DNA of 64,000 nucleotides, taken from NCBI GenBank assembly GCA_030019335.1, contig JASEET010000001.1:124001-188000 (forward strand), in the 5' to 3' direction. The translations under genes and the position numbers were made by a program. Below the pieces are notes generated by a model. That model was not told where the DNA came from, did not search any database, and saw only the letters and a list, made by a program, of their open reading frames with translations. Shown piece after piece: positions 1 through 64,000 of the stretch (positions within the stretch are counted from its first letter, which is position 1; each line of letters starts with the position of its first letter). Origin of the DNA: Candidatus Bathyarchaeia archaeon (GTDB lineage Archaea; Thermoproteota; Bathyarchaeia; Bathyarchaeales; Bathycorpusculaceae).

Positions 1-1022
1 TGGTTAGGGTTGCAGCTTTGCTTCATGATGTTGGGCATGGCCCCTTCTCACATGTTTTTGAGCATTTACTCGCTAAGCTTGATAAGACGCATGAAGACAT
101 GACTCTATGGATTATTGCAAACAGTGAAATGAAAGATATACTGAATAAAATCGGATATAACCCAGAAGACGTTGGAAAACTGGCAATAGGCACCCTTCAC
201 AAACCCAAAAAGGCTTTCCTAGACCAGATAATAAGCAGCGCAGTGGATGTAGACAAACTAGACTTTATCGTACGGGACACATACCACACCGGCGCAGAAT
301 ACGGCTACATAGACATTTTCCGATTAATCCATGCCATAGATGTGTTAGATGAAAACTTGGCAGTAGACTTAGGAGCATTGTCAGCCCTTGAATCCTTCGT
401 GATAGCCCGAATAGAATCCTTCAAAAGCATATACTTCCATCGCGTTGGAAGGGCAGCACAAATAATGCTTGCCATGGCTATGGAAAAGGCAAACGAAGAG
501 CTGGGCTTAACACGTTTCAAAACTCCAGAGGAGTACCTAGCCATGGACGATTACACGGTTTGGACCATGCTGAAAAACTGCGAAAAATCAAGCGAAATCA
601 TAAAAAACCTTGAAAGACGAAGAATGCTGAAATGTGCTTACGAAAGAAACTTTTACGAAAAAGACACGATGGTTTCAAACATTTTCGGTCGTGAAGCATA
701 CAGAAAACATTTACAAGTCGACATCGCAAAAGAGGCAGAAGTCGAAACAGAAGTAGTAATAATCGATGTGCCCACGGTTCCGTCCGTTCCATACCATCAC
801 TCAGTTCTCATGGAACCCATGGAAATCCCAGTTTTCTCCAAGACACGAGAAGGCGAAAAAATCCTGCAACGATTAAGCGAAATCTCAAAGATCTTTGACG
901 TTCTTAAAGGCTTTATAAACATTATGCGCGTTTACACGGATGAGAAAAACCGTGAAAAAGTCGGCATCGCAGCGTCAAAGATTTTGGGTGAAATCCCTTC
1001 ATCAGCAAAAATATCCTATTAG
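1..1022 (+). CDS. HD-domain phosphohydrolase, 5' end cut by window
   Basis: HD superfamily metal-dependent phosphohydrolase, of the dGTPase-like archaeal group. The frame is open from base 3 and reads into the metal-binding motif LLHDVGHGPFSH, so the true start lies upstream of the window. A second Asp-rich stretch (DVDKLDFIVRDTYHTG, about residue 80) completes the usual HD metal site. Family members hydrolyse phosphate esters, often of nucleotides; the substrate here is unknown. The stop lies 10 bases before the next gene's start, so it probably forms an operon with the phosphomevalonate dehydratase genes. Confidence 0.88.
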   Translation, partial: VRVAALLHDVGHGPFSHVFEHLLAKLDKTHEDMTLWIIANSEMKDILNKIGYNPEDVGKLAIGTLHKPKKAFLDQIISSAVDVDKLDFIVRDTYHTGAEYGYIDIFRLIHAIDVLDENLAVDLGALSALESFVIARIESFKSIYFHRVGRAAQIMLAMAMEKANEELGLTRFKTPEEYLAMDDYTVWTMLKNCEKSSEIIKNLERRRMLKCAYERNFYEKDTMVSNIFGREAYRKHLQVDIAKEAEVETEVVIIDVPTVPSVPYHHSVLMEPMEIPVFSKTREGEKILQRLSEISKIFDVLKGFINIMRVYTDEKNREKVGIAASKILGEIPSSAKISY

Positions 1023-1032
1023 AGTGCTCAAG

Positions 1033-1446
1033 ATGAAATATATAACACTGAAAGGGCGAACAATCGTTCAAGGATGTTGCAAAGCTGAAGCACTAGTTTC
1101 TACAATGCCCATAAGCTTCCTTGGAGGAGTTGACCCAACCAACGGAAAAATAATCGAGAAAAACCATGACTTACACGGAGAATGCGTAAAAGACAAGGCT
1201 TTGTGTTTTTCACATGGACACGGCTCAACCGTTGGCAGCTACATGCTGTATTCTTTGGCTAAGAAAAATCTGGCGCCAAAAGCAATAGTTAACCAAACAG
1301 CTGACCCTGTTGTCGTTGTAGGAGCAATAATAGCTGATATTCCCATGGTTGACCAAGTAGACATTAAGCGAATTAAAACTGGTGATATTGTTGAAGTTGA
1401 TGCTTACGCTGGCATCATTAGAATTTTGAAAACAAGGGAGAGCTAG
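1033..1446 (+). CDS. Phosphomevalonate dehydratase small subunit (aconitase X swivel domain)
   Basis: Small subunit of the aconitase-X type enzyme (DUF126) that, in archaea, dehydrates 5-phosphomevalonate to trans-anhydromevalonate phosphate in the modified mevalonate pathway to isoprenoid lipids. I chose the ATG at 1033 (137 aa); a longer frame opens at 940 but overlaps the preceding gene by over 80 bases. Family landmarks are the core GGVDPTNGKIIEKNHDLHGE and the GHGSTVGSY loop. The large subunit starts 6 bases after its stop, and the pair is expected to form one heterodimeric iron-sulfur enzyme. Confidence 0.9.
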   Translation: MKYITLKGRTIVQGCCKAEALVSTMPISFLGGVDPTNGKIIEKNHDLHGECVKDKALCFSHGHGSTVGSYMLYSLAKKNLAPKAIVNQTADPVVVVGAIIADIPMVDQVDIKRIKTGDIVEVDAYAGIIRILKTRES

Positions 1447-1452
1447 ACTGGC

Positions 1453-2625
1453 ATGTATTTAACGCAAGAAGAAGAACGCATCTACGACGGCGAGTATGGC
1501 TGGGCAAACCAAATATGCATGAAAATCCTTGTCCGCCTGGGCGAACTCTTCAACGCAACAAGACTTATTCCAATAAGCTCCGCTCATGTTGCTGGAGTTT
1601 CATACAAAACCCTCGGCGACGCACCAGCAGAATTCCTACAAGCATTGGCAAAAGCTGACGGAAAAGCGAAAGTCAGAGCCACTTTAAACCCGCAAAGCTT
1701 CGATCCAGAATATCTAAGCAGAAGATTACCGAAGGGCATATGTGAAAAGCAGTTGAACATTCTGAAACAGTTTGAAAAAATGGGCTTCACAAGGTCTTTA
1801 ACGTGCACGCCATACTATTTAGAAAAGCCAAAACGAGATTCACATCTTGCTTGGGCTGAATCCTCAGCCGTGGTTTACGCCAATTCTGTTCTAGGTGCAT
1901 GGACAAACCGTGAGGGGGGACCAAGTGCCCTTGCAGCAGCAATAATTGGAAAAACACCGGACTATGGAATGCACAGGGCTGAGAACAGACAGCCAAATAT
2001 TCTGGTAGACGTGAAAACTTCATTGCGAAACGAGTCAGAGTTTGGTGCTTTAGGGATTTATTTGGGCAAAATTTTGGAAGATAAGATTCCAGTAATTCAG
2101 GGTTTGAACGACGTTTCTGAGGTTAAACTTAAACAGTTAGGTGCCGCACTTGCGACCACAGGCATGGTCAACATGTTTTACTACAAGAACACTAACATAA
2201 AAGCAAACGGGATTGAAAAAATTAATGTAGAAGCCGAAGATATAAAGCGGACAATTGAAAACTTGCCCACAGCGTCAACAGAGCCAGACCTGGTTTTTGT
2301 GGGATGTCCCCACTGCTCACTAAACGAAATAAAGCAAATTGCAAACTTAATAGGCAACAAAAAAATCAGGGACGATGTAGAATTTTGGGTCTGCACTTCA
2401 CGTTACATCAAGAAGAAAGCTAGAAAACATGTGGAAAAAATAGAGGAGAGCGGAGGACACGTCCTCGCAGATACATGTGCGGTAGTCACCTGGACTGACA
2501 AACTTGGAATAAAAATCATTATGACAAACTCGGCAAAAACAGCTTACTACGCGCCTACGTTAAACAAAGCAAAAACAATTTTGGCACCGCTAAAAAAATG
2601 TTTGAAAACTGTTTTGAAAGGATAA
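1453..2625 (+). CDS. Phosphomevalonate dehydratase large subunit (aconitase X catalytic)
   Basis: Catalytic subunit (DUF521/aconitase X), 390 aa, full length. Landmarks are ISSAHVAGVSYKTLGD near the N terminus, the ESSAVVYANSVLGAWTNREG segment (about residue 137), and FVGCPHCSLNEI (about 275) with later CTS and DTC cysteines that would bind the iron-sulfur cluster. It acts with the adjacent small subunit in the archaeal mevalonate pathway. Its last codon and stop lie inside a 21-bp sequence that recurs exactly at 14898-14918, so the 3' end of this gene may have served as the attachment site of an integrated element. Confidence 0.92.
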   Translation: MYLTQEEERIYDGEYGWANQICMKILVRLGELFNATRLIPISSAHVAGVSYKTLGDAPAEFLQALAKADGKAKVRATLNPQSFDPEYLSRRLPKGICEKQLNILKQFEKMGFTRSLTCTPYYLEKPKRDSHLAWAESSAVVYANSVLGAWTNREGGPSALAAAIIGKTPDYGMHRAENRQPNILVDVKTSLRNESEFGALGIYLGKILEDKIPVIQGLNDVSEVKLKQLGAALATTGMVNMFYYKNTNIKANGIEKINVEAEDIKRTIENLPTASTEPDLVFVGCPHCSLNEIKQIANLIGNKKIRDDVEFWVCTSRYIKKKARKHVEKIEESGGHVLADTCAVVTWTDKLGIKIIMTNSAKTAYYAPTLNKAKTILAPLKKCLKTVLKG

Positions 2626-2637
2626 GGTTTATTCGAA
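2617..2637 (+). repeat. Left copy of 21-bp direct repeat (candidate attL)
   Basis: The 21 bases here are identical to 14898-14918. The core GGATAAGGTTTATTCGAA includes the TAA stop of the phosphomevalonate dehydratase large subunit. The right copy sits between an integrase remnant and tRNA-Glu. An exact 21-mer is very unlikely by chance in 64 kb. The simplest reading is a target-site duplication from site-specific integration at the 3' end of the dehydratase gene. Confidence 0.65.
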
Positions 2638-2721
2638 CACCAACCCAGTGGAGATTTCTCCCGCAACTCCCTTTTTTTCTGTTTTCAGATTTTGTTTTCT
2701 GAAAGCTAAGTTTAATTCTTT

Positions 2722-2937
2722 TTGAAAAAACGTTGTTTTCAACATTCTATTTCTATTTGGACCCAAATATGGTTAAACGATACCCCTATCGTTTTCACCT
2801 ACCCCTCCCCCTACGTTTTTCCTACACGCCGGCTAATCATCCTGTTATGCGAAATTTTAGGCATAAAAGGCATACTCCCTATGCTTTTTGCCGAGCATAT
2901 TTGGATCCTAATAGGTGAGGTATGTTGAAAAAACGTT
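2722..2937. repeat. Hairpin-rich 0.2-kb element bounded by 13-bp direct repeats
   Basis: The motif TTGAAAAAACGTT occurs at 2722-2734 and 2925-2937. Between the copies are several near-perfect inverted repeats: ATTTGG-AC-CCAAAT (2755-2768), AAACGATA-CCCC-TATCGTTT (2775-2794), and a 13-15 bp arm pair at 2860-2892. No convincing protein is encoded. It could be a MITE-like element, a structured RNA, or a replication or transfer site of the larger island. Confidence 0.5.
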
Positions 2938-3002
2938 TTTCTGGAAAGGGACAGTTGCCCAGTAGCCCCCTAATGTGCGACGCACATTCCATACAGCCCG
3001 CC

Positions 3003-3026
3003 GGAGCCTGCGGGATTTGAACCCGC
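3003..3026 (-). other. tRNA 3'-end relic (T-arm plus acceptor strand)
   Basis: On the minus strand a perfect T-arm (GCGGG TTCAAAT CCCGC, 3010-3026) is followed by AGGCTCC, which looks like a 3' acceptor strand. No matching 5' acceptor GGAGCCT or D-arm is found in the next 250 bases, so I do not call a tRNA. A decayed class II tRNA or an attachment-site scar are both possible. Confidence 0.45.
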
Positions 3027-3275
3027 GGCTTAGGGCTTGCCGTTGTTCGGAAACAGCATTTCCAAAATTTGATAATGGTGTAGGAAGTCGCGGCCCTTTT
3101 GCGTAAGCAGTAACCTTCGAGCATAATTCCTTTGCCTGTAAGTCTTGTCAAGCGTGATTAATTCAAAGGCTGGTACAGCCAACCGCCCATAAAAACCTAC
3201 GCTTTATTAAGCCTTAAGACTTACGCAGTTCTCTGCATCTTTTCAAGTTCAGCTTTCACTTGTCTCTTTTCTTGG

Positions 3276-3665
3276 TTACTTGTTTAAACTTAGCTTCTTT
3301 ACATTTTCTATGTATTTTCCAGTTTCCGCTATCAACTTTTTCAAATCAACATCTGGTATCTCGTAGATTCCTTCATAAAAGCAGTTACCGTGAAGATGAA
3401 GTATCCTATCGTTATACTCTTTCGTTAGCTTAAGTTCCTTAACTTCCTGATCCGCTTTAGCCAACTTGTACAGCTCCTTCGTCCTTCCCAAACCTCTAAC
3501 AACCTCAACTTTTGCACGTGTTAAGAGCAACGCGTCAGTCGCTTTCGCTGTGGCACCCCAAGCATTCTCCGCAGCCTTCCTTAACCTCCCAGCTTCAAGC
3601 TCCTTTAACGCCTCATGATAAAGGCTTTCAGCATCCCTCAACAACATCTCAACTTCGTTGGACAT
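3276..3665 (-). CDS. PaREP1/HEPN-like protein
   Basis: A 129-aa helical protein starting at MSNEVEMLL (a longer frame from 3695 is less likely). The pattern of an LYHEALKELEAGRLRKAAEN helix followed by GATAKATDALLL matches the archaeal PaREP1 family, a HEPN-like helical-bundle group often found in multiple copies and near toxin-antitoxin or mobile loci. No HEPN Rx4-6H RNase motif is obvious, so nuclease activity cannot be claimed. It stands alone, with no partner nucleotidyltransferase beside it. Confidence 0.7.
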   Translation of the reverse strand: MSNEVEMLLRDAESLYHEALKELEAGRLRKAAENAWGATAKATDALLLTRAKVEVVRGLGRTKELYKLAKADQEVKELKLTKEYNDRILHLHGNCFYEGIYEIPDVDLKKLIAETGKYIENVKKLSLNK

Positions 3666-3695
3666 GTTAACCAGCAGTATGATACGCCCAAGCAC

Positions 3696-4237
3696 TTAAA
3701 TCCTTTACCATGTAGTACAATCCTTTCGCCAAGAGAGCTGGATGCAAAAATAGCTGAAAGCAAGCCGAACCCAAACATGCTGCACATGATAGAACAGCTA
3801 CGAGCTTTAAGTTTTAAAGTTGTTATGCTCAGGTCAGTAAATTAAAATGAACGGAAAATCAAGTCAACTGGAAAAGCCTGAAAATAAACAGGCTCGATGA
3901 AAAGGCTTTGGCGAAAATATTGAAGAGGCTTAGCTTTTTGGCACAAACAAACGTTTTATCTATTCTGGGCTGATTTTTGATTGTTGAAGCGGTCTGGATG
4001 CTTCGGAAAAATTCTGTCCAGAGCTAAACTCTTTTCGAAAAAGGAGTGGGAAATGCCTAAAAACCTCATATTTATCTTAAGGTTTATAGCAAGGATGGTT
4101 CTTGTTGCTTGCTCAGCGATATTACATTTTTGAGGCTTCACCTTTACATATATAAGCCTGCATTGTTCGAGAATTGAGAATTGAGCTAAAATTTAGATTC
4201 TGTACATGCATTAAACCGTAGGTGTGGATGGTTATTC
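3696..4237. other. Intergenic stretch, no supported gene
   Basis: About 540 bases AT-rich with only short frames. Around 3740-3840 one plus frame reads LDAKIAESKPNPNMLHMIEQ, which is protein-like but has no start or partner and is probably a remnant. An imperfect inverted repeat (TCTGGA...TCCAGA) lies near 3990-4021. Nothing else could be identified. Confidence 0.4.
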
Positions 4238-5035
4238 ATGGAGTGTCAAACTCTTCCTAAAAAGGTTTTCACGCTGGACGAGGTTAGACCTGGTGAGAAG
4301 TCACATCAAATCTGCATTGTTTTAAAGGACGTTCCCGGAGCCTTGGCTGAAGCGGCGAAGGTTTTAGCTGACGCCAATGTGAACATCAAAACTGGCTCAA
4401 CATTCTACGTGGCGGAGTATCCAAACGCTGGCATATGGTCATCCTTCATAAATGTTTCAAAAGCCACTAAGAATGGTAAAGAAATTGAGGAGGAATTACG
4501 AAAGACGGGAATGGTTCTTGACGTGTTTATTAAAGAGCCGAAGCCGACGCCTTTCGAAAGCGTACACTTTCCAACCTTGCACGGAACCACAAGGGCTGTG
4601 GTAATCCCTATAGGAATGTTTTGGGCTTTGTGGGACGGTTTTGAAAGAATTTTGCAGCATTCAGGGCTTGCGGCAGTTCTTTACTCCGCCGGTAAAGAAG
4701 TGGGTGAACACGTGGCTACACGCCTAAAGGAGATGTTCAGTATTGAAGGAAAAGATCTGGTTCAAGCATTGGCGCAGGCAGTTCAAGCAACCGGATGGGG
4801 AGCAACCGAGGCTCGCCTCATCAATTTCAAACATCCCTCAGCAACAATAATAGTTATGGATTGTTTTGAGGCTGCCGCATGGCGTAAAAAACCTTACGCT
4901 GTTTGCCATTGGACAAGGGGATACTTAGCTGGATACATGAGCACAGTGTTCGGGAAGCCCGTGGAAGCGGTTGAGGTTAAGTGCATGGCAAAAGGCGATG
5001 AATACTGCGAATTCAGGGTTAAGGAACGCATTTGA
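4238..5035 (+). CDS. ACT domain-V4R domain sensor protein
   Basis: 265 aa. Residues about 25-95 form an ACT-type fold (ICIVLKDVPGALAEAAKVL, the classic ligand-binding start). Residues about 115-263 form a V4R (4-vinyl reductase) domain ending in CMAKGDEYCEFRV, the conserved Cys-rich tail of that family. ACT domains bind amino acids or similar small molecules; V4R domains bind hydrophobic ligands, tetrapyrroles or corrinoids. No DNA-binding segment is visible, so it probably acts through a partner. It is convergent with the TackOD1-like gene, whose operon holds a second, stand-alone V4R protein. Confidence 0.8.
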   Translation: MECQTLPKKVFTLDEVRPGEKSHQICIVLKDVPGALAEAAKVLADANVNIKTGSTFYVAEYPNAGIWSSFINVSKATKNGKEIEEELRKTGMVLDVFIKEPKPTPFESVHFPTLHGTTRAVVIPIGMFWALWDGFERILQHSGLAAVLYSAGKEVGEHVATRLKEMFSIEGKDLVQALAQAVQATGWGATEARLINFKHPSATIIVMDCFEAAAWRKKPYAVCHWTRGYLAGYMSTVFGKPVEAVEVKCMAKGDEYCEFRVKERI

Positions 5036-5040
5036 TACTT

Positions 5041-6015
5041 TCAAGAAGGTAAGGACGCTTCGAACTTTTTCAATGCTTTGTCTGGCTTTTCAGCTTCAAT
5101 CACGTGAATTTTGTATAGGCTTGCGAGTTTTCTCCCGCTTTTGCTGATCTTTGGAATGGCTATTAAAAATGCCTTGTCTACTGCGGAGTCAAAGGTCTTT
5201 GCAAACATTTCAATTATAAACTGATCTGGAATGGGCTCTCTGGTTGTGGAAACTGAGACGTTGATAACGATTATGTTTCTTACTGTCCCTTTGCCACGCG
5301 CAACAATATCGAACATGTGTTTAACACCGGATTTTCCACCGAGAAGCCCTGGGCTCTCCACCTTGAAGCCTCTTTCCTCCATAAAGCTTCCGATAGGCGC
5401 AAGCACAGTCCAATCTAACGCTACTTGTTTTATTGCTTCCTCGTTTAGGCTGTATGCATAAGCTTCTTTGAAGACAGCTTGTTCAAAAGGGAAGACGTGG
5501 CGGCATTCACGGCAGAAATGATGCGGAACAGGTATGTCAAAGCTTTTCCCGCAGTTGTTGCAGGTGCACCAGACCCCAGCCTTTCTATAGTCAACACCCA
5601 TTTTGGTTAATTCTTCATGACATTTTGGGCAAACAAGCTTTTTCTCAACACAAAACTTCTCTTCAACATCCATGTATCCGCATTTAACATGCTCAATCAA
5701 AGAGCTCTTTCTAATGTTAAACGATTTGCAGTAAGGACAACAATAACGTATAGAAACATTCGCCGAACCGCAATTAGCACAGTAAAGAACGCTATCATAA
5801 AGTTCTCTGTTCAAGATTCCAGCGTCATAAAGCCTGGCCAAAAATTCCTCCTCACCTGGATGAGGTTCACCTATAATTTCCTCTACATCTGGATATCTAA
5901 GCCCATGTTTTAGGTCAAAAACTGGACGTATTACGTGTAAATCCCCACTCATAAACCTACTAACCAAAGCTTGAAATCGAGTATCTCTTGATTCCGCTCT
6001 AACTCCCCCCCCCAA
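5041..6015 (-). CDS. TackOD1-like zinc-binding output-domain protein
   Basis: 324 aa. The first half carries many paired cysteines (CANCG, CCPYC, CPKC, CNNCG, FCREC), several zinc-ribbon knuckles between residues about 78 and 172. The second half is an alpha/beta domain (about 200-324). The layout resembles TackOD1 proteins, archaeal output domains linked to sensory modules, but I assign this from pattern memory only. The TTG start at 6015 sits directly on a run of nine G's and lies 11 bases after the V4R gene, which suggests co-transcription. A later ATG at 5952 is an alternative start. The homopolymer at the start could hide a frameshift. Confidence 0.6.
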   Translation of the reverse strand: MGGGVRAESRDTRFQALVSRFMSGDLHVIRPVFDLKHGLRYPDVEEIIGEPHPGEEEFLARLYDAGILNRELYDSVLYCANCGSANVSIRYCCPYCKSFNIRKSSLIEHVKCGYMDVEEKFCVEKKLVCPKCHEELTKMGVDYRKAGVWCTCNNCGKSFDIPVPHHFCRECRHVFPFEQAVFKEAYAYSLNEEAIKQVALDWTVLAPIGSFMEERGFKVESPGLLGGKSGVKHMFDIVARGKGTVRNIIVINVSVSTTREPIPDQFIIEMFAKTFDSAVDKAFLIAIPKISKSGRKLASLYKIHVIEAEKPDKALKKFEASLPS

Positions 6016-6026
6016 AAAAATCTCTC

Positions 6027-6485
6027 CTAACCGGGGTGAAACTCGAATTCACAATGTTTATCTCCTTTTCCAACGCATTTCTTTTCGGCCACTGCAATGT
6101 TTTTTCCGAATAAACCTGAGAGGAAGCCAGCCGCGAAGTTAGCCAAGAAATAGCAACATGTCCGACCCATAGACTTTCGCTTTCTCGTCTCCAGAGAGTT
6201 TTTGACCAGAATTTTTCCCTTTCCATTCCTGAAGTCTACTTCTGAGAATGAAAACTCTCCCCAGTTCCTTTCACTCATCGACTCAGAAAACTTTGATAAA
6301 GCTTTCTCCAAGCCCTCAGCTTTACCAGTGATTCCTTTGCAAGTTTTTCGTCCACAAGCCTTCGCCATCGAGGCAATTATGACAACAGCTCCAGACGCAA
6401 AGGTTTCCTCAAGAGCCTTTTCCATTTCATGAAACGTTTCGAATTCCATGAAAAAACCGCCGTTTTCTTCAAGAATCTCCTTCAT
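6027..6485 (-). CDS. Stand-alone V4R domain protein
   Basis: 152 aa, one V4R domain. The tail CVGKGDKHCEFEFHPG matches the C terminus of the ACT-V4R protein at 4238-5035, and the middle holds a hydrophobic helix (FLANFAAGFLSGLFG). V4R domains sense small hydrophobic molecules or tetrapyrroles in archaeal and bacterial regulators. The TackOD1-like gene follows within 11 bases, so this may be its sensor subunit. Start at MKEILEENGG; an inner Met at residue 13 is possible. Confidence 0.78.
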   Translation of the reverse strand: MKEILEENGGFFMEFETFHEMEKALEETFASGAVVIIASMAKACGRKTCKGITGKAEGLEKALSKFSESMSERNWGEFSFSEVDFRNGKGKILVKNSLETRKRKSMGRTCCYFLANFAAGFLSGLFGKNIAVAEKKCVGKGDKHCEFEFHPG

Positions 6486-6506
6486 TCAACCCGCTCCTCC
6501 CGAAAT

Positions 6507-6809
6507 CTAACTTGGTTTTGCCCAGCTTTTATATTCATGATACATCCCTATCAGAATTAGTAACCCTCCAATCATCATTATCAAGCCTCCAACAGCGCGC
6601 GTTACAGCAACTTCGAGTTCTAAAAGATAGTAGAGCGAAAAGATGGAAGAACTTATCGCAAGGGCTAAAACGCCCGAAGAAATATACATCCAAGGCTTCC
6701 CCATTCTGCCCCCTCTAAATACTGACAACAACCTAACCGCAAAATACACCAATCCAACGTTAATCAGCAAAGAAACAATATTGATGACAACATGATAAAG
6801 TTCCATCAA
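6507..6809 (-). CDS. Small membrane protein, three helices
   Basis: 100 aa with three predicted transmembrane helices (about 8-26, 42-62, 72-92) and short polar links. It is not a family I recognise. It lies in the same minus-strand series as the V4R/TackOD1-like pair downstream and the surface-protein genes upstream, 21 bases before the V4R gene, so co-transcription is likely. It could be a membrane anchor or signal relay for that system. Confidence 0.6.
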   Translation of the reverse strand: MMELYHVVINIVSLLINVGLVYFAVRLLSVFRGGRMGKPWMYISSGVLALAISSSIFSLYYLLELEVAVTRAVGGLIMMIGGLLILIGMYHEYKSWAKPS

Positions 6810-6908
6810 TCAACCCTCCATTCGATTCTAAATTTTCATTAATCCACTTTTAACACTTTCCATACAATTGCTATAGAGAATAGCTTCTAAACGATTTTCT
6901 TAACCCAA

Positions 6909-7193
6909 TCACTCTCTTTTTCTTTTACCAGCGTATTCTTCAAGGATTTCGCTAATTGATTTAGAGGCTGTTCTTCCCTTTCTCGGTACCAATCCCAAAT
7001 AGGTTGATGGTGTTTTAGGCGGCGTGTACGGAAAAACAAGAAGCCAAGCCGGCTCTCCAACCACAACGATTACCGTAAGTAGACCGCCTATCAACAAGTT
7101 AACACCTAAAATTATCAGCAAAAAAGCTAAAATCTCATTATGAGCATTCTCATCCGCTTTTCTATGCAGCCACTCCACGAAAGACAACACCAC
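6909..7193 (-). CDS. Small membrane protein, shortened paralogue of 10441-10830
   Basis: 94 aa from a GTG start. The first 67 residues (WLHRKADENAHNEIL..., one strong membrane helix, then a GEPAWLLVFPY segment) align closely with the protein at 10441-10830. After YLGLV the sequence jumps directly to the charged C-terminal tail ISEILEEYAGK. About 35 residues holding the paralogue's second membrane helix are missing, in frame. Function unknown. The duplicates bracket the secreted-protein genes. Confidence 0.65.
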   Translation of the reverse strand: MVLSFVEWLHRKADENAHNEILAFLLIILGVNLLIGGLLTVIVVVGEPAWLLVFPYTPPKTPSTYLGLVPRKGRTASKSISEILEEYAGKRKRE

Positions 7194-7443
7194 TCACATG
7201 CCTAACCAAGACCCTTTACATTTCACTTTTCCAAACACAAAGCTAAAGTTTGTGGCTACAAAATAAAAATTACAAATCAACACCAGAAATTCATCAACGC
7301 TTTCGCCAAACACTTTATTCCGATGCTTCTCGCCATGATTGCTCTCTCCGAGTTCTGACATAAGGCATTAGGGCGCAGAACATAAGTATTACAAGCAACA
7401 ACCGAACCTTAGCCTAAACTGCATCATTTTTCCTGCTTGCATT

Positions 7444-9090
7444 TTAGGTTATTTCAAATGTTATGATGAAGAGGTTGTAGGTTGATGTGCCGGGAATGAG
7501 AATTTCCAGGTAGATGTAAACATATGAAGCTCCCGTGTTGGTTGTTGAAACTCTCATTGCGATGTAGACTGTGCTTAAGCCTGTGAGGTTATACCAGTTT
7601 CCGAACTGTTGGCTGTACGTTCCGTTGTAAATGTAGATTTGGCGAGATACTCCGCCACCATTATGGAAAAAGATGGTGCAATTGAATAAGCGTCCCATAT
7701 TCGTTTGGTCATAGGCTCTAAATCTAATTTTCCAAGTGTCCGAAACTTGGTTGGCAACTTCTAAAACATAATCGAACGTGTTTGATATGAATCGGATGGA
7801 TTTGCTTTCCGTTATTTCAGAGGTAACATCAATAATTGTTCCATCTCCTTTACCAATCCCACTGGTGGGGGAGAAATCAGCTAAATTCGTGAAATTAACC
7901 CAGTTAGACTGAATTGTTCCATTCCTGAAAAGGACAAGTTGAAAGTTAGCTATATCCGACGAGTCACCATAACGTGTTGTTCTCCAATAAAAGACAGCCC
8001 TATCAGGATTTGTCTTATTTTCCGCGTAAATACCATCGTATGAATTAACATCAGTTCTTAAGTCGTCCCAGAAAGGAGCAATCATCTTGCGAGTTCCCAT
8101 AGCGGATGGCGAGTTAGCATAGCCATTATAGGCTGTGTCAAAGGTTGCAAATCCGTTCGAGCAGAGGTAGATACTGGTTTTGTTTTCTCCATAATATGAG
8201 AAAATCCAAGGCAGAGTGTACCAAACTCCTACATCATCTCCCACAGAACCCGTTAATGGGGTGGTAACAGTCAGCGTTTCATTAACATAACAGACGCCAT
8301 GCTTAGCATATCCTACATCCGACATTTCGGTTGTTGGTATGAACCGTATGGATTTATTAGCTGCCAATTCGGAAGTAACATCTAAATACCTACCTTCTCC
8401 ATTGCCAAGCCCGCATGTCGGTGAAAAATTAGCAAGATTCACGAAGTCGTTCCAATTAAACTGGATTGTCCCGTTTCGAAACAAAATCATTTGGAATCGT
8501 GCAACATCTGAAGAAGCCCCGTATCGTGTTGTGTTCCAGCTGATAACCACCCGATCCGGACCCGTTTTGTTTTCTGCATAAATTCCGTCATACGAGTTAA
8601 CATCGGTGCGTAGATCATCCCAGAATGGAGCTGTCTTCTTTCGTTCCCCCAACTCTTCAACAGAATTGCTGTAATCATTTGTGGCGGTATCGAAAACTCC
8701 GAAACCATTGGAGCAAAGGTAAATCTGTGTTTTATTAACGCCGTAAAAGGGGAAAATCCACGGCAAATTATACCACACACCTACATCGTCACCCTGTGAA
8801 CCGGACAATAGCGTTGCAGCAGTTTCAAACACATAACCTACGATTTCCTTCTCATAGCTATCTACTGATTCAACCGCAGAGGCGATAACACTCACTTTAG
8901 CACTTGTATTATTCTCGTATATCGTGCTTGTGCCAACTGTTCCTTGCTGCAGAATTACCCCTGGTGTTTCAGCTGAAATGGAAAGCGCTTGACCATAATA
9001 CAGATTGTAAACATTACCATAAACAGAGGCTGATAGACTAACGAGTAAGACTGTGCTTAGAAGTACAATTTTGAAACAGCCTACGTTCAT
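7444..9090 (-). CDS. Large secreted surface protein with two NIDO-like repeats
   Basis: 548 aa from MNVGCFKIVLL (a frame from 9105 adds five residues). It has an N-terminal signal peptide ending near SASVYGNV. Two near-identical modules (about residues 90-240 and 275-425) each hold GDDVGVWY.LPWIF, YLCSNGF..FDTA, APFWDDLRTDVNSYDGIYAE and FRNGTIQ. APFW-D is typical of NIDO (nidogen-like) extracellular beta domains. The last 110 residues form a separate beta-rich domain. Many N-x-S/T sites suggest N-glycosylation. The mature N terminus resembles that of the next gene upstream (VYNLYYGQ against VYNLMYMQ), pointing to a shared export or assembly route. Confidence 0.78.
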   Translation of the reverse strand: MNVGCFKIVLLSTVLLVSLSASVYGNVYNLYYGQALSISAETPGVILQQGTVGTSTIYENNTSAKVSVIASAVESVDSYEKEIVGYVFETAATLLSGSQGDDVGVWYNLPWIFPFYGVNKTQIYLCSNGFGVFDTATNDYSNSVEELGERKKTAPFWDDLRTDVNSYDGIYAENKTGPDRVVISWNTTRYGASSDVARFQMILFRNGTIQFNWNDFVNLANFSPTCGLGNGEGRYLDVTSELAANKSIRFIPTTEMSDVGYAKHGVCYVNETLTVTTPLTGSVGDDVGVWYTLPWIFSYYGENKTSIYLCSNGFATFDTAYNGYANSPSAMGTRKMIAPFWDDLRTDVNSYDGIYAENKTNPDRAVFYWRTTRYGDSSDIANFQLVLFRNGTIQSNWVNFTNLADFSPTSGIGKGDGTIIDVTSEITESKSIRFISNTFDYVLEVANQVSDTWKIRFRAYDQTNMGRLFNCTIFFHNGGGVSRQIYIYNGTYSQQFGNWYNLTGLSTVYIAMRVSTTNTGASYVYIYLEILIPGTSTYNLFIITFEIT

Positions 9091-9140
9091 CACGGTTTCC
9101 TCCAATTATAATCAGAGAGGAAAAAGGGGGGATGGCTGGT

Positions 9141-9701
9141 TTACTCGCCTGCTACGATAAGCTGCAGCGTCACTGAGACAGTGTCTGTTGATAATGCTCC
9201 CGCTGCCCACTTGATTTCCCACTGTACACGCCACGTGGAGCTTGCTGGGATGCTAAGTGAACCAGTGGATGATCCGGCTGTGCCAACAATTATTGTGGAG
9301 CCTTGTTGAGTTCCGTCACTGAAGATTTTCACATAGATGTAGTCTATGTTAGCGGTAGAGCCGCTCCAAGAATCATACTTGAGTTCAATAGTTCGAGCCG
9401 AGGTGTCCAAGTTTTGTATTCCAACGGCATCTTCATAGACTCTTGTGGCGTTTGGCCAGCCTGCCATGCTGTTAAATCTCACATACGTGCCGTTAGTGCC
9501 GATGGAGGCGCCTGCTGCCGTGCTGTCAGCTCCGGTCACAAACTGAACATCGGCGGCTTCAGTTGCTATTGGATACGACTGCATATACATGAGGTTGTAG
9601 ACGCTGGCGCTCGCAGTAACGATGAGTAGCGATGTCAGAAAAAGGAAAAACGTCCTTAGCAGTTTTCTGTACCGTTTCTGATGAGCTTTTCCAATGTTCA
9701 T
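9141..9701 (-). CDS. Small secreted beta-sandwich protein, possible fibre subunit
   Basis: 186 aa. A basic N terminus and one hydrophobic helix end in TASASVYNLMYMQ, followed by a Ser/Thr/Gly-rich beta domain with a final W-R-V-Q-W-E-I-K-W strand region. Size and layout recall TasA/camelysin-like and archaeal bundling-pilus subunits, but homology is not proved. The start codon abuts the stop of the upstream membrane protein, and its Shine-Dalgarno GGAGGTG lies inside that gene's GGGK tail, so the two are translationally coupled. It shares its mature N-terminal motif with the large protein downstream. Confidence 0.68.
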   Translation of the reverse strand: MNIGKAHQKRYRKLLRTFFLFLTSLLIVTASASVYNLMYMQSYPIATEAADVQFVTGADSTAAGASIGTNGTYVRFNSMAGWPNATRVYEDAVGIQNLDTSARTIELKYDSWSGSTANIDYIYVKIFSDGTQQGSTIIVGTAGSSTGSLSIPASSTWRVQWEIKWAAGALSTDTVSVTLQLIVAGE

Positions 9702-10310
9702 TCATTTTCCACCTCCTTTTTTATTTTCTTTCGGGTCATCCGTTGGGTTTGTGGCATAGTTAAGCAAGCTGGGAACGAACCAACGTTTCCGGTGCGCCCC
9801 AAACATTTTTTTCAACATCCCCGGCTCGACGGATACAACAATGCTAAACCCAAGGATGACCGCATAGGTGATGAGAACTATGTAGATGCTTTCGAGTGGG
9901 ACTATGGGAAGAGGCGGTATCCAAACCGCCAAGCCGTTAACATATGCGGAAACAGAAAAGAAGGATATGAAACCTGTTGGAATGGTAATAGAGCCCAAAA
10001 ATGCCAAAGCAACGCCTAAACGATTTCTATTTATAGCGATGTGAAGGTTAACTGCGACTATGGCGATTAGAGCCGCAGCCAAGTAAAGTATGCTACTATA
10101 AAAACGTGCCTCAACAAAAAACAGAAAGGCATAGTTAACCCAAATTTGACCAAAACCAGCAAGAGCTGCAATCTGGAAAAAGTATGGAACAGCTCGTGGA
10201 AATGGTCCATCAAAAAGAGAAGTTAACAAGCTCAAAGCTACAAATACGTTAACACCCACTAACACGAACAACTCTGGGGGGAATAGAGGAGACGGCATTT
10301 TCTGAAACAT
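9702..10310 (-). CDS. Polytopic membrane protein coupled to secreted subunit
   Basis: 202 aa with about five membrane helices between residues 13 and 158 and a basic, Gly-rich C-terminal tail (ENKKGGGK). It is not a recognised transporter and no protease motif is evident. Its stop directly abuts the start of the secreted-protein gene at 9701. That tight coupling suggests it exports, anchors or assembles that protein. Confidence 0.65.
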   Translation of the reverse strand: MFQKMPSPLFPPELFVLVGVNVFVALSLLTSLFDGPFPRAVPYFFQIAALAGFGQIWVNYAFLFFVEARFYSSILYLAAALIAIVAVNLHIAINRNRLGVALAFLGSITIPTGFISFFSVSAYVNGLAVWIPPLPIVPLESIYIVLITYAVILGFSIVVSVEPGMLKKMFGAHRKRWFVPSLLNYATNPTDDPKENKKGGGK

Positions 10311-10440
10311 CCGCTTATATCAAGTTTAGACTCAGAATAACTTCTTGTATTGAAAGGCTTTATGAATATACAATTCAGATTATGGATACACGTTCCAAAA
10401 CTGGCACAACCTTAACCACGATTGTCTGAGGCACTCTGGC

Positions 10441-10830
10441 CTAACCTTCCTGACGCCTCTTCTTTTTGCACATATATTCCTGCATTATTTCGTTAACTGA
10501 TTTTAGGCTGCTTACCCTTTTGTGTATACTGGATTTTTCCAACTCCTTTATGCACCATGACCTTTTTCTGTCGTAATGTATAACGAGCAGGAATCCCGCG
10601 GATAGAAGGGCGAAGCCTGCAATCGCCAGAATCAGTCCCAGATATGCTGATGAAGTTTGCGACGGCTTATACGGAAAAATAAGAAGCCAGCTTGGCTCTC
10701 CAGCAACAATAACTATGACGAGCAAGCCGCCCATCAGCAAGTTTACACCCAGAATCATTAACAAGAATGATAAAATCTCGTTATGCGCATGCTCATCCGC
10801 TTTCCTATGCAGCCAATCCCTGAAAGACAC
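10441..10830 (-). CDS. Two-helix membrane protein, full-length paralogue of 6909-7193
   Basis: 129 aa if started at GTG 10830, which has an AAGGTG Shine-Dalgarno 8 bases upstream and matches the paralogue's N terminus; the frame opens at 10851. It has a conserved amphipathic start (SFRDWLHRKADEHAHNEIL), two membrane helices (about 20-45 and 62-85) and a charged tail ending in CKKKRRQEG. Function unknown. It heads the minus-strand surface cluster and is 131 bases upstream of the polytopic protein gene. Confidence 0.65.
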   Translation of the reverse strand: MSFRDWLHRKADEHAHNEILSFLLMILGVNLLMGGLLVIVIVAGEPSWLLIFPYKPSQTSSAYLGLILAIAGFALLSAGFLLVIHYDRKRSWCIKELEKSSIHKRVSSLKSVNEIMQEYMCKKKRRQEG

Positions 10831-10920
10831 AAGCGCGCACCTTCTTCGCAAATATGGCGAATCAAAACGTTAAGGTAAAGATTACGACTTTTAAGTAAAG
10901 ACCCGAAATAAGGATGCACA

Positions 10921-11014
10921 CTAATACTTTCGCCGGATGTATGGGCACCAGTTCCAGCAGTAGCCTCCACCCTTAAAAATGCAGTCCCCACACTCGAGCC
11001 TTAGAAAGCCTCGA
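10921..11014 (-). pseudogene. Cys/Trp-rich mini-frame without a start
   Basis: The minus strand here reads LECGDCIFKGGGYCWNWCPY followed by IRRKY and a stop at 10921. The cysteine spacing looks like a real small zinc- or cluster-binding protein. No start codon lies between it and the upstream in-frame stop near 11019, so it is probably a fragment, or it uses an unusual start. Confidence 0.3.
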
Positions 11015-11134
11015 CTTGCTCATAGAACATCTCTACGTGAACGCCCTCGCGAAACTTTCATTCTTAATTTGTGTGTGCGTGCACGATTCCTCGCCATTTG
11101 GTTCTAACTTCTCGGTAATTCTATTAACCATCCT

Positions 11135-11581
11135 CTACCTTTCTAAAAATTCGTCGTTCCAGCGTTTACATATTATCCACATGAGTCTTGGCAGGTTTAA
11201 CCCGTCAGGCGGTCTTTTTGGAATAGGCTGCCGCACAAGAACAGACTTCTCTCGGATAACAAACGATTTCACATCAAAATCTTGCTTCTCGCCAAACCTC
11301 TGCTCAATCGTTATCAGTCCCAACGTTAACAGCGGCTTGCGAATCTGACGGTAAAAACTTGTCCGCCTATACCTGAAGCCTTTCTCAATTCTTCCAGCCT
11401 CCAAATCCCATGCAAACTGACTTACTTCACTACGGCTACACACGCCTCTTTCTTTAAGCCAGTCAAGAAACAGCCTGCACGCCCTCTGCTGTTTACGGCG
11501 GGTGAAGAGAAGCTTGCAAATGTCCTCTTCACTTGGGATAAGGCTCATTTTCGTTTTCCAAGTCAAAACCCTTAGCGTCAT
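11135..11581 (-). CDS. Hypothetical protein, possible helix-turn-helix
   Basis: About 148 aa from MTLRVLTWKTK (a longer frame opens at 11644). The middle (ACRLFLDWLKERGVCSRSEV, then a Trp-containing helix and RRTSFYRQIRKPLLTLGLI) looks like a winged helix with a C-terminal basic extension. I cannot name a family. It lies alone inside the island and may belong to the element's own replication or regulation genes. Confidence 0.45.
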   Translation of the reverse strand: MTLRVLTWKTKMSLIPSEEDICKLLFTRRKQQRACRLFLDWLKERGVCSRSEVSQFAWDLEAGRIEKGFRYRRTSFYRQIRKPLLTLGLITIEQRFGEKQDFDVKSFVIREKSVLVRQPIPKRPPDGLNLPRLMWIICKRWNDEFLER

Positions 11582-11705
11582 GTTAAATTCTCCATTCACA
11601 GCCAAAAATGGCATAATAGCGATAATGTTGCAACTTAACAACACTACAACAATTAAACATGTGACACCTACCTAAATTTCCAAAAAAGCCATTCATTTTG
11701 GCTTT

Positions 11706-11975
11706 TCATCTCCTCAGTCTATTGTTTTTGCAACTGTAACTGAATCCCGGGAACCCACATGCCTTTTCGCTGACAAAAACTTCTCCGTTGCTTAGGGCTC
11801 CCTGACAGTAGAGGCAGAGAACATGTATGGATGTGGGCTCTTGCGCTTCTAAAAAATACGGGTACCAGCCGTTAGCTATGCTGACGCGTCAACGGTTGCA
11901 AGAGCCTCGCTGATTTGGGTCCTAATGGATTTTTTCTTTCGGGTCCCAAAAGTAAGCTTTGAAATAGCCAAGCTG
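11706..11975 (-). pseudogene. Decayed gene with Cys-containing C-terminal part
   Basis: Two minus-strand frames join across a likely frameshift near 11885. The first reads LTFGTRKKKSIRTQISEAL; the second continues SIANGWYPYFLEAQ and then LCLYCQGALSNGEVFVSEK to a stop at 11706. A diverged copy of the first motif (FGHQKKKSNGAQIREVL) lies at 12060-12120. No family recognised. Confidence 0.4.
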
Positions 11976-12111
11976 GTGTTTAGTGTCACCTAAAAAATTT
12001 AAAGTGACACAAAACGTAGGAGCTACCAACAACAACTGTGCTGAACAAGTCAAAACTTTAAAACCTCTCTGATTTGGGCACCATTAGATTTTTTCTTTTG
12101 GTGACCAAAAA
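11904..12111. repeat. Pair of imperfect 48-bp direct repeats
   Basis: Copies at 11904-11951 and 12063-12111 share CTGATTTGGG, GATTTTTTCTTT and CCAAAA in the same order. On the minus strand both encode a similar KKKS..QI.E(A/V)L peptide, so this is either a duplicated coding fragment or a repeated regulatory block. The perfect inverted pair GTGTCAC/GTGACAC (11983-11989, 12004-12010) lies between them. Confidence 0.5.
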
Positions 12112-12141
12112 TGTTAAATGGTGCTGAAACAGCATTTAACA
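12112..12141. promoter_or_regulatory. Long inverted repeat upstream of 12207 gene
   Basis: TGTTAAAT...ATTTAACA (8-bp arms) with inner GCTG-AAA-CAGC forms a strong hairpin or operator dyad about 70 bases before the next start codon. The adjacent CCGT-aaa-ACGG gives a second small dyad. An operator for the following small gene is possible. Confidence 0.4.
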
Positions 12142-12206
12142 CGCCGTAAAACGGTGCCGAAACATGTTTAACCGAACCATTAGTATTGGAAGAAAGGTGC
12201 CAAAAT

Positions 12207-12434
12207 ATGGACGAAGAAACTGTTTGGATAGACAAAAAATTTGTTAGGCCACGCCTTAGCCCCGATGAGCTTTGGCTGATATATCGCCTTATCGACAGTC
12301 AGTATTGGCTGTTGAGGAAGCATCCGCATCCGCTTTGGGATTTAGAGAAAATCAGGAAGCTAAGGCGTAAGCTATTGCGAAGCGTGAATAAGCTTCGCGA
12401 ATCTAAGAGAAGCCTGCGTCAACGGGTCTACTAA
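12207..12434 (+). CDS. Small basic protein, unknown
   Basis: 75 aa from ATG 12207 with AAAGGTG just upstream. An acidic N terminus is followed by RLSPDELWLIYRLIDSQYWL and a strongly basic helical tail (KIRKLRRKLLRSVNKLRESK). It may be a nucleic-acid-binding protein of the integrated element. No family recognised. The dyads just upstream would suit autoregulation. Confidence 0.45.
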   Translation: MDEETVWIDKKFVRPRLSPDELWLIYRLIDSQYWLLRKHPHPLWDLEKIRKLRRKLLRSVNKLRESKRSLRQRVY

Positions 12435-12990
12435 TACCGCCCTACGTTTTTTGTGTGGTCAGAACCGCAGAGAGTCCGCTGGAACCGTCAACAACAACTG
12501 GTTTAGGGCCGCCACCACCATGGATACGATTTGTCTCGTGGAAATTTGCATATGATTACGCAGAACATTATTTTGATTCACCAGGGGCAATGCACACAAT
12601 CTTCGCGGTTGCCACAAACTTCACGTCCTCTGGGGCAGTGGGCAACAAGCATTAGATGACGCCTTTCGGAAGGTGTTAAAGGCTGAGGGGAACGCAGGCG
12701 TCGCCGCGTAGCATAGTTTAAGAAGCAGATTGGCAAAACCAAAGCCCGTGGTGGTATGCCACATTCTCGCCGCGTTTCTTCACCTACAAGCATGATGGCT
12801 CACATTATTGTTTGAGCTGGACGTTCCCCTAAAACTTCGTGAATAAAAAGAGGAATAAACATGGTGTCTCCACGTTGGAAACAAACAGTTAAGCCTAAAA
12901 ACAATTGTACTCCCCAAAAGTGAAAAGAACACCCTTTCTTAAAGGGTGAATTAAGTATTTAAGAATGTAGCCTCCAAAGGCTTAGCATTT
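12435..12990. other. Non-coding or decayed stretch
   Basis: About 555 bases. A plus frame at 12455-12655 contains protein-like text (WIRFVSWKFAYDYAEHYFDS) but starts with an implausible leader and stops early, and is probably a remnant. No RNA gene seen. Confidence 0.35.
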
Positions 12991-13503
12991 TCACAGACTC
13001 CCCGAGGTTTTAGAGAGAAACATGTAGCCCGGCTGCCTAAGAGTGTATAGTGCACTACACAAAATTTTCAATGCTTCTTCATGCGTTAAGAGGTTTTTAT
13101 CAAGTATAACAGGCCCAGTTGTCGTCATCTTTGATTTCTGCAGTTTTTGCTTGACGACGACAAGTACACCTAATCTTTCCAATTTTTTCTGTATCGCGCC
13201 AGACGTGCGACCTTCAAACTTTTCAGCCAAGGCTAACAAGCGGTTTTAGCACTAAGTAGGAGCAGAGGCTCTATTTTTCTTAAGCCCTCAGCACGTAGAG
13301 CTTTTTCCACTTGTTTGTCCACCCATTTTACGACGTCTTCCCGGACACTCAAGCACTGTAACTTTCTCTATACGCGCTACATATGGGATAGCTGGCGTTT
13401 CTTTCAGAATCTCCCCCTCGATGTCTTGGTTGGTTTTACCCTCATAGGCTTCAGGCGTATCCACCAGCCGAGCTACGATGAACACGATTTTTTTCAGCTG
13501 CAC
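12991..13503 (-). pseudogene. Frameshifted small regulator (winged-helix-like)
   Basis: Three minus-strand frames read as one protein. MQLKKIVFIVARLVDTPEAY (from 13503) runs to VTVLE. One extra base then shifts to VREDVVKWVDKQVEKAL, ending LLSAKTAC near 13246. After another shift LALAEKFEGRTSGAIQKKL continues through LGVLVVVKQKLQKSKMTTTG to a stop at 12991. The last part resembles a winged-helix recognition region. At least two frameshifts make it a pseudogene unless they are assembly errors. Confidence 0.5.
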
Positions 13504-13610
13504 CGCCCCGTTTCATTCAGGCTTAACAGTACCATTTCAAAATCTCCTCTATGGCACGGCTGCTGTAGCGCATCTGCTTCAACTGACGCGTGATGTCGCG
13601 CAAAACACGC

Positions 13611-13763
13611 CTATTTTCCTTCAAGACGCTTCTTCTCCTCTCGCATGTGCTTGGCTATGATCTTTCGCACCGCATGGCTGAGGCTTGCAGCATCACCGGA
13701 TTCAACTAAGCTTTTCAAGTAAGCCAAGCTTTTCTCGTCCAGGGTGAGTTGAACTCTTTTCAT
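13611..13763 (-). CDS. Ribbon-helix-helix protein, 50 aa
   Basis: The 50-aa protein begins MKRVQLTLDEKSLAYLKSLV, which is the basic beta strand and helix A of a MetJ/Arc-type fold. It continues with GDAASLSHAVRKIIAKHM (the turn and helix B). Such proteins dimerise and bind operators through the paired beta strands. It is divergent from a second ribbon-helix-helix gene at 13855. The 91-bp gap holds two copies of TTCATACACAA, one overlapping this start codon. Likely an element-borne regulator or antitoxin-like protein; no toxin is adjacent. Confidence 0.75.
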   Translation of the reverse strand: MKRVQLTLDEKSLAYLKSLVESGDAASLSHAVRKIIAKHMREEKKRLEGK

Positions 13764-13837
13764 ACACAATCACACACACTTTCCGTTATCAGTACAGATA
13801 ATGTATAATTGAGTATAAAAGTGTTATTCATACACAA
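13759..13837. promoter_or_regulatory. Shared operator region of divergent RHH genes
   Basis: Exact 11-bp repeats TTCATACACAA at 13759-13769 and 13827-13837 lie in the intergenic region between the two ribbon-helix-helix genes, next to AT-rich TATA-like sequence (TGTATAATTGAGTATA). This is the expected layout for autoregulation or mutual regulation. Confidence 0.5.
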
Positions 13838-13854
13838 CTATACATGGGATGGTT

Positions 13855-14007
13855 ATGAAGCGATTACAAATAACGTTGAATGATGAACTGTACAGCTGGC
13901 TTACGAAGGAGATTAAGGAGATGAGGTTTGGAAGCTACTCACACGCCATCAACTACGCTTTGAAGCGTCTACAAGAAGAGATTGAAAAGGAGAAAGCTAT
14001 GAAATAA
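13855..14007 (+). CDS. Ribbon-helix-helix protein, 50 aa, divergent partner
   Basis: The 50-aa protein begins MKRLQITLNDELYSWLTKEI and contains FGSYSHAINYALKRL, again the ribbon-helix-helix pattern. It is similar in size and N terminus to the divergent protein at 13611-13763, so the two are probably paralogues. The stop at 14005-14007 is immediately followed by a tRNA T-arm relic (14009-14025). Confidence 0.75.
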   Translation: MKRLQITLNDELYSWLTKEIKEMRFGSYSHAINYALKRLQEEIEKEKAMK

Positions 14008-14008
14008 G

Positions 14009-14138
14009 GCGGGATGTGAACCCGCAATGTTATTTCGAGATCGGATATCCGATTGCGAATGAGGTTTGAACTCCCTCCAATATGCCTAAATTCAAGTATT
14101 TTAATTCAGGAATATCCACCGGTGGGATTTGAACCCTG
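14009..14138 (-). other. Three consecutive tRNA T-arm-like relics
   Basis: Minus-strand matches: GCGGG TTCACAT CCCGC (14009-14025, perfect stem), GAG TTCAAAC CTC (about 14060-14075), and CAGGG TTCAAAT CCCAC (14122-14138, three paired bases). None has a matching acceptor 5' strand or anticodon arm. They look like scars of repeated integration at tRNA 3' ends. Confidence 0.45.
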
Positions 14139-14203
14139 GGCACGGTTAGGCTTCATGTTTCGGCAGCATCACTTCGCACGCTTGGCGTGTTGGCAAGGCT
14201 GAA

Positions 14204-14875
14204 ACTCAAAGGAAGGCTTTAGAAGCTGAGCTTGAATGTCTTCTGGGGCTTCAGCAGGAATTAATTGCGCGGATCAGCAAACTGAAGGCTGAGCCTGACC
14301 AGTTAATCAACGGATGCGCCAAAACCTTAGCAGCATTCCTACAAGGCTTGAAGGACACCGGAGCCGACCCAACCGAACTTCTCAGAACCAAATGGATCGA
14401 CATAAACGAGGAAAACAGAACTCTAAGGATAAACAACCTAGTCAAGGACCACAACCCAAGGTTTGTCAATGTCTCCACGAATTTCATCACCAGAATCAAA
14501 CGGCTTCCAAAGAAGGGTGAAAGAATTTTCACGGCTACATATGGCGGCATGCAGAGCAACTTCAGAAGGCAGCGCAAAAGGATCGCTGAAAACCTTGGAA
14601 ACCTAAGGCTGCTCAAAGCCCACTTCACAACATTCCGCCACTGGAAGGGTACAATGGAATATCACCGCACCCGAGACCTACTATATGTACAGCAAATCCT
14701 CGGACACAAAAGCATCCAATACGAGAAAGCCCTCTATGGAACACTAGTGGAAGAGGATTTCACAGTCAAAGTCGCCACAAACGTAGAAGAAGCCTGCAAA
14801 CTGATCCAGGTTGGGTTCGAATATGTCACCGGAGAGTATAATGACGGAGGCAAAATCTTCCGTAAGCGGAAATAA
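14204..14875 (+). pseudogene. Truncated tyrosine recombinase (integrase)
   Basis: The frame is open from 14204 (after a TGA) to 14875. The first possible start, TTG 14348, is inside the catalytic domain, so the N terminus is missing. Family marks are LLRTKWIDINEENRTLRI, the HxxR box TTFRHWKGTMEYH, LGHKSIQ and a Tyr five or six residues later (KALYGTL). Where the first catalytic Arg is usual (TGxR) this protein reads TGAD. It may be inactive, although relatives with that variant could exist. It ends 22 bases before the right 21-bp repeat and 79 bases before tRNA-Glu. Confidence 0.75.
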
Positions 14876-14897
14876 AAGCACTAAGGTTCGTTAAAAA

Positions 14898-14918
14898 AAA
14901 GGATAAGGTTTATTCGAA
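14898..14918 (+). repeat. Right copy of 21-bp direct repeat (candidate attR)
   Basis: Exact match to 2617-2637 (core GGATAAGGTTTATTCGAA). It lies between the integrase remnant and the tRNA-Glu promoter, 36 bases upstream of the tRNA. Removing everything between the copies would place the phosphomevalonate dehydratase stop directly before tRNA-Glu. Confidence 0.65.
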
Positions 14919-14920
14919 TG

Positions 14921-14936
14921 AAAATATATTTTGCAT
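14921..14936 (+). promoter_or_regulatory. TATA box of tRNA-Glu
   Basis: AAAATATATTTTG about 20-30 bases upstream of the mature tRNA 5' end is a good archaeal TATA element. Confidence 0.5.
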
Positions 14937-14954
14937 GATGCTCCGCGTAATAGG

Positions 14955-15029
14955 GCTCCGGTAGTATAGTCCGGTCAAGTATTCCGGCCTTTCGAGCCGA
15001 AGACCCGGGTTCAAATCCCGGCCGGAGCA
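14955..15029 (+). tRNA. tRNA-Glu (anticodon TTC)
   Basis: Acceptor GCTCCGG/CCGGAGC pairs perfectly, with discriminator A and an encoded CCA at 15030-15032. The D-arm pairs GTAT/GTAT. The anticodon loop is CTTTCGA. The T-arm is CCGGG TTCAAAT CCCGG. The anticodon stem has one outer C-A mismatch (CCGGC/GCCGA). No intron. It is the right-hand neighbour of the putative integrated element. Confidence 0.92.
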
Positions 15030-15120
15030 CCATCTTACTCGCATGTGATTTTGACGTTTAGGAAGGAGATTCTTCAACAGTTTGAGCAAATTCATCGTAC
15101 GTTTCTAGTTGGCTGATCAA

Positions 15121-15345
15121 CTATTGAGAAGAATCGACGTGAAGATTGTTTCCACTGCTGGCGTCCCTTTCCATCAAGTCTTCCTTAACTGAAGGGTTCT
15201 TGAGGCTAGCAGAGCCGTGGGAAACGGAGTCGGCGAAATGGGCGTGGTCATAGACATAGGCACGCTGAAATCCTGAGGCATAAGAACCAGCAAAGAAGCA
15301 TCGGCCATGGTTCAGGCTCAGAGCCAACAGAATTGTGGTTGCCAT
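15121..15345 (-). CDS. Possible small protein downstream of HerA-like gene
   Basis: A 74-aa frame, 8 bases after the stop of the HerA-like gene on the same strand, begins MATTILLALSLNHGRCFFAG. It has a short hydrophobic start and a His/Ser-rich body. No family recognised. It could be spurious; position is its main support. Confidence 0.25.
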   Translation of the reverse strand: MATTILLALSLNHGRCFFAGSYASGFQRAYVYDHAHFADSVSHGSASLKNPSVKEDLMERDASSGNNLHVDSSQ

Positions 15346-15353
15346 AGTTGAGT

Positions 15354-17456
15354 TTAGCGCGCGCGAAAATGTCCAGATAAGATACGGCCAGTGGCTGCAT
15401 CCATGATGATTGTGCGCTTGGCTAACTTTTTCTTGTGTCTCACCTTCAATGTCCACACCGGCAACAGTATCATTTCCGCAGAAACTGGTTTCACACCTAA
15501 TGTCAATCGTAATTTTCGATAAATCTTGTCTGCTCCCATCCCTATTCTAGGAAAACTCTCCACTTCACCAGGCAGTTTTGGGATAAAGGTGATATCGTCG
15601 TCATCATCCAAGTCTTTCAGCTTTTCTACGCCCTTTGTCATCAATTTGTGAAAGACTATCTCCTTTTTCTCAAGCGATATTATAGCGCCGGTTTGTGCAC
15701 TCATGTAGTACGTATCAAATTCCTTCTTCTTGAAAAAGAATAATTTCTTCGTTTCACGCGTTGCTGAAACTCTCCAGATTGGAATGTGCAAGAACTCTGC
15801 ATCATAGATTTCTTCTTTCTTGCCGAAAAAGCCGCCTTCAAGCATAGACTTAGCTCTCTTCGAAGCCTCTACTTGAGTAATTCTCATCGGAATCGTCAGA
15901 ATCTCTCCAATAATGTTCTTTGATGGTTTGAAGCCGAATTTTGATAACCAATAAAGGTTTTCGACGCTACTTTTGACACGACCTTTTTCCACAACTCCAG
16001 TCTTGACAAGCTCACTGAGCACTTCTTTTACATCTTCATCATCAACTTTCAAGTTCTCTGCGATGGAATCAGCTGAGACGCCTTGTCTTGCAGAATTGAG
16101 AAATAGCCGAATTCGTTCCTCGAGAGGTTTAGATGGAATGGATGGAGCAGTCGGCTTTTCTGCGACCTCCCTTTGCTCTAGTAAGTGCTTTTCGAAGAAC
16201 AGTTTTGATTCCGGCGATAAACATTGGGGAAGATCTTTTTCATCCAGTGTCAAATGATTGGTCACAAGCCACCGAACTTGAAAATCCACGACATTACCAT
16301 AAACGTCGGGGGACAACATAAGAAACTCGCCAGTTCGGAGACTTGGAAGTCTCTGAAGAACCATATCAGCCCGCATAGGGTCTATTGATTGTATGATTTT
16401 CTGCACCCTAGCGATGTCTTGCTTCGTCATCATGCGACCCAAGCACCATGTGTTCACTTGCGCAAGAGCCTTATAGTCTATATCAGTCACGTTTTGGGTG
16501 GCTGCCACAAGCCCGATCCCATACTTCCTTGCCTGTTTGAAAAGAAAGGCATACGCCTCCTTTGGAGAGGGGTTCCTAGGATAAGGCGGAATATATGGAG
16601 CAATTTCATCAACATAAAATAGCATCTGAACATCTTCTGAAGGGTTTTTTAACATCCAGCAATAAAGTTCTCTAAGAAGGGTGGCTAAGAAAAATTGTTT
16701 GTCGTTTGCGGAGCTGAGAGTGTTCATATAGATGATGTTAACAGGTACCTTTCCATCGCTTCGGTCCATAAACATGTCAATGTCAATCTGAACCCCCATC
16801 TGAAACATGAGCGATGGTGTTCCCACCGTAAGATAACGTAGTTTTCTAGCAATCTCTTGGGGCTCTTTTTTTGTGACAAGATCGTAAAGAGTTCCAGTGA
16901 TTTTTGCCGGAGGCCTTAGAACTATGTCAGCCATGTGGCCCATGTCTTTTATTGTCTGTCCTTCTCGCCATAAATGTTCCAGTATTGTAAACAAGTATGC
17001 TTTGGCTCCTTTTCCAGCGTCTGAACCCAAGTCGTATCCTAGAAAGCTTGTAAGGGACGTAGCTGTCATGTCAAGAGCCAAGATAGATTCCTCACGTGGA
17101 GTGCCTTCTGACGGAAACTTCAACGGGTTAACGCTGATGGGGATGCCTTTGCTACTGGCAGGAGTGAATATGGCTACTCTCGCCTTCTCAAAGAACTCTT
17201 CTTGAATTGGCAAAGGTGTTCCATGTCTCTCAATTTCTTCCGGGTTCCCTTTCAAGGCGAGAGAGGAAATATCACCCTGAGGATCGACTATGATTAGAGG
17301 AATGTCGTTTCTCACAGCCTCCTCCATCACACATTTACAAAGCACAGTCTTGCCCGATCCGCTGGCTCCAAGAGCCATAAAGTGACGGTGAAAAGCCTTT
17401 ACAGGTAGTTCAACTGCAGATTCATTCACCATTTCTCTGCCTAAGAAAAAAGACAA
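15354..17456 (-). CDS. HerA-like ATPase with winged helix and C-terminal repeats
   Basis: 700 aa. An AAA/FtsK-HerA type motor domain has Walker A GASGSGKTVLCK (about residues 30-41) and Walker B LFYVDEIAP (about 285), with a sensor-like AATQN segment. A winged-helix region follows at about 445-505 (VSADSIAENLKVDDEDVKEV). Two beta-rich segments (about 540-700) end in ..TIIMDAATGRIL.., the type of repeat seen in DUF853-like archaeal ATPases. HerA proteins pump DNA, usually with NurA nuclease; no NurA is next to it. Its role may be in DNA processing or in moving another polymer. Confidence 0.8.
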   Translation of the reverse strand: MSFFLGREMVNESAVELPVKAFHRHFMALGASGSGKTVLCKCVMEEAVRNDIPLIIVDPQGDISSLALKGNPEEIERHGTPLPIQEEFFEKARVAIFTPASSKGIPISVNPLKFPSEGTPREESILALDMTATSLTSFLGYDLGSDAGKGAKAYLFTILEHLWREGQTIKDMGHMADIVLRPPAKITGTLYDLVTKKEPQEIARKLRYLTVGTPSLMFQMGVQIDIDMFMDRSDGKVPVNIIYMNTLSSANDKQFFLATLLRELYCWMLKNPSEDVQMLFYVDEIAPYIPPYPRNPSPKEAYAFLFKQARKYGIGLVAATQNVTDIDYKALAQVNTWCLGRMMTKQDIARVQKIIQSIDPMRADMVLQRLPSLRTGEFLMLSPDVYGNVVDFQVRWLVTNHLTLDEKDLPQCLSPESKLFFEKHLLEQREVAEKPTAPSIPSKPLEERIRLFLNSARQGVSADSIAENLKVDDEDVKEVLSELVKTGVVEKGRVKSSVENLYWLSKFGFKPSKNIIGEILTIPMRITQVEASKRAKSMLEGGFFGKKEEIYDAEFLHIPIWRVSATRETKKLFFFKKKEFDTYYMSAQTGAIISLEKKEIVFHKLMTKGVEKLKDLDDDDDITFIPKLPGEVESFPRIGMGADKIYRKLRLTLGVKPVSAEMILLPVWTLKVRHKKKLAKRTIIMDAATGRILSGHFRAR

Positions 17457-17604
17457 AATAATTCTCCTCTTGTATAATTTACATCTACTTTTTATTTATC
17501 TATTTCGTGTGCACGAAATTGCCTCAACAGTTTTGAGGATGGATCAAGATTTGAAGACGCGCCCTAGTGCGCCGAAACATATTATTGAGCATGTTTTTAC
17601 TAGT

Positions 17605-17637
17605 AAATTCGTGTTCGAATCCCAGCCCAGAACACCA
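17605..17637 (+). other. Weak tRNA 3'-end-like sequence
   Basis: GTTCGAATCCC with a following ...GAACACCA resembles a T-loop plus CCA end, but the stem bases do not pair. Possibly another decayed tRNA fragment. Confidence 0.2.
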
Positions 17638-17715
17638 AACTCTTTTCCACAAAAAGAAAAAGGCATTAGAATATTTTATGAGTAAGAAGCCAAGTTGTAA
17701 TTAGGGCGGTTAAAA

Positions 17716-18453
17716 TTGAAAACTTCAATTAGATCAATGTACAACAGATTAACTGATTTTCTGATAGAAAACCTCGATTTTCACCAAATATCCGTCATTC
17801 TCGAAGCAGGTTGTGGGCGTGGACAATTAACTATTCCTTTAGCTAAAAAAGCTATTAAAATTCTCGCAGAATTCAAAATTATTGCTTTTGATGTTTCTGC
17901 TGGTCCTTATGAAGGCGCTCTGGATGATTTGAAAGAGAGTGTACTAAAAGAAAGACTTGAAAAACTCATTGTAACTGTTAAGGGTGATGTCAGAAATATG
18001 AAGGCTATAGATGACGAAAGCATCAACTTGATAATTTCAAATGAACTCTTCTGCGATCTTGACAGAGAAAGTCTTGAAAGAACACTTAAAGAGTTTTACA
18101 GAGTCTTGAAGCCGAATGGGCAGATGGCACATGGAGAGCTCAACCCAGTCCCAGAAACCCCCGCTCAAAAATTGTTTATCGAGGCGGATTCTCATTCACT
18201 TGAAACCTTAACCCCTAAATATGAATGGTTTTCACCTTTCTCTGATGAAGTGGTTGCTCTTATGCATAAATTAGGCTTCAAAGATACTATGGTAAAGTAT
18301 TTCGAAACAGATGCTCATTTGTCCTTTGATGATGCGGTTAAACAACTGAAGAAATGGAACATTAACCCAGTATTTATCGAAAAACACATTGACGAACTCA
18401 AGAAATACGGTCTGGAGTATCCAATAGAACATGTAATCTTTTGCAAAAAATAA
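17716..18453 (+). CDS. Class I SAM-dependent methyltransferase
   Basis: 245 aa from a TTG start. Motif I is ILEAGCGRGQLTIP (about residues 29-42), the acidic motif II is IIAFDVSAGP, and the motif III/IV region is IISNELFCDLDRES. A methyltransferase-11-like core sits at the N terminus, with a helical C-terminal cap that may set substrate choice. Substrate unknown. It stands alone between the HerA-like gene and the carboxypeptidase. Confidence 0.75.
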   Translation: MKTSIRSMYNRLTDFLIENLDFHQISVILEAGCGRGQLTIPLAKKAIKILAEFKIIAFDVSAGPYEGALDDLKESVLKERLEKLIVTVKGDVRNMKAIDDESINLIISNELFCDLDRESLERTLKEFYRVLKPNGQMAHGELNPVPETPAQKLFIEADSHSLETLTPKYEWFSPFSDEVVALMHKLGFKDTMVKYFETDAHLSFDDAVKQLKKWNINPVFIEKHIDELKKYGLEYPIEHVIFCKK

Positions 18454-18597
18454 TATCTAGAACTTTAAGCCAGTGATTCCGCGTCTCTGTTTAAAATTTG
18501 GATTCCGTTTCTTTTTATTTCCATCACGTCAAAGTATTTCATTGCACAAAATTCATATCTAAGCTGTTCTTATCGAATACCTTCAAAGCTTGGAGCA

Positions 18598-20139
18598 ATG
18601 AGAATGGCTGAATCGTTAATTTCAAGTTATAAAAAACTGATGGAAAAGGCAAAAAATCTCTTTATCTTGCAATCAGCGGCTGCCATTATCCACTGGGACA
18701 TGGAAACAAAGATGCCGCCGAAGGCAATTAAACTGCGAAGCCTACAGCTTGCTATGCTCAGTCGAATCGGACATAAAATGAGTACCGAACCCGAGATCGG
18801 CGCTCTACTGGAAGGAATTATGCGACACCCTGAATATGAAAGAAGGGATGCTGTCCAAAAGAGAAACGTGTATCTAATAAAGAAACATTATGATGAACAA
18901 ACCAAGTTGCCCGAAGAACTAGTCGTAGAAATCGCAAAACAACAAGCCATAACCGTTGACACATGGAAAAAGGCAAAGGCTACTAAAAACTTCTCCATGT
19001 TCAAGCCAGAACTTGAAAAAATTGTTGAATTGAAAAAGAAGGCTGCTGAAATCCTAATGGAAGTAAAAGAGACAGCGACACCATACGATGCGTTAATAGA
19101 CATTTTTGAACCAAAAATGACAGCCAAAACAATCAGCAAAGTTTTTGATGAATTAAGAGAAGGCTTGGTTTCACTACTAAGGAAATGTGAAACTGCCCCA
19201 AAACAACCAGACGTATCCATTTTCAAGCGTAAAGTCCCCATAGATGTTCAACGCAAGATTTCCAAAGCACTTGCCGAATTCGTTAGATACGACATAGAGT
19301 CAAAAGAGGCTGGAGGCAGAATTGACGAAACTGAGCACCCCTTCACAACAGGTTATTACGACGACGTGTAAATAACAACACACTACTACGAAGACATGTT
19401 TGCATCCTCCTTGTTTTCAGTGTTACATGAAGGAGGACACGCCATCTACGAACAAAACCTAAACCCGGAATGGATTTTCCAACCAGTTGGAACAGGTTGC
19501 TCTTCAGGCTTCCATGAATCACAATCTCGATTCGTGGAAAACATAATCGGGCGATCCCGCGAATTCTGGATTTACTTCCTACCGAAATTGAAGGAAAATA
19601 CAGGCAATATCCTCTCAGACGTAGATTTAGACACGTTTGCCCACGCCATCAACCAAGTTAAGCCATCCAAGATCCGCGTTGAAGCAGACAAAGTTACCTA
19701 TTGCCTCCACATCATAATAAGATTCAATCTTGAACGTGACATATTCGCGGATAAGATAACGGTGGCGGAGCTTCCAGAAATTTGGAATCAAAGTTACAAG
19801 AAGTACCTCGGTATAGACATTGAAAACGACTCTGAAGGCGTTATGCAGGACACGCATTGGGCTAGCGGCTTATATGGTTATTTCCCAAGCTACGCATTAG
19901 GCAACATTTACAGCGGTCAAATATTAGCTAGAATGGAGAAAGACCTATCACACTGGAGAAAACAAATCGCAAAAGGAAGCTTCCAAAACATAAAACAGTG
20001 GCTAATCAAAAACGTTCACAGTTACGGAGACCTCTACGACCCTGCAGACCTCATCAAAAAAATCACAGGAGAAGAACTCAACGTCAAACCATACATAAAC
20101 TATCTAAATGAAAAGTATTCAAAACTTTACGGTTTCTAA
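18598..20139 (+). pseudogene. M32 (Taq-type) carboxypeptidase with one in-frame TAA
   Basis: The two parts, 18598-19371 and 19372-20139, are in the same frame and are separated only by the TAA at 19369-19371. Together they give a full-length M32 metallocarboxypeptidase of about 510 residues. The N half has the HWDMETKMPP region and EHPFTTGYYDDV; the C half starts ITTHYYEDMF and contains the zinc site LHEGGHAIYEQ and later DTHWASGLYGYFPSYALG. In the family the broken position is normally a basic residue. This is a very recent pseudogene, a sequencing error, or stop readthrough. TAA rules out pyrrolysine, which uses TAG. Confidence 0.85.
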
Positions 20140-20318
20140 TTAACCTCCTTTGCTCTTACACTTTTATACACTTTTAGAAATATTTCCGCAAAAAAGCCGC
20201 CAATTATGAAGTATACTCCGGTCCAACCGACCACTGCATTATAGTAATTGCTACCATACAAGAATAGGACTACACCCAATACTATTACACACAAACACAC
20301 GACATCTTTCCACGACAT
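20136..20318 (-). CDS. Small two-helix membrane protein
   Basis: 60 aa with two membrane helices (about 6-24 and 28-50) and a basic tail. No family recognised. It overlaps the end of the carboxypeptidase gene by 4 bases on the opposite strand. Confidence 0.4.
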   Translation of the reverse strand: MSWKDVVCLCVIVLGVVLFLYGSNYYNAVVGWTGVYFIIGGFFAEIFLKVYKSVRAKEVN

Positions 20319-20471
20319 ACAAACAACCCCGCAAACAGGATTTAAGCCTTTTAACCTCTCAAAGTATATAGACTTACCGATTGCTTACAGCCAACTTGCC
20401 ACTACAAGTCCAACAAAACAAGCTGCCGACAACAAATCGAAAGGCATACCGTTCAAGACTCAACACAAAAG

Positions 20472-20667
20472 TGTCGGAGAATCAACATAAAATACCACAA
20501 AAATAACATAAAAACAATGAAATGTACAAAATCACGAAAGAAAATTGTCAACTAAACTTTTCTTCCGACAGCCTTGTTCATACTTGCCGATAAGGCTTTC
20601 TTATATCCGACAAGTTTATATACCACTTTGCTTCAAGAATTCTTTGAAGGTTATCTGAAATGTCGGA
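20472..20667 (+). promoter_or_regulatory. fae-hps promoter with repeated TGTCGGA motif
   Basis: TGTCGGA or its complement occurs at 20472-20478, 20564-20570, 20606-20612 and 20661-20667; the last overlaps the ATG. A TATA-like GTTTATATACC lies at about 20613-20623, directly after the third copy. Two more copies fall inside the gene (20905-20911, 21010-21016). Six copies in about 545 bases is far above the roughly 0.07 expected by chance. The N-terminal HTH of the encoded protein suggests autoregulation through these sites. Confidence 0.6.
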
Positions 20668-22117
20668 ACATGGTGTTAAAAAGCCGGAGACAAAAGAAGA
20701 ATTCGTCAAATCATTGATGGAAGCTGCGAAAAAGGAGATTGAAGCTCGAAGCCTTTTGCGGAGAAAACCAGCAAAACCTACAATTTCAGGAACAGCAAAG
20801 CTGTTAAAAATACACAGAGACACTCTTTATGCCTGGCTTAAGGAGTTTAATGTCGATTTTAAGGAGATAGCTGAGGCTGTATCGACAGCTCAAGTGACGG
20901 AAAATGTCGGAGTGCCTGGAAAATATGCGTACTTGATCGGTGAGGCGCTTGCAGGGGAGGACAATGAAGTTGCTCATATAGACCTTTTAATAGGCGACAA
21001 GGAAGGACCTGTCGGAGAAGCTTTTGCTGCTGGTTTATCTCACCTTTCCAGGGGGCATACACCGCTTTTGGCTGTTATAAGGCCTAATTTGCCTCCTAAA
21101 CCACATACGCTACTTGTGCCAAAAGTGACTATAAAAAACCTTGAGGATACAAACAAGATTTTTGGGCCAGCGCAAGCTGCAGTGGCGAAGGCTGTTGCAG
21201 ATGCTGTAGAGGAAGGGATTATTCCGAAAGATAAGGTGGATGACTGGGTTATCGTATGCAGTGTTTTTGTACATCCGCAAGCGAAGGACTACCGTAGGAT
21301 ATACCATTACAATTATGGAGCAACTAAACTTGCTTTAAAAAGAGCTCTAGCGAAGTACCCGCCCTTAGAAAAGGTTTTCTATGACAAGGACAGGGCTAAA
21401 CATCCAATAATGGGATTCAGAGTGCCACGCCTGTGGAGACCACCGTACTTACAAATTTCGCTTGACATACCAGACTTAGAACGAAATAAGAAGATTATAG
21501 CACAGATTCCAAGAAGTGACAGAATAATCTTAGAAATGGGTACACCGCTCATAAAAAGGTATGGAACAAAAGTGATAAGTGAACTGAGGGAAATAGCCAG
21601 AGACATATTCTTCGTCGCGGATCTGAAAACTTTAGACGTGGGAAAGGTTGAGGTCGACTTGGCTTACGATGAAACAGCAGACGCTGTTGTTGCCGCTGGA
21701 CTGGCACCTGTTGAAACGCTTAACGCCTTCACCCATGAAGCAAAAAGACTTGGAATATATGCTGCGGTAGACATGCTAAATGTGGAAAATCCCATCAAAA
21801 AGCTTAGGATGCTTAAGGAATTCCCTGACATAATTATTTTGCATAGGGGAATAGATCAAGAAACTGGGAGGACTCTCGGTTTAGAGCTTATCCAAGAACT
21901 GCGGGACACCTTCCAAGACAAGCGGTTTCTAATAGCTGTAGCGGGTGGAATCGTGCCAGAAACAGCAAAAGAAGCCCTAGAAAAGGGTGCAGACATAATT
22001 ATTGTTGGAAGGTATGTGACACAGTCTAAGGACGTTGAACGTGCTGTAAGGGACTTTCTTGAATTAACGCCTGAAACGCGACAAGATATAGACTTGTTCA
22101 GGGTGCACGTAGAGTAA
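20660..22117 (+). CDS. fae-hps: HTH-Fae-HPS fusion: formaldehyde-activating enzyme/hexulose-6-phosphate synthase
   Basis: 485 aa. Residues about 95-255 are Fae (AGEDNEVAHIDLLIGDKEGP with the catalytic His, then VFVHPQAKDYRRIYHYNYGA). Residues about 265-485 are HPS (FFVADLKTLD active site, LHRGIDQETGR, AVAGGIVPETA). Archaeal Fae-HPS condenses formaldehyde with C1 carriers and interconverts ribulose-5-phosphate and hexulose-6-phosphate, mainly to make pentoses. The first 90 or so residues are extra and contain TISGTAKLLKIHRDTLYAWL, a helix-turn-helix. The ATG at 20660 fits the TATA box 40 bases upstream. A start at an internal GTG would remove the HTH but leave this well-formed protein text untranslated. 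Confidence 0.93.
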   Translation: MSEHGVKKPETKEEFVKSLMEAAKKEIEARSLLRRKPAKPTISGTAKLLKIHRDTLYAWLKEFNVDFKEIAEAVSTAQVTENVGVPGKYAYLIGEALAGEDNEVAHIDLLIGDKEGPVGEAFAAGLSHLSRGHTPLLAVIRPNLPPKPHTLLVPKVTIKNLEDTNKIFGPAQAAVAKAVADAVEEGIIPKDKVDDWVIVCSVFVHPQAKDYRRIYHYNYGATKLALKRALAKYPPLEKVFYDKDRAKHPIMGFRVPRLWRPPYLQISLDIPDLERNKKIIAQIPRSDRIILEMGTPLIKRYGTKVISELREIARDIFFVADLKTLDVGKVEVDLAYDETADAVVAAGLAPVETLNAFTHEAKRLGIYAAVDMLNVENPIKKLRMLKEFPDIIILHRGIDQETGRTLGLELIQELRDTFQDKRFLIAVAGGIVPETAKEALEKGADIIIVGRYVTQSKDVERAVRDFLELTPETRQDIDLFRVHVE

Positions 22118-22193
22118 CGCTTGCTCCAGAGATTTTCATAAATCCTTAATAGAGAGATATTCAACTTTCATAACATCATCGGAGAGTCCACAA

Positions 22194-22634
22194 TTGGCTA
22201 AGTTTAAGATAATCATATCAGACCCGGAAACGGGAACTTCGAAAACTGTTGAAGTAGAAGAAACACGCACAATTCCGTTGATTGGAAGAAAAATGGGCGA
22301 AACAATAGACGGTTCAATAATGGGTTTACCAGGTCATAAATTGCAAATAACAGGGGGCTCAGACAAGGATGGATTTCCAATAAGGTCAAACGTTCACGGC
22401 GGAGTCCGCAGAAGAGTGGTGCTGAGCGGAGGAATAGGTTTTAACCCTCAAAGCAAAGGAGAAAGAAGAAGAAAAACGGTTCGTGGAAATGTAATAACAG
22501 ACGAAATAGTGCAAATAAACATGAAAATAGTGGAGAAGCCCAAACGACCGAAAGAAAAGAAGAAAGCAAAGGAAAAAGAAGAAAAACCTAAAAAGGAAGT
22601 TGAGGAAGAAGCGCAAGCCACAAACAGCGCTTGA
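22194..22634 (+). CDS. rps6e: Ribosomal protein S6e
   Basis: 146 aa from TTG 22194. Typical S6e core: FKIIISDPETGTSKTVEVEE, IGRKMGETIDGSIMGLPG and HGGVRRRVVLSGGIGF. The C-terminal 35 residues are a Lys/Glu-rich extension, longer than in many archaea. It is the first gene of a translation cluster, 70 bases before aIF2 gamma. Confidence 0.95.
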   Translation: MAKFKIIISDPETGTSKTVEVEETRTIPLIGRKMGETIDGSIMGLPGHKLQITGGSDKDGFPIRSNVHGGVRRRVVLSGGIGFNPQSKGERRRKTVRGNVITDEIVQINMKIVEKPKRPKEKKKAKEKEEKPKKEVEEEAQATNSA

Positions 22635-22704
22635 AAGGGATTAAGATTTATTAACTCGCATAATTTAATCCTTCACCAACTTGTAATGTTTATGGGAAAG
22701 TAAA

Positions 22705-23949
22705 ATGAGTAGTGAAAAACGCAAAGCTTCACCGAAACAGCCTGAAGTGAATATTGGCACTATAGGTCATGTTGATCATGGCAAAACAACATTAGTGCAG
22801 GCGTTAACTGGCGTTTGGGCGGCAAGACATAGTGAAGAGTTGAAGAGGGGCATAACAATAAAGCTAGGTTATGCGGACATGCCTGTCTATAAATGCTCAA
22901 AATGTGAGCCGCCGAAAAGCTATTCTACAGAACCAGTTTGTCCCTACTGTGGTTCAAAAACAACATTTACACGGGCAGTCAGTTTTGTTGATGCCCCGGG
23001 TCATGAAGCACTAATGGCGACTATGCTTTCCGGAGCAGCAATCATGGATGGAGCAATACTTGTAATAGCTGCGGATGAGCCGTGCCCTCAGCCGCAAACG
23101 AGAGAGCATTTGGCAGCTGCTGAAGTTGTTGGTATAAAAAACATAGTTATTGTACAAAATAAAATTGATATTGTTGACGAGAAAAGGGCTCGTGAAAGTT
23201 ATAAGGAGATTAAGAACTTTGTTAAGGGGACAATTGCGGAAAAGGCCCCCATAATTCCTGTTTCAGCTCAACGCGCTGTGAACATGGATGTTCTCGTTCA
23301 GGCAATGGAAGAGTTTATACTAACGCCAAAAAGGGATGAAACGAAACCTCCGTTAATGTATGTGGTTCGCTCATTTGATGTTAACAAGCCGGGCACTCTC
23401 ATTAAGAAGTTGGAAGGAGGAGTTATCGGAGGCACAATACTGCAGGGTAAATTTGTGGTTGGAGAGGAGATAGAGATTCGCCCAGGAATAAGCTCAGAGG
23501 GAAAAGGCGTCTATAACCCCTTATTCAGCGAGATTGTTAGCCTGCATGCAGGCGGAACAAGTGTAAAAGAAGCCTACTGCGGCGGGTTGGTGGGGATAGG
23601 AACTTTGTTGGACCCGTCGTTTTCGAAAGCGGATGGATTAACGGGAAACATGACTGGAAAAACAGGTATGCTCCCCGTAACGCTGTCGGAGTTAACCTTG
23701 GAAACTCATATTCTTGAGCGTGCCGTCGGAACAAGAGAGCTGGTGAAGGTTGAAAAAATAAGCATGGGTGAAACCCTACTCCTACATGTGGGTGCGGCAA
23801 TAACCGTTGGAAAAGTAACTTCAATAAAAGGGGATGCCGCTACACTTCAGCTTTCAAGACCAGTTTGTGCACAAACAGGCTCAAGAGTTGCAATAAGCAG
23901 AAAATTGGCAGGAAGATGGAGACTTATAGGGTACGGAATGATAAAGTAA
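22705..23949 (+). CDS. eif2g: Translation initiation factor aIF2 subunit gamma
   Basis: 414 aa, full length. G1 is IGHVDHGKTTLVQALTG, the zinc knuckle is CSKCEPPKSY...CPYCG, G3 is VDAPGHEALMATML, and G4 is VQNKID. This GTPase carries initiator Met-tRNA to the small ribosomal subunit. Its stop is 1 base before the PIN-domain gene. Confidence 0.97.
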   Translation: MSSEKRKASPKQPEVNIGTIGHVDHGKTTLVQALTGVWAARHSEELKRGITIKLGYADMPVYKCSKCEPPKSYSTEPVCPYCGSKTTFTRAVSFVDAPGHEALMATMLSGAAIMDGAILVIAADEPCPQPQTREHLAAAEVVGIKNIVIVQNKIDIVDEKRARESYKEIKNFVKGTIAEKAPIIPVSAQRAVNMDVLVQAMEEFILTPKRDETKPPLMYVVRSFDVNKPGTLIKKLEGGVIGGTILQGKFVVGEEIEIRPGISSEGKGVYNPLFSEIVSLHAGGTSVKEAYCGGLVGIGTLLDPSFSKADGLTGNMTGKTGMLPVTLSELTLETHILERAVGTRELVKVEKISMGETLLLHVGAAITVGKVTSIKGDAATLQLSRPVCAQTGSRVAISRKLAGRWRLIGYGMIK

Positions 23950-23950
23950 C

Positions 23951-24376
23951 ATGTCGCCAGAAACAAAACCTGCAAAGAAAACTTTGAAGATACTTTTGGA
24001 TTCAAATGCCTTGTTTGTTCCACTTCAATTTAAAATCGATGTTTTTGAGGAGTTAAAAATGCTCCTAAACAGAAATTTTGAACTTGTTTTGCTTTCGCCA
24101 ATCCGGCGAGAACTTGAAAAACTTGCAGAGAAAGGTTCACCGAAAACGCGGAAAAATGCTTCTTATGCCTTGAAAATAGCTGAAAAATGTAGATTAGTTG
24201 AAGTGAACGAAAAGTTTGTGGATTCTCCAGATGATGTCATTGTTCAGATGGCTCGGGAATGGAATTGCCCAGTGTTTACAAACGATAGGCAGCTTAGAAA
24301 GAGGCTAAGAAATATAAATGTGCCAGTTATTTATGTGAGGCAAAAGTCACGTTTAGAAATTGACGGGATGATATAA
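23951..24376 (+). CDS. PIN domain protein, Fcf1/VapC9-like
   Basis: 141 aa. Acidic residues of a PIN nuclease appear at ILLDSNALF (about residue 18), RRELEKLA, SPDDVIVQMA and FTNDRQLRKRL. Similar proteins sit between aIF2 gamma and rpoE1 in many archaea and resemble eukaryotic Fcf1/Utp24, which cuts pre-rRNA. Its place in the translation operon favours an RNA-processing role over a toxin role. Confidence 0.88.
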   Translation: MSPETKPAKKTLKILLDSNALFVPLQFKIDVFEELKMLLNRNFELVLLSPIRRELEKLAEKGSPKTRKNASYALKIAEKCRLVEVNEKFVDSPDDVIVQMAREWNCPVFTNDRQLRKRLRNINVPVIYVRQKSRLEIDGMI

Positions 24377-24379
24377 CCC

Positions 24380-24988
24380 TTGTTTAAACTTGTAACCCTT
24401 GAAGATACGATTCGCATCCCACCTGAAACCTTTGGCAATCCCTTAGAGGCAGTGGGGTACCAGCAAGTGAAGGCAAAATATGAAGGAATGGTCGATGAAG
24501 AATTAGGGTATGTTATAGCCGTGACCGACGTAAAGGTAAGCCCTACTGGAAAGATAATTCCAGGCGACGGAGCCGCATACCACAAAGTAAGCTTTTCACT
24601 GTTAACGTTTTACCCCAAAATTCAAGAAGTAGTGGACGGACAGATTGTAGAGATTGCTGATTTCGGAGCCTTCGTACGCATAGGACCAATTGACGCCTTG
24701 CTTCACGTTTCACAACTTATGGATGACTTCATTTCTCACGACGAAAAACAAGGTGTTTTGTTAGGGAAAGAAACGAAACGAAAATTGACGAGTGGAGACC
24801 AAGTCCGCGTTCGAATAACAGCAGTTTCACTCGGTAGAGCTGGAAGCTCTGGAAAAATAGGCGTCACAGCTCGACAACCCTTCCTTGGCAAGCTAGAATG
24901 GGTTGAGAAAGAAGTGCAAAAAATAAAGGAAACAGTGGAGAAAAAGGCAGCGGAGAAAGAGGAAAAAAGGGCAGAAATAAAGGGGTGA
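24380..24988 (+). CDS. rpoE1: RNA polymerase subunit Rpo7 (RpoE1)
   Basis: 202 aa from TTG 24380, 3 bases after the PIN gene. It has an N-terminal RNP-like domain (MFKLVTLEDTIRIPPETFG) and a C-terminal S1 domain (EVVDGQIVEIADFGAFVRIG, then DALLHVSQLMDDF). It forms the RNA polymerase stalk with Rpo4. A charged C-terminal helix of about 35 residues extends beyond the S1 fold. Confidence 0.96.
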   Translation: MFKLVTLEDTIRIPPETFGNPLEAVGYQQVKAKYEGMVDEELGYVIAVTDVKVSPTGKIIPGDGAAYHKVSFSLLTFYPKIQEVVDGQIVEIADFGAFVRIGPIDALLHVSQLMDDFISHDEKQGVLLGKETKRKLTSGDQVRVRITAVSLGRAGSSGKIGVTARQPFLGKLEWVEKEVQKIKETVEKKAAEKEEKRAEIKG

Positions 24989-24992
24989 TTAA

Positions 24993-25178
24993 ATGAGTGA
25001 AAAAGCTTGTTCAACATGCCGCTTCATAACCACGGGAAACATCTGTCCAAGATGCAGAACACCAACCCTAAGCGATGATTTCAGCGGATTGATAATAATA
25101 TTTGACACCGAAGGTTCAGCCATCGCGAAAGTCATGAACATCAAAAAGAAAGGGCGTTACGCATTAAAGGTTAGATAA
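24993..25178 (+). CDS. spt4: Transcription elongation factor Spt4 (RpoE'')
   Basis: 61 aa zinc protein with CSTCRFITTGNICPRC and a short beta domain containing GLIIIFDTEGSAIAKVM. Partner of Spt5/NusG in elongation. The next gene starts on the base after its stop. Confidence 0.95.
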   Translation: MSEKACSTCRFITTGNICPRCRTPTLSDDFSGLIIIFDTEGSAIAKVMNIKKKGRYALKVR

Positions 25179-25712
25179 ATGGTTATCAGATACACTCTTA
25201 CACCAGAACTGCGTAGAAAACTTAAGGAACCCATCGGCACACTAATTCGAGGCTCATTCGCTGAAACGATGAAGAGATTCAAGGATATAGTAGAGAAGGA
25301 AAAACCATCAAGTATAATCTCCGTTGGAGACACCGTTTCAAAAAACCTTGTAAAAAACCACATGCTTCCTCAACTGTCAATCGTAGATAACAGAGTTATG
25401 AGAAGAAGCATACAGCCAATTCCACTTGCAGCGGAGAAAACCATCTACGTTAAAAATCCCCCGGGAACAATAACAGAAGAAGCCCTCAAAGCAATTCAAG
25501 AAGCCTTGAAAAGCAACAGCCGTGTCAAAATAGTTGTGGATGGAGAAGAAGACTTGCTAACACTTATTGCTGTGTTATACGCGCCCGAAAACTCCTTTAT
25601 CGTGTATGGCCAGCCGTATAAAGGAGTTGTTGTGGTTAAGGCCACGCGGGAGAAAAAGGCAGAAGTTGCGGGAATCCTAAAAGCTATGGAAAATGTTCGA
25701 AAAGCTAAATAA
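25179..25712 (+). CDS. GTP-dependent dephospho-CoA kinase (DUF359)
   Basis: 177 aa. Family marks are LRRKLKEPIGTLIRG, SIISVGDTVSKNLV, DNRVMRR, the NPPGTITEEALKAIQEAL helix and VDGEEDLLTLIAVL. This archaeal family catalyses the last step of CoA synthesis with GTP. Zero spacing from spt4 places it in the same operon, an arrangement common in archaea. Confidence 0.93.
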   Translation: MVIRYTLTPELRRKLKEPIGTLIRGSFAETMKRFKDIVEKEKPSSIISVGDTVSKNLVKNHMLPQLSIVDNRVMRRSIQPIPLAAEKTIYVKNPPGTITEEALKAIQEALKSNSRVKIVVDGEEDLLTLIAVLYAPENSFIVYGQPYKGVVVVKATREKKAEVAGILKAMENVRKAK

Positions 25713-25753
25713 AGAGGATATGGTTCAAGTCAACACTACACGTGAGGAAAAGC

Positions 25754-26065
25754 ATGAAAGTTAAAATAGTATCAAAGAACGAAAATCTCTTACTGAAACG
25801 GAGAGAAGTCTATTTCCAAGTGGAACATAACCAAACAGGCAGCACACCGCCGAGGCTTGAAGTTAGAAAAGCAATTGCCAACACATTAAAAACGGATACA
25901 GATTTGGTTTTTGTTAAAAAGTTTGAAACCAAAACAGGGACACATATAGCCGTTGGAGTAGCAAACGTTTACAATTCTGTTGAACAAGCAAAGCTTATTG
26001 AACGCGAATATGTTATTAAAAGGAATGCCCCGCCTGAAAAACCAGAAGAAGAGGAAAAGGAATAA
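25754..26065 (+). CDS. rps24e: Ribosomal protein S24e
   Basis: 103 aa from ATG 25754; a GTG at 25742 in the same frame would add four residues. Typical features are LLKRREVYFQVEHNQTGSTP and VFVKKFETKTGTHIAVG, with an acidic tail. S27ae follows 3 bases later. Confidence 0.95.
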   Translation: MKVKIVSKNENLLLKRREVYFQVEHNQTGSTPPRLEVRKAIANTLKTDTDLVFVKKFETKTGTHIAVGVANVYNSVEQAKLIEREYVIKRNAPPEKPEEEEKE

Positions 26066-26068
26066 GAT

Positions 26069-26308
26069 ATGTCTGAAAACGTAGAAAAGGCACCAGAAGA
26101 AAAGGAGAAAACAGAAAAAACCGAGAAAAAGAAGAAGAAAGAAAAAGGCATTTTCTCACTGTATAAGATAGAAAACGACAAAATTCTAAGGCTACGTCCA
26201 ACATGCGAACGCTGTGGACCAGGATATTTTATGGCTGACCATGGCGACAGATACACTTGTGGACGCTGCGGTTTCACACGATACAAACCGGTTGAAAATC
26301 AAAAATAA
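26069..26308 (+). CDS. rps27ae: Ribosomal protein S27ae
   Basis: 79 aa. A C-terminal zinc ribbon CERCGPGYFMADHGDRYTCG..CGFT is preceded by an unusually long Lys/Glu-rich N-terminal extension of about 28 residues. Confidence 0.94.
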   Translation: MSENVEKAPEEKEKTEKTEKKKKKEKGIFSLYKIENDKILRLRPTCERCGPGYFMADHGDRYTCGRCGFTRYKPVENQK

Positions 26309-26353
26309 ACACCTTTAAATCATGCGACGCCATGATAAATTCTGATGGTTTAG

Positions 26354-26779
26354 ATGATTAAGGTAAATGTTTCTGTAACAAATGTTTCTGCTGAACGTTT
26401 TTGGGATATTCGAAAACCTGTTCCACCAATTCAAATAAACACCAACCTTAATCTGGTTGCTGTAGAGAAGAAATCAGAGGGCATGTTGGAGGTGCCTTTT
26501 GTTTTAACAGTTAATTATAATCCTTCAATAGCGCAGATAAGTCTGAAGGGAAGGGCTTTTGTGGCTGGAGATAAAGATGAAATCGGTAAAATCTATGGAG
26601 ATTATAAAGAGAAGAAGCCACCGCCACCAGTCATAGTGCAGTCAATTTCCAACGTCGTCTTTGTAGAAACTGTACTCATATCCAGAACTTTAAATATTCC
26701 GCCACCGATTCCTTTACCGCAAATTCCAGTTAAGAAGCCTTCGGAAAAGAAGCCTTCAAAGCTAGATTATAGTGCCTAA
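26354..26779 (+). CDS. SecB-like domain protein
   Basis: 141 aa. The beta-rich order (SAERFWDI, INTNLNLVAVEKK, FVLTVNYNPSIAQISLKG, VVFVETVLISRTLNIPPPIP) resembles the SecB-like proteins of archaea, which are possible chaperones. This is recognition by pattern only. A Pro-rich C-terminal end is typical of this archaeal group. It lies 45 bases after S27ae, perhaps with its own promoter (CACCTTTAAATC at about 26311). Confidence 0.6.
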   Translation: MIKVNVSVTNVSAERFWDIRKPVPPIQINTNLNLVAVEKKSEGMLEVPFVLTVNYNPSIAQISLKGRAFVAGDKDEIGKIYGDYKEKKPPPPVIVQSISNVVFVETVLISRTLNIPPPIPLPQIPVKKPSEKKPSKLDYSA

Positions 26780-26801
26780 AAACGGCTTTCTTTCTGCTTT
26801 T

Positions 26802-27206
26802 TTACTTTAATGGCACGTACATTGAAGAGCGTGATGCACCTATGCCAGGGGTTCCATGTTTTACAGGTTTGTTAGTTATTGCAAATTCGCCTAAGCAGTG
26901 TCCAATCATTTCTGGTTTTATTTCAACTGGAACAAAGTTTTTGCCATCGTGAACAAGAAGTCTGAGACCAACCATTTCGGGTAGAACAACCATGTCCCGC
27001 ACGTGCGTTTTGACTATCATGTTGCCTCCTTTTCTATTAGTCTCCTTTGCCTTCCTTATTTTTCCAAGAAGTGCCCTCTGTTCTGGTGTCAATCCACGAT
27101 GGAGGCTTCTTCTCTGTCGGGATGGAAGCAAGTTGATAAACTCATCCATGGACATACTCTGCAATTGGTCAAACGTATATCCACGGTACTTGAATTCCCT
27201 TGGCAT
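26802..27206 (-). CDS. rps19: Ribosomal protein S19
   Basis: 134 aa. It has [20 protein letters not shown] (archaeal N terminus), [15 protein letters not shown] and the conserved end [18 protein letters not shown]. It is the fifth gene of the L3-L4-L23-L2-S19 series. Convergent with the SecB-like gene, so no later S10-operon genes follow here. Confidence 0.97.
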
Positions 27207-27267
27207 TTTTCATCACTGTATTGTTTAACGTTAAATGCTATAAACTTTCTTGGCTGCTACTGCCATA

Positions 27268-28002
27268 TTACTTTCTCTTCCTCTTTTTTTGCCCAGCGCT
27301 CTTCGCTGCGATTAATCCGACTTTTTGTCCGGGTGGAGCGTGACGCGAAACCGTTGTCACTTTTCGTGCACTTTTCTTGCTGCTACCATATGGGTGCACA
27401 GCAGCAATCATCGCCCTTCCACGGGTTCGCGGATACTTATGTCCTTTCGCCTTCATAAGGTGGAATTTTGCACCTGCCTTTAGGAAGGGTTTCTCCGTTC
27501 TGCCAGCGCCTGAAATCACACCAATTGTTGCTCTGCAGTGGTCATTCAAATATTTGGTTTTCCCTGAAGGAAGCTTTATTATTGTTCCCTGAGGCGTGTG
27601 CGCCACGACTGTTGCGTAGGCTCCGGAAGACCTTGCAATTTTGCCGCCGTCTCCCGGATGGAGTTCTATGTTGCACACCATGGTGCCTTCTGGAATTCTG
27701 CCTACTGGAAGGATGTTGCCCACCTCATTTGATGCTCTTCCACCCATCTGTATTTGTTGGTCTACGTAAACTCCTTCTGGGACTACTGTGTAGCATGTCT
27801 CTCCATTTTCAAATCTTATTAATGCAAGTGGGGAGCCCCGTCCGGTGTCGTGGAGAAAATCTTCAACTACTCCTTTTACTACTGTTTCAAGATGTTCTTT
27901 TGTTGTTAATGGGTATTGTACTGGGGCAACTCTTTTGTGGGTTGAAGCTCTATACGTAGGTCCGCCGCGTCCGCGTCTTTGAACACGAATTCTTTTTCCC
28001 AT
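27268..28002 (-). CDS. rpl2: Ribosomal protein L2
   Basis: 244 aa. It has RGRGGPTYRASTH at the N terminus and the peptidyl-transferase-centre His region HPYGSSKK. It binds 23S rRNA and helps join the subunits. 23 bases after L23. Confidence 0.97.
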   Translation of the reverse strand: MGKRIRVQRRGRGGPTYRASTHKRVAPVQYPLTTKEHLETVVKGVVEDFLHDTGRGSPLALIRFENGETCYTVVPEGVYVDQQIQMGGRASNEVGNILPVGRIPEGTMVCNIELHPGDGGKIARSSGAYATVVAHTPQGTIIKLPSGKTKYLNDHCRATIGVISGAGRTEKPFLKAGAKFHLMKAKGHKYPRTRGRAMIAAVHPYGSSKKSARKVTTVSRHAPPGQKVGLIAAKSAGQKKRKRK

Positions 28003-28025
28003 TGCTCATTCACTTCACATTTATT

Positions 28026-28286
28026 TTATAATATTCCTAGCTTGATTGCGACATCAGCCGCTTTGTAATCTGGATGAAGTTTGATAAAGGCTTTCTTTTC
28101 TCCTCTTGGTGTGATGAGGAGGTTAACCTTTTCAACTTTTACTTCATAAAGTTCTTCAACCGCCCTTTTCACGTCGATTCTTGTTGCTTTGAGATTGACT
28201 ATGAAGACTAACTTGTTTTCTTTTTCAACCATTAGGCTTGCGGATTCCGTCATCAATGGATATAATATTACTTCGTAGGGGTCCAT
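28026..28286 (-). CDS. rpl23: Ribosomal protein L23
   Basis: 86 aa: PLMTESASLMVEKENKLVFI and IDVKRAVEELYEVKVEKVN are typical. Lies at the tunnel exit and docks signal recognition particle. Its ATG overlaps the end of L4 at 28286. Confidence 0.96.
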   Translation of the reverse strand: MDPYEVILYPLMTESASLMVEKENKLVFIVNLKATRIDVKRAVEELYEVKVEKVNLLITPRGEKKAFIKLHPDYKAADVAIKLGIL

Positions 28287-29077
28287 TATGCGTTTTCGCC
28301 TCCACTGTAAAGTTCGTTCAGTCTTTCAATTGCACTGCTTGTCCATATTGTTAGTCTTCCCGGATGCGTTCCGGGAGCAAGGATTTCAGCATTTAAATTG
28401 TCAACGGTGACAATGTCTACGCCTGGTACGTTTCTTGCAGCTTTTATTACCCCTCTGTTTTCAGCCACAACTATGAGGGGGCCTACGGCCTGCTTTATTT
28501 TTCTTCCTCTGCGTTTGCCTTTTCCAGCTCGAATTTTTCTGCTGTCCCGCACTCGATAAATGTCCGACAAGACTCCGAGGTGTATGAGGGTTTCCTCAAC
28601 CTCTTTTGTTTTCTTTACTTTTTCAAGTTCATCTGTGACTATTAACGGGATTTGTGGAGCGTCTTCAATGGAGTGGCCGCGTGAAGCCACGATTTTTTTG
28701 GATGCTGTGGCAGCTATTGCTGAAAATAAGGCGAGGCGTTTTTCTTTTTTTGGGATTCGTTTAACAATCTTTTTTTCGGAGGCTGGCGGATGTGCCGCTC
28801 TTCCACCTACTGTTCCGGGGGCAAGGGCTCCTCTTCCTCTCTGCCCCTTGAGTCTTGGTATTCGGGCTATGCCTAAGCCTACGCCTCTAGATTCTGCTGT
28901 TGTTCTTTTTCCAGCCATGGGGTCTCTGCCTTGGGGTTGGAACCTACTTGATTGTATTGCTAGGACGGCCCGTTTTATAACGTCTGGTCTTAACGGTGTT
29001 TGAAAAATTGGTGGAAGTGTTATCTTTCCGATTGGTTTTCCATTGAGGTTGAAGATTTTCGCTGTTTTTTTGGCCAT
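28286..29077 (-). CDS. rpl4: Ribosomal protein L4
   Basis: 263 aa, archaeal L4e type: LPPIFQTPLRPDVIKRAVLA, the tunnel loop RIPRLKGQRGRGALAPGTVG, and GKRRGRKIKQAVGPL. 13 bases after L3 in the operon. Confidence 0.97.
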   Translation of the reverse strand: MAKKTAKIFNLNGKPIGKITLPPIFQTPLRPDVIKRAVLAIQSSRFQPQGRDPMAGKRTTAESRGVGLGIARIPRLKGQRGRGALAPGTVGGRAAHPPASEKKIVKRIPKKEKRLALFSAIAATASKKIVASRGHSIEDAPQIPLIVTDELEKVKKTKEVEETLIHLGVLSDIYRVRDSRKIRAGKGKRRGRKIKQAVGPLIVVAENRGVIKAARNVPGVDIVTVDNLNAEILAPGTHPGRLTIWTSSAIERLNELYSGGENA

Positions 29078-29090
29078 CTGTTTTCACCGT

Positions 29091-30101
29091 TTATTTTCCT
29101 TGAGGGGATTCGAGGGATATGTATGTGATTTGTTGTGGTTCTGCTATTTGTTTTGGTGGGCGTGCCGGGTATCGCAGTTTTATTGGTCGTTTTTCTGGTC
29201 CTGGTACGCTTCCGTCTAATATTATGTAGGGTCCTCGAATTACGCCGTATCTTATGAAGCCTCCTTTCGGTGTTATTTCTTTTCCATCTGTGCCTATTTT
29301 TAGAATACGTTTATTGCGTTCTGTTCTTTGGTGGAAGCCCATTTGTCCGGCTCTTGGGACACTGTACATTACATGTGTTGGTTTCCACGGGCCTAAGGTT
29401 GCTATGCCTCTTTTTGTTTTTCTTGCTTTGCGTTGAAGTATTCTTACTCCCCAGCGTTTTACTGGTCCTTGGAAGCCTTTTCCGATTGATACGGCTATTA
29501 CGTCTAGGTGTTGGCCTTCTTTGAATACTTCTGTGGGCGGTATTGTTTTTCCTAGTAGGCTTTTTACGTATTCAAGTTGTTGTTGGATTGTGCCTCCGCC
29601 GATTTCTATTTCCATTGCGTCTGGCTTTTTCTTTGACACGCTGGCTTGTTTCGGCTGGGTTATGGCAATAACGCGGAGTTTTGCTACGTTATCCAAGTTT
29701 TCTTCGATTTTTTTGAGGTTTTCTTCTGTGTTGAAGTTTTCAGGTATTGTGAATACACGTTCTAGTTCTTCTGGCGGGTCTTTCATCCAAGCCTCTGTTA
29801 GGGTTTGGAGACCGTAGGGATTTTTTGTGTAGGCTCTTATGGCGCATATAAGCAGGGGTGGTGTTTCCAGGACTGTGGCTGGGCGAATTACTTCTTTGCC
29901 GTAATTTGGTGAACGTTTTCTGTATTCGACAGCGAATACATGGGTCATACCAGCTTTATACCCTACAAAACCTAGAAGTCTGGGCGTGTCTGTCTCTATT
30001 TTTGGCCAGTAGCGTATTCTAGCCAGTATGTGTTTAGCGCGTTTCCTAGGTAAATAGGCAAGTGAACCGCGTTTTGGTGCGTGTTTTTTTCTGTGACCCA
30101 T
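29091..30101 (-). CDS. rpl3: Ribosomal protein L3
   Basis: 336 aa, archaeal L3: HAPKRGSLAYLPRKRA at the N terminus, VSIGKGFQGPVKRWGV, and GQMGFHQRTERNKRI. First gene of the cluster. A TATA-like GTTTATAAC lies about 42-50 bases upstream. Confidence 0.97.
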   Translation of the reverse strand: MGHRKKHAPKRGSLAYLPRKRAKHILARIRYWPKIETDTPRLLGFVGYKAGMTHVFAVEYRKRSPNYGKEVIRPATVLETPPLLICAIRAYTKNPYGLQTLTEAWMKDPPEELERVFTIPENFNTEENLKKIEENLDNVAKLRVIAITQPKQASVSKKKPDAMEIEIGGGTIQQQLEYVKSLLGKTIPPTEVFKEGQHLDVIAVSIGKGFQGPVKRWGVRILQRKARKTKRGIATLGPWKPTHVMYSVPRAGQMGFHQRTERNKRILKIGTDGKEITPKGGFIRYGVIRGPYIILDGSVPGPEKRPIKLRYPARPPKQIAEPQQITYISLESPQGK

Positions 30102-30142
30102 TGTTTTCTCGCTTCGCGTCTTTTAGGAATGAGAACATTAAG

Positions 30143-30151
30143 TTATAAACG
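30143..30151 (-). promoter_or_regulatory. TATA box of L3 ribosomal operon
   Basis: On the minus strand GTTTATAAC lies about 45 bases before the L3 ATG, with an AACG stretch upstream as a possible BRE. Confidence 0.4.
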
Positions 30152-30330
30152 TTACCATTGCGCTTTCGGTTCGTAACACGGAATTGACTACCACTATAGT
30201 TTTTCTGCATAGAAACGTTATTTGGAGCCAAATATGTTTGGTTTCATTGAGGTTAGAAAGCTATGGTAAACTTTAAATGTCAGAGGGGTTCAGAAACAAA
30301 ATGATGTTTGAAGGTTTCGTGGAGATTTAG

Positions 30331-31020
30331 ATGGAAAAAATTGGAGATGAAATGTCTGAGAAAGGGATGAGTGGGTACTTTTCTGCGTTTTTAAGTAGAA
30401 TTGGCGGTGTTTTCTTGGCGCCAGATGCTGCCTTTAAGCAGATTATTGCTGATAAAGTTGGGGTTTGGGAGCCTTTCCTTCTTATTCTCTTGTTGGTTGG
30501 GATTGAAGGTGCTGTTTTCGCCTCGTTTGTTTATCGAGTAATTTTAGCTATTGCGGAGTCTCTTAGTTATCTTACTGGCAATGTGCCTTTAGGTCTTCTC
30601 GGCGCTATTCCGTGGATCATGGTAATTTTGATGGTTGTGGTGGCTTTGATTTTTTGGATTGTTGTTGCTGGGATCGCGCATATCAGTGCAAAATACATTT
30701 TCAAGAGTGAGGGCTCCTTTGTTCAGCTGCTGAAGCTTTATGGCTATTCGCTTACTCCTTATAGTTTAGTGATTCTGGGCACCGTTCTGCTTGGGATAAG
30801 CTGGGCTACGTGGCCCCTTTCAATGTTCTTTAACATTGTGGCAACCTTCTGGGTTGTTCTTTTGATGGCTGTTGCCGTGAAGCATAACTACAACATTGAC
30901 GTCGGGAAAGCTTTTATTTCGTCTTTTATTGGTCCGATGGTGGTTTGGCTGATAATAGTGAGCATTTTTTGGGCTTGGCTGTGGCTTATCATAAGCTCGT
31001 TTGCAGGAGGTTTCGTCTAA
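30331..31020 (+). CDS. Yip1-like membrane protein
   Basis: 229 aa with five membrane helices. The start FLSRIGGVFLAPDAAFKQII and the helix pair with YGYSLTPYSLVILG fit the archaeal/bacterial Yip1 (DUF1282-like) family. Role in archaea unknown. The next gene's ATG lies 1 base after its stop. A TATA-like AAACTTTAAA precedes the gene at about 30268-30277. Confidence 0.72.
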   Translation: MEKIGDEMSEKGMSGYFSAFLSRIGGVFLAPDAAFKQIIADKVGVWEPFLLILLLVGIEGAVFASFVYRVILAIAESLSYLTGNVPLGLLGAIPWIMVILMVVVALIFWIVVAGIAHISAKYIFKSEGSFVQLLKLYGYSLTPYSLVILGTVLLGISWATWPLSMFFNIVATFWVVLLMAVAVKHNYNIDVGKAFISSFIGPMVVWLIIVSIFWAWLWLIISSFAGGFV

Positions 31021-31021
31021 A

Positions 31022-31918
31022 ATGGCTATGGCAAGAACTATTTTAGGTGGAGTTTTCGTTGCGATTTTGTTTGTTGGAGTTGTTTATGCTGTGGTTTCTC
31101 CTACGCTTCAGCCTATTAGTTTTCCTCGCTTTGAGATTCCATGGCTCGGTGTTGAAGGGGAACGGATGGTTGACCGATACAGTTTGGTCAAAGAAACGAA
31201 TGTCTCTGACTCTGTGAAGTTTGTTGACTTAAATGTCACACTAAAGTTTGGCGGAATCAACTTGCTTTTTTCCAACGACCCTTACCTGGCTTGTGATGTT
31301 AGCTTCGAACGTAGCGTCAATGTCTCTGAGCTTGAAATTAGCTATGACGAGTTGGATGGAGGACAAGTCTTGCAAGTTGGCGTATGGGATGAGGCAGGAA
31401 GGCTTAATCTAACATTAGGGAATGGCTATCTATATAATGGGACTTTTCGATTGAGAATTGGAGGTGTAATGATGACTTTGGGACGGCATGCCAATGTCAG
31501 CAGGTTTGTTGTTTCCATAAAATACTTCGGCGGCTTATTCCTAGAGATAAATGATGATGCTTCCTTTGAACAGATTGATTTAAGTGTTGATATTGGAGGA
31601 CTGCAGTTGGTTGTTGATGCTGAGAGTCTAAAGGACAGTGGAGCGATAAACGTGAATGTCAATGTTGGCGGGTTTTCTATGAGCGTTGATGTTAACACAA
31701 GCGAAATTGGAGTAGGCTTGGACGCGGCGGTTGATGTGGGTGGACTCACCGTTAACCATGAAGACTTTCAGGGGCAACTGTCCCAGAGAATGTGTTCACT
31801 TAAAACTGTGGGATACGATGGCGCAACGAACAAGCTGGATGTTAAAGCCACGATTGGGCTTGGTGGAGGAACACTCCAGAAAGGCGCACAGTATGGATTT
31901 CCAATTTCTCAGGTATAG
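31022..31918 (+). CDS. Anchored surface protein with repeated beta strands
   Basis: 298 aa from ATG 31022 (in-frame sequence extends to 31001 but overlaps the upstream gene). One N-terminal signal-anchor helix (about 5-27) is followed by a long beta-rich exterior with repeating V.VGG or I.IGGL strands (VDIGGLQLVVDAE, VNVGGFSMSVDVN, VDVGGLTV). This recalls a right-handed beta or toast-rack (DUF4097/LiaF-like) fold. Probably works with the coupled Yip1-like protein at the membrane. Confidence 0.6.
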   Translation: MAMARTILGGVFVAILFVGVVYAVVSPTLQPISFPRFEIPWLGVEGERMVDRYSLVKETNVSDSVKFVDLNVTLKFGGINLLFSNDPYLACDVSFERSVNVSELEISYDELDGGQVLQVGVWDEAGRLNLTLGNGYLYNGTFRLRIGGVMMTLGRHANVSRFVVSIKYFGGLFLEINDDASFEQIDLSVDIGGLQLVVDAESLKDSGAINVNVNVGGFSMSVDVNTSEIGVGLDAAVDVGGLTVNHEDFQGQLSQRMCSLKTVGYDGATNKLDVKATIGLGGGTLQKGAQYGFPISQV

Positions 31919-32017
31919 GAATGCTTAGTATTTTCTAGCAGTATTTGGAGTTGAGGATATTATCAGTTTCTGGTAAGTGTTAAATTTGGGAGTGTATAGT
32001 CATTTTGGGGATTCGGC

Positions 32018-32632
32018 GTGTCGGATGTTGCCTCTGAGATTGCTGGCGCTCTTTTCCGTTCTGGCTGTTTAAAGTTTGGAATGTTTAGGATTAAGTCTGG
32101 AGCTTTAAGCCCATACTACATTGACCTTGCGTGTTTGCTTTCTTCTCCCAAGGATTTTTGCTGTGTTGCGGATGCAGTTGCAGACGAGATTAAGAGGATT
32201 ATGGCTTTTGATAGAATAGATAGGTTAGCTTCGATTGAGTTGAAAGGCGCTCTGCTTCTGCCCAGTATAGCTTGCCGATTGAATTTGCCGTGTGTTGTAG
32301 TGAGGAAAGCGGAGAAAAAGTATGGGGTGACGGGAAGGATTGCTGGAGGAACTGTGGTTAAGGGAGAGCGTATACTGTTTTTTGATGACGTGGTTACTGA
32401 GGGAATGTCTAAGGTTGAGGGAATAAAGCCTCTTGAGGAGTTTGGTGCCCATGTTGACACTATTATGGTTGTGGTGGACAGAGAGCAGGGCGGCAGAGAA
32501 AACATTGAAAGATTAGGTTATAAGTTTCGCGCTTTAACAATGATTACCGAATTAGTTAGGTGTCTTCTTCAATCCTTATATATTTCAGAAGAGCAGGCCG
32601 ATGCTGTTTTGGATTATGTTAAAAAGTCTTAG
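32018..32632 (+). CDS. pyrE: Orotate phosphoribosyltransferase
   Basis: 204 aa from a GTG start. Typical OPRTase: FRIKSGALSPYYIDLACLLS, then VVRKAEKKYGVTGRIAGG and the PRPP-binding loop ILFFDDVVTEGMSKVEGI. Converts orotate plus PRPP to OMP in UMP synthesis. No other pyr genes are adjacent. Confidence 0.93.
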   Translation: MSDVASEIAGALFRSGCLKFGMFRIKSGALSPYYIDLACLLSSPKDFCCVADAVADEIKRIMAFDRIDRLASIELKGALLLPSIACRLNLPCVVVRKAEKKYGVTGRIAGGTVVKGERILFFDDVVTEGMSKVEGIKPLEEFGAHVDTIMVVVDREQGGRENIERLGYKFRALTMITELVRCLLQSLYISEEQADAVLDYVKKS

Positions 32633-32690
32633 CTAATCAATGTGGTATCTAGTCTAGGTTGCATGCGCTGGAACGGTATAGTGTTTAGCT

Positions 32691-33044
32691 CTAGTCCTCT
32701 TTTTGCACTAAGTAGAATAGGTTTTCGTCTGGGTCAGTGAATAGGGCTGCGTATCCACCCCAATATTGTTTTTTGGGAGGTTCAATGAAGTTTACGCCTT
32801 TCTCCTTTAGCTTTTCATATTCCTCATCGAGGTTTTCAACGGCGAAGTAGATGTTGGGTGCACCTTCTTTTCGTCCCCTTTTCCCGCCGAGCATTATTGC
32901 AAATGTTATGGTTCCGGGCAAGTCGAAAATCACATAGTATGACCATTCCCTTTTTATTTTTAGCCCAAGTATGTCACGGTAAAAGGCAATGGCCTTTTTC
33001 ATGTCGGTCACTTTAATCTCAAGCCAGCTAACCCGTTCAATCAA
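32691..33044 (-). CDS. VOC/glyoxalase family protein
   Basis: 117 aa, two beta-alpha-beta-beta-beta halves: FYRDILGLKIKREWSYYVIF and FTDPDENLFYLVQKE. Vicinal-oxygen-chelate proteins include glyoxalase I and methylmalonyl-CoA epimerase; the metal ligands needed for a specific call are not clear. Stands alone. Confidence 0.8.
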   Translation of the reverse strand: MIERVSWLEIKVTDMKKAIAFYRDILGLKIKREWSYYVIFDLPGTITFAIMLGGKRGRKEGAPNIYFAVENLDEEYEKLKEKGVNFIEPPKKQYWGGYAALFTDPDENLFYLVQKED

Positions 33045-33143
33045 TTTGTCGTTCCCTCTATTATGATTTTAGGGCAACTTAATATTATAATTTTGTGAAG
33101 AGGATTAGTGTGGTTTTGGTTTAAGGGAAAAAGTTTACCTAGT

Positions 33144-33614
33144 CTATTTGATTCCTTCGTTTAAGTAGCAGTAGCCTGTTTCTACTTTTTTCTGCATTTC
33201 TTCTGTCCATTTGTCAATGCCTATGGTTTTAATTTTCCTCAATCCCTCTCTCGCTTTAGGCCCATATTTTTGCAGTTTTTCGCATGTTTCCATTTCAACG
33301 CATTCCGCACACGTGTTGTAGGCTTTTTGTTTGCAGCATTCACGCACTGCACAGTTTGGGTCTCCGCCACCCTTTACGCAGCCTTGGCATTCACCAAACA
33401 TTTTGACGAAGCCATCCATGACGTTTTCGAATTCTCCGTAGTGTTGGAATGCTGGTTCCCATTTTGCCAGTTCTGCAGTGAATTTGTCAAAGCCGTAAGC
33501 GGTTATAATCTTTCGCAGGTTTTCGACTGCTTGCTTTATTCTTCCTTGATATATTCCGCAGGCGCCGCAGTACAAGCCACAATAGCCCAGCAGATTTTCA
33601 GGATTTTCATTCAA
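33144..33614 (-). CDS. DUF3795 Cys-rich protein
   Basis: 156 aa. Marks: GYCGLYCGACGIYQGRIKQA, CQGCVKGGGDPNCAVRECC, and CAECVEMETCEKL. At least ten Cys could bind a metal or iron-sulfur clusters. Family function unknown. A paralogue lies at 38233-38700. Confidence 0.82.
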   Translation of the reverse strand: MNENPENLLGYCGLYCGACGIYQGRIKQAVENLRKIITAYGFDKFTAELAKWEPAFQHYGEFENVMDGFVKMFGECQGCVKGGGDPNCAVRECCKQKAYNTCAECVEMETCEKLQKYGPKAREGLRKIKTIGIDKWTEEMQKKVETGYCYLNEGIK

Positions 33615-33892
33615 TAGTAAACACCCTTGCCATACTGCTAAACTTTAAGTTGTAATTAAGCTTTGTTTATGTAAATGAGGAAAAGGATGAAAAGCTTGCG
33701 AATTCAAGATTCTGTTCGCGTTTACGGTTTTTCGGAATTTTCGGCGGGATGCTCTGGTGCACACTTAAAATCATATTTTACCGGAGTGAATTTGGAGTGT
33801 CATTTCCTAGGTTTCAAAAATTAGTGCGCGATAAAACCTAATAAGAGAAGTTTTTCATACCCTAGAAGGGATTGATTTGAAGGGGACAACCT
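33615..33892. other. Intergenic, nothing recognised
   Basis: About 280 bases AT-rich divergent spacer between the DUF3795 gene and a methyltransferase; no RNA gene or strong repeat seen. Confidence 0.4.
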
Positions 33893-34636
33893 ATGAGCTC
33901 TCGGGATTTTATGTTGAGGGGAATTGATCTTCGCGGTTTAGTTATTATGGATGCTGGTACCGGCGCAGCCAATACGACACTTTGGCTGGCTGAAAAACTG
34001 AAGGATGCTGGCGGTGGAAGAATCATCAGCATTGACAAGGATCCAGAAACTTTTCCTGATGCCAAAAGAAAATTGGGTGAACTCGCAAAGCTGGTTGAGT
34101 TTGTAGAGGCTGATCTTACGTGTATGCCGCAAGTTGAAAGCGAATCGGTTGATGTGATTGTCTGTCATGCCACCATATGCGCTGTTAACGATAGACCGCT
34201 CAAGGCTGTAAAGGCTTTGGCTGAGTTTACAAGAGTTCTCAAGAAGGGTGGTTGGCTAATAATCGATGACGAGTATCCTCTTCCTAAGGCATCGAAGCCT
34301 GAAGAAGAAGTGCAGGTTGGAAGGTGGCAGACGTATAAAGCGGTGGCCGAGCTTGTGGGAGGAGAGCATTATACGGAAATATACCCAGAAGAGTTAGAGT
34401 TCGCAGTGAAGTTGGTTGGGTTTAGAGACATTGAGTGGAAGAAGTTTGAAGGACCTCCATTATCAGAAGAGGCCATGAGCGAATGGAAAGAGGAGATGCC
34501 CGAAATGATTAATAAAATAGACGAGGAGAATCTCAAGGTAGCATTCAAGAAAGCAATTGAAAGGATTTGGAAAAAATACGCAAATCAAGGGGGAATTTTT
34601 CCTCCTTACTATGTGTTACGTGCACGCAAGGAATAA
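33893..34636 (+). CDS. Class I SAM-dependent methyltransferase
   Basis: 247 aa. Motif I is VIMDAGTGAANTTLWLAEKL, the acidic residue IISIDKDPETF, and the motif IV region VDVIVCHATICAVND. Substrate unknown. The squalene-cyclase-like repeat protein follows 46 bases later. Confidence 0.78.
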   Translation: MSSRDFMLRGIDLRGLVIMDAGTGAANTTLWLAEKLKDAGGGRIISIDKDPETFPDAKRKLGELAKLVEFVEADLTCMPQVESESVDVIVCHATICAVNDRPLKAVKALAEFTRVLKKGGWLIIDDEYPLPKASKPEEEVQVGRWQTYKAVAELVGGEHYTEIYPEELEFAVKLVGFRDIEWKKFEGPPLSEEAMSEWKEEMPEMINKIDEENLKVAFKKAIERIWKKYANQGGIFPPYYVLRARKE

Positions 34637-34682
34637 ATATCTTGAATCTGGATAACCAAGGGGTAGTAAGGGGTTTTAAGGT

Positions 34683-35492
34683 TTGAATGTTCAAAAAGCT
34701 ATAGCCTTTGTTGAAGAAAACGGGACGGAACTGGAAAGGTATAGGTTAAATTATCTACTTGGCAAGGAGAGAAATGATGAGGTCCCACTGAGATATTTGA
34801 CGGGGCTTCAGAACGATGACGGAGGCTTTCTCTATAACAACGAGAAGGGTAAACCCAGCAGTATCAATTTCACAAGTGCGAACTTAAGTCTCATGATTGA
34901 GTTGGGATTGGCTAAGTCGGATGTTTGCAGAAAAACCCTAGAATACCTCATAGATGTTCAATGTGAAGATGGAAGCTGGGACGAAAACCACGCTATAAAT
35001 CAGTATAATCCGCCGTTCTGGAACATGCCGGGAGATTTGAAAACGAAGATGTGGCTGACCGCGAGTATCCTAAACTACCTGATTCAGCTTGGTTATGGAG
35101 AATCTGAGGCTGTGAGAAAGGCAACGCGGTTCCTTCTCAAAAACCGAGATGAGGATGGGAGGTTTTTTGGTTTTCTACATTCAACATGGATATCAGTGGG
35201 GGCATTCGGACAGCTGGAAGGATTTAATTCTGAGGTTGTGAAAAAGGCGTTGAAAGCGATAGAGCGAAACATCGACCGCATGGAAGATGGAGCCACAGAT
35301 TTTATCTGGTGCCTAGAATGTTTCCATGTTGCTGGAATCTCTAAAGACGACCCTGTGGTTAAAAGGTGCATCGAAAGACTGATTGAGTTACAGAGGCAAG
35401 ACGGAGCATGGACATCAGCGGATGGAAAGGAATACACCGTTTCCACAACGGTTAGGGCATTAAGAATTCTAAGGATGTACAAAATCTGGTGA
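34683..35492 (+). CDS. Prenyltransferase/squalene-cyclase-like repeat protein
   Basis: 269 aa from a TTG start. Repeated QxxDGxW-type alpha/alpha-barrel units: GLQNDDGGFLY, DVQCEDGSWDENH, LLKNRDEDGRFFG and ELQRQDGAWTSADG. No DxDD motif, so cyclase activity is doubtful. Such stand-alone proteins are common in archaea and their role is unknown. Confidence 0.75.
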   Translation: MNVQKAIAFVEENGTELERYRLNYLLGKERNDEVPLRYLTGLQNDDGGFLYNNEKGKPSSINFTSANLSLMIELGLAKSDVCRKTLEYLIDVQCEDGSWDENHAINQYNPPFWNMPGDLKTKMWLTASILNYLIQLGYGESEAVRKATRFLLKNRDEDGRFFGFLHSTWISVGAFGQLEGFNSEVVKKALKAIERNIDRMEDGATDFIWCLECFHVAGISKDDPVVKRCIERLIELQRQDGAWTSADGKEYTVSTTVRALRILRMYKIW

Positions 35493-35515
35493 GCCGAAAA
35501 GTTGATAGAAAAAGG

Positions 35516-36070
35516 CTATTGATGTTTTTCAAGCAGTTCTTGGAGGATTTTTTGGGCGGCTTGTTCTGGTGTGTTTTGTGTGGTGTTTATGGTTATTTCT
35601 GGGTTTAGGGGTGGCTGGTATGGTTGTCCTATGCCTGGGACGGTTGGGGCTTTGCCTTTTAGGGCTCGCGCGTAGATTTGTTTTGGTGCTTTGTAGGTTT
35701 TTCCTCTTTTTGTTTCGCGTTGGATGCACACTTCTAAGGGGCATTCTAGGTAGGCTTCTATGAAACGTGGGATTTGTTTTCTTGCGTTTTCTCTGTAACG
35801 CCGTAAGTTGCCTGTTGCGTCTATTATGACGTTTACGTTGTTTTGGGTTAGGAGTTTGGCTATGTAGACGAGTGTGGCGTAGACTGTGTCGCGTTCTTCA
35901 AGCGTGTAAGTGGGTTTAGGAGTTAATACTTTACGCAGGGCGTCAGAAGGTAATAGTTGGGCGTGGATGCCTTTTTGTTTGAGAAGTCTGTGTAGGGCTT
36001 GGGAGACAACGGATTTGCCGCTGCCAGGCAAACCAGTAACCCAAACACACCAACCATTCATGAAAAACAT
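35516..36070 (-). CDS. cysC: Adenylylsulfate kinase-like protein
   Basis: 184 aa, start at 36070 or at MNGW 36058. P-loop VTGLPGSGKSVVSQALH, DALRKVL, the catalytic region NVIIDATGNLRRYRENAR and YLECPLEVCIQRETKRG match APS kinases (PAPS formation). No ATP sulfurylase is nearby, so it could phosphorylate another nucleotide or act in sulfation. Confidence 0.82.
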   Translation of the reverse strand: MFFMNGWCVWVTGLPGSGKSVVSQALHRLLKQKGIHAQLLPSDALRKVLTPKPTYTLEERDTVYATLVYIAKLLTQNNVNVIIDATGNLRRYRENARKQIPRFIEAYLECPLEVCIQRETKRGKTYKAPKQIYARALKGKAPTVPGIGQPYQPPLNPEITINTTQNTPEQAAQKILQELLEKHQ

Positions 36071-36080
36071 TCTACGAAGC

Positions 36081-36227
36081 GGATTTAATAATTATTTCCT
36101 TCAAAAGCGGTCAATCTACTACAACTTCATAAGACCACACATGGCTTTGAACGGAAAAACACCAGCAGAAAAATCTGGAGTCACAAAACTACAACAAAAC
36201 AAATGGTTAGTTGATCAAGAGGTCTAG
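36081..36227 (+). pseudogene. Transposase C-terminal fragment
   Basis: The plus frame reads YYNFIRPHMALNGKTPAEKS and stops at 36227. This is the conserved end of DDE transposases (N-F-x-R-P-H-x-x-L-x-x-x-T-P). The rest of the transposase is absent, so it is a fossil of an insertion sequence. Confidence 0.6.
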
Positions 36228-36326
36228 AAGATAGACAATTTGTCAAGATACTGTTAAGTAATTCACTACGAAATCTAAACCCCCAAAAATAAAATAGGCT
36301 CGAATGTGTAGATCGTACGGGGTAAA

Positions 36327-36713
36327 ATGCGCTATCTGATCATAGGCTATTATGCAATATGTCTTAGTCCGTTGTTATCTATACTTTTCTATTTCTCTCC
36401 AAAGTTCTCGATAGGACTGGGAAGCTGTGGCTATCTAGGATTACAAACATTAGTCATATTTGTTCAAGTGTGGGGGGTGGTTCTCTATCTCTCGGAATAC
36501 AGAACAACAGAGCTATCATCTAAAACAGCCCCTTACATTTTATGGATAGGCATTCTTCTTATTCTTTGGGGATTCTTCATAACTTGGTATGCAATTAGGG
36601 TGTACGACTGGATGTTAAGACTTTATTCTTATAACTATGCACTTCAAAGGAAAAATGTTCTTTGCAAAAAGCCCCGACTGTTAACACTCACACCCCATGT
36701 CCCGAAGAGTTAA
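36327..36713 (+). CDS. Hypothetical membrane protein, three helices
   Basis: 128 aa with membrane helices at about 4-24, 35-55 and 69-90 and a basic cytosolic tail. No family recognised. Confidence 0.45.
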   Translation: MRYLIIGYYAICLSPLLSILFYFSPKFSIGLGSCGYLGLQTLVIFVQVWGVVLYLSEYRTTELSSKTAPYILWIGILLILWGFFITWYAIRVYDWMLRLYSYNYALQRKNVLCKKPRLLTLTPHVPKS

Positions 36714-36778
36714 CAGAACCGTTTTCCATAATGTTTATTAGTTGTTGTTTTGCTTTGGTTTGAGAAGCGTGAAAAATC

Positions 36779-37561
36779 ATGTTGATTGTTCAAATTTCAG
36801 ACATTCACTGCGGCCCCATGTTCAACCAGGAAACTTTCCGCACAGCCATAAAAGAAATTAACGCTATGTCGCCAGACGCAGTAGTCATAACAGGCGACTT
36901 AACAGAAGATGGCATACAATCCCAATTCAAACAGGCAGCAAAAGAACTCAAACAACTAAAGGCTAAAAAAGTCATATATGTAAGCGGAAACCACGACTAT
37001 CGCTCTACGGGCTACCTACTCTTTAAGCAGTTTTTCCCATTCAACCAAATAACAGAAATTGGTGATGCCGTCATAATAGTGCTAAGCAGTGCAAGACCCG
37101 ACAGAGACGACGGCGAAGTAGGCCACAGACAAAACCTATGGCTAGAAAACACCCTAACAAAACACAAAAACCACACAAAAATCGTGGCATTACACCACCA
37201 CATAGTTCCAGTCCCAGACACAGGAGCAGACCAAATCACCATCATAGACGCAGGTGACGTCCTAAGAAGCCTAACAAAAACCCAAGCAAACCTAGTCCTA
37301 TGCGGACACCGCCACAGACCATGGAGATGGCAAATAGAAAAAATGCAAGTAGTGCACGCTGGAAGCGTCTCATGTGAAAAGCTCCGCGGCTTCTTCTGCA
37401 ACTCCTACAATGTTATAGAAATCAAAAACAAAAAAATCACGCCAAAACTAAAAATAGTCGGCGGAGGCTACGTAGACTTCAAAGAAATAGTGAAACACAG
37501 AGAAATCCTACAAGCCTCAGATATATCGCAGCACAGCAACTCCTTGGCACAAGAACCTTGA
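36779..37561 (+). CDS. Calcineurin-like phosphoesterase (CpdA-like)
   Basis: 260 aa. Metal motifs: QISDIHCGP, ITGDLTEDG, VSGNHDYR, LHHHIVP and CGHRHRPWRW. The family hydrolyses cyclic nucleotides or other phosphodiesters; substrate unknown. A TATA-like AATGTTTATTAG lies about 50 bases upstream. Confidence 0.87.
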   Translation: MLIVQISDIHCGPMFNQETFRTAIKEINAMSPDAVVITGDLTEDGIQSQFKQAAKELKQLKAKKVIYVSGNHDYRSTGYLLFKQFFPFNQITEIGDAVIIVLSSARPDRDDGEVGHRQNLWLENTLTKHKNHTKIVALHHHIVPVPDTGADQITIIDAGDVLRSLTKTQANLVLCGHRHRPWRWQIEKMQVVHAGSVSCEKLRGFFCNSYNVIEIKNKKITPKLKIVGGGYVDFKEIVKHREILQASDISQHSNSLAQEP

Positions 37562-37659
37562 ACTACAACCACATTTCACACATAAAACATATTTGGTTCC
37601 AAATAGAGGGCCTACACCCATTGCACACACAAAAAAGCCCCCGCACAACAACAACCGCA

Positions 37660-38058
37660 TCAAAACCGCATCTCAAACATAAAATCCCTCAAAAACCCAT
37701 AATCATCCACTCTAAACAAATGGCTGACGCAACCACAATCAGAACAGCCAAAATTTTTAACCGCAACGCCCTTCTCACCCAACTTTCCTGCAATCTTACA
37801 CTCCTCAGCCTTATCCGCCTCTTTATAAAACACCTTCACAACCTTTACAGCATCATTATCAAGCAGATAATCGATATGCCAAAACTTCCGCTTAACCCTT
37901 CCAAGATGCCGCTCTACCCGCTTTTCAAGACTGTTTTGAGCAGAACCCACATAAGCATACAAGCCCTTCTCAAAACTTATGCTCCCTAAAGCACCAACAT
38001 CCACTTCGATATCCTCATCAACCGAAATAACTAAAACATAGACCCCTTTCATGCTCAT
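37660..38058 (-). CDS. GIY-YIG endonuclease domain protein (DUF123)
   Basis: 132 aa: GVYVLVISVDEDI, GLYAYVGSAQNSLEKRVERH (GIY-YIG variant with the catalytic Arg) and KFWHIDYLL, then a Cys/His tail CSDCGCVSHLF. The DUF123 group is found in archaea and thermophiles; probably a DNA-repair nuclease. Its ATG overlaps the stop of a 37-aa frame upstream (ATGA). Confidence 0.88.
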   Translation of the reverse strand: MSMKGVYVLVISVDEDIEVDVGALGSISFEKGLYAYVGSAQNSLEKRVERHLGRVKRKFWHIDYLLDNDAVKVVKVFYKEADKAEECKIAGKLGEKGVAVKNFGCSDCGCVSHLFRVDDYGFLRDFMFEMRF

Positions 38059-38168
38059 CTATCAGAACTATTCCCCTTATACCACTTCAAAATTTCCTCA
38101 ACAGCCCTAACGGAATACCCTATCTCCCTAAGAGTTCTCTCTAAATCCTTAGCAAATTCAGCATCCAA
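38055..38168 (-). CDS. 37-aa helical protein coupled to GIY-YIG gene
   Basis: From TTG 38168, the first 20 residues are MDAEFAKDLERTLREIGYSV, followed by RAVEEILKWYKGNSSDR. Its TGA overlaps the GIY-YIG ATG in an ATGA. The well-formed amphipathic helices and coupling argue for a real gene. The start is uncertain; another TTG lies two codons upstream. Confidence 0.45.
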   Translation of the reverse strand: MDAEFAKDLERTLREIGYSVRAVEEILKWYKGNSSDR

Positions 38169-38232
38169 ACACAAACACCACAAACAGAAAAATAGGCAAA
38201 ACCCTATTTATCCTTTAATCCTATACAGAAAT

Positions 38233-38700
38233 ATGCCAAACCAAAACCTACTTCGCCACGTAGCCTACTGCGGTCTATACTGTGGCTTATGCGCCCAAAG
38301 AAAACGCATACCAAGGCAAGCACGCCAACTACAAAAAAGCCTCCATGAAGAAGGCTTTGACGATTTCTATCAATACGTGCCGGAAATGAAGGAGATTTTT
38401 CCGCCCTTTTGGCGGTTTCTACAAGAACTAGCAAAATTTGATTGCACATGCAGAACAGGCGGCGGACCACCAGACTGCAAAATCCGCCAATGCACCAAAC
38501 AAAAAAGCATCGAAGTCTGCACGCAATGCAAAGAATACCCATGCACGCTCATCCAAGCCCTAGCAGAACACTACCCAACACTAATCCAAGACGGAAAACG
38601 CCTACAAAAAATCGGCATAGAAAAATGGGTCAAAGAACAACAGGAAAGAGCCAAACGCGGCATAGTATACACGGACATACGCTATCCATGGAAAACCTAA
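38233..38700 (+). CDS. DUF3795 Cys-rich protein, second copy
   Basis: 155 aa: YCGLYCGLCAQRKRIPRQAR, CTCRTGGGPPDCKIRQCTKQ and CTQCKEYPCTLIQ. Same family as 33144-33614. Its end overlaps the convergent APH-like gene by 4 bases. Confidence 0.8.
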   Translation: MPNQNLLRHVAYCGLYCGLCAQRKRIPRQARQLQKSLHEEGFDDFYQYVPEMKEIFPPFWRFLQELAKFDCTCRTGGGPPDCKIRQCTKQKSIEVCTQCKEYPCTLIQALAEHYPTLIQDGKRLQKIGIEKWVKEQQERAKRGIVYTDIRYPWKT

Positions 38701-39821
38701 GAGCCACTAATGTAAGAATTCACACGCTCCAAATCAAACTTTTCAAACTGCAAAACATTCCTTATAAAGTTAAACAGCTTAACACGGACATCCCTGCTGA
38801 GACTAGGATACCAAACAGGCGAAGCCACAACCAACCCACGCCAAGCATAAAACGGCTGAACAACCTCCAAAATCTCCCGGTCCCCAGTCTTCCGCAAATA
38901 ATTCTCCCAGAAAAGCCTAAACAAACGCTCAAAAACCCCAGCCAACTCGCCATACTTCTGCAAAGAATAAAAAATATAGTTAATCGTCATGGCGGTAACA
39001 TCATCCGCAGGCTCACCCCACTCACCACGGCTTCTATCCAAAACAGTGAAATCCACGCCTTCATGAAACATCACATTCCACGGATGAAAATCCCCATGCA
39101 CTTGACAAAGCCTATGAGCTTTACGCTTAAGACTCCAACGCCAAACAACACAGTTCCGCTCAATATCAACCAAATCAGACTCGCTAACAAAATCAAGTTC
39201 AGACGGATAACTATCCAGCAACCCCATAATACATTCACCATGTCCAACAAGCTCCCGAGCCCGCCTAACATAAAGCCACGGCGCCTCACGCTTAACCCCA
39301 TGAATCTCAACAAGATAATCAGACAAAGCCAAACAACGCCGCTCATCCAACTCGCCTAATCGCCCAGTCTCCTTAATACGGTCCAAATCAAAACGGTAAA
39401 GCCTACCATCCACAAGCTCAGTAACAATGAAAAACTCGCCGCAATCTCCTAAAGACTTAATTCCTTCACCATCAATTGTAAAAGCGCCCACATCAACGGA
39501 ACGCACGTGCCGAGGCAACTTGTTAAAAACAGAGTGCTGCCAAAGCAAAATTCCTGCACGGTCAGAAAAATGGTCATGTCCAAAACCTTCAGAATGCATA
39601 GTTTCCAAAACAACTCGTTTAGTCTCACTATTAACACTAAATTCAATAACGTAGGGAACACCGTAACCAAAACCCTTCAAATCCTCTTTAGCCTTTGCTT
39701 CCTTCTCCATGCCCAACGGAAAAAAGCGAGAAACCTTCACAGGTGCTTTATAAACTGAGGAAAGATATTCCTCTAACCTCTCAGTACTCAGTTTCAACAA
39801 GGAAACGTTAACCCCGAGCAA
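38697..39821 (-). CDS. Aminoglycoside phosphotransferase-like kinase
   Basis: 374 aa. APH/choline-kinase fold: the catalytic loop is VHGDFHPWNVMF (about residue 250), and where DFG is usual it reads VLDRSRGEWGEPADDV. The hydrophobic N lobe has VIEFSV...RVVLETM. Substrate unknown. Confidence 0.75.
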   Translation of the reverse strand: MLGVNVSLLKLSTERLEEYLSSVYKAPVKVSRFFPLGMEKEAKAKEDLKGFGYGVPYVIEFSVNSETKRVVLETMHSEGFGHDHFSDRAGILLWQHSVFNKLPRHVRSVDVGAFTIDGEGIKSLGDCGEFFIVTELVDGRLYRFDLDRIKETGRLGELDERRCLALSDYLVEIHGVKREAPWLYVRRARELVGHGECIMGLLDSYPSELDFVSESDLVDIERNCVVWRWSLKRKAHRLCQVHGDFHPWNVMFHEGVDFTVLDRSRGEWGEPADDVTAMTINYIFYSLQKYGELAGVFERLFRLFWENYLRKTGDREILEVVQPFYAWRGLVVASPVWYPSLSRDVRVKLFNFIRNVLQFEKFDLERVNSYISGS

Positions 39822-39881
39822 AAGTAATAACGAGTTAAAGTTAAAAAGGTAATGGACAACAGCTAAACAAGCGGGAAAACT

Positions 39882-40082
39882 ATGGAAAAAGCTGAAATTA
39901 TCAGCATAGCACTTATAACAATTGGCTTACTCATCCTATTGCATCATTTTATTCTCTGGCAAAAAATAGCAGATCTAAAGGACATACTACACCACGAATT
40001 CTTCGAAGCCGTAGTCCTCACCGCAGGCATAACACTACGGATAAGCACACACTACAACAAAAAAAGAAGAGCCCGGACATGA
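39882..40082 (+). CDS. Small membrane protein upstream of deaminase
   Basis: 66 aa with two hydrophobic helices (about 5-25 and 42-55) and a basic tail KKRRART. Its stop overlaps the start of the amidohydrolase gene (ATGA at 40079), so it is coupled to it. No family recognised. Confidence 0.5.
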   Translation: MEKAEIISIALITIGLLILLHHFILWQKIADLKDILHHEFFEAVVLTAGITLRISTHYNKKRRART

Positions 40083-41434
40083 AACTCCTCGTCCACAGTG
40101 GAACCATAATCACAATGCACAACAAAAAGATAATTCGTCAAGGCGCAATCGCCATAGAAAAAGACACAATAGTCGAAATCGGAAAAACCCATGAACTAAA
40201 AAGAAAGTACGGAAGAGGCTATGAAAAAATAGACGCAAAAGGCAAACTCATCATACCAGGTTTTATCAACACTCATCAACATGCTGCCATGAGCTTGCTG
40301 AGAGGATACGCAAACGATTTACCACTCAAAGAATGGCTAGAAAAGTGGATTTGGCCTATAGAAAAACACATGACATCACACGACATCTACGTTGGAGCCT
40401 TACTAACAGCCGCAGAATCCATAATGAGCGGGACAACAACAGTCAACACTATGTACCATTACATGCCAGAAGAAAACGAGGCGAAAGCATTCGCAGAAGC
40501 CGGTCTGAGAGGAGTAGTCGGTCACGTATGTTTCTCATGGAGGAAAAAACAAGACAAAAAGGCACTCGAAGACTTGGCTAAAAACTGGCATAACAAGGCA
40601 GACGGATTAATCCGTGCCAGCGTAGACCCACACTCGCCATACACTGTTGACCCAGAATATATGAAAGAACTAAAAGAAATCGGCAAAGAACTAAACAAGA
40701 AATATGGCTCTGAAAAAGCACCAATAATATGGCACATACACGCAGCTGAAACCGACGATGAACCTGAAAAAATTCGGAAAGCCTTCAAAATACAGTTAAA
40801 GAATGGCATAATGGAATATTTAGACTCTTTAGGGTTTTTAGATGAACGCGTGATTGCCGCACATTGCGTGGCACTAACAAAAAGGGACATAGAAATCATG
40901 AAACAACGAAAAGTGAAAGTTTCACACAATCCAATTTCAAATCTGAAACTCGCCTCGGGTATAAGTCCAGTTCCAAAAATGCTCAAAAAGGGCATAACAG
41001 TCTCACTAGGCACAGACAGCCCATGCTCAAACAACACAGCAGACATGTTTGAAACCATGAAAACAACAGCCATCCTACATAAAGGAGTAAACAAAAACCC
41101 AACCTTAACGCCTGCACAACAAGTTTTAGAAATGGCAACCATAGAAGGCGCAAAGGCTCTGTCATGGGAAAAGGAAATCGGCTCAATAGAAACGGGTAAA
41201 AAAGCGGATTTAGCAATCATCAACCTTAACAAACCACACCTTTGCCCATTATACAACGAAGCCAGCCATCTAGTTTACGCAGCAAAAGCAGCAGACGTTG
41301 AAACAGTAATAATAAACGGCAAAATCGTTATGGAAAACAAAAAGTTAACAACATTAAACGTTGAAAAAGTTATGGAAATGGCTGAAAAAACAAAAAACAG
41401 CCTTCTAGAACGACTGGCACGTAACGTTAAATAG
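40079..41434 (+). CDS. 5'-deoxyadenosine/S-adenosylhomocysteine deaminase
   Basis: 451 aa amidohydrolase of the TrzN/AtzB group. Metal ligands are in PGFINTHQHAAMSLLRG, WHIHAAET, AAHCVAL and SLGTDSPCSNN. Archaeal members (DadD/MtaD) deaminate 5'-deoxyadenosine, SAH and methylthioadenosine. The SAH hydrolase gene follows 36 bases downstream, which supports a role in clearing SAM by-products. Confidence 0.88.
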   Translation: MKLLVHSGTIITMHNKKIIRQGAIAIEKDTIVEIGKTHELKRKYGRGYEKIDAKGKLIIPGFINTHQHAAMSLLRGYANDLPLKEWLEKWIWPIEKHMTSHDIYVGALLTAAESIMSGTTTVNTMYHYMPEENEAKAFAEAGLRGVVGHVCFSWRKKQDKKALEDLAKNWHNKADGLIRASVDPHSPYTVDPEYMKELKEIGKELNKKYGSEKAPIIWHIHAAETDDEPEKIRKAFKIQLKNGIMEYLDSLGFLDERVIAAHCVALTKRDIEIMKQRKVKVSHNPISNLKLASGISPVPKMLKKGITVSLGTDSPCSNNTADMFETMKTTAILHKGVNKNPTLTPAQQVLEMATIEGAKALSWEKEIGSIETGKKADLAIINLNKPHLCPLYNEASHLVYAAKAADVETVIINGKIVMENKKLTTLNVEKVMEMAEKTKNSLLERLARNVK

Positions 41435-41470
41435 TTAAGATTGCAAATTGGCATAAAGAAGGAAGATTAA

Positions 41471-42727
41471 ATGGAACACTTCAAAGTTAAAGATGCAAGT
41501 TTAGCCCCTAAGGGTCTTCTACAAATAGAATGGGCATCAAAACACATGCCAGTTTTAAGCCAGATCAAAAAAAGATTTGCTGAAGAAAAACCGTTGGAAG
41601 GCGTAACCCTTGGAGCATGCTTACATGTAACAAAGGAAACCGCAGTTCTCGTCGACGCTTTGCGTGCTGGCGGAGCAAAAGTTGCACTATGCGGTTCCAA
41701 TCCGCTTTCCACACAAGACGATGTTGCAGCAGCCCTAACAGAAAAAGGCGTTCACGTCTTTGCTTGGCGAGGACAAACAACCGAGGAATACTACTCATGT
41801 GTTGAAAGAGTGATAGACCGTAAACCCGTAATAACATTAGATGATGGCGCAGACCTTGTTGGCACAATCCACAGCAAAAGGACGGAGGCACTTTCAAACA
41901 TTAAAGGGGGAACAGAAGAAACGACAACCGGCGTCTTGCGTTTACACGCCATGGAAAGAACCGGAAACCTCAAATATGCAATAATAGCAGTAAACGACGC
42001 CTATACGAAATACTTGTTTGATAACCGCTACGGAACAGGACAAAGCACAATAGACGGAATCTTAAGAGCCACAAATGTTCTTTTGGCGGGCAAAAACTTC
42101 GTGGTCTGCGGCTATGGATGGTGCGGAAGAGGCATAGCCATGAGAGCAAAAGGAATGGGAGCAAACGTGATAGTCACAGAAGTAAACCCGCTTAGGGCAC
42201 TTGAAGCGGCAATGAACGGATTCCGTGTAATGCCGATAGCCGAAGCAGCAACAATAGGCGACATCTTCGTAACCACAACGGGCGACCTAAACGTCATAAG
42301 AAAAGAACACATGCAAAAAATGAAGGACGGCGCCATGCTCGCCAACAGCGGTCACTTCAACGTGGAAATAAGCATAAAAGACCTAGAAGAAATGGCGGTT
42401 TCAAAAAGAAGCTTAAGACTAAATCTGGAGGAATACTCACTCGAAGACGGCAGAAAATTATACCTCTTGGCGGAGGGAAGACTTGTAAACCTGGCAGCAG
42501 CGGAAGGACACCCATCAGAGGTTATGGACATGTCATTCGCAAACCAAGCCCTCTGCGCAGAATACCTAGCCAAAACCGAAAAAATGCCGCCGAAGGTTTA
42601 CCCAGTGCCAAAAACAATAGATGAAACAGTAGCGAAGCTAAAACTCAACGCAATGAAAATAAAAATAGATACACTGACAGGTGAACAGAAAAAGTATTTA
42701 GCAACGTGGGAAATGGGAACAATCTAG
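41471..42727 (+). CDS. ahcY: S-adenosylhomocysteine hydrolase (or S-inosylhomocysteine hydrolase)
   Basis: 418 aa. Substrate region [41 protein letters not shown], and NAD fold [17 protein letters not shown]. It splits SAH to homocysteine and adenosine. Because a deaminase gene is directly upstream, the in-vivo substrate could be S-inosylhomocysteine, as in some methanogens. The sequence alone does not decide. Confidence 0.94.
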
Positions 42728-42801
42728 CTATAAAGCCGAAAAATATGGTAAACTTTAAAAGGCTCAAGTGGTAAACATGGCTAACATGTGGTGATGCATA
42801 A

Positions 42802-43128
42802 ATGGTTAGTAAAGATCAAACAATAGGCGGAATAATATTCCTCGTATGCGCAGTAGTAGCGATACTATACACAATTGGTTTATTCTATTTCGGAAACCCA
42901 CTTGACTGGAAAATTCAATTCACACTGGTCGTTATTCCAGTGTTTGTAGCGTTTATCGCCGTAATGGCTATTGGTGCATGGATAGGCTGGACTATGGCTA
43001 CAACACCACCACCGAAACCAATAGAAGAAATCACGAGCGAAATAGAAGAGAAGATAGAAGAAGAAAAACCGCCAGAGGAAGCCGAGGAAGAGAAAAAACC
43101 CGAAAGGAAAAAGAAAAGCAAAAAATAA
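42802..43128 (+). CDS. Two-helix membrane protein with charged tail
   Basis: 108 aa. Helices at about 9-28 and 37-60 (ending GAWIGWTMATTPPPKP), then a Glu/Lys-rich tail. Common in TACK genomes by appearance, function unknown. Preceded by a TATA-like AAACTTTAAA at about 42751. Confidence 0.6.
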   Translation: MVSKDQTIGGIIFLVCAVVAILYTIGLFYFGNPLDWKIQFTLVVIPVFVAFIAVMAIGAWIGWTMATTPPPKPIEEITSEIEEKIEEEKPPEEAEEEKKPERKKKSKK

Positions 43129-43165
43129 CACGCTTTTAAACTCTCATTCAGTAGAAACCATATTC

Positions 43166-43543
43166 TTACTCATATTTTAAGTTGAAGACCAGCGGAAAGC
43201 CGAGGGATGAAATAATCTTCACAGTGTAGGTTTCACCATTTACATAAGTGCCATATAAGTAGACCACGTCCACGGTGCCGGGTGAAATAATGATGTTTTC
43301 CTTTAAGTTGCGTATACTATCATTTATGTAGGCTTCCATTATTTGAATGTTTACAGAAGCAAAACTTCTAACATAAACAGTCAAACAAGTATTATTGATG
43401 TGCACATATTCCAGCTGCAACGACTGCGCTGGAAACGCCGTTTTCACCTTCTCCGTTAGACTAGACATGAATTGATAAACAAAAAAGCCTGCAGTGATAG
43501 CTGTAATAAAAGTAAGCATTAAAGCAGCCATGGCAAGTTTCAA
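43166..43543 (-). CDS. Secreted or pilin-like protein with one N-terminal helix
   Basis: 125 aa. An N-terminal hydrophobic helix (about 3-24) is followed by a beta-rich domain. The short positive start then long helix could be a type IV pilin-like or simple signal anchor; no clear class III cleavage motif. Confidence 0.5.
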   Translation of the reverse strand: MKLAMAALMLTFITAITAGFFVYQFMSSLTEKVKTAFPAQSLQLEYVHINNTCLTVYVRSFASVNIQIMEAYINDSIRNLKENIIISPGTVDVVYLYGTYVNGETYTVKIISSLGFPLVFNLKYE

Positions 43544-43682
43544 ACAGTTTCACCTTCCGTGAAACGGATTGTGCCTTCAGAATTTATATAACGTTTATGA
43601 ATTTGAAATTATGAAAAGCAATAAGTTTTACAACTTGAACGTTTTAAACACAAAATATAATGCAACGTAAACAGCTGCGAAA

Positions 43683-44078
43683 CTAACCAGTTACGTTCTT
43701 AAGCATGCACGGCACTATTTTCTCGCAGACAATACATTCTTCAGGTATCTTTTCCTTTTTTGAACGTTTACTTAAATATCCGAAATAATGTGGACCCGCT
43801 TGTTTTTTCTCCATGGAGGACTCTCTTGCCTGCTTACTTTCGATTTTCTTTACCTCTAACTTTTGCTTCTCTTCACTAAAGGTAGTGTCTTTCTCTATCG
43901 TTATTTCCGTCAAACAATAGGGACACGCATCGTAAGGCTCCGCATTTTTAGAGCTTAAATTTTCAGCTTTTATGGGATTAGCAAAAATTCTCCCACATGA
44001 TGGATTGGGACATGTAAAGCTCTGACTTATTGGTGCTTTTTCTTTTTTGTAATTGTTATATCCTCCTTCGCTACAATA
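43683..44078 (-). CDS. Zinc-binding protein, start unclear
   Basis: The frame is open from 44078 to 43683. It reads FTCPNPSCGRIFANPIKAEN and DACPYCLTEITIE, then a polar linker and a C-terminal HYFGYLSKR...ECIVCEKIVPCML, giving three Cys pairs. The usual start codons are absent before the first Cys pair; the first, TTG 43913, falls inside the zinc site. A GGAGG at 44062-44066 suggests initiation near 44053, possibly at a rare codon or after a one-base error in the A-run. Family unknown; probably a small regulatory or scaffold protein. Confidence 0.6.
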   Translation of the reverse strand, partial: YCSEGGYNNYKKEKAPISQSFTCPNPSCGRIFANPIKAENLSSKNAEPYDACPYCLTEITIEKDTTFSEEKQKLEVKKIESKQARESSMEKKQAGPHYFGYLSKRSKKEKIPEECIVCEKIVPCMLKNVTG

Positions 44079-44126
44079 TCAGAGTCCAATGTTATAGTAT
44101 TAATGAATCCAAAATAAGTATCCCAA

Positions 44127-44729
44127 TTACTTGTCAGACGTAACAACAAACGATGGGGAGGCCAATTTTTTAAGGTCTTCCTCTCCCTCTGCATAGCCAG
44201 AGGCTATTAAAATGTCGCCTGCTTCTATTTTTGTGTCGGGCTTAGGTCTTACAAACTTATCTCTTCTCCTTATGGCAAGAACCCACATGCCCGTTTCTTC
44301 TGGAATTCGAGCGTTCCGTAAGGTCTTATTTGCGAGTGGGGAATTTTCAGCCACTTGTGCGTAGGTAACGGTTTCTTCGGCTTCTTCTATGGCAAGTTTT
44401 AACACTGGATGGGGCTCTATGCCCCTCAAAACAACTTCAGCTATTTCCGCGGCAGCATCTGCTATTTTTTCAGTCACCACGCCCAGCCTTATAAGACCGA
44501 GAAATCCCCTAGCTTCCTCAGGTTTAAACCGGCTTGACAAGACAAGCAGTTCAAAATCTGTATGTAATTTGTCCACATGTTCCTCAAGCCTTTGCACATC
44601 CTCGGCTAATTCTTTACTGTTTAATAGCAAGGAAGAGTATGCCAAATCCATCATCAGCTCAGAAGTATCCTTTAGCTCAACGAAGCTTTCCACAATTTTC
44701 TCAAACTGTTTTCGGCGTTTCCGTGACAT
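44127..44729 (-). CDS. PhoU-TrkA-C domain protein, second of pair
   Basis: 200 aa from ATG 44729 (overlaps the upstream stop region; a longer frame to 44822 is unlikely). N-terminal PhoU-like helices (FEKIVESFVELKDTSELMMD) and C-terminal TrkA-C/RCK-C domain (GMWVLAIRRRDKFVRPKPDT, AGDILIASGYAEGEEDL). Pairs like this are linked to MgtE transporters in archaea and may gate ion flux on binding a ligand. Confidence 0.85.
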   Translation of the reverse strand: MSRKRRKQFEKIVESFVELKDTSELMMDLAYSSLLLNSKELAEDVQRLEEHVDKLHTDFELLVLSSRFKPEEARGFLGLIRLGVVTEKIADAAAEIAEVVLRGIEPHPVLKLAIEEAEETVTYAQVAENSPLANKTLRNARIPEETGMWVLAIRRRDKFVRPKPDTKIEAGDILIASGYAEGEEDLKKLASPSFVVTSDK

Positions 44730-44730
44730 T

Positions 44731-45339
44731 TTAATCCTCCAGTTTCCGAAGTTTTCCTTCAACAAGCTCTTTAAATTCCATAATGCCGAAGGGAGCTCCA
44801 CGGGCGATAAGAACATCTCCACCTTTAATCTGTTCTGTATCTTTAGGGTTGATTATCCAGTCTTTGTTTCGGTGGATTGCAATTATGTCAACACCCATTC
44901 TTGCTGCTAGATCGAGTTCGCCTATTTGTTTGTCAATGAGTATTGAGCCTTCGTTAACTTTGGCTCTTGTTAGGCGTTCTTCAACTTTTTCAAAGACTTC
45001 GCTTACTATTGGATGTACGCCGATGTTCTGCGTAACTATTGCTGCGATGTCTGCGGCTGCATCCGAGATTTTGTCGGCGGCGGAGGCAACCTTGGAAACT
45101 CCTGTTAATGCTTCAGCGTCTTCAGCGTCTCTTGCGGCTATCATAATTTCCATTTCTAAAAAATAGGTTAACGTGTCAACTCGGCTTTCAAGTTCTAAAA
45201 CATCTTCTGCAAGTTCTTTGTCATTAAATAATGCTGCTGAATACGCTAGGTCAATCATCAATTCAGAGAGGTTTTTCATCTCTAAAAATAGTTCTCTGAC
45301 AGGTATGGGTTTGTATTCTATCCTTTCTAAGGGGGGCAT
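44731..45339 (-). CDS. PhoU-TrkA-C domain protein, first of pair
   Basis: 202 aa paralogue of the downstream gene: KNLSELMIDLAYSAALFNDK (PhoU-like) and GVDIIAIHRNKDWIINPKDT with GGDVLIARG (TrkA-C). The two genes are 1 base apart and likely form a heteromeric regulator. The MgtE gene is 2.2 kb upstream on the same strand, separated by decayed and small genes. Confidence 0.85.
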   Translation of the reverse strand: MPPLERIEYKPIPVRELFLEMKNLSELMIDLAYSAALFNDKELAEDVLELESRVDTLTYFLEMEIMIAARDAEDAEALTGVSKVASAADKISDAAADIAAIVTQNIGVHPIVSEVFEKVEERLTRAKVNEGSILIDKQIGELDLAARMGVDIIAIHRNKDWIINPKDTEQIKGGDVLIARGAPFGIMEFKELVEGKLRKLED

Positions 45340-45582
45340 ATTTTTTGGGTCGCTCCGACCAAGAGAGTATAACGCGCGGAATATTTTAACTCTATCCCTC
45401 CAAATCAGCCTACCAAAGATAAAGCAAGGGAGATTACTGCACCTGACTTAGCTTTAGGATATTTCAGTGTTTAGCGATTTCCTAGTTACCATTCCTCGCA
45501 TACAAAGGTCGTCTAAATATTCTACTTAGAACTGGTGTTTGCAGTTACTACCAACAAAGCCAATGTTACTGTTTCATACATG

Positions 45583-45903
45583 TTAAACTAGGACCTTCAT
45601 CCTCTCCAGCCTCCGCCGAAGATTTTCCACAGCCTAATAGACATCCTCCTCCTTCTTGGTGCCCACGCACACAATCTTGCCAGTGGAGCATCAGGAAAAC
45701 CACCCTAGGGCTTTCTATTCGGTACATCGCGGCTGGAAACTGCTCCGGCTTGTATATGAGTCTTCCGTCCATGGGAACCCGTTCGTGCACCTCTTCAAGA
45801 TCAACTGGGGCGCCGAGGCTCCCAGAAGCAATGATGTTTGTTATCTGTATCTTAGGCTTTCTAGTGATGATTATGCCAGCCGCTTTCAGCTTCTTCCCCT
45901 TCT
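45583..45903 (-). pseudogene. TATA-binding protein second-lobe fossil
   Basis: Minus-strand text matches the second half of archaeal TBP: KPKIQITNIIASGSLGAPVD, then LIYKPEQFPAAMYRIESPRV. A frameshift near 45690 leads to STGKIVCVGTKKEEDVY, an in-frame TAG, and AVENLRRRLERM. The frame begins after a stop with no Met and the first TBP lobe is absent. An intact TBP must be elsewhere in the genome. Confidence 0.75.
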
Positions 45904-46022
45904 TTTAAACCGATTAAGCAACCCTAAATCACGTTGCTTCCGCGTAAACGCGTATGTCAAAAAGAAAAGGGGATATTTCGCGGTCCGATCAGCGCGTATG
46001 ATATACCACCACTCCTCAGCTC

Positions 46023-46151
46023 CTAAGCCTTCTTTTCGTATTCACGGAATTTTTTTCCGCAACAGTCGTATTGCTTAACATGAATTTTGCCCAAATCCCA
46101 CTCCTTGACCGGTTTTTCGACTTCTTTTCCACACTTAGGACACTTTGCCAT
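46023..46151 (-). CDS. 42-aa zinc-ribbon protein
   Basis: The protein begins MAKCPKCGKEVEKPVKEWDL and ends with IHVKQYDCCGKKFREYEKKA after one GK. Two Cys pairs (CPKC, CC) form a zinc ribbon. A strong Shine-Dalgarno GGAGGTGA lies 7 bases upstream. Similar tiny zinc proteins occur in many archaea and may bind nucleic acid. Confidence 0.78.
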   Translation of the reverse strand: MAKCPKCGKEVEKPVKEWDLGKIHVKQYDCCGKKFREYEKKA

Positions 46152-46228
46152 TTGCAGTCACCTCCTTTAAGGGAGATTGAAGTAAAAAATAGGGTACTAT
46201 TAGGCAACAGTCCATGCGTCCAGTTAGC

Positions 46229-46300
46229 CTACCACTCTTCTTCTTTCTTTTCTTTCTTTTCTTCCTTCTTCTTTGGTTTCTTCTTCTTCTTCTCGGACAT
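46229..46300 (-). CDS. 23-aa Lys/Glu-only microprotein
   Basis: The peptide starts MSEKKKKKPKKKEEKKEKK and ends EEEW. It has a strong Shine-Dalgarno (GGAGGTGAC) just upstream, the same type as the zinc-ribbon gene that follows 77 bases later. The composition is extreme: a basic half, then an acidic half. Real translation is supported by the ribosome site only. Confidence 0.5.
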   Translation of the reverse strand: MSEKKKKKPKKKEEKKEKKEEEW

Positions 46301-46335
46301 ACTTGTCACCTCCCATGGGTTTTTATGCGGGGTCC

Positions 46336-46410
46336 TCACCACTCTTCCTCTTCTTCAGGCTCTTCTTCCCAGTCTTCTTCCTCTTCTTCTTTAGCTCCGC
46401 CAGACATCAT
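46336..46410 (-). CDS. 24-aa acidic Glu/Trp microprotein
   Basis: The peptide starts MMSGGAKEEEEEDWEEEPEE and ends EEEW, as does the next small gene downstream. It is preceded by GGGATGAG, a possible ribosome site. It could instead be the tail of a 105-aa frame opening at 46653, but the upstream part of that frame has no domain-like features. Confidence 0.4.
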   Translation of the reverse strand: MMSGGAKEEEEEDWEEEPEEEEEW

Positions 46411-46663
46411 TCTCATCCCGAGAGACGGTAGCTTCGCAGTATTCAAATAAGAATTGCGTAGCGGAAAAACAGAACCGAAAAATGAACTCCTTCCAGCACA
46501 TAAATAAAAGCGAACATATTTTGACCAAAAGGACACAATTTGATGCTTTAAATTAAGAGAGACCGCGTTTCTTTCTCTATCTGCCAAAAGAGAACTAAGA
46601 TTTGGTGATGGAAAGAATTGCTTGTGAAGTATGTGAGACGTCTTCGTAGCCATATTTTATCTT

Positions 46664-47323
46664 CTATTTTCTGTTAAGAATGGAATTAACCTTTGCAACA
46701 GCTCTGTATGCCTTCATTAAGCTTTTTGAAAAGTCCGTTCCTACCCATTTTTCATAAAAAGTAGCTACTTTTTTACTGTTGTGAATCTTCTTCTGTTCCT
46801 TGAAAGCAAATCGCGCAGCCGCCGTACCTCGTGTTCTTCCTCAAGAGCTTTAGCATAGATTTCTTTGCAACATCCATTTATGTCAGAAAGTTCACTTTCA
46901 ACTCGTTGTCTTGTTTTCTTCTAAAAGTCTTTCGATCGAACCTTTGTTTACAATAACTACTCGCGGAATAACTTTGACATCTTCTTGGATTTCTTTAATA
47001 AAGTCTGTGAATTTCAAAGCGTCAACTAGCTCGTTGTTCTTATCAAAAAGTGAATACTTCTGAGAAAAGGCATAAACGGAGCGGCAGAGGCGAATGTAGG
47101 GCGCCTTCATAAGAAAATCCTTTGTCTTTTCCCTTCTCGCCTCCTTTGGAGTTGCGTACATAACGATAACTAAGCTTCCAAGCTCAGAAACTCCTTTATT
47201 TCTCACAAGTCGAGGCTTTCTAATCTCTCTCACCCTTTTCAGAAGTATTGGCTGATTCCTCTTAAGCGCCTTCAAAACCCTATTAACTTTCTCTTCTTCA
47301 ACCTCCCAAAAAGTCCTGTGCAC
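46664..47323 (-). pseudogene. Frameshifted gene, Cas2/VapD-like N half (tentative)
   Basis: The intact part 46898-47323 (141 aa) contains GSLVIVMYATPKEARREKTK and PYIRLCRSVYAF, a layout like the ferredoxin fold of Cas2/VapD-type proteins. That is only a resemblance; no cas genes or CRISPR are present. At its end the text continues in another frame (RVESELSDINGCCKEIYAKA, EEEHEV) and then in a third (RFAFKEQKKIHNSKKVATFY, then EKWVGTDFSKSLMKAYRAVA) to a stop at 46664. Two frameshifts, natural or technical. Confidence 0.5.
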
Positions 47324-47446
47324 CTATCTACAACCCAATGCTTTCAAACGATGAGGAAGAACACTTCTACCCTTGGACTCTCTTGGAGCTCTATACCACA
47401 TATAAGACCATAATTCCTCATCGCTAAACCAAGAATTTAAGATTAA

Positions 47447-47542
47447 CTACGCTTTTTGAAACCCTTCTTCAACAATTCTCCTGAAGCTCTCCGGCAATTC
47501 TGTGAGGTTTGGAACTTTGCTTTTAAGTACATCCTCCAACAC
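47447..47542 (-). CDS. Possible 31-aa peptide after mgtE
   Basis: From GTG 47542 with AAGGTG 9 bases upstream, the peptide reads MLEDVLKSKVPNLTELPESF and continues RRIVEEGFQKA. The same frame extends upstream without a start into the end of mgtE. It may be a real small gene or the tail of a lost gene. Confidence 0.3.
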   Translation of the reverse strand: MLEDVLKSKVPNLTELPESFRRIVEEGFQKA

Positions 47543-47582
47543 TTTTGGGTAACACCTTACACCCGTTCTCTTGTTGCCCTCC

Positions 47583-48821
47583 CTAAACCATATAGCTTAC
47601 TAAAAACAAGGCAACAAGCAAAGCGATGGATGTTATGGTGTCTGCAATGGAACTTTCAATTGGAATAACAAAATTATCGGGGTCTAACCCTTTTTTAAAA
47701 GTTAAGATTGCAACAGTGTAGGATATTAGAACTATCGCAGGAACCGCAATTACATTTGCTGTAAGTAAAAAAGCAGTCAACCTTAGAAATGCATGCAAAG
47801 TGAACATGCCTTGGGTAAGCAATGATAAAATGGAGTATACAGTGAACATAATTATTGACGCAGTCCATGTAGCAGAAATTCGCGTTGCATGCTTCCGCAT
47901 TGCATGAAAGGAAGGCTTTAGCAAACCCAACGCTAGCTTTGTCGTAGCTGTAGAACCAACAACTGAACCAACATCCCCTACTGTGTCAATCAAAGCAGGA
48001 TAAACGGTATAGATTTCCTTTCTACTACCCAAGATTTCACTAATCCCCTTTAAAACTGTTCCAGTGACGTTGACAATAAAGGCTACGAACACCAGTGTTA
48101 ATAGAGATTCTTTAATTGTTTTGACGAATCCTTGGTCGTGGATGCACCTTGGCAAAACATCTAACGCGAGGATGATGAGAAATACTCCCAAAAAAATAAC
48201 AATGTATCTGCCAACGAAACCGGATAAAAAGAACAAGTTAAGTGTGAAAACATAACACAGCGTAATGACTATGTCCGTCACCGTAGACATTATTGGATAT
48301 ACAATCACATCGGGGTCTAACCCCTTCTTGAAAGAGATGAATGCAATTTCAATTGTAAGCAGGAAGTTTGTTAACCCTAAGAGCATAGTTGCCAATATGA
48401 CTATCAAAATGTCAGAAAAGCCTGCGAAGGTTATCCCCCAGAACAGACTTCCAAAAATCATGGATACCAAGCTCATTGCAACGCTTATTTCTAAAGTTAT
48501 GACTATTAGAGATTTGAAAAACATGTAGAAGTTTTTTGTGTTTCCATGAAGTTTCGGGAGAATTGTGCCAATGTGCAGTGCGGTGCTTAAACGTCCACTA
48601 AACACACCGCTTATCACACCTCTCGCAGTTAAGATGGCAGGATATACTGCAAAAGCCCATGGAGAAAGCTTAAAAACACTAAATTGAGAAGCAACTATAA
48701 AGCCAGCAAGTATTCCGCCAATGTTGAAGGAAAATGCAATAAGGGTTTCTTTTAGAAACTTTAGCGGTGGAGCGTATTTGCTGGTGTAGTGTAGGCTGTT
48801 GGCTGGCTTCATCTTGTCCAC
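47583..48821 (-). CDS. mgtE: MgtE-type divalent cation transporter
   Basis: 412 aa. Two homologous membrane halves, each with the MgtE/SLC41 signature: FKKGLDPDVIVYPIMSTVTD (about residue 168) and FKKGLDPDNFVIPIESSIAD (about 378). Each half has about five helices. The N-terminal CBS and N domains of bacterial MgtE are absent, as is usual in archaea. It probably moves Mg2+ and may be regulated by the PhoU-TrkA-C pair at 44127-45339. Confidence 0.9.
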   Translation of the reverse strand: MDKMKPANSLHYTSKYAPPLKFLKETLIAFSFNIGGILAGFIVASQFSVFKLSPWAFAVYPAILTARGVISGVFSGRLSTALHIGTILPKLHGNTKNFYMFFKSLIVITLEISVAMSLVSMIFGSLFWGITFAGFSDILIVILATMLLGLTNFLLTIEIAFISFKKGLDPDVIVYPIMSTVTDIVITLCYVFTLNLFFLSGFVGRYIVIFLGVFLIILALDVLPRCIHDQGFVKTIKESLLTLVFVAFIVNVTGTVLKGISEILGSRKEIYTVYPALIDTVGDVGSVVGSTATTKLALGLLKPSFHAMRKHATRISATWTASIIMFTVYSILSLLTQGMFTLHAFLRLTAFLLTANVIAVPAIVLISYTVAILTFKKGLDPDNFVIPIESSIADTITSIALLVALFLVSYMV

Positions 48822-49044
48822 CTTCCGGGCTTCCCTCGTTTCCGCCCATCCATAGACACCCCTTCAACAGAGCTTTCCTAAGCGGGCTCTCAAGCTCCAC
48901 CTTCATGTTCGCTCCTAAACCCTACAACATGATACAAAACCCCTTAAATAAGTTTCCAAACACAAGAAGCTTAACAAAAATTCATATTCAAAATTCATAA
49001 CCGTTTTAATTACCAGACTCTAACCGTTTTCTTGTGTCCAGACA

Positions 49045-49245
49045 ATGGAAAACTTGTATGCGGTATGGATAAAAATTGACGAACCCCTACCATGGATTGA
49101 GCTGAAAGGAACGTACCGGACAAAAAGGGAGGCAAAAAAGGCGGCAGATAGATTTCTAAGCAGCATAAAAATAAGAATCGTGGAAATGCCGGAGAAAAGA
49201 AGACGAATGAAAGCATTGGTACCCGTGAAACATGCTAGAAATTAA
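49045..49245 (+). CDS. Small basic protein, unknown
   Basis: 66 aa. Reads YAVWIKIDEPLPWIELKGTY then a Lys/Arg-rich helix (KREAKKAADRF) and basic tail. Well-formed beta-then-helix text, but no family recognised. A GTTTTAATT TATA-like site lies about 40 bases upstream. Confidence 0.45.
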   Translation: MENLYAVWIKIDEPLPWIELKGTYRTKREAKKAADRFLSSIKIRIVEMPEKRRRMKALVPVKHARN

Positions 49246-49269
49246 TGCTAGGCTCATCCCTAACATGTT

Positions 49270-50019
49270 CTACTCTCTTTTCGTTACCAATACTATTTTT
49301 GAGCTGTCTTTCTGATATTTTGATTTATCAAAATCGCCGTAAACGCTGACCACCTTAAAGCCTGTTTCTTCCAGCAGCCCAATTATTTCGTCTTTAGATA
49401 TTATCGCAACCTCTCCATATTCATGATATCTTTCTAATAGTTTGCCGTTCTTGTAAACATCGAAGAATAAGTCCAGACTGCACCTGCGCTTTGTCAGATC
49501 TCTCCTTGTAAATACGCTTCGTACAACCATTTTTCCGCCTTCAATTTCTTTCCTGTCAATCCACCATGATTTTTCAGGCTTGCTCGGCGCCGCTTGCTCA
49601 AGGTCAAACGCAAATATTCCGTCCTTTTTCAAATGCTTATAGATGCAATTTAACGTTCGCTTTCTGTCTTCAACCGTGATGTTGTGGTCAAATGTGGAAG
49701 CTGGGATGTAGATAAATGAGAAAGTCTGTTTCAACTCAAAGTCTCTCATGTCACCCCTCTTTAAAATTACACGTCTTCTAACAGCCGCGGATTCCTTAGC
49801 CAATTTTTCTATGGCTACCCTAAGCATGCGAACAGAGTTATCAATCCCTACAACCGTGACTCCTGTTCTGGCAAGAGGGATAGCCACTCTCGCCGTTCCT
49901 ACACCTAACTCTAAAGCCTTACCTCCGCTTTGAAGAGCAAGTTCTTTATAGAATTCTAAGTCGTTTTTGGAGCCAAACAAATCATAGAATTTAGCGGCTA
50001 GTCTATATGTCATGCACAT
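49270..50019 (-). CDS. Class I SAM-dependent methyltransferase
   Basis: 249 aa. Starts TYRLAAKFYDLFGSKNDLEF; motif I ALELGVGTARVAIPLARTGV, then VVGIDNSVRML and GDMRDFEL, FSFIYIPASTFDH. Domain order is typical of small-molecule methyltransferases. Substrate unknown. It marks the left edge of the accessory region around tRNA-Ser. Confidence 0.8.
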   Translation of the reverse strand: MCMTYRLAAKFYDLFGSKNDLEFYKELALQSGGKALELGVGTARVAIPLARTGVTVVGIDNSVRMLRVAIEKLAKESAAVRRRVILKRGDMRDFELKQTFSFIYIPASTFDHNITVEDRKRTLNCIYKHLKKDGIFAFDLEQAAPSKPEKSWWIDRKEIEGGKMVVRSVFTRRDLTKRRCSLDLFFDVYKNGKLLERYHEYGEVAIISKDEIIGLLEETGFKVVSVYGDFDKSKYQKDSSKIVLVTKRE

Positions 50020-50265
50020 GCACCATCCTAGAATAGATGTTTACTGGTTAAGAAGGGTTTGCCGCCGACCTTGCTGGTTACAATGTTTGAGAAGCCCAGC
50101 CCGCGTAGTCTGTCAGCCACCATTTCAACGCAATCTGTGAAAGTGTTAACGAAAACCGATGGTCCCGTATCGATGGAATACCCTTAAACTCCCAACTTTT
50201 ATCTTACAGATAGATAAAGGTTTAACCTTCATGTCAAACTCAGCTAGTTGCGATTTAAATGCTTT

Positions 50266-50307
50266 TGGCGCCGGGAAATAGGTTTAAAACTCGGTTTAAA
50301 TTCTCGG
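50266..50307. repeat. tRNA-Ser 3'-end scar with CTCGGTTTAAATTCTCGG
   Basis: TGGCGCCGGGAAA (50266-50278) matches the end of tRNA-Ser at 54858-54870 apart from one missing G. CTCGGTTTAAATTCTCGG follows at 50290-50307. The same pair in the same order recurs at 53100-53141. Confidence 0.6.
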
Positions 50308-50471
50308 AATCTTTCCTCCTAATTATGTCCTAGCTCTTCTCAGCGATTCTTACCGATGTGCCCCGCACAAGATAGAAACTTGCATGTACTTTGGGTTGAA
50401 GTAAAAGAAATTTTACTAAAATTCATTTCACATAGGTGTTTATAATCGACTCTGATTTATACTGATTTTAG

Positions 50472-50841
50472 GTGGAGTACATGGGAGAAAAAGAAGATCA
50501 AGAATTTGAGAGTCTGGAGCAAGAGGTCTTCAAAGCACTAGACCATCAGAAGAGAAGAGATATCCTTAGATACGTTGGTGAAAAGAAGGCAACTACCTTC
50601 ACTGAAATTCTGAGTGCAAGCAAATACCTGATAGTCCAACTCTTTCCTATCATCTCCGAAGTCTGGCTCCCTTCATAAAACAAGAGAATGGGAAATACAG
50701 CCTCACCCAATAGGGAAAGATGCTTATAGCCTCTTACTCAGGACAACAATATATAACAAGTTGGCTCTATTACAGAAAAACAAGTATGAAGTCGCATTAG
50801 GAAATGCCCTGATCTGGGGTGCTGCGTTAGCCTATCCATAA
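50472..50841 (+). pseudogene. ArsR-type winged-helix regulator, broken
   Basis: The N-terminal part (VFKALDHQKRRDILRYVGEK) is typical of archaeal ArsR-like regulators. At about 50625 the frame shifts to PDSPTLSYHLRSLAPFIKQE (the recognition helix), meets a TAG, and shifts again to GKDAYSLLLRTTIYNKLALL, ending at a TAA at 50841. Two frameshifts and one stop show decay. Confidence 0.65.
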
Positions 50842-51013
50842 CCTACAAGCTGTTCGAGTAACTCCGATAGCATACTTCGCTTTCAGTCAAACAAATCTCT
50901 AATCGTTGCTGAAACCATGACCTTTTTATAATCTTCCATTTAAAACAAAACCCCGACGTTTTAGACCCATATTTGAAGCTACAAAACTAATACCGGTAGC
51001 TTAGACTAGAAAG

Positions 51014-51099
51014 CCGAGAATTTAAACGTAACTTAGAGTTTGGTGCGATGGAAGAGATTTGAACCCAATACCAAGTGTCGATATCTCCCGCAACTCCCT
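51014..51099 (-). other. tRNA 3'-end relic with copied tRNA-Ser flank
   Basis: CCGAGAATTTAAACGTAA (51014-51031) followed by TAGAGTTTGG matches the bases flanking the tRNA-Ser 3' end at 54829-54860. Next comes a T-loop relic on the minus strand (GGG TTCAAAT CTC, about 51054-51066), then TCTCCCGCAACTCCCT (51084-51099), identical to 2657-2672. No complete tRNA. Confidence 0.5.
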
Positions 51100-51268
51100 C
51101 TCTTTTTGACGGAACTTCCAAACTGCGGAAAATATCGCGCCTTTGGGGTCTTTCTTGTACCGATTTTTCCCTTATGCTTGATCCGCAAAACTTCATAAAG
51201 TGCACATGATAGTTTAGAGCAAGAGGAGAATTCAAACAGGTAAGCTGGTGCGCATGGGGTAAGGAGAT

Positions 51269-51750
51269 TTGGCGAAGATTAAGGTTATATGGGACTTGAC
51301 GAAGTCGCTTCCTAACCTGAGGATTAATGAGAAAGTAGTTGTGAAGGCTGCGGGGAAGAATCAGTTAACGGAGGTTGGAAAGATATTAGTCATCACGTGG
51401 GGAGGCTTTATCAAGGACCCGGAAACAATAGTGAAATGGGTAGGATCAAAAATGGAAGCCAAATTGGAACAACCCTTTATCGCCTATCTAGAAGGTAAAC
51501 CTGTCGGACTGTGAGTCCCTTACTGGACAGAGAATCGGCATCCGGGCGGTTGGACGGTGGAGTCCATGTTCTACCTGAATACCGTAGACAACGAATCGGA
51601 ACCACACTTCTCATAACAGCTTTGAAATGGTTGAAGAATAATGGAATGAAAGAGAGTTGGGTGACACCTTGGAACCCAGAGAGCGAATTGGCAACTCAAA
51701 GAGCCATTGCTTTCTATCTTTCAAACGGAGGAACAATCAGAGAAGAATGA
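51269..51750 (+). pseudogene. GNAT acetyltransferase split by a frameshift
   Basis: 51269-51514 encodes the N part, ending FIAYLEGKPVGL at a TGA. 51511-51750 continues in another frame with DGGVHVLPEYRRQRIGTTLL, the acetyl-CoA pyrophosphate loop (R-x-x-G-I/T-G), and NPESELATQRAIAFYLSNG. The overlap CTGTGAG shows a single frameshift in an otherwise normal GNAT protein. Confidence 0.7.
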
Positions 51751-51830
51751 TTTTGTTGCAGAATCCTCTGCAAACATAAGAGAATTCTGAGAAGATTTGG
51801 CACGTCATGGGTTCAACTGTAGCGAGCGAG

Positions 51831-51846
51831 GTGGGATTTGAACCCC
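51831..51846 (-). other. T-loop relic
   Basis: GGTTCAAATCCCAC on the minus strand, followed by CTCGCT, resembles a tRNA 3' end; no 5' half found. Another T-loop-like GGTTCAAATATCGG lies at about 51916-51930. Confidence 0.3.
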
Positions 51847-52037
51847 GATAATTTAAAATCGATATTTTCCAAGAGAAGAGAAGTCATATAAAAAATCAGA
51901 TGATTATTTTTACAAACCGATATTTGAACCTATCCCGGGCTACCGTGTAAAAGTGCTCTTTTTGGGCTTGAGTATGAGATGTTAAGAAAGAGCGGAAATG
52001 AAAAGGTAGATGGCTGCATGATATTAGGGTATTCTCA

Positions 52038-52571
52038 TCATTTATGTCTGGGAACGAATGTTTCTATTTCTCTCAGTATTCTTGCCAACAGTTTCGGTTC
52101 GATTCTGAAGTCTTTGCTTACGAGCTCCAGCGCAATTTCTTTTGCTTCAGCTCTATCCAGTAATTCTTCTCTGAGGGCTTTTATGATTACGTAAAGTGTC
52201 CCTCTGACTTTCAGACCCCATGTCTCGGCGAATGCCCTTCCACTGGATTCATCCATCAACAGCAACGTGCCAATTTTGCGCGCCAGTATTATCGCCTGGG
52301 CCTCTCCAAGATGGATTTCAAAGGCGTGATCCATCATCTTCTGACAGAGCTTAATCTCTCTCTCATCTAGTTTTGAGACCTTTATCCAGCCTTGTTCAAT
52401 ACATTCTTTTATGGCGAGCACATCGCTGAACCCTTCTTGTAAGCCTCTTTCAACGGCTTCTTTGTAAACCTCTTCTGGGATGATTACCTCACCGAAAAGT
52501 CTCTTGAGCAATGCAATTTTGCCTATTTTTGAGAGCCATATTAGAGGGCTTGTGTTGGAGACTATGGGCAA
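52038..52571 (-). CDS. DUF3368/PIN-like toxin
   Basis: 177 aa. VSNTSPLIWLSKIGKIALLK at the N terminus, HLGEAQAIILARKIGTLLLM and DESSGRAFAETWGLKV are the acidic motifs of this PIN-like family. Pairs with the UPF0175-type protein 16 bases upstream, a known archaeal toxin-antitoxin arrangement. Likely an RNase. Confidence 0.85.
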   Translation of the reverse strand: MPIVSNTSPLIWLSKIGKIALLKRLFGEVIIPEEVYKEAVERGLQEGFSDVLAIKECIEQGWIKVSKLDEREIKLCQKMMDHAFEIHLGEAQAIILARKIGTLLLMDESSGRAFAETWGLKVRGTLYVIIKALREELLDRAEAKEIALELVSKDFRIEPKLLARILREIETFVPRHK

Positions 52572-52587
52572 AGGGACTGTTCCTCGC

Positions 52588-52881
52588 TTAAGCCTCGAGG
52601 TCTTCTTCTAAATCGTGTTCCGAGTATTGGATAAGAACGCCTTTCTCGCCTAAAATTCTATAAAATCTCCATAAAGATACCCCAGCGAGCTGAGCTGCTC
52701 TCCAGCCAGTGACCTGCCCAATTCGGTATAGTTCAATAGAGTGATCTAGGTTCTTTTCTTTAACGCCATGTTCAAGAATTTCACGTATCAAAGTCGATCT
52801 ATCTTTTCCTTCTTTATCTGCTAATTCACGAAGCTTCTTTAGGGTTTCGTGGGGCAATCTTAGGCTAATCGTTTCAGACAT
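52588..52881 (-). CDS. UPF0175 antitoxin with ribbon-helix-helix N terminus
   Basis: 97 aa from MSETISLRL (52881). The N-terminal ribbon-helix-helix is SLRLPHETLKKLRELADKEG, and a UPF0175 helix-turn-helix follows (TGWRAAQLAGVSLWRFYRIL). It should bind its own promoter and neutralise the downstream PIN-like protein. TATA-like sequence (AATATATATTG region) lies just upstream at about 52895-52910. Confidence 0.82.
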   Translation of the reverse strand: MSETISLRLPHETLKKLRELADKEGKDRSTLIREILEHGVKEKNLDHSIELYRIGQVTGWRAAQLAGVSLWRFYRILGEKGVLIQYSEHDLEEDLEA

Positions 52882-53099
52882 GGAAATCACGTAATACAAT
52901 ATATATCAACCGTATTATATAAACTTCGCTGAACGCGTATGAAGATAGAAATTTCGGTCGGCAACGGTGCGGAGACGAAGTTTACACTTGCAACCAAACG
53001 TGCGTACCACAGAATCGTCCACCCCTTAGTTATTGTCAATACACGCCAATCAAGGTTCTTTGTCCAAAATAACCAAGAAGTTAGCCCTAACTGGTAAAA

Positions 53100-53141
53100 T
53101 GGCGCCGGGGAATAGGTTTACATCTCGGTTTAAATTCTCGG
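53100..53141. repeat. tRNA-Ser 3'-end scar, second copy
   Basis: TGGCGCCGGGGAA (53100-53112) is identical to the tRNA-Ser end at 54858-54870. CTCGGTTTAAATTCTCGG at 53124-53141 is identical to 50290-50307. A weak T-loop relic (GAGGTTCGAACCTC, ending CTACCA) follows at about 53250-53277. Confidence 0.65.
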
Positions 53142-53409
53142 CGAATTTTGCTTAGAGATTAACTTGTTACATATCCTTTCCCTTCACTAAACATCTATTG
53201 TAGCGTTTGAGCGGGCAAGGATGCTGGTTTGATGAAGCGACAGAAAAACGGAGGTTCGAACCTCTCCCAAGCTACCAAAACAGTAACATTTTGACCACAG
53301 ATTGTGTATGAAATTGCTGTTTTGCAAGGGTTCTATCGTGCGGAGGCTCTGAACTAAAGGAATAGCAAAAGTTTTATTAAAGAGCAAGCAAATACAACGC
53401 AAAAAAGTG

Positions 53410-54440
53410 ATGTCTATGAAATTAGGCAGGACTAGTTTGTTTTGGTTATTTCTGTTGATGATTGCTGTTGGTTGCACCAGAGTTTCCGTTGTCAACGCGT
53501 CTAACGGAGATTCTCCAGAGTTGATGGAAAATATTGGCACGAATGTCGACTGCACTTCCGCCAAAGTTTGCATCAATAGCATGGTGGGGTCACAAAATAC
53601 CACACTTATGCACTTCCCTAGTGGAGTGAACTTGAATGACTCCAGCTTAGTAAATGCAACTTCCATATGGTTACACTTCTTACCAGTTCCACTTCAATCA
53701 CTTCTGGTTTATGAATTCAACAACACAGATGCTGCAGACGCAAGAGCCATTGCGGATACGCTAACTCTCACTATAAACACTGCCTTTCAAACCACTTTCA
53801 CATGGAATTCAACAAGAACAAGCGATAGCATAGCTAACGTAACCTATACTGGACCTGGAAAGGCAAACTTGACAGAGTATACAGAGTGGTTAATGCCTCG
53901 GTGTCTAGCTTCTGATTTAAGAGGATTTTCGTTGACATTTCTCCCAATGACCCGATTAGGTGCTAATCTTATCGTTACTGCTTCTAAAGATAGCGGAGGC
54001 TTCGAGTGGGGATATATGATGATGACTACCCATTTAACATGGATTCCTGTGGGCTCTAACTCGCACAAAATAGATATTCTAGACCTACTAAATGTAGATT
54101 CGCTTGAACCATCACCTTATGCCCTCACCCCAGAAGGCACATACTCATCTATGGTTATGCTAATAATTTCCTCAAATGAAACGGTACTCTACGCAGGTTG
54201 TGAACCCGGACTGATAAATCCACCCACTCAATTCAGAGGCTGGATGTACCAGCTACTTACCCCCCAACCCCCTTAACAGCTTACTTCACTTTCTGGGATG
54301 ACCCTTCTCCAGTAGCTCCATTAACGTTCACCTTCGGCGGCACAGTAATTCCAGAGTTTACTACATTAACCACAATAACCTTGCTTATACTAGTGGCAAC
54401 AGCCGCTTTAATCATCAAAAAGCGGTTCCCAAAAATCTAA
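53410..54440 (+). pseudogene. Secreted protein with PEF-type C-terminal sorting signal, frameshifted
   Basis: 53410-54276 encodes a signal peptide (FWLFLLMIAVGCTRVSVVNA) and an N-glycosylation-rich beta domain. It stops in PQPP at a C-run (about 54261-54275). In another frame the text continues LTAYFTFWDDPSPVAPLTFT, then VIPEFTTLTTITLLILVATA and a basic end KKRFPKI, the typical archaeal PEF-type C-terminal anchor. A one-base slip at the CCCCCC/CCCCC run, natural or technical, separates them. Confidence 0.7.
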
Positions 54441-54857
54441 CACTCTCTACCTTCTTTTTTTAAAAAATGCTGATGAATGAAGCAAACTTTCCCCTCCGAG
54501 ACCAGACTATTCAGTACTTCCGTATATGAACCGTTTTTCGTTGCGCTTTACTTTCTCTAGATCTTCATGGATCAGAAGCTTTCCTACTAATTTCTTTGCT
54601 CTGAGGTTTTTCATCTTCACCCATCTTGTAGATGGCCTGGAATGTTCCAAATACCTATTAAGTATCGCCTCCATGCGAAGTCTAAAATAAGAGTTTGAAA
54701 CTATCCCACTGCAACATAAAACTCAACTTTTGGGTTTTTCTCCAAAAAGTAAAAGAATCTTGTCTCAACGCCGATATTTAAACAGATATTTTACCCTTTT
54801 AACTATCATTATCCATAGATGTGGAAAACCGAGAATTTAAACGTAATTCGTAGAGTT
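54441..54857. other. Spacer, no gene; copied flank motif at right end
   Basis: No supported coding sequence. CCGAGAATTTAAACGTAA (54829-54846) just downstream of tRNA-Ser recurs at 51014-51031. Confidence 0.4.
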
Positions 54858-54860
54858 TGG

Positions 54861-54985
54861 CGCCGGGGAAGGGATTCGAACCCCTGCGAGCCCGAAGGCC
54901 CACTGGCTTACTTGTCTTCTATCCAGCTTCTTTATTTGGACTGTTGATCTCGAGGCCAGCGCGATAACCACTCCGCCACCCCGGC
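54861..54985 (-). tRNA. tRNA-Ser (anticodon CGA) with 40-nt intron
   Basis: Acceptor GCCGGGG/CCCCGGC pairs perfectly, with discriminator G and encoded CCA (54858-54860). Anticodon stem CTGGC/GCCAG; loop begins CT-CGA-G, then an intron (54909-54948) at the usual 37/38 position. Long variable arm GGGCC-TTCG-GGCTC region and T-arm AGGGG TTCGAAT CCCTT. The length with intron is 125. Its 3' end is copied at 50266 and 53100, so it is a probable integration target. Confidence 0.93.
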
Positions 54986-55049
54986 TCGAATAGAACGATT
55001 GCACTAGCGGTCTAAAAACATTTCCAGCCAAGGCAAAGCTGACTACATA

Positions 55050-55084
55050 GTGTGCACTATCGCGGTGGGAGTCGTGTGCACTAT
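55050..55084. repeat. Direct repeat GTGTGCACTAT x2
   Basis: Exact 11-bp copies at 55050-55060 and 55074-55084, 24 bases apart; each contains the palindrome GTGCAC. Possibly an operator; no gene starts next to it. Confidence 0.35.
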
Positions 55085-55325
55085 ACTACCGTAGGGTTCA
55101 ATAGTTATAACTTTGGCGCTGAGCTTAACTTTGACTATACTACAGCCACAAAGCATCCGCAGAAGGCTCAATTGTTTCGGCAATTACTATAGCTTTCTTC
55201 TGGACAAAAGAGAGCTATCCAAAACGGGCTCGATATTCTCAACCATTGCCGTGTAATCAGTTGCGATTATAGAGCCAAGACATGCAGCAGAAGCGTCCCG
55301 ATGCATCCCAGCAAATACAGCTTAA

Positions 55326-55340
55326 CTCCGCCATCCCGGC
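55326..55340 (-). other. tRNA-Ser 5'-end relic
   Basis: On the minus strand GCCGGGATGGCGGAG matches the tRNA-Ser 5' end (GCCGGGGTGGCGGAG at 54971-54985) with one change. No T-arm follows downstream. The rest of 54986-55376 holds no gene. Confidence 0.5.
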
Positions 55341-55376
55341 AAAACAAACAGAGCGTCTTGCTGTCTAGAAGAGTTT

Positions 55377-56207
55377 TCATTTAATCAGCAGTGAAGGAAA
55401 AAGCCAACGTTTCCCTTTTTTGCGTTTTTTCTTATCCCATTCGTATAATATTTTTGTGGCTTCGTTTGCGATTTTTATGGCGTTGTCCTCGCCTGCTTCT
55501 GGTTTGAATTCGTTTGTGCATCTGTTGGCGTAAACTGCGCAAATGGAACCTGCTCTTAATCCGTAGAGGCTTGCTAAAGTATATAGTGTGGCCGTTTCCA
55601 TTTCAAAGTTTAACACCCCTGCTCTCTGTAGCGTAGGAAGCAAGTCTTCCATGCGTAATGGACATGTTTTAACGGTTGGACGGTTTTGTCCAGCATAGAA
55701 ATCTGCGGTTGTGGCTGTTATTCCAACATGATAGTTGCTTATGTCTAAACTTTCAGCCGCTTCAATTAAAGCCAACATAACTTCGTAGCTGGCAACTGCA
55801 GGATATTCAGGCATAACGTAACAGTTGCTTGCGCAGTCAAGGCGTACAGCAGCAGAAGAAAAAATCACATCGCCGCAATCAATGTCTTTTTGTACGGTGC
55901 CCGTGCTGCCAACACGAATGAATGTGTGCACGCCTACGCGCGAAGCCTCGTTAACAACAATAGCCATACACGCTGGACCAATTCCACTTGACAATGCAGA
56001 TATTGGGACTCCTTTATGTTTGCCCGTAAAACTGCGGAACTCACGATGGTAGGAAATTTCTTTGGCGGAATCCCAAAGACCAGCAATTTTTGGAACACGA
56101 TCTGGGTCGCCTGGCACAAGCAAATATTCAGCCAAGTCGCCTTTCCCGCAAGCAATATGGTATTGTTTGCTACTAGAAACTGTCGGGTGCACGGTTATCC
56201 ACCACAA
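55377..56207 (-). CDS. udp: Uridine phosphorylase-type nucleoside phosphorylase
   Basis: 276 aa. LVPGDPDRVPKIAGLWDSAK (phosphate-binding GDP.R), SSGIGPACMAIVVNE, RVGSTGTVQKDI and FEMETATLYTLASLYGLRAG match the NP-I family, uridine phosphorylase branch. Salvages uridine to uracil and ribose-1-phosphate. The precise base preference is not certain. Confidence 0.88.
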   Translation of the reverse strand: MWWITVHPTVSSSKQYHIACGKGDLAEYLLVPGDPDRVPKIAGLWDSAKEISYHREFRSFTGKHKGVPISALSSGIGPACMAIVVNEASRVGVHTFIRVGSTGTVQKDIDCGDVIFSSAAVRLDCASNCYVMPEYPAVASYEVMLALIEAAESLDISNYHVGITATTADFYAGQNRPTVKTCPLRMEDLLPTLQRAGVLNFEMETATLYTLASLYGLRAGSICAVYANRCTNEFKPEAGEDNAIKIANEATKILYEWDKKKRKKGKRWLFPSLLIK

Positions 56208-56245
56208 TTAAGATTAGTCCTGCAACATTTAATAATAGTGGAAGT

Positions 56246-56536
56246 TTGGAGAAACCCTTCTTGCCCAACGAACGAAGAAGAACAAAATATGACATTTACG
56301 CAGACATCATAGAAGTGATTGCAAAGAAGGGTTTATGCTCTTTAACCAGAATTTCTTATGGAGCAAACATGCCCGTGGACAGAGCAAAGAAAACCTTGCA
56401 TTTTCTAGTTTCACATGGGTTCGTAAGAGAAACAATACTAGGCGACCGCAAAAAATACAGAGCAACAAAATGGGGCCTAGAATATTTGGAAACATTCAAG
56501 CGCGTGCGGAAGTTCTTCGCCGCCTTAGAGGAGTAA
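56246..56536 (+). CDS. Winged-helix DNA-binding protein
   Basis: 96 aa from a TTG start. TKYDIYADIIEVIAKKGLCS, then SYGANMPVDRAKKTLHFLV and GFV..ILGDRKKYRATKWGLEYL form the archaeal single-domain winged helix (ArnR1-like). Divergent from the uridine phosphorylase gene 38 bases away, so it may control it. Confidence 0.78.
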   Translation: MEKPFLPNERRRTKYDIYADIIEVIAKKGLCSLTRISYGANMPVDRAKKTLHFLVSHGFVRETILGDRKKYRATKWGLEYLETFKRVRKFFAALEE

Positions 56537-56620
56537 GCATCAGTAACAATTTGTAACTACTAAAGGTGTTTTCAACATGTGCGTCACCTTTTAAAGCCTC
56601 AGAGACCCTACTTCCTTTCA

Positions 56621-56884
56621 ATGAAAGAGGTAAGAAAAATGGAAAATCGTATAAAATTTGAAATAGGTTGGAAACAAAAAACAAAAGAGAACTTCAGTCT
56701 TAGAACACAAAGATTATTTGGCATCGTTAGAAATGTCTATTGCAAAATAAAACAGTCAGGATCAGCAACCCATTTCCCTGCATACAGGACAGCGGAAATA
56801 CTTAAAGAATATGAGATAAAAGCTGAACAGGAAAAAGCCAAAGCGATCGGGTTTCTACTCAGAACAAAACTAACAATCCAGTAA
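56621..56884 (+). CDS. Hypothetical basic protein
   Basis: 87 aa from ATG 56621, which is 30 bases after a TATA-like CTTTTAAAG and may be leaderless; the frame opens at 56579. Reads RIKFEIGWKQKTKENF and a helical C half EILKEYEIKAEQEKAKAIGF. No family recognised. Confidence 0.4.
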   Translation: MKEVRKMENRIKFEIGWKQKTKENFSLRTQRLFGIVRNVYCKIKQSGSATHFPAYRTAEILKEYEIKAEQEKAKAIGFLLRTKLTIQ

Positions 56885-56954
56885 CAAACACTAGTCACCA
56901 AACGTGAGTTTCCCTTTTAATCCCACGAAATAGATTCATATTGAGGGTTTAAAA

Positions 56955-58175
56955 TTGAATAACAAAATATCCGTTCCTTCAAAAAGCACAACAACATTAG
57001 ATGTTGTTAAAGGAGACCTATTGATAGGTAAACATACAGTAATAAATGGAACAGGGACACCGCCCACAGTAAAAGTGTCTGGCGCGATTTACTGTGAAGG
57101 AGAAAACACTTTTGAGTGCAACCTTTCGGCAGAAAACCTAGAAGCTGAAGGTAACGTAACAATTCATGGGGACTTGAAAATAGAAAACAATGTCAAAGTC
57201 GAAGATGGTCGCTTAGAAGTTTACGGGAAAATGACTGCAAAACGTGTAGATGTAGATGCGGCTCTGTATGTGAGCAAGGATTTAACGGTTGAGGAAGTAG
57301 ATGTAGGTGGAAGCCTAAAGGCTGACGGAAATGTAAAAGCTGAAGACATAGATGTAGGTGGAAGCTTCAAAGCTCAAGGAGAAGTAGAGGCGGAGAAAAT
57401 AGACGTGGGGGGAAGTGTTTCAATCAAATCCAAAGTGACCATCACAAAATTGGATGTAGGAGGTACGGCAAAAGTTGGAGGCGGGAAAATTCGCGAAGTG
57501 GATGTAGGTGGAAGCTTTGAGTCTAGGGATCTGTTAGAATTTGAAAAAATCAATGTGGGCGGAGTTGTTCGACTGTCCAGCAAAAGCAAGGGGGGCAATG
57601 TAAATGTTGGAGGCTCATTTAAAGTCGAAGGAGATTTAGAGTTCAAAGACATCGACGTAGGAGGCAAAGTAGAGATAACTGGCTCTGGCAAAGGCTACGA
57701 AGTAGAGGTAGGAGGCAAAGTAGAAGTCGGCAAGGCGCTAAAGCTTTCAGGAAATCTCGAAGTAGGAGGCAAAGTAGAAGTCGACGAAGAAGTTTCAGCA
57801 AAAAACATCGAAATAGGTGGAGTATTACGCTCACGAAAAGCTACCGCAGAAGACCGCGTAGAGGTTGGCGGTTCAATAATCACTGTGGAAGGCGTAACGG
57901 CACATTTCGTTGAAATAGGAAGAAGAGGCAAAGTCCTTGGACCTATAAAGGCAACCCAGGTTATCATTGGCAGAGAAGCCCATGCAGAGGACATTTACGG
58001 GAAGAAGGTTCTACTGAGAAGCGGAGCACACGCAGAAAACGTTTACGGTGAAACCATTATCATCGAATCCTATTGCCACATAAGTGGCGAAGTGCAGTAT
58101 ACTGGCGAATTAAGAGTGAACGAACACGTTTCATTGGCTAAAGAACCGCAAAAAGTAGACAAACTTCCCTGCTAA
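56955..58175 (+). CDS. Bactofilin-like beta-helix protein with DVGG repeats
   Basis: 406 aa from TTG 56955. The protein is almost entirely short beta strands with a repeat of about 20 residues centred on (I/V)DVGG(S/K), about 12 copies from residue 115 to 320. The C-terminal part has GKVLGPIKATQVIIGREAHA as in bactofilin/polymer-forming proteins. No signal peptide or membrane helix, so it is probably cytoplasmic and could form filaments. It is convergent with the AbrB-PhoU gene (4-base overlap). Confidence 0.7.
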   Translation: MNNKISVPSKSTTTLDVVKGDLLIGKHTVINGTGTPPTVKVSGAIYCEGENTFECNLSAENLEAEGNVTIHGDLKIENNVKVEDGRLEVYGKMTAKRVDVDAALYVSKDLTVEEVDVGGSLKADGNVKAEDIDVGGSFKAQGEVEAEKIDVGGSVSIKSKVTITKLDVGGTAKVGGGKIREVDVGGSFESRDLLEFEKINVGGVVRLSSKSKGGNVNVGGSFKVEGDLEFKDIDVGGKVEITGSGKGYEVEVGGKVEVGKALKLSGNLEVGGKVEVDEEVSAKNIEIGGVLRSRKATAEDRVEVGGSIITVEGVTAHFVEIGRRGKVLGPIKATQVIIGREAHAEDIYGKKVLLRSGAHAENVYGETIIIESYCHISGEVQYTGELRVNEHVSLAKEPQKVDKLPC

Positions 58176-59155
58176 ATTTTTTTAGGCATCACCAGATCTG
58201 CTATGTCCACGCTGTGCTCGTAAATCTGTCTTAAAATGGAAGCGACGGCTAGAATGTGTGGCACAATATCAAGTGACTGCGCCCTAGCAACCTTTTCGAT
58301 GTCAGCAAATGTTTTTTCAATTTTCTCCCACATATCCCGTACACTTTCAGCTAAGTCAATAGCGCCCGTGAAAAAGGCTTTTAACGCGTTTTCGTGAGCC
58401 TCGAAGCAAACCATGTGAAAGTCTACAAGTAGCTTCTTTAAATCTTCAGTCAATTTTGTGCCTTTTAACTCAACTGTCTTTAATGCTGCCCGTACGCATT
58501 CGTCGCCTATTGCCTCCACCAGACTCGCTGCCAGACGATAATCTAGACATTCAATTGGGCGAACACCCAGTTTCTCACTTAAACCTGGGGTCTGAATCAC
58601 TGTGCGTAAAATGCGAACTAAAAGGAAGTAAAGTCTGTTAACTTCGTCGTCGCGGGCTATAACGCTTTTCGCTAAATGTAAGTCGCCATCCACTAGGGCA
58701 TTAACCACGTCACGGTGCATACCAGCAGCAATCGCATAGCTTCGGCGAAGAATCTTCTCAGGCGGAAAACCCGAAGGTTCCAGCAAACACTGCAAAACAA
58801 TTCTGGAATAGTCCTCCTCAACAATTTCCAACCCAATCAAACGGCTAACGGTCTTCTTAACCATGTCTCGCACTTCAAAGCTAATACGCTTCTTCGCTTC
58901 AACATGAATAATGTCAAAGCCAAGCAGATACCTCCCTACAATTTCACGACTTAAATAGGGTCCAGGCCTTAAAGTAATAGTGTGAGGAGAAGGCTCAACA
59001 TCGTATTTGGGGTCTATGAGAAGCCTACTGTCGCTGGTTTCGTTAATCGCTACCACAGAGCCTCGTTTCAGACCATGGTGTTCAGCCCAAGGCTTAGGTA
59101 AGCAAACAAAGAATGTGCCGCTTTGGGTGCGTTGAACCTTGCGTAATTCACCCAT
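58172..59155 (-). CDS. AbrB-PhoU domain regulator
   Basis: 327 aa. N-terminal SpoVT/AbrB swapped-hairpin (RKVQRTQSGTFFVCLPKPWA, then GLKRGSVVAINE) and a C-terminal double PhoU helical bundle (about 110-325). This archaeal combination is thought to regulate phosphate uptake, but no pst genes are nearby. Confidence 0.86.
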   Translation of the reverse strand: MGELRKVQRTQSGTFFVCLPKPWAEHHGLKRGSVVAINETSDSRLLIDPKYDVEPSPHTITLRPGPYLSREIVGRYLLGFDIIHVEAKKRISFEVRDMVKKTVSRLIGLEIVEEDYSRIVLQCLLEPSGFPPEKILRRSYAIAAGMHRDVVNALVDGDLHLAKSVIARDDEVNRLYFLLVRILRTVIQTPGLSEKLGVRPIECLDYRLAASLVEAIGDECVRAALKTVELKGTKLTEDLKKLLVDFHMVCFEAHENALKAFFTGAIDLAESVRDMWEKIEKTFADIEKVARAQSLDIVPHILAVASILRQIYEHSVDIADLVMPKKI

Positions 59156-59241
59156 CTACATCACCATGTCAATAAACGGATATGCATGAGCTAGAATATT
59201 AACACATCTAAACAAAAACCAGTTTACAAATTTGCGCATGA

Positions 59242-59835
59242 GTGTTAAAATTGAAAAACAAAGTTATAACGGGTATAGACTTAGCTGGAAAGCCAGAAAA
59301 TCCAACGGGATGGGCGGTTTGGAAAAACAAAAGGGTAGAAACAAGCCTAATATACACAAATAATGAAATACTAGAAGGCATAACACGCAACAAACCAGCA
59401 ATCATAGCAATTGATGCCCCATTCAGCCTTCCAAAAAAGGGAATACTCAGAAAAGCGGACAAAGAAATGATAAGAAGGGGGTACCGGGTTTTTCCACCAA
59501 AGCTCCCTGCAATGAGAACGCTCACAGTACGCGCTATAGAACTAAACAAGTTAATAGCAGAAAAAGGATACAAGACAATAGAAGTGCACCCCACATCAAC
59601 ACGCAAAGCCCTCAACATGCCGTCAAAAGACTGGAGAAAAATTCAAACAAGCCTAAAGAGTATAGGGTTAGAAGGAGACCAGGTGCGCAACTTAACACCT
59701 CACGAACTTGACGCAATAACCGCAGCCCTAACAGCATACCTTCATTTACAAAACCAAACAGAAGCCCTAGGAGATAAGGAAGAAGGCTACATAATCATCC
59801 CCAAAAAACAGGACTGGAGAACGCTCCAAATATGA
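59242..59835 (+). CDS. DUF429 protein (RNase H-like fold)
   Basis: 197 aa. ITGIDLAGKPENPTGWAVWK, AIIAIDAPFSLPKKG, YRVFPPKLPAMRTLT, EVHPTSTRKAL and HELDAITAALTAYL are the family marks and contain acidic residues of an RNase H-type site. Its stop overlaps the DP1 start (ATGA), so it is translationally coupled to a replication gene, which suggests a DNA-related role. Confidence 0.85.
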   Translation: MLKLKNKVITGIDLAGKPENPTGWAVWKNKRVETSLIYTNNEILEGITRNKPAIIAIDAPFSLPKKGILRKADKEMIRRGYRVFPPKLPAMRTLTVRAIELNKLIAEKGYKTIEVHPTSTRKALNMPSKDWRKIQTSLKSIGLEGDQVRNLTPHELDAITAALTAYLHLQNQTEALGDKEEGYIIIPKKQDWRTLQI

Positions 59836-61388
59836 ATGAAGCCGAAAAACTGCAAAAGGCCGTAGAGTTAACAATTGCGGCAGGATACCAACTCAACAAA
59901 GAAGCCTTTGAATTTTTAGGCACGGTAGCCGCAACAGAAGACCCAACAGAAATCATGAGCAAGGCAATACAAAAAATAGAAGACTTGAAAGAAAAACCAT
60001 TGTTCATTGACAGAAGCTTTCTAGAACAACTTGTGAAGGAGCAAGAACCAACAAAAGAAATTCTCATCCAGCCATTAGAAGAACCAATCCAAACATTGCC
60101 AGAGCCGCAAATAACAGAAGGAAAAAAGCCATTCCACTCATACGCAGAAGAAGTTGAAGCAAACATAAAAATAATTGAAGACCCAAGCAGTAAACTGAGC
60201 TCAAGTGGAACAATCGAGAATTATTTAAAATATTTCCAAGATAGGTTCAGGCGAATAGAAAAGCTGTTGAGGCAGAGAATAGACGTCAGAAGCGCCGCGT
60301 CAGTTATGGATGCCCTAAAAGCTCCGGCAAACACAAAGCTCAAAATAATTGGCATGATAACGGGGAAGAGAGAATCTAAACAGAAAATACTGTTAACTAT
60401 TGAAGATTTGCATGCAAACACTATGGTGCTTGTACCACAAAACGCTCCGCAGAACCTCCTGAAAAAAGCACGGTTACTCTTGCTTGACCAAGTTGTCTGC
60501 CTAAGTGTTGTAAAAACAAGAAGCAACCTTCTAATTGCTGAGGACATAATCCTGCCTGACATTGCTCCAAAGCCGCAACATAAAGCTCCAATTCCGGTTT
60601 ACGCCGTACTCACTTCAGACATGCATGTGGGCAGCACAAAATTCCAGAGGGAAGCTTTCAACCGTTTCGTATTGTGGCTTAACGGCAAATATGGAAACGA
60701 AAAGATGAGGGAGATAGCAGGTCACGTGAAATATGTCCTGATAGCAGGCGACATTGTTGACGGAATAGGCATTTATCCCAACCAGATAAAAGAGCTGGCA
60801 GTTAAGGACGTTTACAAACAATATAGGTTAGCTGCGAAGTTCATTGAACAAATCCCAGACTACATAGAAGTAGTAATTATACCTGGAAACCATGACGTTT
60901 CGAGAAAAGCGTTGCCTCAACTGGCAATCTCAAACGAATTCTTAGAGCCACTGCAAGAATCAAGAAAAGTTCATTCCCTTGGAAACCCATGTCTCCTGAG
61001 CCTTCACAACGTAGAAGTACTGTTATATCATGGCCGCAGCCTAGACGATGTCATCTTCACGATTCCAGGAATGGACTATGAACATCCAGAAAATGCTATG
61101 ACTTTGTTGTTGCAGAGCCGCCATCTTGCACCAGTGTATGGTGGAAAAACACTTTTATCGCCTGAAAACAGGGATTTTCTAGTTATTGAGCATGTTCCAG
61201 ACATTTTCCACTCTGGTCACATACATGTGCTGGGATACCATAATTATCGTGGAGTTTTAGTTGTTAATTCGGGCGGTTGGCAAGAGCAAACAGATTATAT
61301 GCGTAGGCATGGGTTCGTCCCAACACCGGGAAAGGTTCCAGTTGTAAACCTTCAAACATCAGAGGTCACAGTCATCCCGTTCAGCTAG
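59832..61388 (+). CDS. polB: DNA polymerase D small subunit (DP1)
   Basis: 518 aa. N-terminal helical and OB-like parts, then a calcineurin-type phosphoesterase core: LTSDMHVGSTKFQREAFNRF, IAGDIVDGIGIYPNQI, IPGNHDVSRKALPQ, LLYHGRSLDD and HSGHIHVLGYHNY. This 3'-5' exonuclease subunit pairs with the large subunit DP2, which is not in the window. Lies 1.8 kb from the putative origin. Confidence 0.95.
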   Translation: MNEAEKLQKAVELTIAAGYQLNKEAFEFLGTVAATEDPTEIMSKAIQKIEDLKEKPLFIDRSFLEQLVKEQEPTKEILIQPLEEPIQTLPEPQITEGKKPFHSYAEEVEANIKIIEDPSSKLSSSGTIENYLKYFQDRFRRIEKLLRQRIDVRSAASVMDALKAPANTKLKIIGMITGKRESKQKILLTIEDLHANTMVLVPQNAPQNLLKKARLLLLDQVVCLSVVKTRSNLLIAEDIILPDIAPKPQHKAPIPVYAVLTSDMHVGSTKFQREAFNRFVLWLNGKYGNEKMREIAGHVKYVLIAGDIVDGIGIYPNQIKELAVKDVYKQYRLAAKFIEQIPDYIEVVIIPGNHDVSRKALPQLAISNEFLEPLQESRKVHSLGNPCLLSLHNVEVLLYHGRSLDDVIFTIPGMDYEHPENAMTLLLQSRHLAPVYGGKTLLSPENRDFLVIEHVPDIFHSGHIHVLGYHNYRGVLVVNSGGWQEQTDYMRRHGFVPTPGKVPVVNLQTSEVTVIPFS

Positions 61389-61945
61389 GACAAGCCACGC
61401 GCAATTAATCGTGCAACTCGGATTGGCTCGGGAATTCTGCTACAAACTGACAAGGCGCTAATAAGCCCGCTCACCCATTCAACATTCACACCTACGGTTT
61501 CAACATAAACTGGAGGTTCACTGGCTGAAACAATAACTTTATGGATTAAACCTAATTTCTCAAACACGCCCCAACGAACCTGCCAATCTTCAAAATGTCG
61601 CTGGAGAGCTTGTTTCACCGCCTTGTTGTCAGGTTTTGTCCGCGATATAACGATGACTGGTTTCCCGAATTCTTCATGAATGACCGTTGGGTCAATGACA
61701 TTAAAACCTGCAAAGGAAACACCGGCAAGCATAACTGCCTCGAATTTCCATTTGCTTAGGATTTTGGCAAGTTTTCCAGTTGCATCCAACCCGTCAACAG
61801 TTATCCTCACAACTTTTACGTCTTCAATTTTCAGCTCTTTGAACAGAACAGTAGCAAGAAAAGCTTTTGGTGTTATTCCTTTTTGGAAGCTCCCGTCTTC
61901 AACTCCCACCACGGGCATGTTTCGAAAGGTACTTCGGCTCATATT
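61385..61945 (-). CDS. DUF99 protein (possible endonuclease)
   Basis: 186 aa from MSRSTFRNMP (61945); a longer frame to 61972 exists. Marks: VVGVEDGSFQKGITPKAFLA, ITVDGLDATGKLAKIL, VMLAGVSFAGFNVIDP and VYVETVGVNVEWV. This UPF0215 family is linked to DNA repair (endonuclease V-like fold). It overlaps the end of cdc6 by about 47 bases, so the two are probably co-transcribed. Confidence 0.82.
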   Translation of the reverse strand, partial: NMSRSTFRNMPVVGVEDGSFQKGITPKAFLATVLFKELKIEDVKVVRITVDGLDATGKLAKILSKWKFEAVMLAGVSFAGFNVIDPTVIHEEFGKPVIVISRTKPDNKAVKQALQRHFEDWQVRWGVFEKLGLIHKVIVSASEPPVYVETVGVNVEWVSGLISALSVCSRIPEPIRVARLIARGLS

Positions 61946-63149
61946 TGACCAAACGTCCAAGCCTATTGTCATTAGCGAAAACTTCTCTAATAAGAGTACG
62001 CGTTACCTCCAATCGAATTTTCTTCGTTCGTCCATACCTTCCCATGCTTACAACTTGCGCGTTCAACAATCCTGTCGCATCAAGCTCGTTCACTAGTGTG
62101 CTCACGCGTCTCTGCGTCAAGGGTGTAACACCCAATTCCCCGCAAAGTTCATTGTATACTTCGTGGATTTCCCCCGTAATAGCACGGTGAATATTTGCTC
62201 TGCTTAAATGAAAAACGCTTAGAAACACAAGCTTCGAATGCAAAGTGAGATTTTTTAAGGCTTCAACAACCCGGTTGTGCTCAATGTGTTTTTCAGCCTC
62301 CCGAACATGTTCTTCAACAACAACACTCGCGTCTCTTCGTTCAGCAACTTCACCAGCAACACGCAGTAAATCTAGAGCTCGTCTAGCATCACCATGCTCC
62401 GCAGCAGCCAAAGCAGAGCAAAGACTCAAGGCACCATCAGACAACGCACTCTCAGGAAAAGCTAATCGCGCACGTTCAAGGAGGATGTTCTTCAATTCGC
62501 TGGCGTCATAGGGTCTAAAAACGATTTCTTCCTCGCTAAGTGAACTTAAAACGCGTGGGTCAAGAAACTCCTTTAGTTGTAGGTCGTTCGATATGCCGAT
62601 GAGCGAAACTTTGCTGTTGCACAATACCTCATTTATCCGTGTGAGTTCGTAGAGGAGAATGTCACCGCGAGTCTTTATTAACGCGTCAATTTCATCCAAA
62701 ATGATGATGAAGATTATTTTCGAAGAGTCTAAGCCTGTTCTGAACCTGTCAAAAACCTCCCCAACAGATAAACCAGTAAAGGGAATAGACACGCCTATGC
62801 TCCGGCATAAACTTGCAAAAACACGATATTCAGTGCCTGCTAAACGGCAGTTAACATAACAGAATTTAACTGGTGCATTAAACTCTTTTGCCTTGGTTTC
62901 TAAATGAGTTAGCACATATTTTGTTACAGCTGTTTTACCTGTTCCTGTCTTTCCATAAATAAAAATGTTTGAGCCTCTTGCTCCTTTCAAAACAGGGGCT
63001 ATTGTCTCTCCAAGGAGTTTAATCTGTTCTCCACGATGGGGTAATCTATCAGGTAAATAATCATGCCGTAGAGCCTCTCGGTTTTTAAAAGTTTTTGTGT
63101 TGCCAACGAACTTTTCGAACACTTCGTCAAGTATGTTAGTGTCGTTCAT
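61899..63149 (-). CDS. cdc6: Orc1/Cdc6 replication initiator
   Basis: 416 aa. AAA+ domain: IYGKTGTGKTAVTKYVLTHL (Walker A), FIIILDEIDALIKTRGD (Walker B), VSLIGISNDLQL (sensor 1), then the lid and a C-terminal winged helix (VYNELCGELGVTPLTQRRVS). Binds origin recognition boxes and loads MCM. It is transcribed away from the origin-like region at 63294-63763. Confidence 0.95.
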   Translation of the reverse strand: MNDTNILDEVFEKFVGNTKTFKNREALRHDYLPDRLPHRGEQIKLLGETIAPVLKGARGSNIFIYGKTGTGKTAVTKYVLTHLETKAKEFNAPVKFCYVNCRLAGTEYRVFASLCRSIGVSIPFTGLSVGEVFDRFRTGLDSSKIIFIIILDEIDALIKTRGDILLYELTRINEVLCNSKVSLIGISNDLQLKEFLDPRVLSSLSEEEIVFRPYDASELKNILLERARLAFPESALSDGALSLCSALAAAEHGDARRALDLLRVAGEVAERRDASVVVEEHVREAEKHIEHNRVVEALKNLTLHSKLVFLSVFHLSRANIHRAITGEIHEVYNELCGELGVTPLTQRRVSTLVNELDATGLLNAQVVSMGRYGRTKKIRLEVTRTLIREVFANDNRLGRLVKYEPKYLSKHARGGS

Positions 63150-63293
63150 TGTTTATCTCCTTAGATGCCCAGAGGTAATGCCTCAATCTCTTCTGGAAAA
63201 GATAAGCTCTCTCATACAGAAAAATTAACCAATTACAGAAATTCCTAAAAGAAGAGAAAGCCGCAATATTAAAAAGAAGAGGCAAGGGACAGA

Positions 63294-63763
63294 GGCACCC
63301 CAAGGTTTCTAGTGGAAATCTCTACTTAACCTTAAAGGATTATGTTGATTTCTTTTCTAGAAAGAAATATACTCTAGAAGGTAAGGATTCACAACACAGA
63401 TTATAATAATTACTGTTAAAGATTTTAGATATTTAAAAGAAATTTTTATGAAAAATACAGATTGGATTTTTAGTTTTTCTTTTCCAATGGAAACAGAGGG
63501 GTGTCACTCCACCCTTTTTAACACTTTTACACTTTTTAGCGACTTTTCCCTTTTTACATTTCTCAACTCCTTTTTTGTTTTAGGTTTGTTTGAGAGATTA
63601 TACAAAGATGACTTAAACGACTGCATTAATGTTTTCTTTCACATTTTGTGAATACCATGTGAAATTGATTTGCTATTGGTTCTTTTTTGCCTTTCTTTCT
63701 ACTAGTATTAACTTTTTCTTGTTTCCTTTTTGTGAAAAGACCACCCCCTCACTTCTACTGGAG
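63294..63763. other. Candidate replication origin with three ORB-like sites
   Basis: ORB-like boxes follow TTTCCANNNGAAAC with a G-rich tail. Minus strand 63294-63318: TTTCCACTAGAAAC then CTTGGGGTG. Plus strand 63481-63504: TTTCCAATGGAAAC then AGAGGGGTG. Minus strand 63741-63763: CTCCAGTAGAAG then TGAGGGGGTGG, the weakest. The second and third face each other across about 235 bases of T-rich sequence that could unwind. Location beside cdc6 and DP1 fits a chromosomal origin. Confidence 0.72.
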
Positions 63764-63963
63764 ATAATTAACTGCTGGTTGCTTTGTCTTTATTTGCTAT
63801 CTAGAGAAACTGTGAAATTTGTGATAATAAAAGCGGTGAAATTTTTCGTTCTTTTCTTTTTTCCGTTCTGAAATGGAATTCTTTTTAAGTTCTTCTTCAC
63901 CACAACATCTATAACTTGTGAAATGTAAAATTGTGAAGTGCCCGCTGAAGGTGTACACCATTA

Positions 63964-64000
63964 ATGCCAGCGAGAAAGATGCGCATCGAACTATTCGATA
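63964..64000 (+). CDS. Start of next gene, cut by window end
   Basis: ATG 63964 opens MPARKMRIELFD. The palindrome GGTGTACACC lies 5 bases upstream (63950-63959). Too short to assign. Confidence 0.45.
   Translation, partial: MPARKMRIELFD

Follow-up and report, generated by a model that had tools for sequence, protein, structure and literature searches.

The minus-strand genes between positions 10851 and 6507 of the window (the whole 64,000-nucleotide stretch that was analysed, from a genome of 1.64 Mb in 73 contigs) raise the question of what two secreted proteins encoded side by side build at the cell surface, and which of the surrounding genes take part. A first-pass annotation had read the locus as a possible new surface-fibre or sheath system, with small membrane proteins at both ends, a polytopic protein and two secreted proteins. 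The named open reading frames (ORFs) are all present on the minus strand, along which the gene order is tmA, poly, sec, nido, tmB and a 100-residue ORF:

10441-10851, minus strand: tmA, small membrane protein with two transmembrane segments (from the ORF list)
9702-10310, minus strand: poly, polytopic membrane protein of 202 residues, candidate assembly or anchor protein
9709-9716, minus strand: ribosome-binding-like GGAGGTGG before sec, within the 3′ end of poly (read from the sequence)
9141-9701, minus strand: sec, predicted major pilin of 186 residues with an N-terminal signal peptide
9606-9701, minus strand: signal peptide of sec, 32 residues, ending in VTASA, with a type I signal peptidase-like site
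9564-9605, minus strand: predicted donor strand, mature sec residues 1-14, SVYNLMYMQSYPIA
7444-9105, minus strand: nido, predicted adhesive minor pilin, 553 residues as listed (548 from the ATG at 9090)
8881-9015, minus strand: N-terminal half of nido's split pilin-like domain, beginning NVYNLYYGQ and conserved in all homologues to NTSAKV
8329-8820, minus strand: insert, NIDO-like repeat 1, 70% identical to repeat 2 and absent from short homologues
7777-8268, minus strand: insert, NIDO-like repeat 2, 70% identical to repeat 1
7447-7776, minus strand: C-terminal half of nido's split pilin-like domain (FDYVLEV...FIITFEIT), where conservation within the family is highest
6909-7193, minus strand: tmB, small membrane protein with two transmembrane segments, truncated (from the ORF list)
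6507-6809, minus strand: membrane ORF of 100 residues, the outermost (from the ORF list)

The last base of poly is the base just before the ATG of sec, with GGAGGTGG upstream of that ATG, which bears out the direct coupling of a polytopic protein to a small secreted β protein. The likely start of poly itself is Met5, at about 10298, a start conserved among the homologues. Sec and nido are separated by 35 bases, or by 50 if nido starts at its likely ATG, 9090, which has TTGGAGG just upstream. Directly after each predicted signal peptide the two proteins carry the common motif VYNL.Y.Q (SVYNLMYMQ in sec, NVYNLYYGQ in nido), as had been noticed; it occurs in none of 1164 unrelated ORFs of the compared loci. 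The reported lack of a pilus ATPase and an archaeosortase is correct for the locus, among whose proteins neither is recognised, but two T2SSE-type ATPases are encoded on other contigs of the genome. An archaeal signal peptidase I is encoded on contig 33 of the same genome, and no signal peptidase gene is found in the locus.

Comparison with other genomes reduces the unit to three minus-strand genes, poly, sec and nido, and this core trio is conserved. Poly is present in 36 of 101 relatives and in 25 of 397 genomes of the phylum, with close relatives on Candidatus Bathyarchaeota contigs. Of the 44 poly loci examined, 35 have a sec homologue immediately downstream; the other nine comprise two at a contig edge, two damaged or masked, two reordered and three, from one family of the class, with other secreted candidates. 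Nido follows sec in about 13 poly loci. Across 101 genomes poly and nido occur together in 18, nido alone in 6, poly alone in 18 and neither in 59 (Fisher P 1e-5, shared descent being ignored). Two loci (L162 and L163), whose genomes belong to other classes of the phylum and which have sec and nido upstream of poly, matter most, because the same three genes stay together despite the changed order. Poly is not universally needed, since nido and a pilin also occur without a recognisable poly in seven genera-level cases (genomes 022, 074, 080, 086, 090 and 092), and six of the genomes that have nido show no recognised poly; in genus g45 (L147 and L148) nido and pilin likewise stand together with no recognised poly.

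A second form of the pair, in which a poly of about 235 residues accompanies a pilin (L033, L056, L057, L059, L060, L062 and L063), occupies a single conserved site in the chromosome, close to an MBL-fold nuclease-like gene and an SGFYKL/SPKERL protein; both forms are present in genome G036. In another family of the class (L159, 7473-8774; L160; L161) poly is followed by a two-transmembrane protein of 140 residues and a secreted protein of 220 residues, which the sec profile does not recognise and which is possibly a diverged pilin.

The flanking genes do not belong to the unit. TmA and tmB are indeed paralogous (69% identical over 68 residues), but the ORF at 6507-6809, at the very end, is no paralogue of theirs. 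The tmA family has homologues in 32 of 61 relatives, often with several copies in one genome, and neither tmA, tmB and the 100-residue ORF nor the upstream winged-helix-like ORF of 169 residues (11135-11644) is found in any other module locus. Because they are unlinked elsewhere and tmA is multicopy, all four are regarded as neighbours, and the proposal that the small membrane proteins are components is abandoned. TmA and tmB belong to a multicopy Bathyarchaeota family to which no function is assigned. Next to the module, in the window (4238-6485) and at two other loci (L064, 9829-10896; L061, 13510-14280), are TackOD1 zinc-ribbon and V4R or ACT-V4R genes; genes of these types also adjoin a type IV-like adhesin (L145, 3938-6118), and they are possible regulators.

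The signal peptide of sec ends in an AxA-type site; xxSA/ASA before the cleavage site is conserved across 34 homologues, and no prepilin peptidase-type site was found in sec. The AF2 model of the mature protein (pLDDT 93.2, pTM 0.83) has three matches below E 1e-3 in a Foldseek search of the PDB, all of them archaeal fibre or tube subunits: AbpA of the bundling pili (7UEG; E 7e-8, TM 0.68 by query), the Sulfolobus thread (7PNB; E 1.8e-5) and the cannula-type Hyper2 tube (9bab; E 8e-4). The Foldseek probability is 1.00 for the first two, at moderate TM-scores of 0.66-0.68. The type 1 pilus subunits FimG and FimH follow at E of about 1e-2, the type IV pilin fold is not among the results, and many unrelated proteins also match in such β-sandwich searches, at weaker scores. 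Since its best PDB fold matches are archaeal fibre or tube subunits, the modelled sec, a single-copy protein in this genome, very probably serves as the pilin in a donor-strand pilus. The relationship to AbpA and the thread is undetectable in a PDB sequence search, which returned nothing significant, and no Pfam family fits the 33 sec homologues, which align as mature proteins at identities down to 15%. Neither of the outcomes that the first-pass annotation had named as refuting was seen: no enzyme match appeared for the secreted proteins in the Pfam and PDB fold searches, and the core genes do recur together in other genomes. The surface-fibre reading of the first-pass annotation is well supported, as sec folds like two solved archaeal donor-strand pilins.

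The mature N-terminus of sec has the features expected of a donated strand. The monomer model shows no strand within residues 1-19; the N-terminal segment has a pLDDT of 76-84, and the first strand begins at residue 20. Among the 33 homologues this segment shows a hydrophobic alternation, with V/I at position 2, L/M at 6 (33 of 33), M/I/L at 8 (91%), I/V at 12 and V/I at 14, and with a small residue at position 10 (91%); the pattern is echoed in nido. Such an alternation is how a donor strand would present its side chains to an acceptor groove, and the VYNL.Y.Q motif is predicted to lie within this strand. According to PMC9715654, which cites the AbpA work, the N-terminal strand that follows the signal peptidase I site is donated in AbpA pili and Sulfolobus threads. 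Sec resembles these archaeal pilins in its computed fold, an incomplete Ig-like or jelly-roll β sandwich, and, as predicted from the pattern and the monomer model, in having an extended N-terminal strand after a signal peptidase I site.

The nido protein is built on the same domain. Its homologues range from 188 to more than 1000 residues and follow sec in many loci. All of them contain the N-terminal half ending in NTSAKV and the C-terminal half (about 110 residues), which is about 45-60% identical in other genera; in six short forms (188-200 residues) the two halves are joined directly, with no insert. A profile built from these short forms, the full-length alignment being noisy, aligns end to end with the sec profile (hhalign probability 96.1, P 2.9e-9). 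This alignment identifies the short forms as paralogues of the pilin, and in the long forms an insert interrupts that same domain. In the window the insert consists of the two repeats, 70% identical over 164 residues. Their description as NIDO-like repeats stands as to the repetition, but the NIDO assignment reflects a residue pattern and has no Pfam support: no model, the NIDO model included, matched the 553-residue nido at E ≤ 1. At the same place in the domain, relatives carry the lectin-like LamG_3 (L041, L048 and L065; E 2e-25 to 5e-10) or DUF2341 (L065 and L162). A fixed pilin part combined with a variable binding part is the layout of a minor pilin adhesin, and nido is likely to be one, because its core duplicates the pilin domain and is split by a changing insert. 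With a pilin paralogue as the nido core and the motif inside the predicted donor strand, the suggestion that the common motif points to common assembly is strengthened.

A NIDO-like repeat 46% identical to that of the window also occurs in genome G069 (L145, 2536-3903), where a type IV prepilin-like stem bears it together with a DUF2341-like part, and TadC-like genes lie upstream. Two different pilus systems thus carry this binding module.

The reading that we favour, with a probability of about 0.78, is that the three genes make a thin, non-type-IV donor-strand pilus, with nido as its adhesin and poly in the membrane. Sec and nido would cross the membrane by the Sec pathway, and cleavage by the general signal peptidase I would free the N-terminal strand xVYxxLxMx[AGS]. 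As in the AbpA pili and the Sulfolobus threads, the strand from each sec subunit would then fill in the incomplete β sandwich of its successor, so that donor-strand complementation would extend the fibre without an ATPase. The pilin domain of nido may dock into the same fibre via the same strand, while its insert (NIDO-like here, LamG or DUF2341 in relatives) would project to bind surfaces or glycans. By analogy with what is proposed for TapA and Saci_0405, nido probably sits at a fibre end. Poly would stay in the membrane and hold or feed the subunits, as an assembly platform or anchor.

It is unlikely that sec and nido are instead non-polymerising surface proteins, S-layer-associated or glycan-binding, which share a common Ig-like domain and are anchored by poly. 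Such proteins would account for the many N-glycosylation sequons (2 in sec, 16 in nido), which archaeal surface proteins generally carry, and for the ligand-binding domains inserted in the nido family. In the fold search, however, the E-values of the polymerising archaeal subunits are orders of magnitude better than those of all other Ig-like proteins, and the conserved donor-strand pattern lies in the mature N-terminal segment, outside the globular fold. Less probable still is a sheath or wide cannula-like tube of sec around or between cells. The Hyper2 tube is the third PDB match and CanA ranks 12th, but AbpA and the thread, which form thin pili, score better by 1-4 orders of magnitude, and sec has no CanA-like sequence match; the sheath envisaged in the first-pass annotation is unsupported. 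A type IV pilus-related or virus-derived locus is the least probable reading: although the g45 pilins have a class III-like GQTSLE before the hydrophobic core and the L145 protein places a NIDO-like repeat on a type IV prepilin-like stem, sec combines an AxA-type site with a fold unlike that of type IV pilins, no class III prepilin signal, pilus ATPase or platform was found in the locus, a close-relative search of 2.9 million viral contigs gave no relative of sec or poly, and many relatives have the pair between ordinary chromosomal genes. Viral fold matches were weak and generic, and a viral origin was rejected. The g45 pilins (L147, 6289-6846; L148, 8261-8830) combine the GQTSLE stretch with an AxA-type site.

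Poly contains 4 to 6 hydrophobic helices, five of them long in the AF2 model (pLDDT 81). Residues P12, F23, G52 and P111 are invariant in 39 sequences, and E13 and R69 nearly so. It matches no Pfam family, no PDB sequence and no PDB fold (best E 3.0), and the invariant residues include no conserved Ser/Lys/His set; a signal peptidase or known transporter was rejected on these grounds. Because its gene is so tightly coupled to that of the pilin, poly may act in assembly or anchoring and is regarded as a candidate for either role. A bolder idea, which we hold tentatively and would sooner bet against, is that poly could define a new class of inner-membrane platforms that assemble and anchor donor-strand pili in archaea without an outer membrane, as the missing counterpart of the usher, paired with a modular adhesin that accepts arbitrary binding domains in its pilin fold.

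Comparison with known systems shows which parts are new. AbpA of Pyrobaculum calidifontis, a member of the TasA/camelysin superfamily that is reported to assemble by donor strand (as cited in PMC9715654 and PMC10151520), is likewise a secreted single-domain β subunit. Compared by fold and sequence alone, the present locus differs in its linked poly and insert-split paralogue; sec has no sequence-level match to AbpA, and no Peptidase_M73/TasA domain (PF12389) is found in the 33 sec homologues or the genome, the Bacillus subtilis control being positive. With the Sulfolobus acidocaldarius thread (Saci_0406/Saci_0405) sec shares the signal peptidase I site and a tyrosine-rich mature N-terminal strand, and nido, like the proposed cap Saci_0405, is an adjacent pilin paralogue (PMC9715654). 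Saci_0405 is described without a Sec signal, and no adhesin insert is reported for it, whereas nido has a signal peptide and inserts (PMC9715654). Thread subunits (arCOG10215) have a conserved N-terminal Asp that is said to form an isopeptide bond (PMC9715654). The Asp1-YYY motif is not conserved in the 33 sec homologues, where mature residue 1 is Ala in 22 and Asp in one; Tyr3 occurs in 30, but Tyr4 and Tyr5 in only 12 each. Because the PF12389 domain and Asp1-YYY are both lacking, the system is neither TasA/camelysin nor thread.

The TasA/TapA system of Bacillus subtilis likewise combines a major subunit with a rarer, nucleating paralogue-like subunit, which donates its N-terminal strand, in an operon coupled by gene overlap (PMC9674648, PMC10151520). 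That operon has a dedicated signal peptidase, SipW, and no polytopic poly-like gene; the Bathyarchaeota locus has no linked signal peptidase, a difference that also holds in the comparison with AbpA. Chaperone-usher pili (FimA, FimG, FimH) share the donor-strand logic and the two-part adhesin; here there is no outer membrane, and no PapD-like chaperone or outer-membrane usher is found among the locus proteins. In FimH the lectin precedes the pilin domain, whereas in nido the binding insert splits it. The locus represents a variant form of the donor-strand pili already known from archaea, with a dedicated poly partner and an insert-split adhesin as its new parts; the idea of an entirely new type of system is not supported.

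For the archaeal donor-strand fibres, i.e., threads and bundling pili, a chaperone, usher or platform has yet to be assigned (PMC9715654). The locus described here offers a conserved polytopic protein that is predicted to be translationally coupled to such a pilin, and a concrete rule for making an adhesin, by insertion of a binding domain into the pilin fold. A literature search of limited scope found no paper on donor-strand fibres in Bathyarchaeota, and the present system would extend donor-strand pili to this abundant sediment group.
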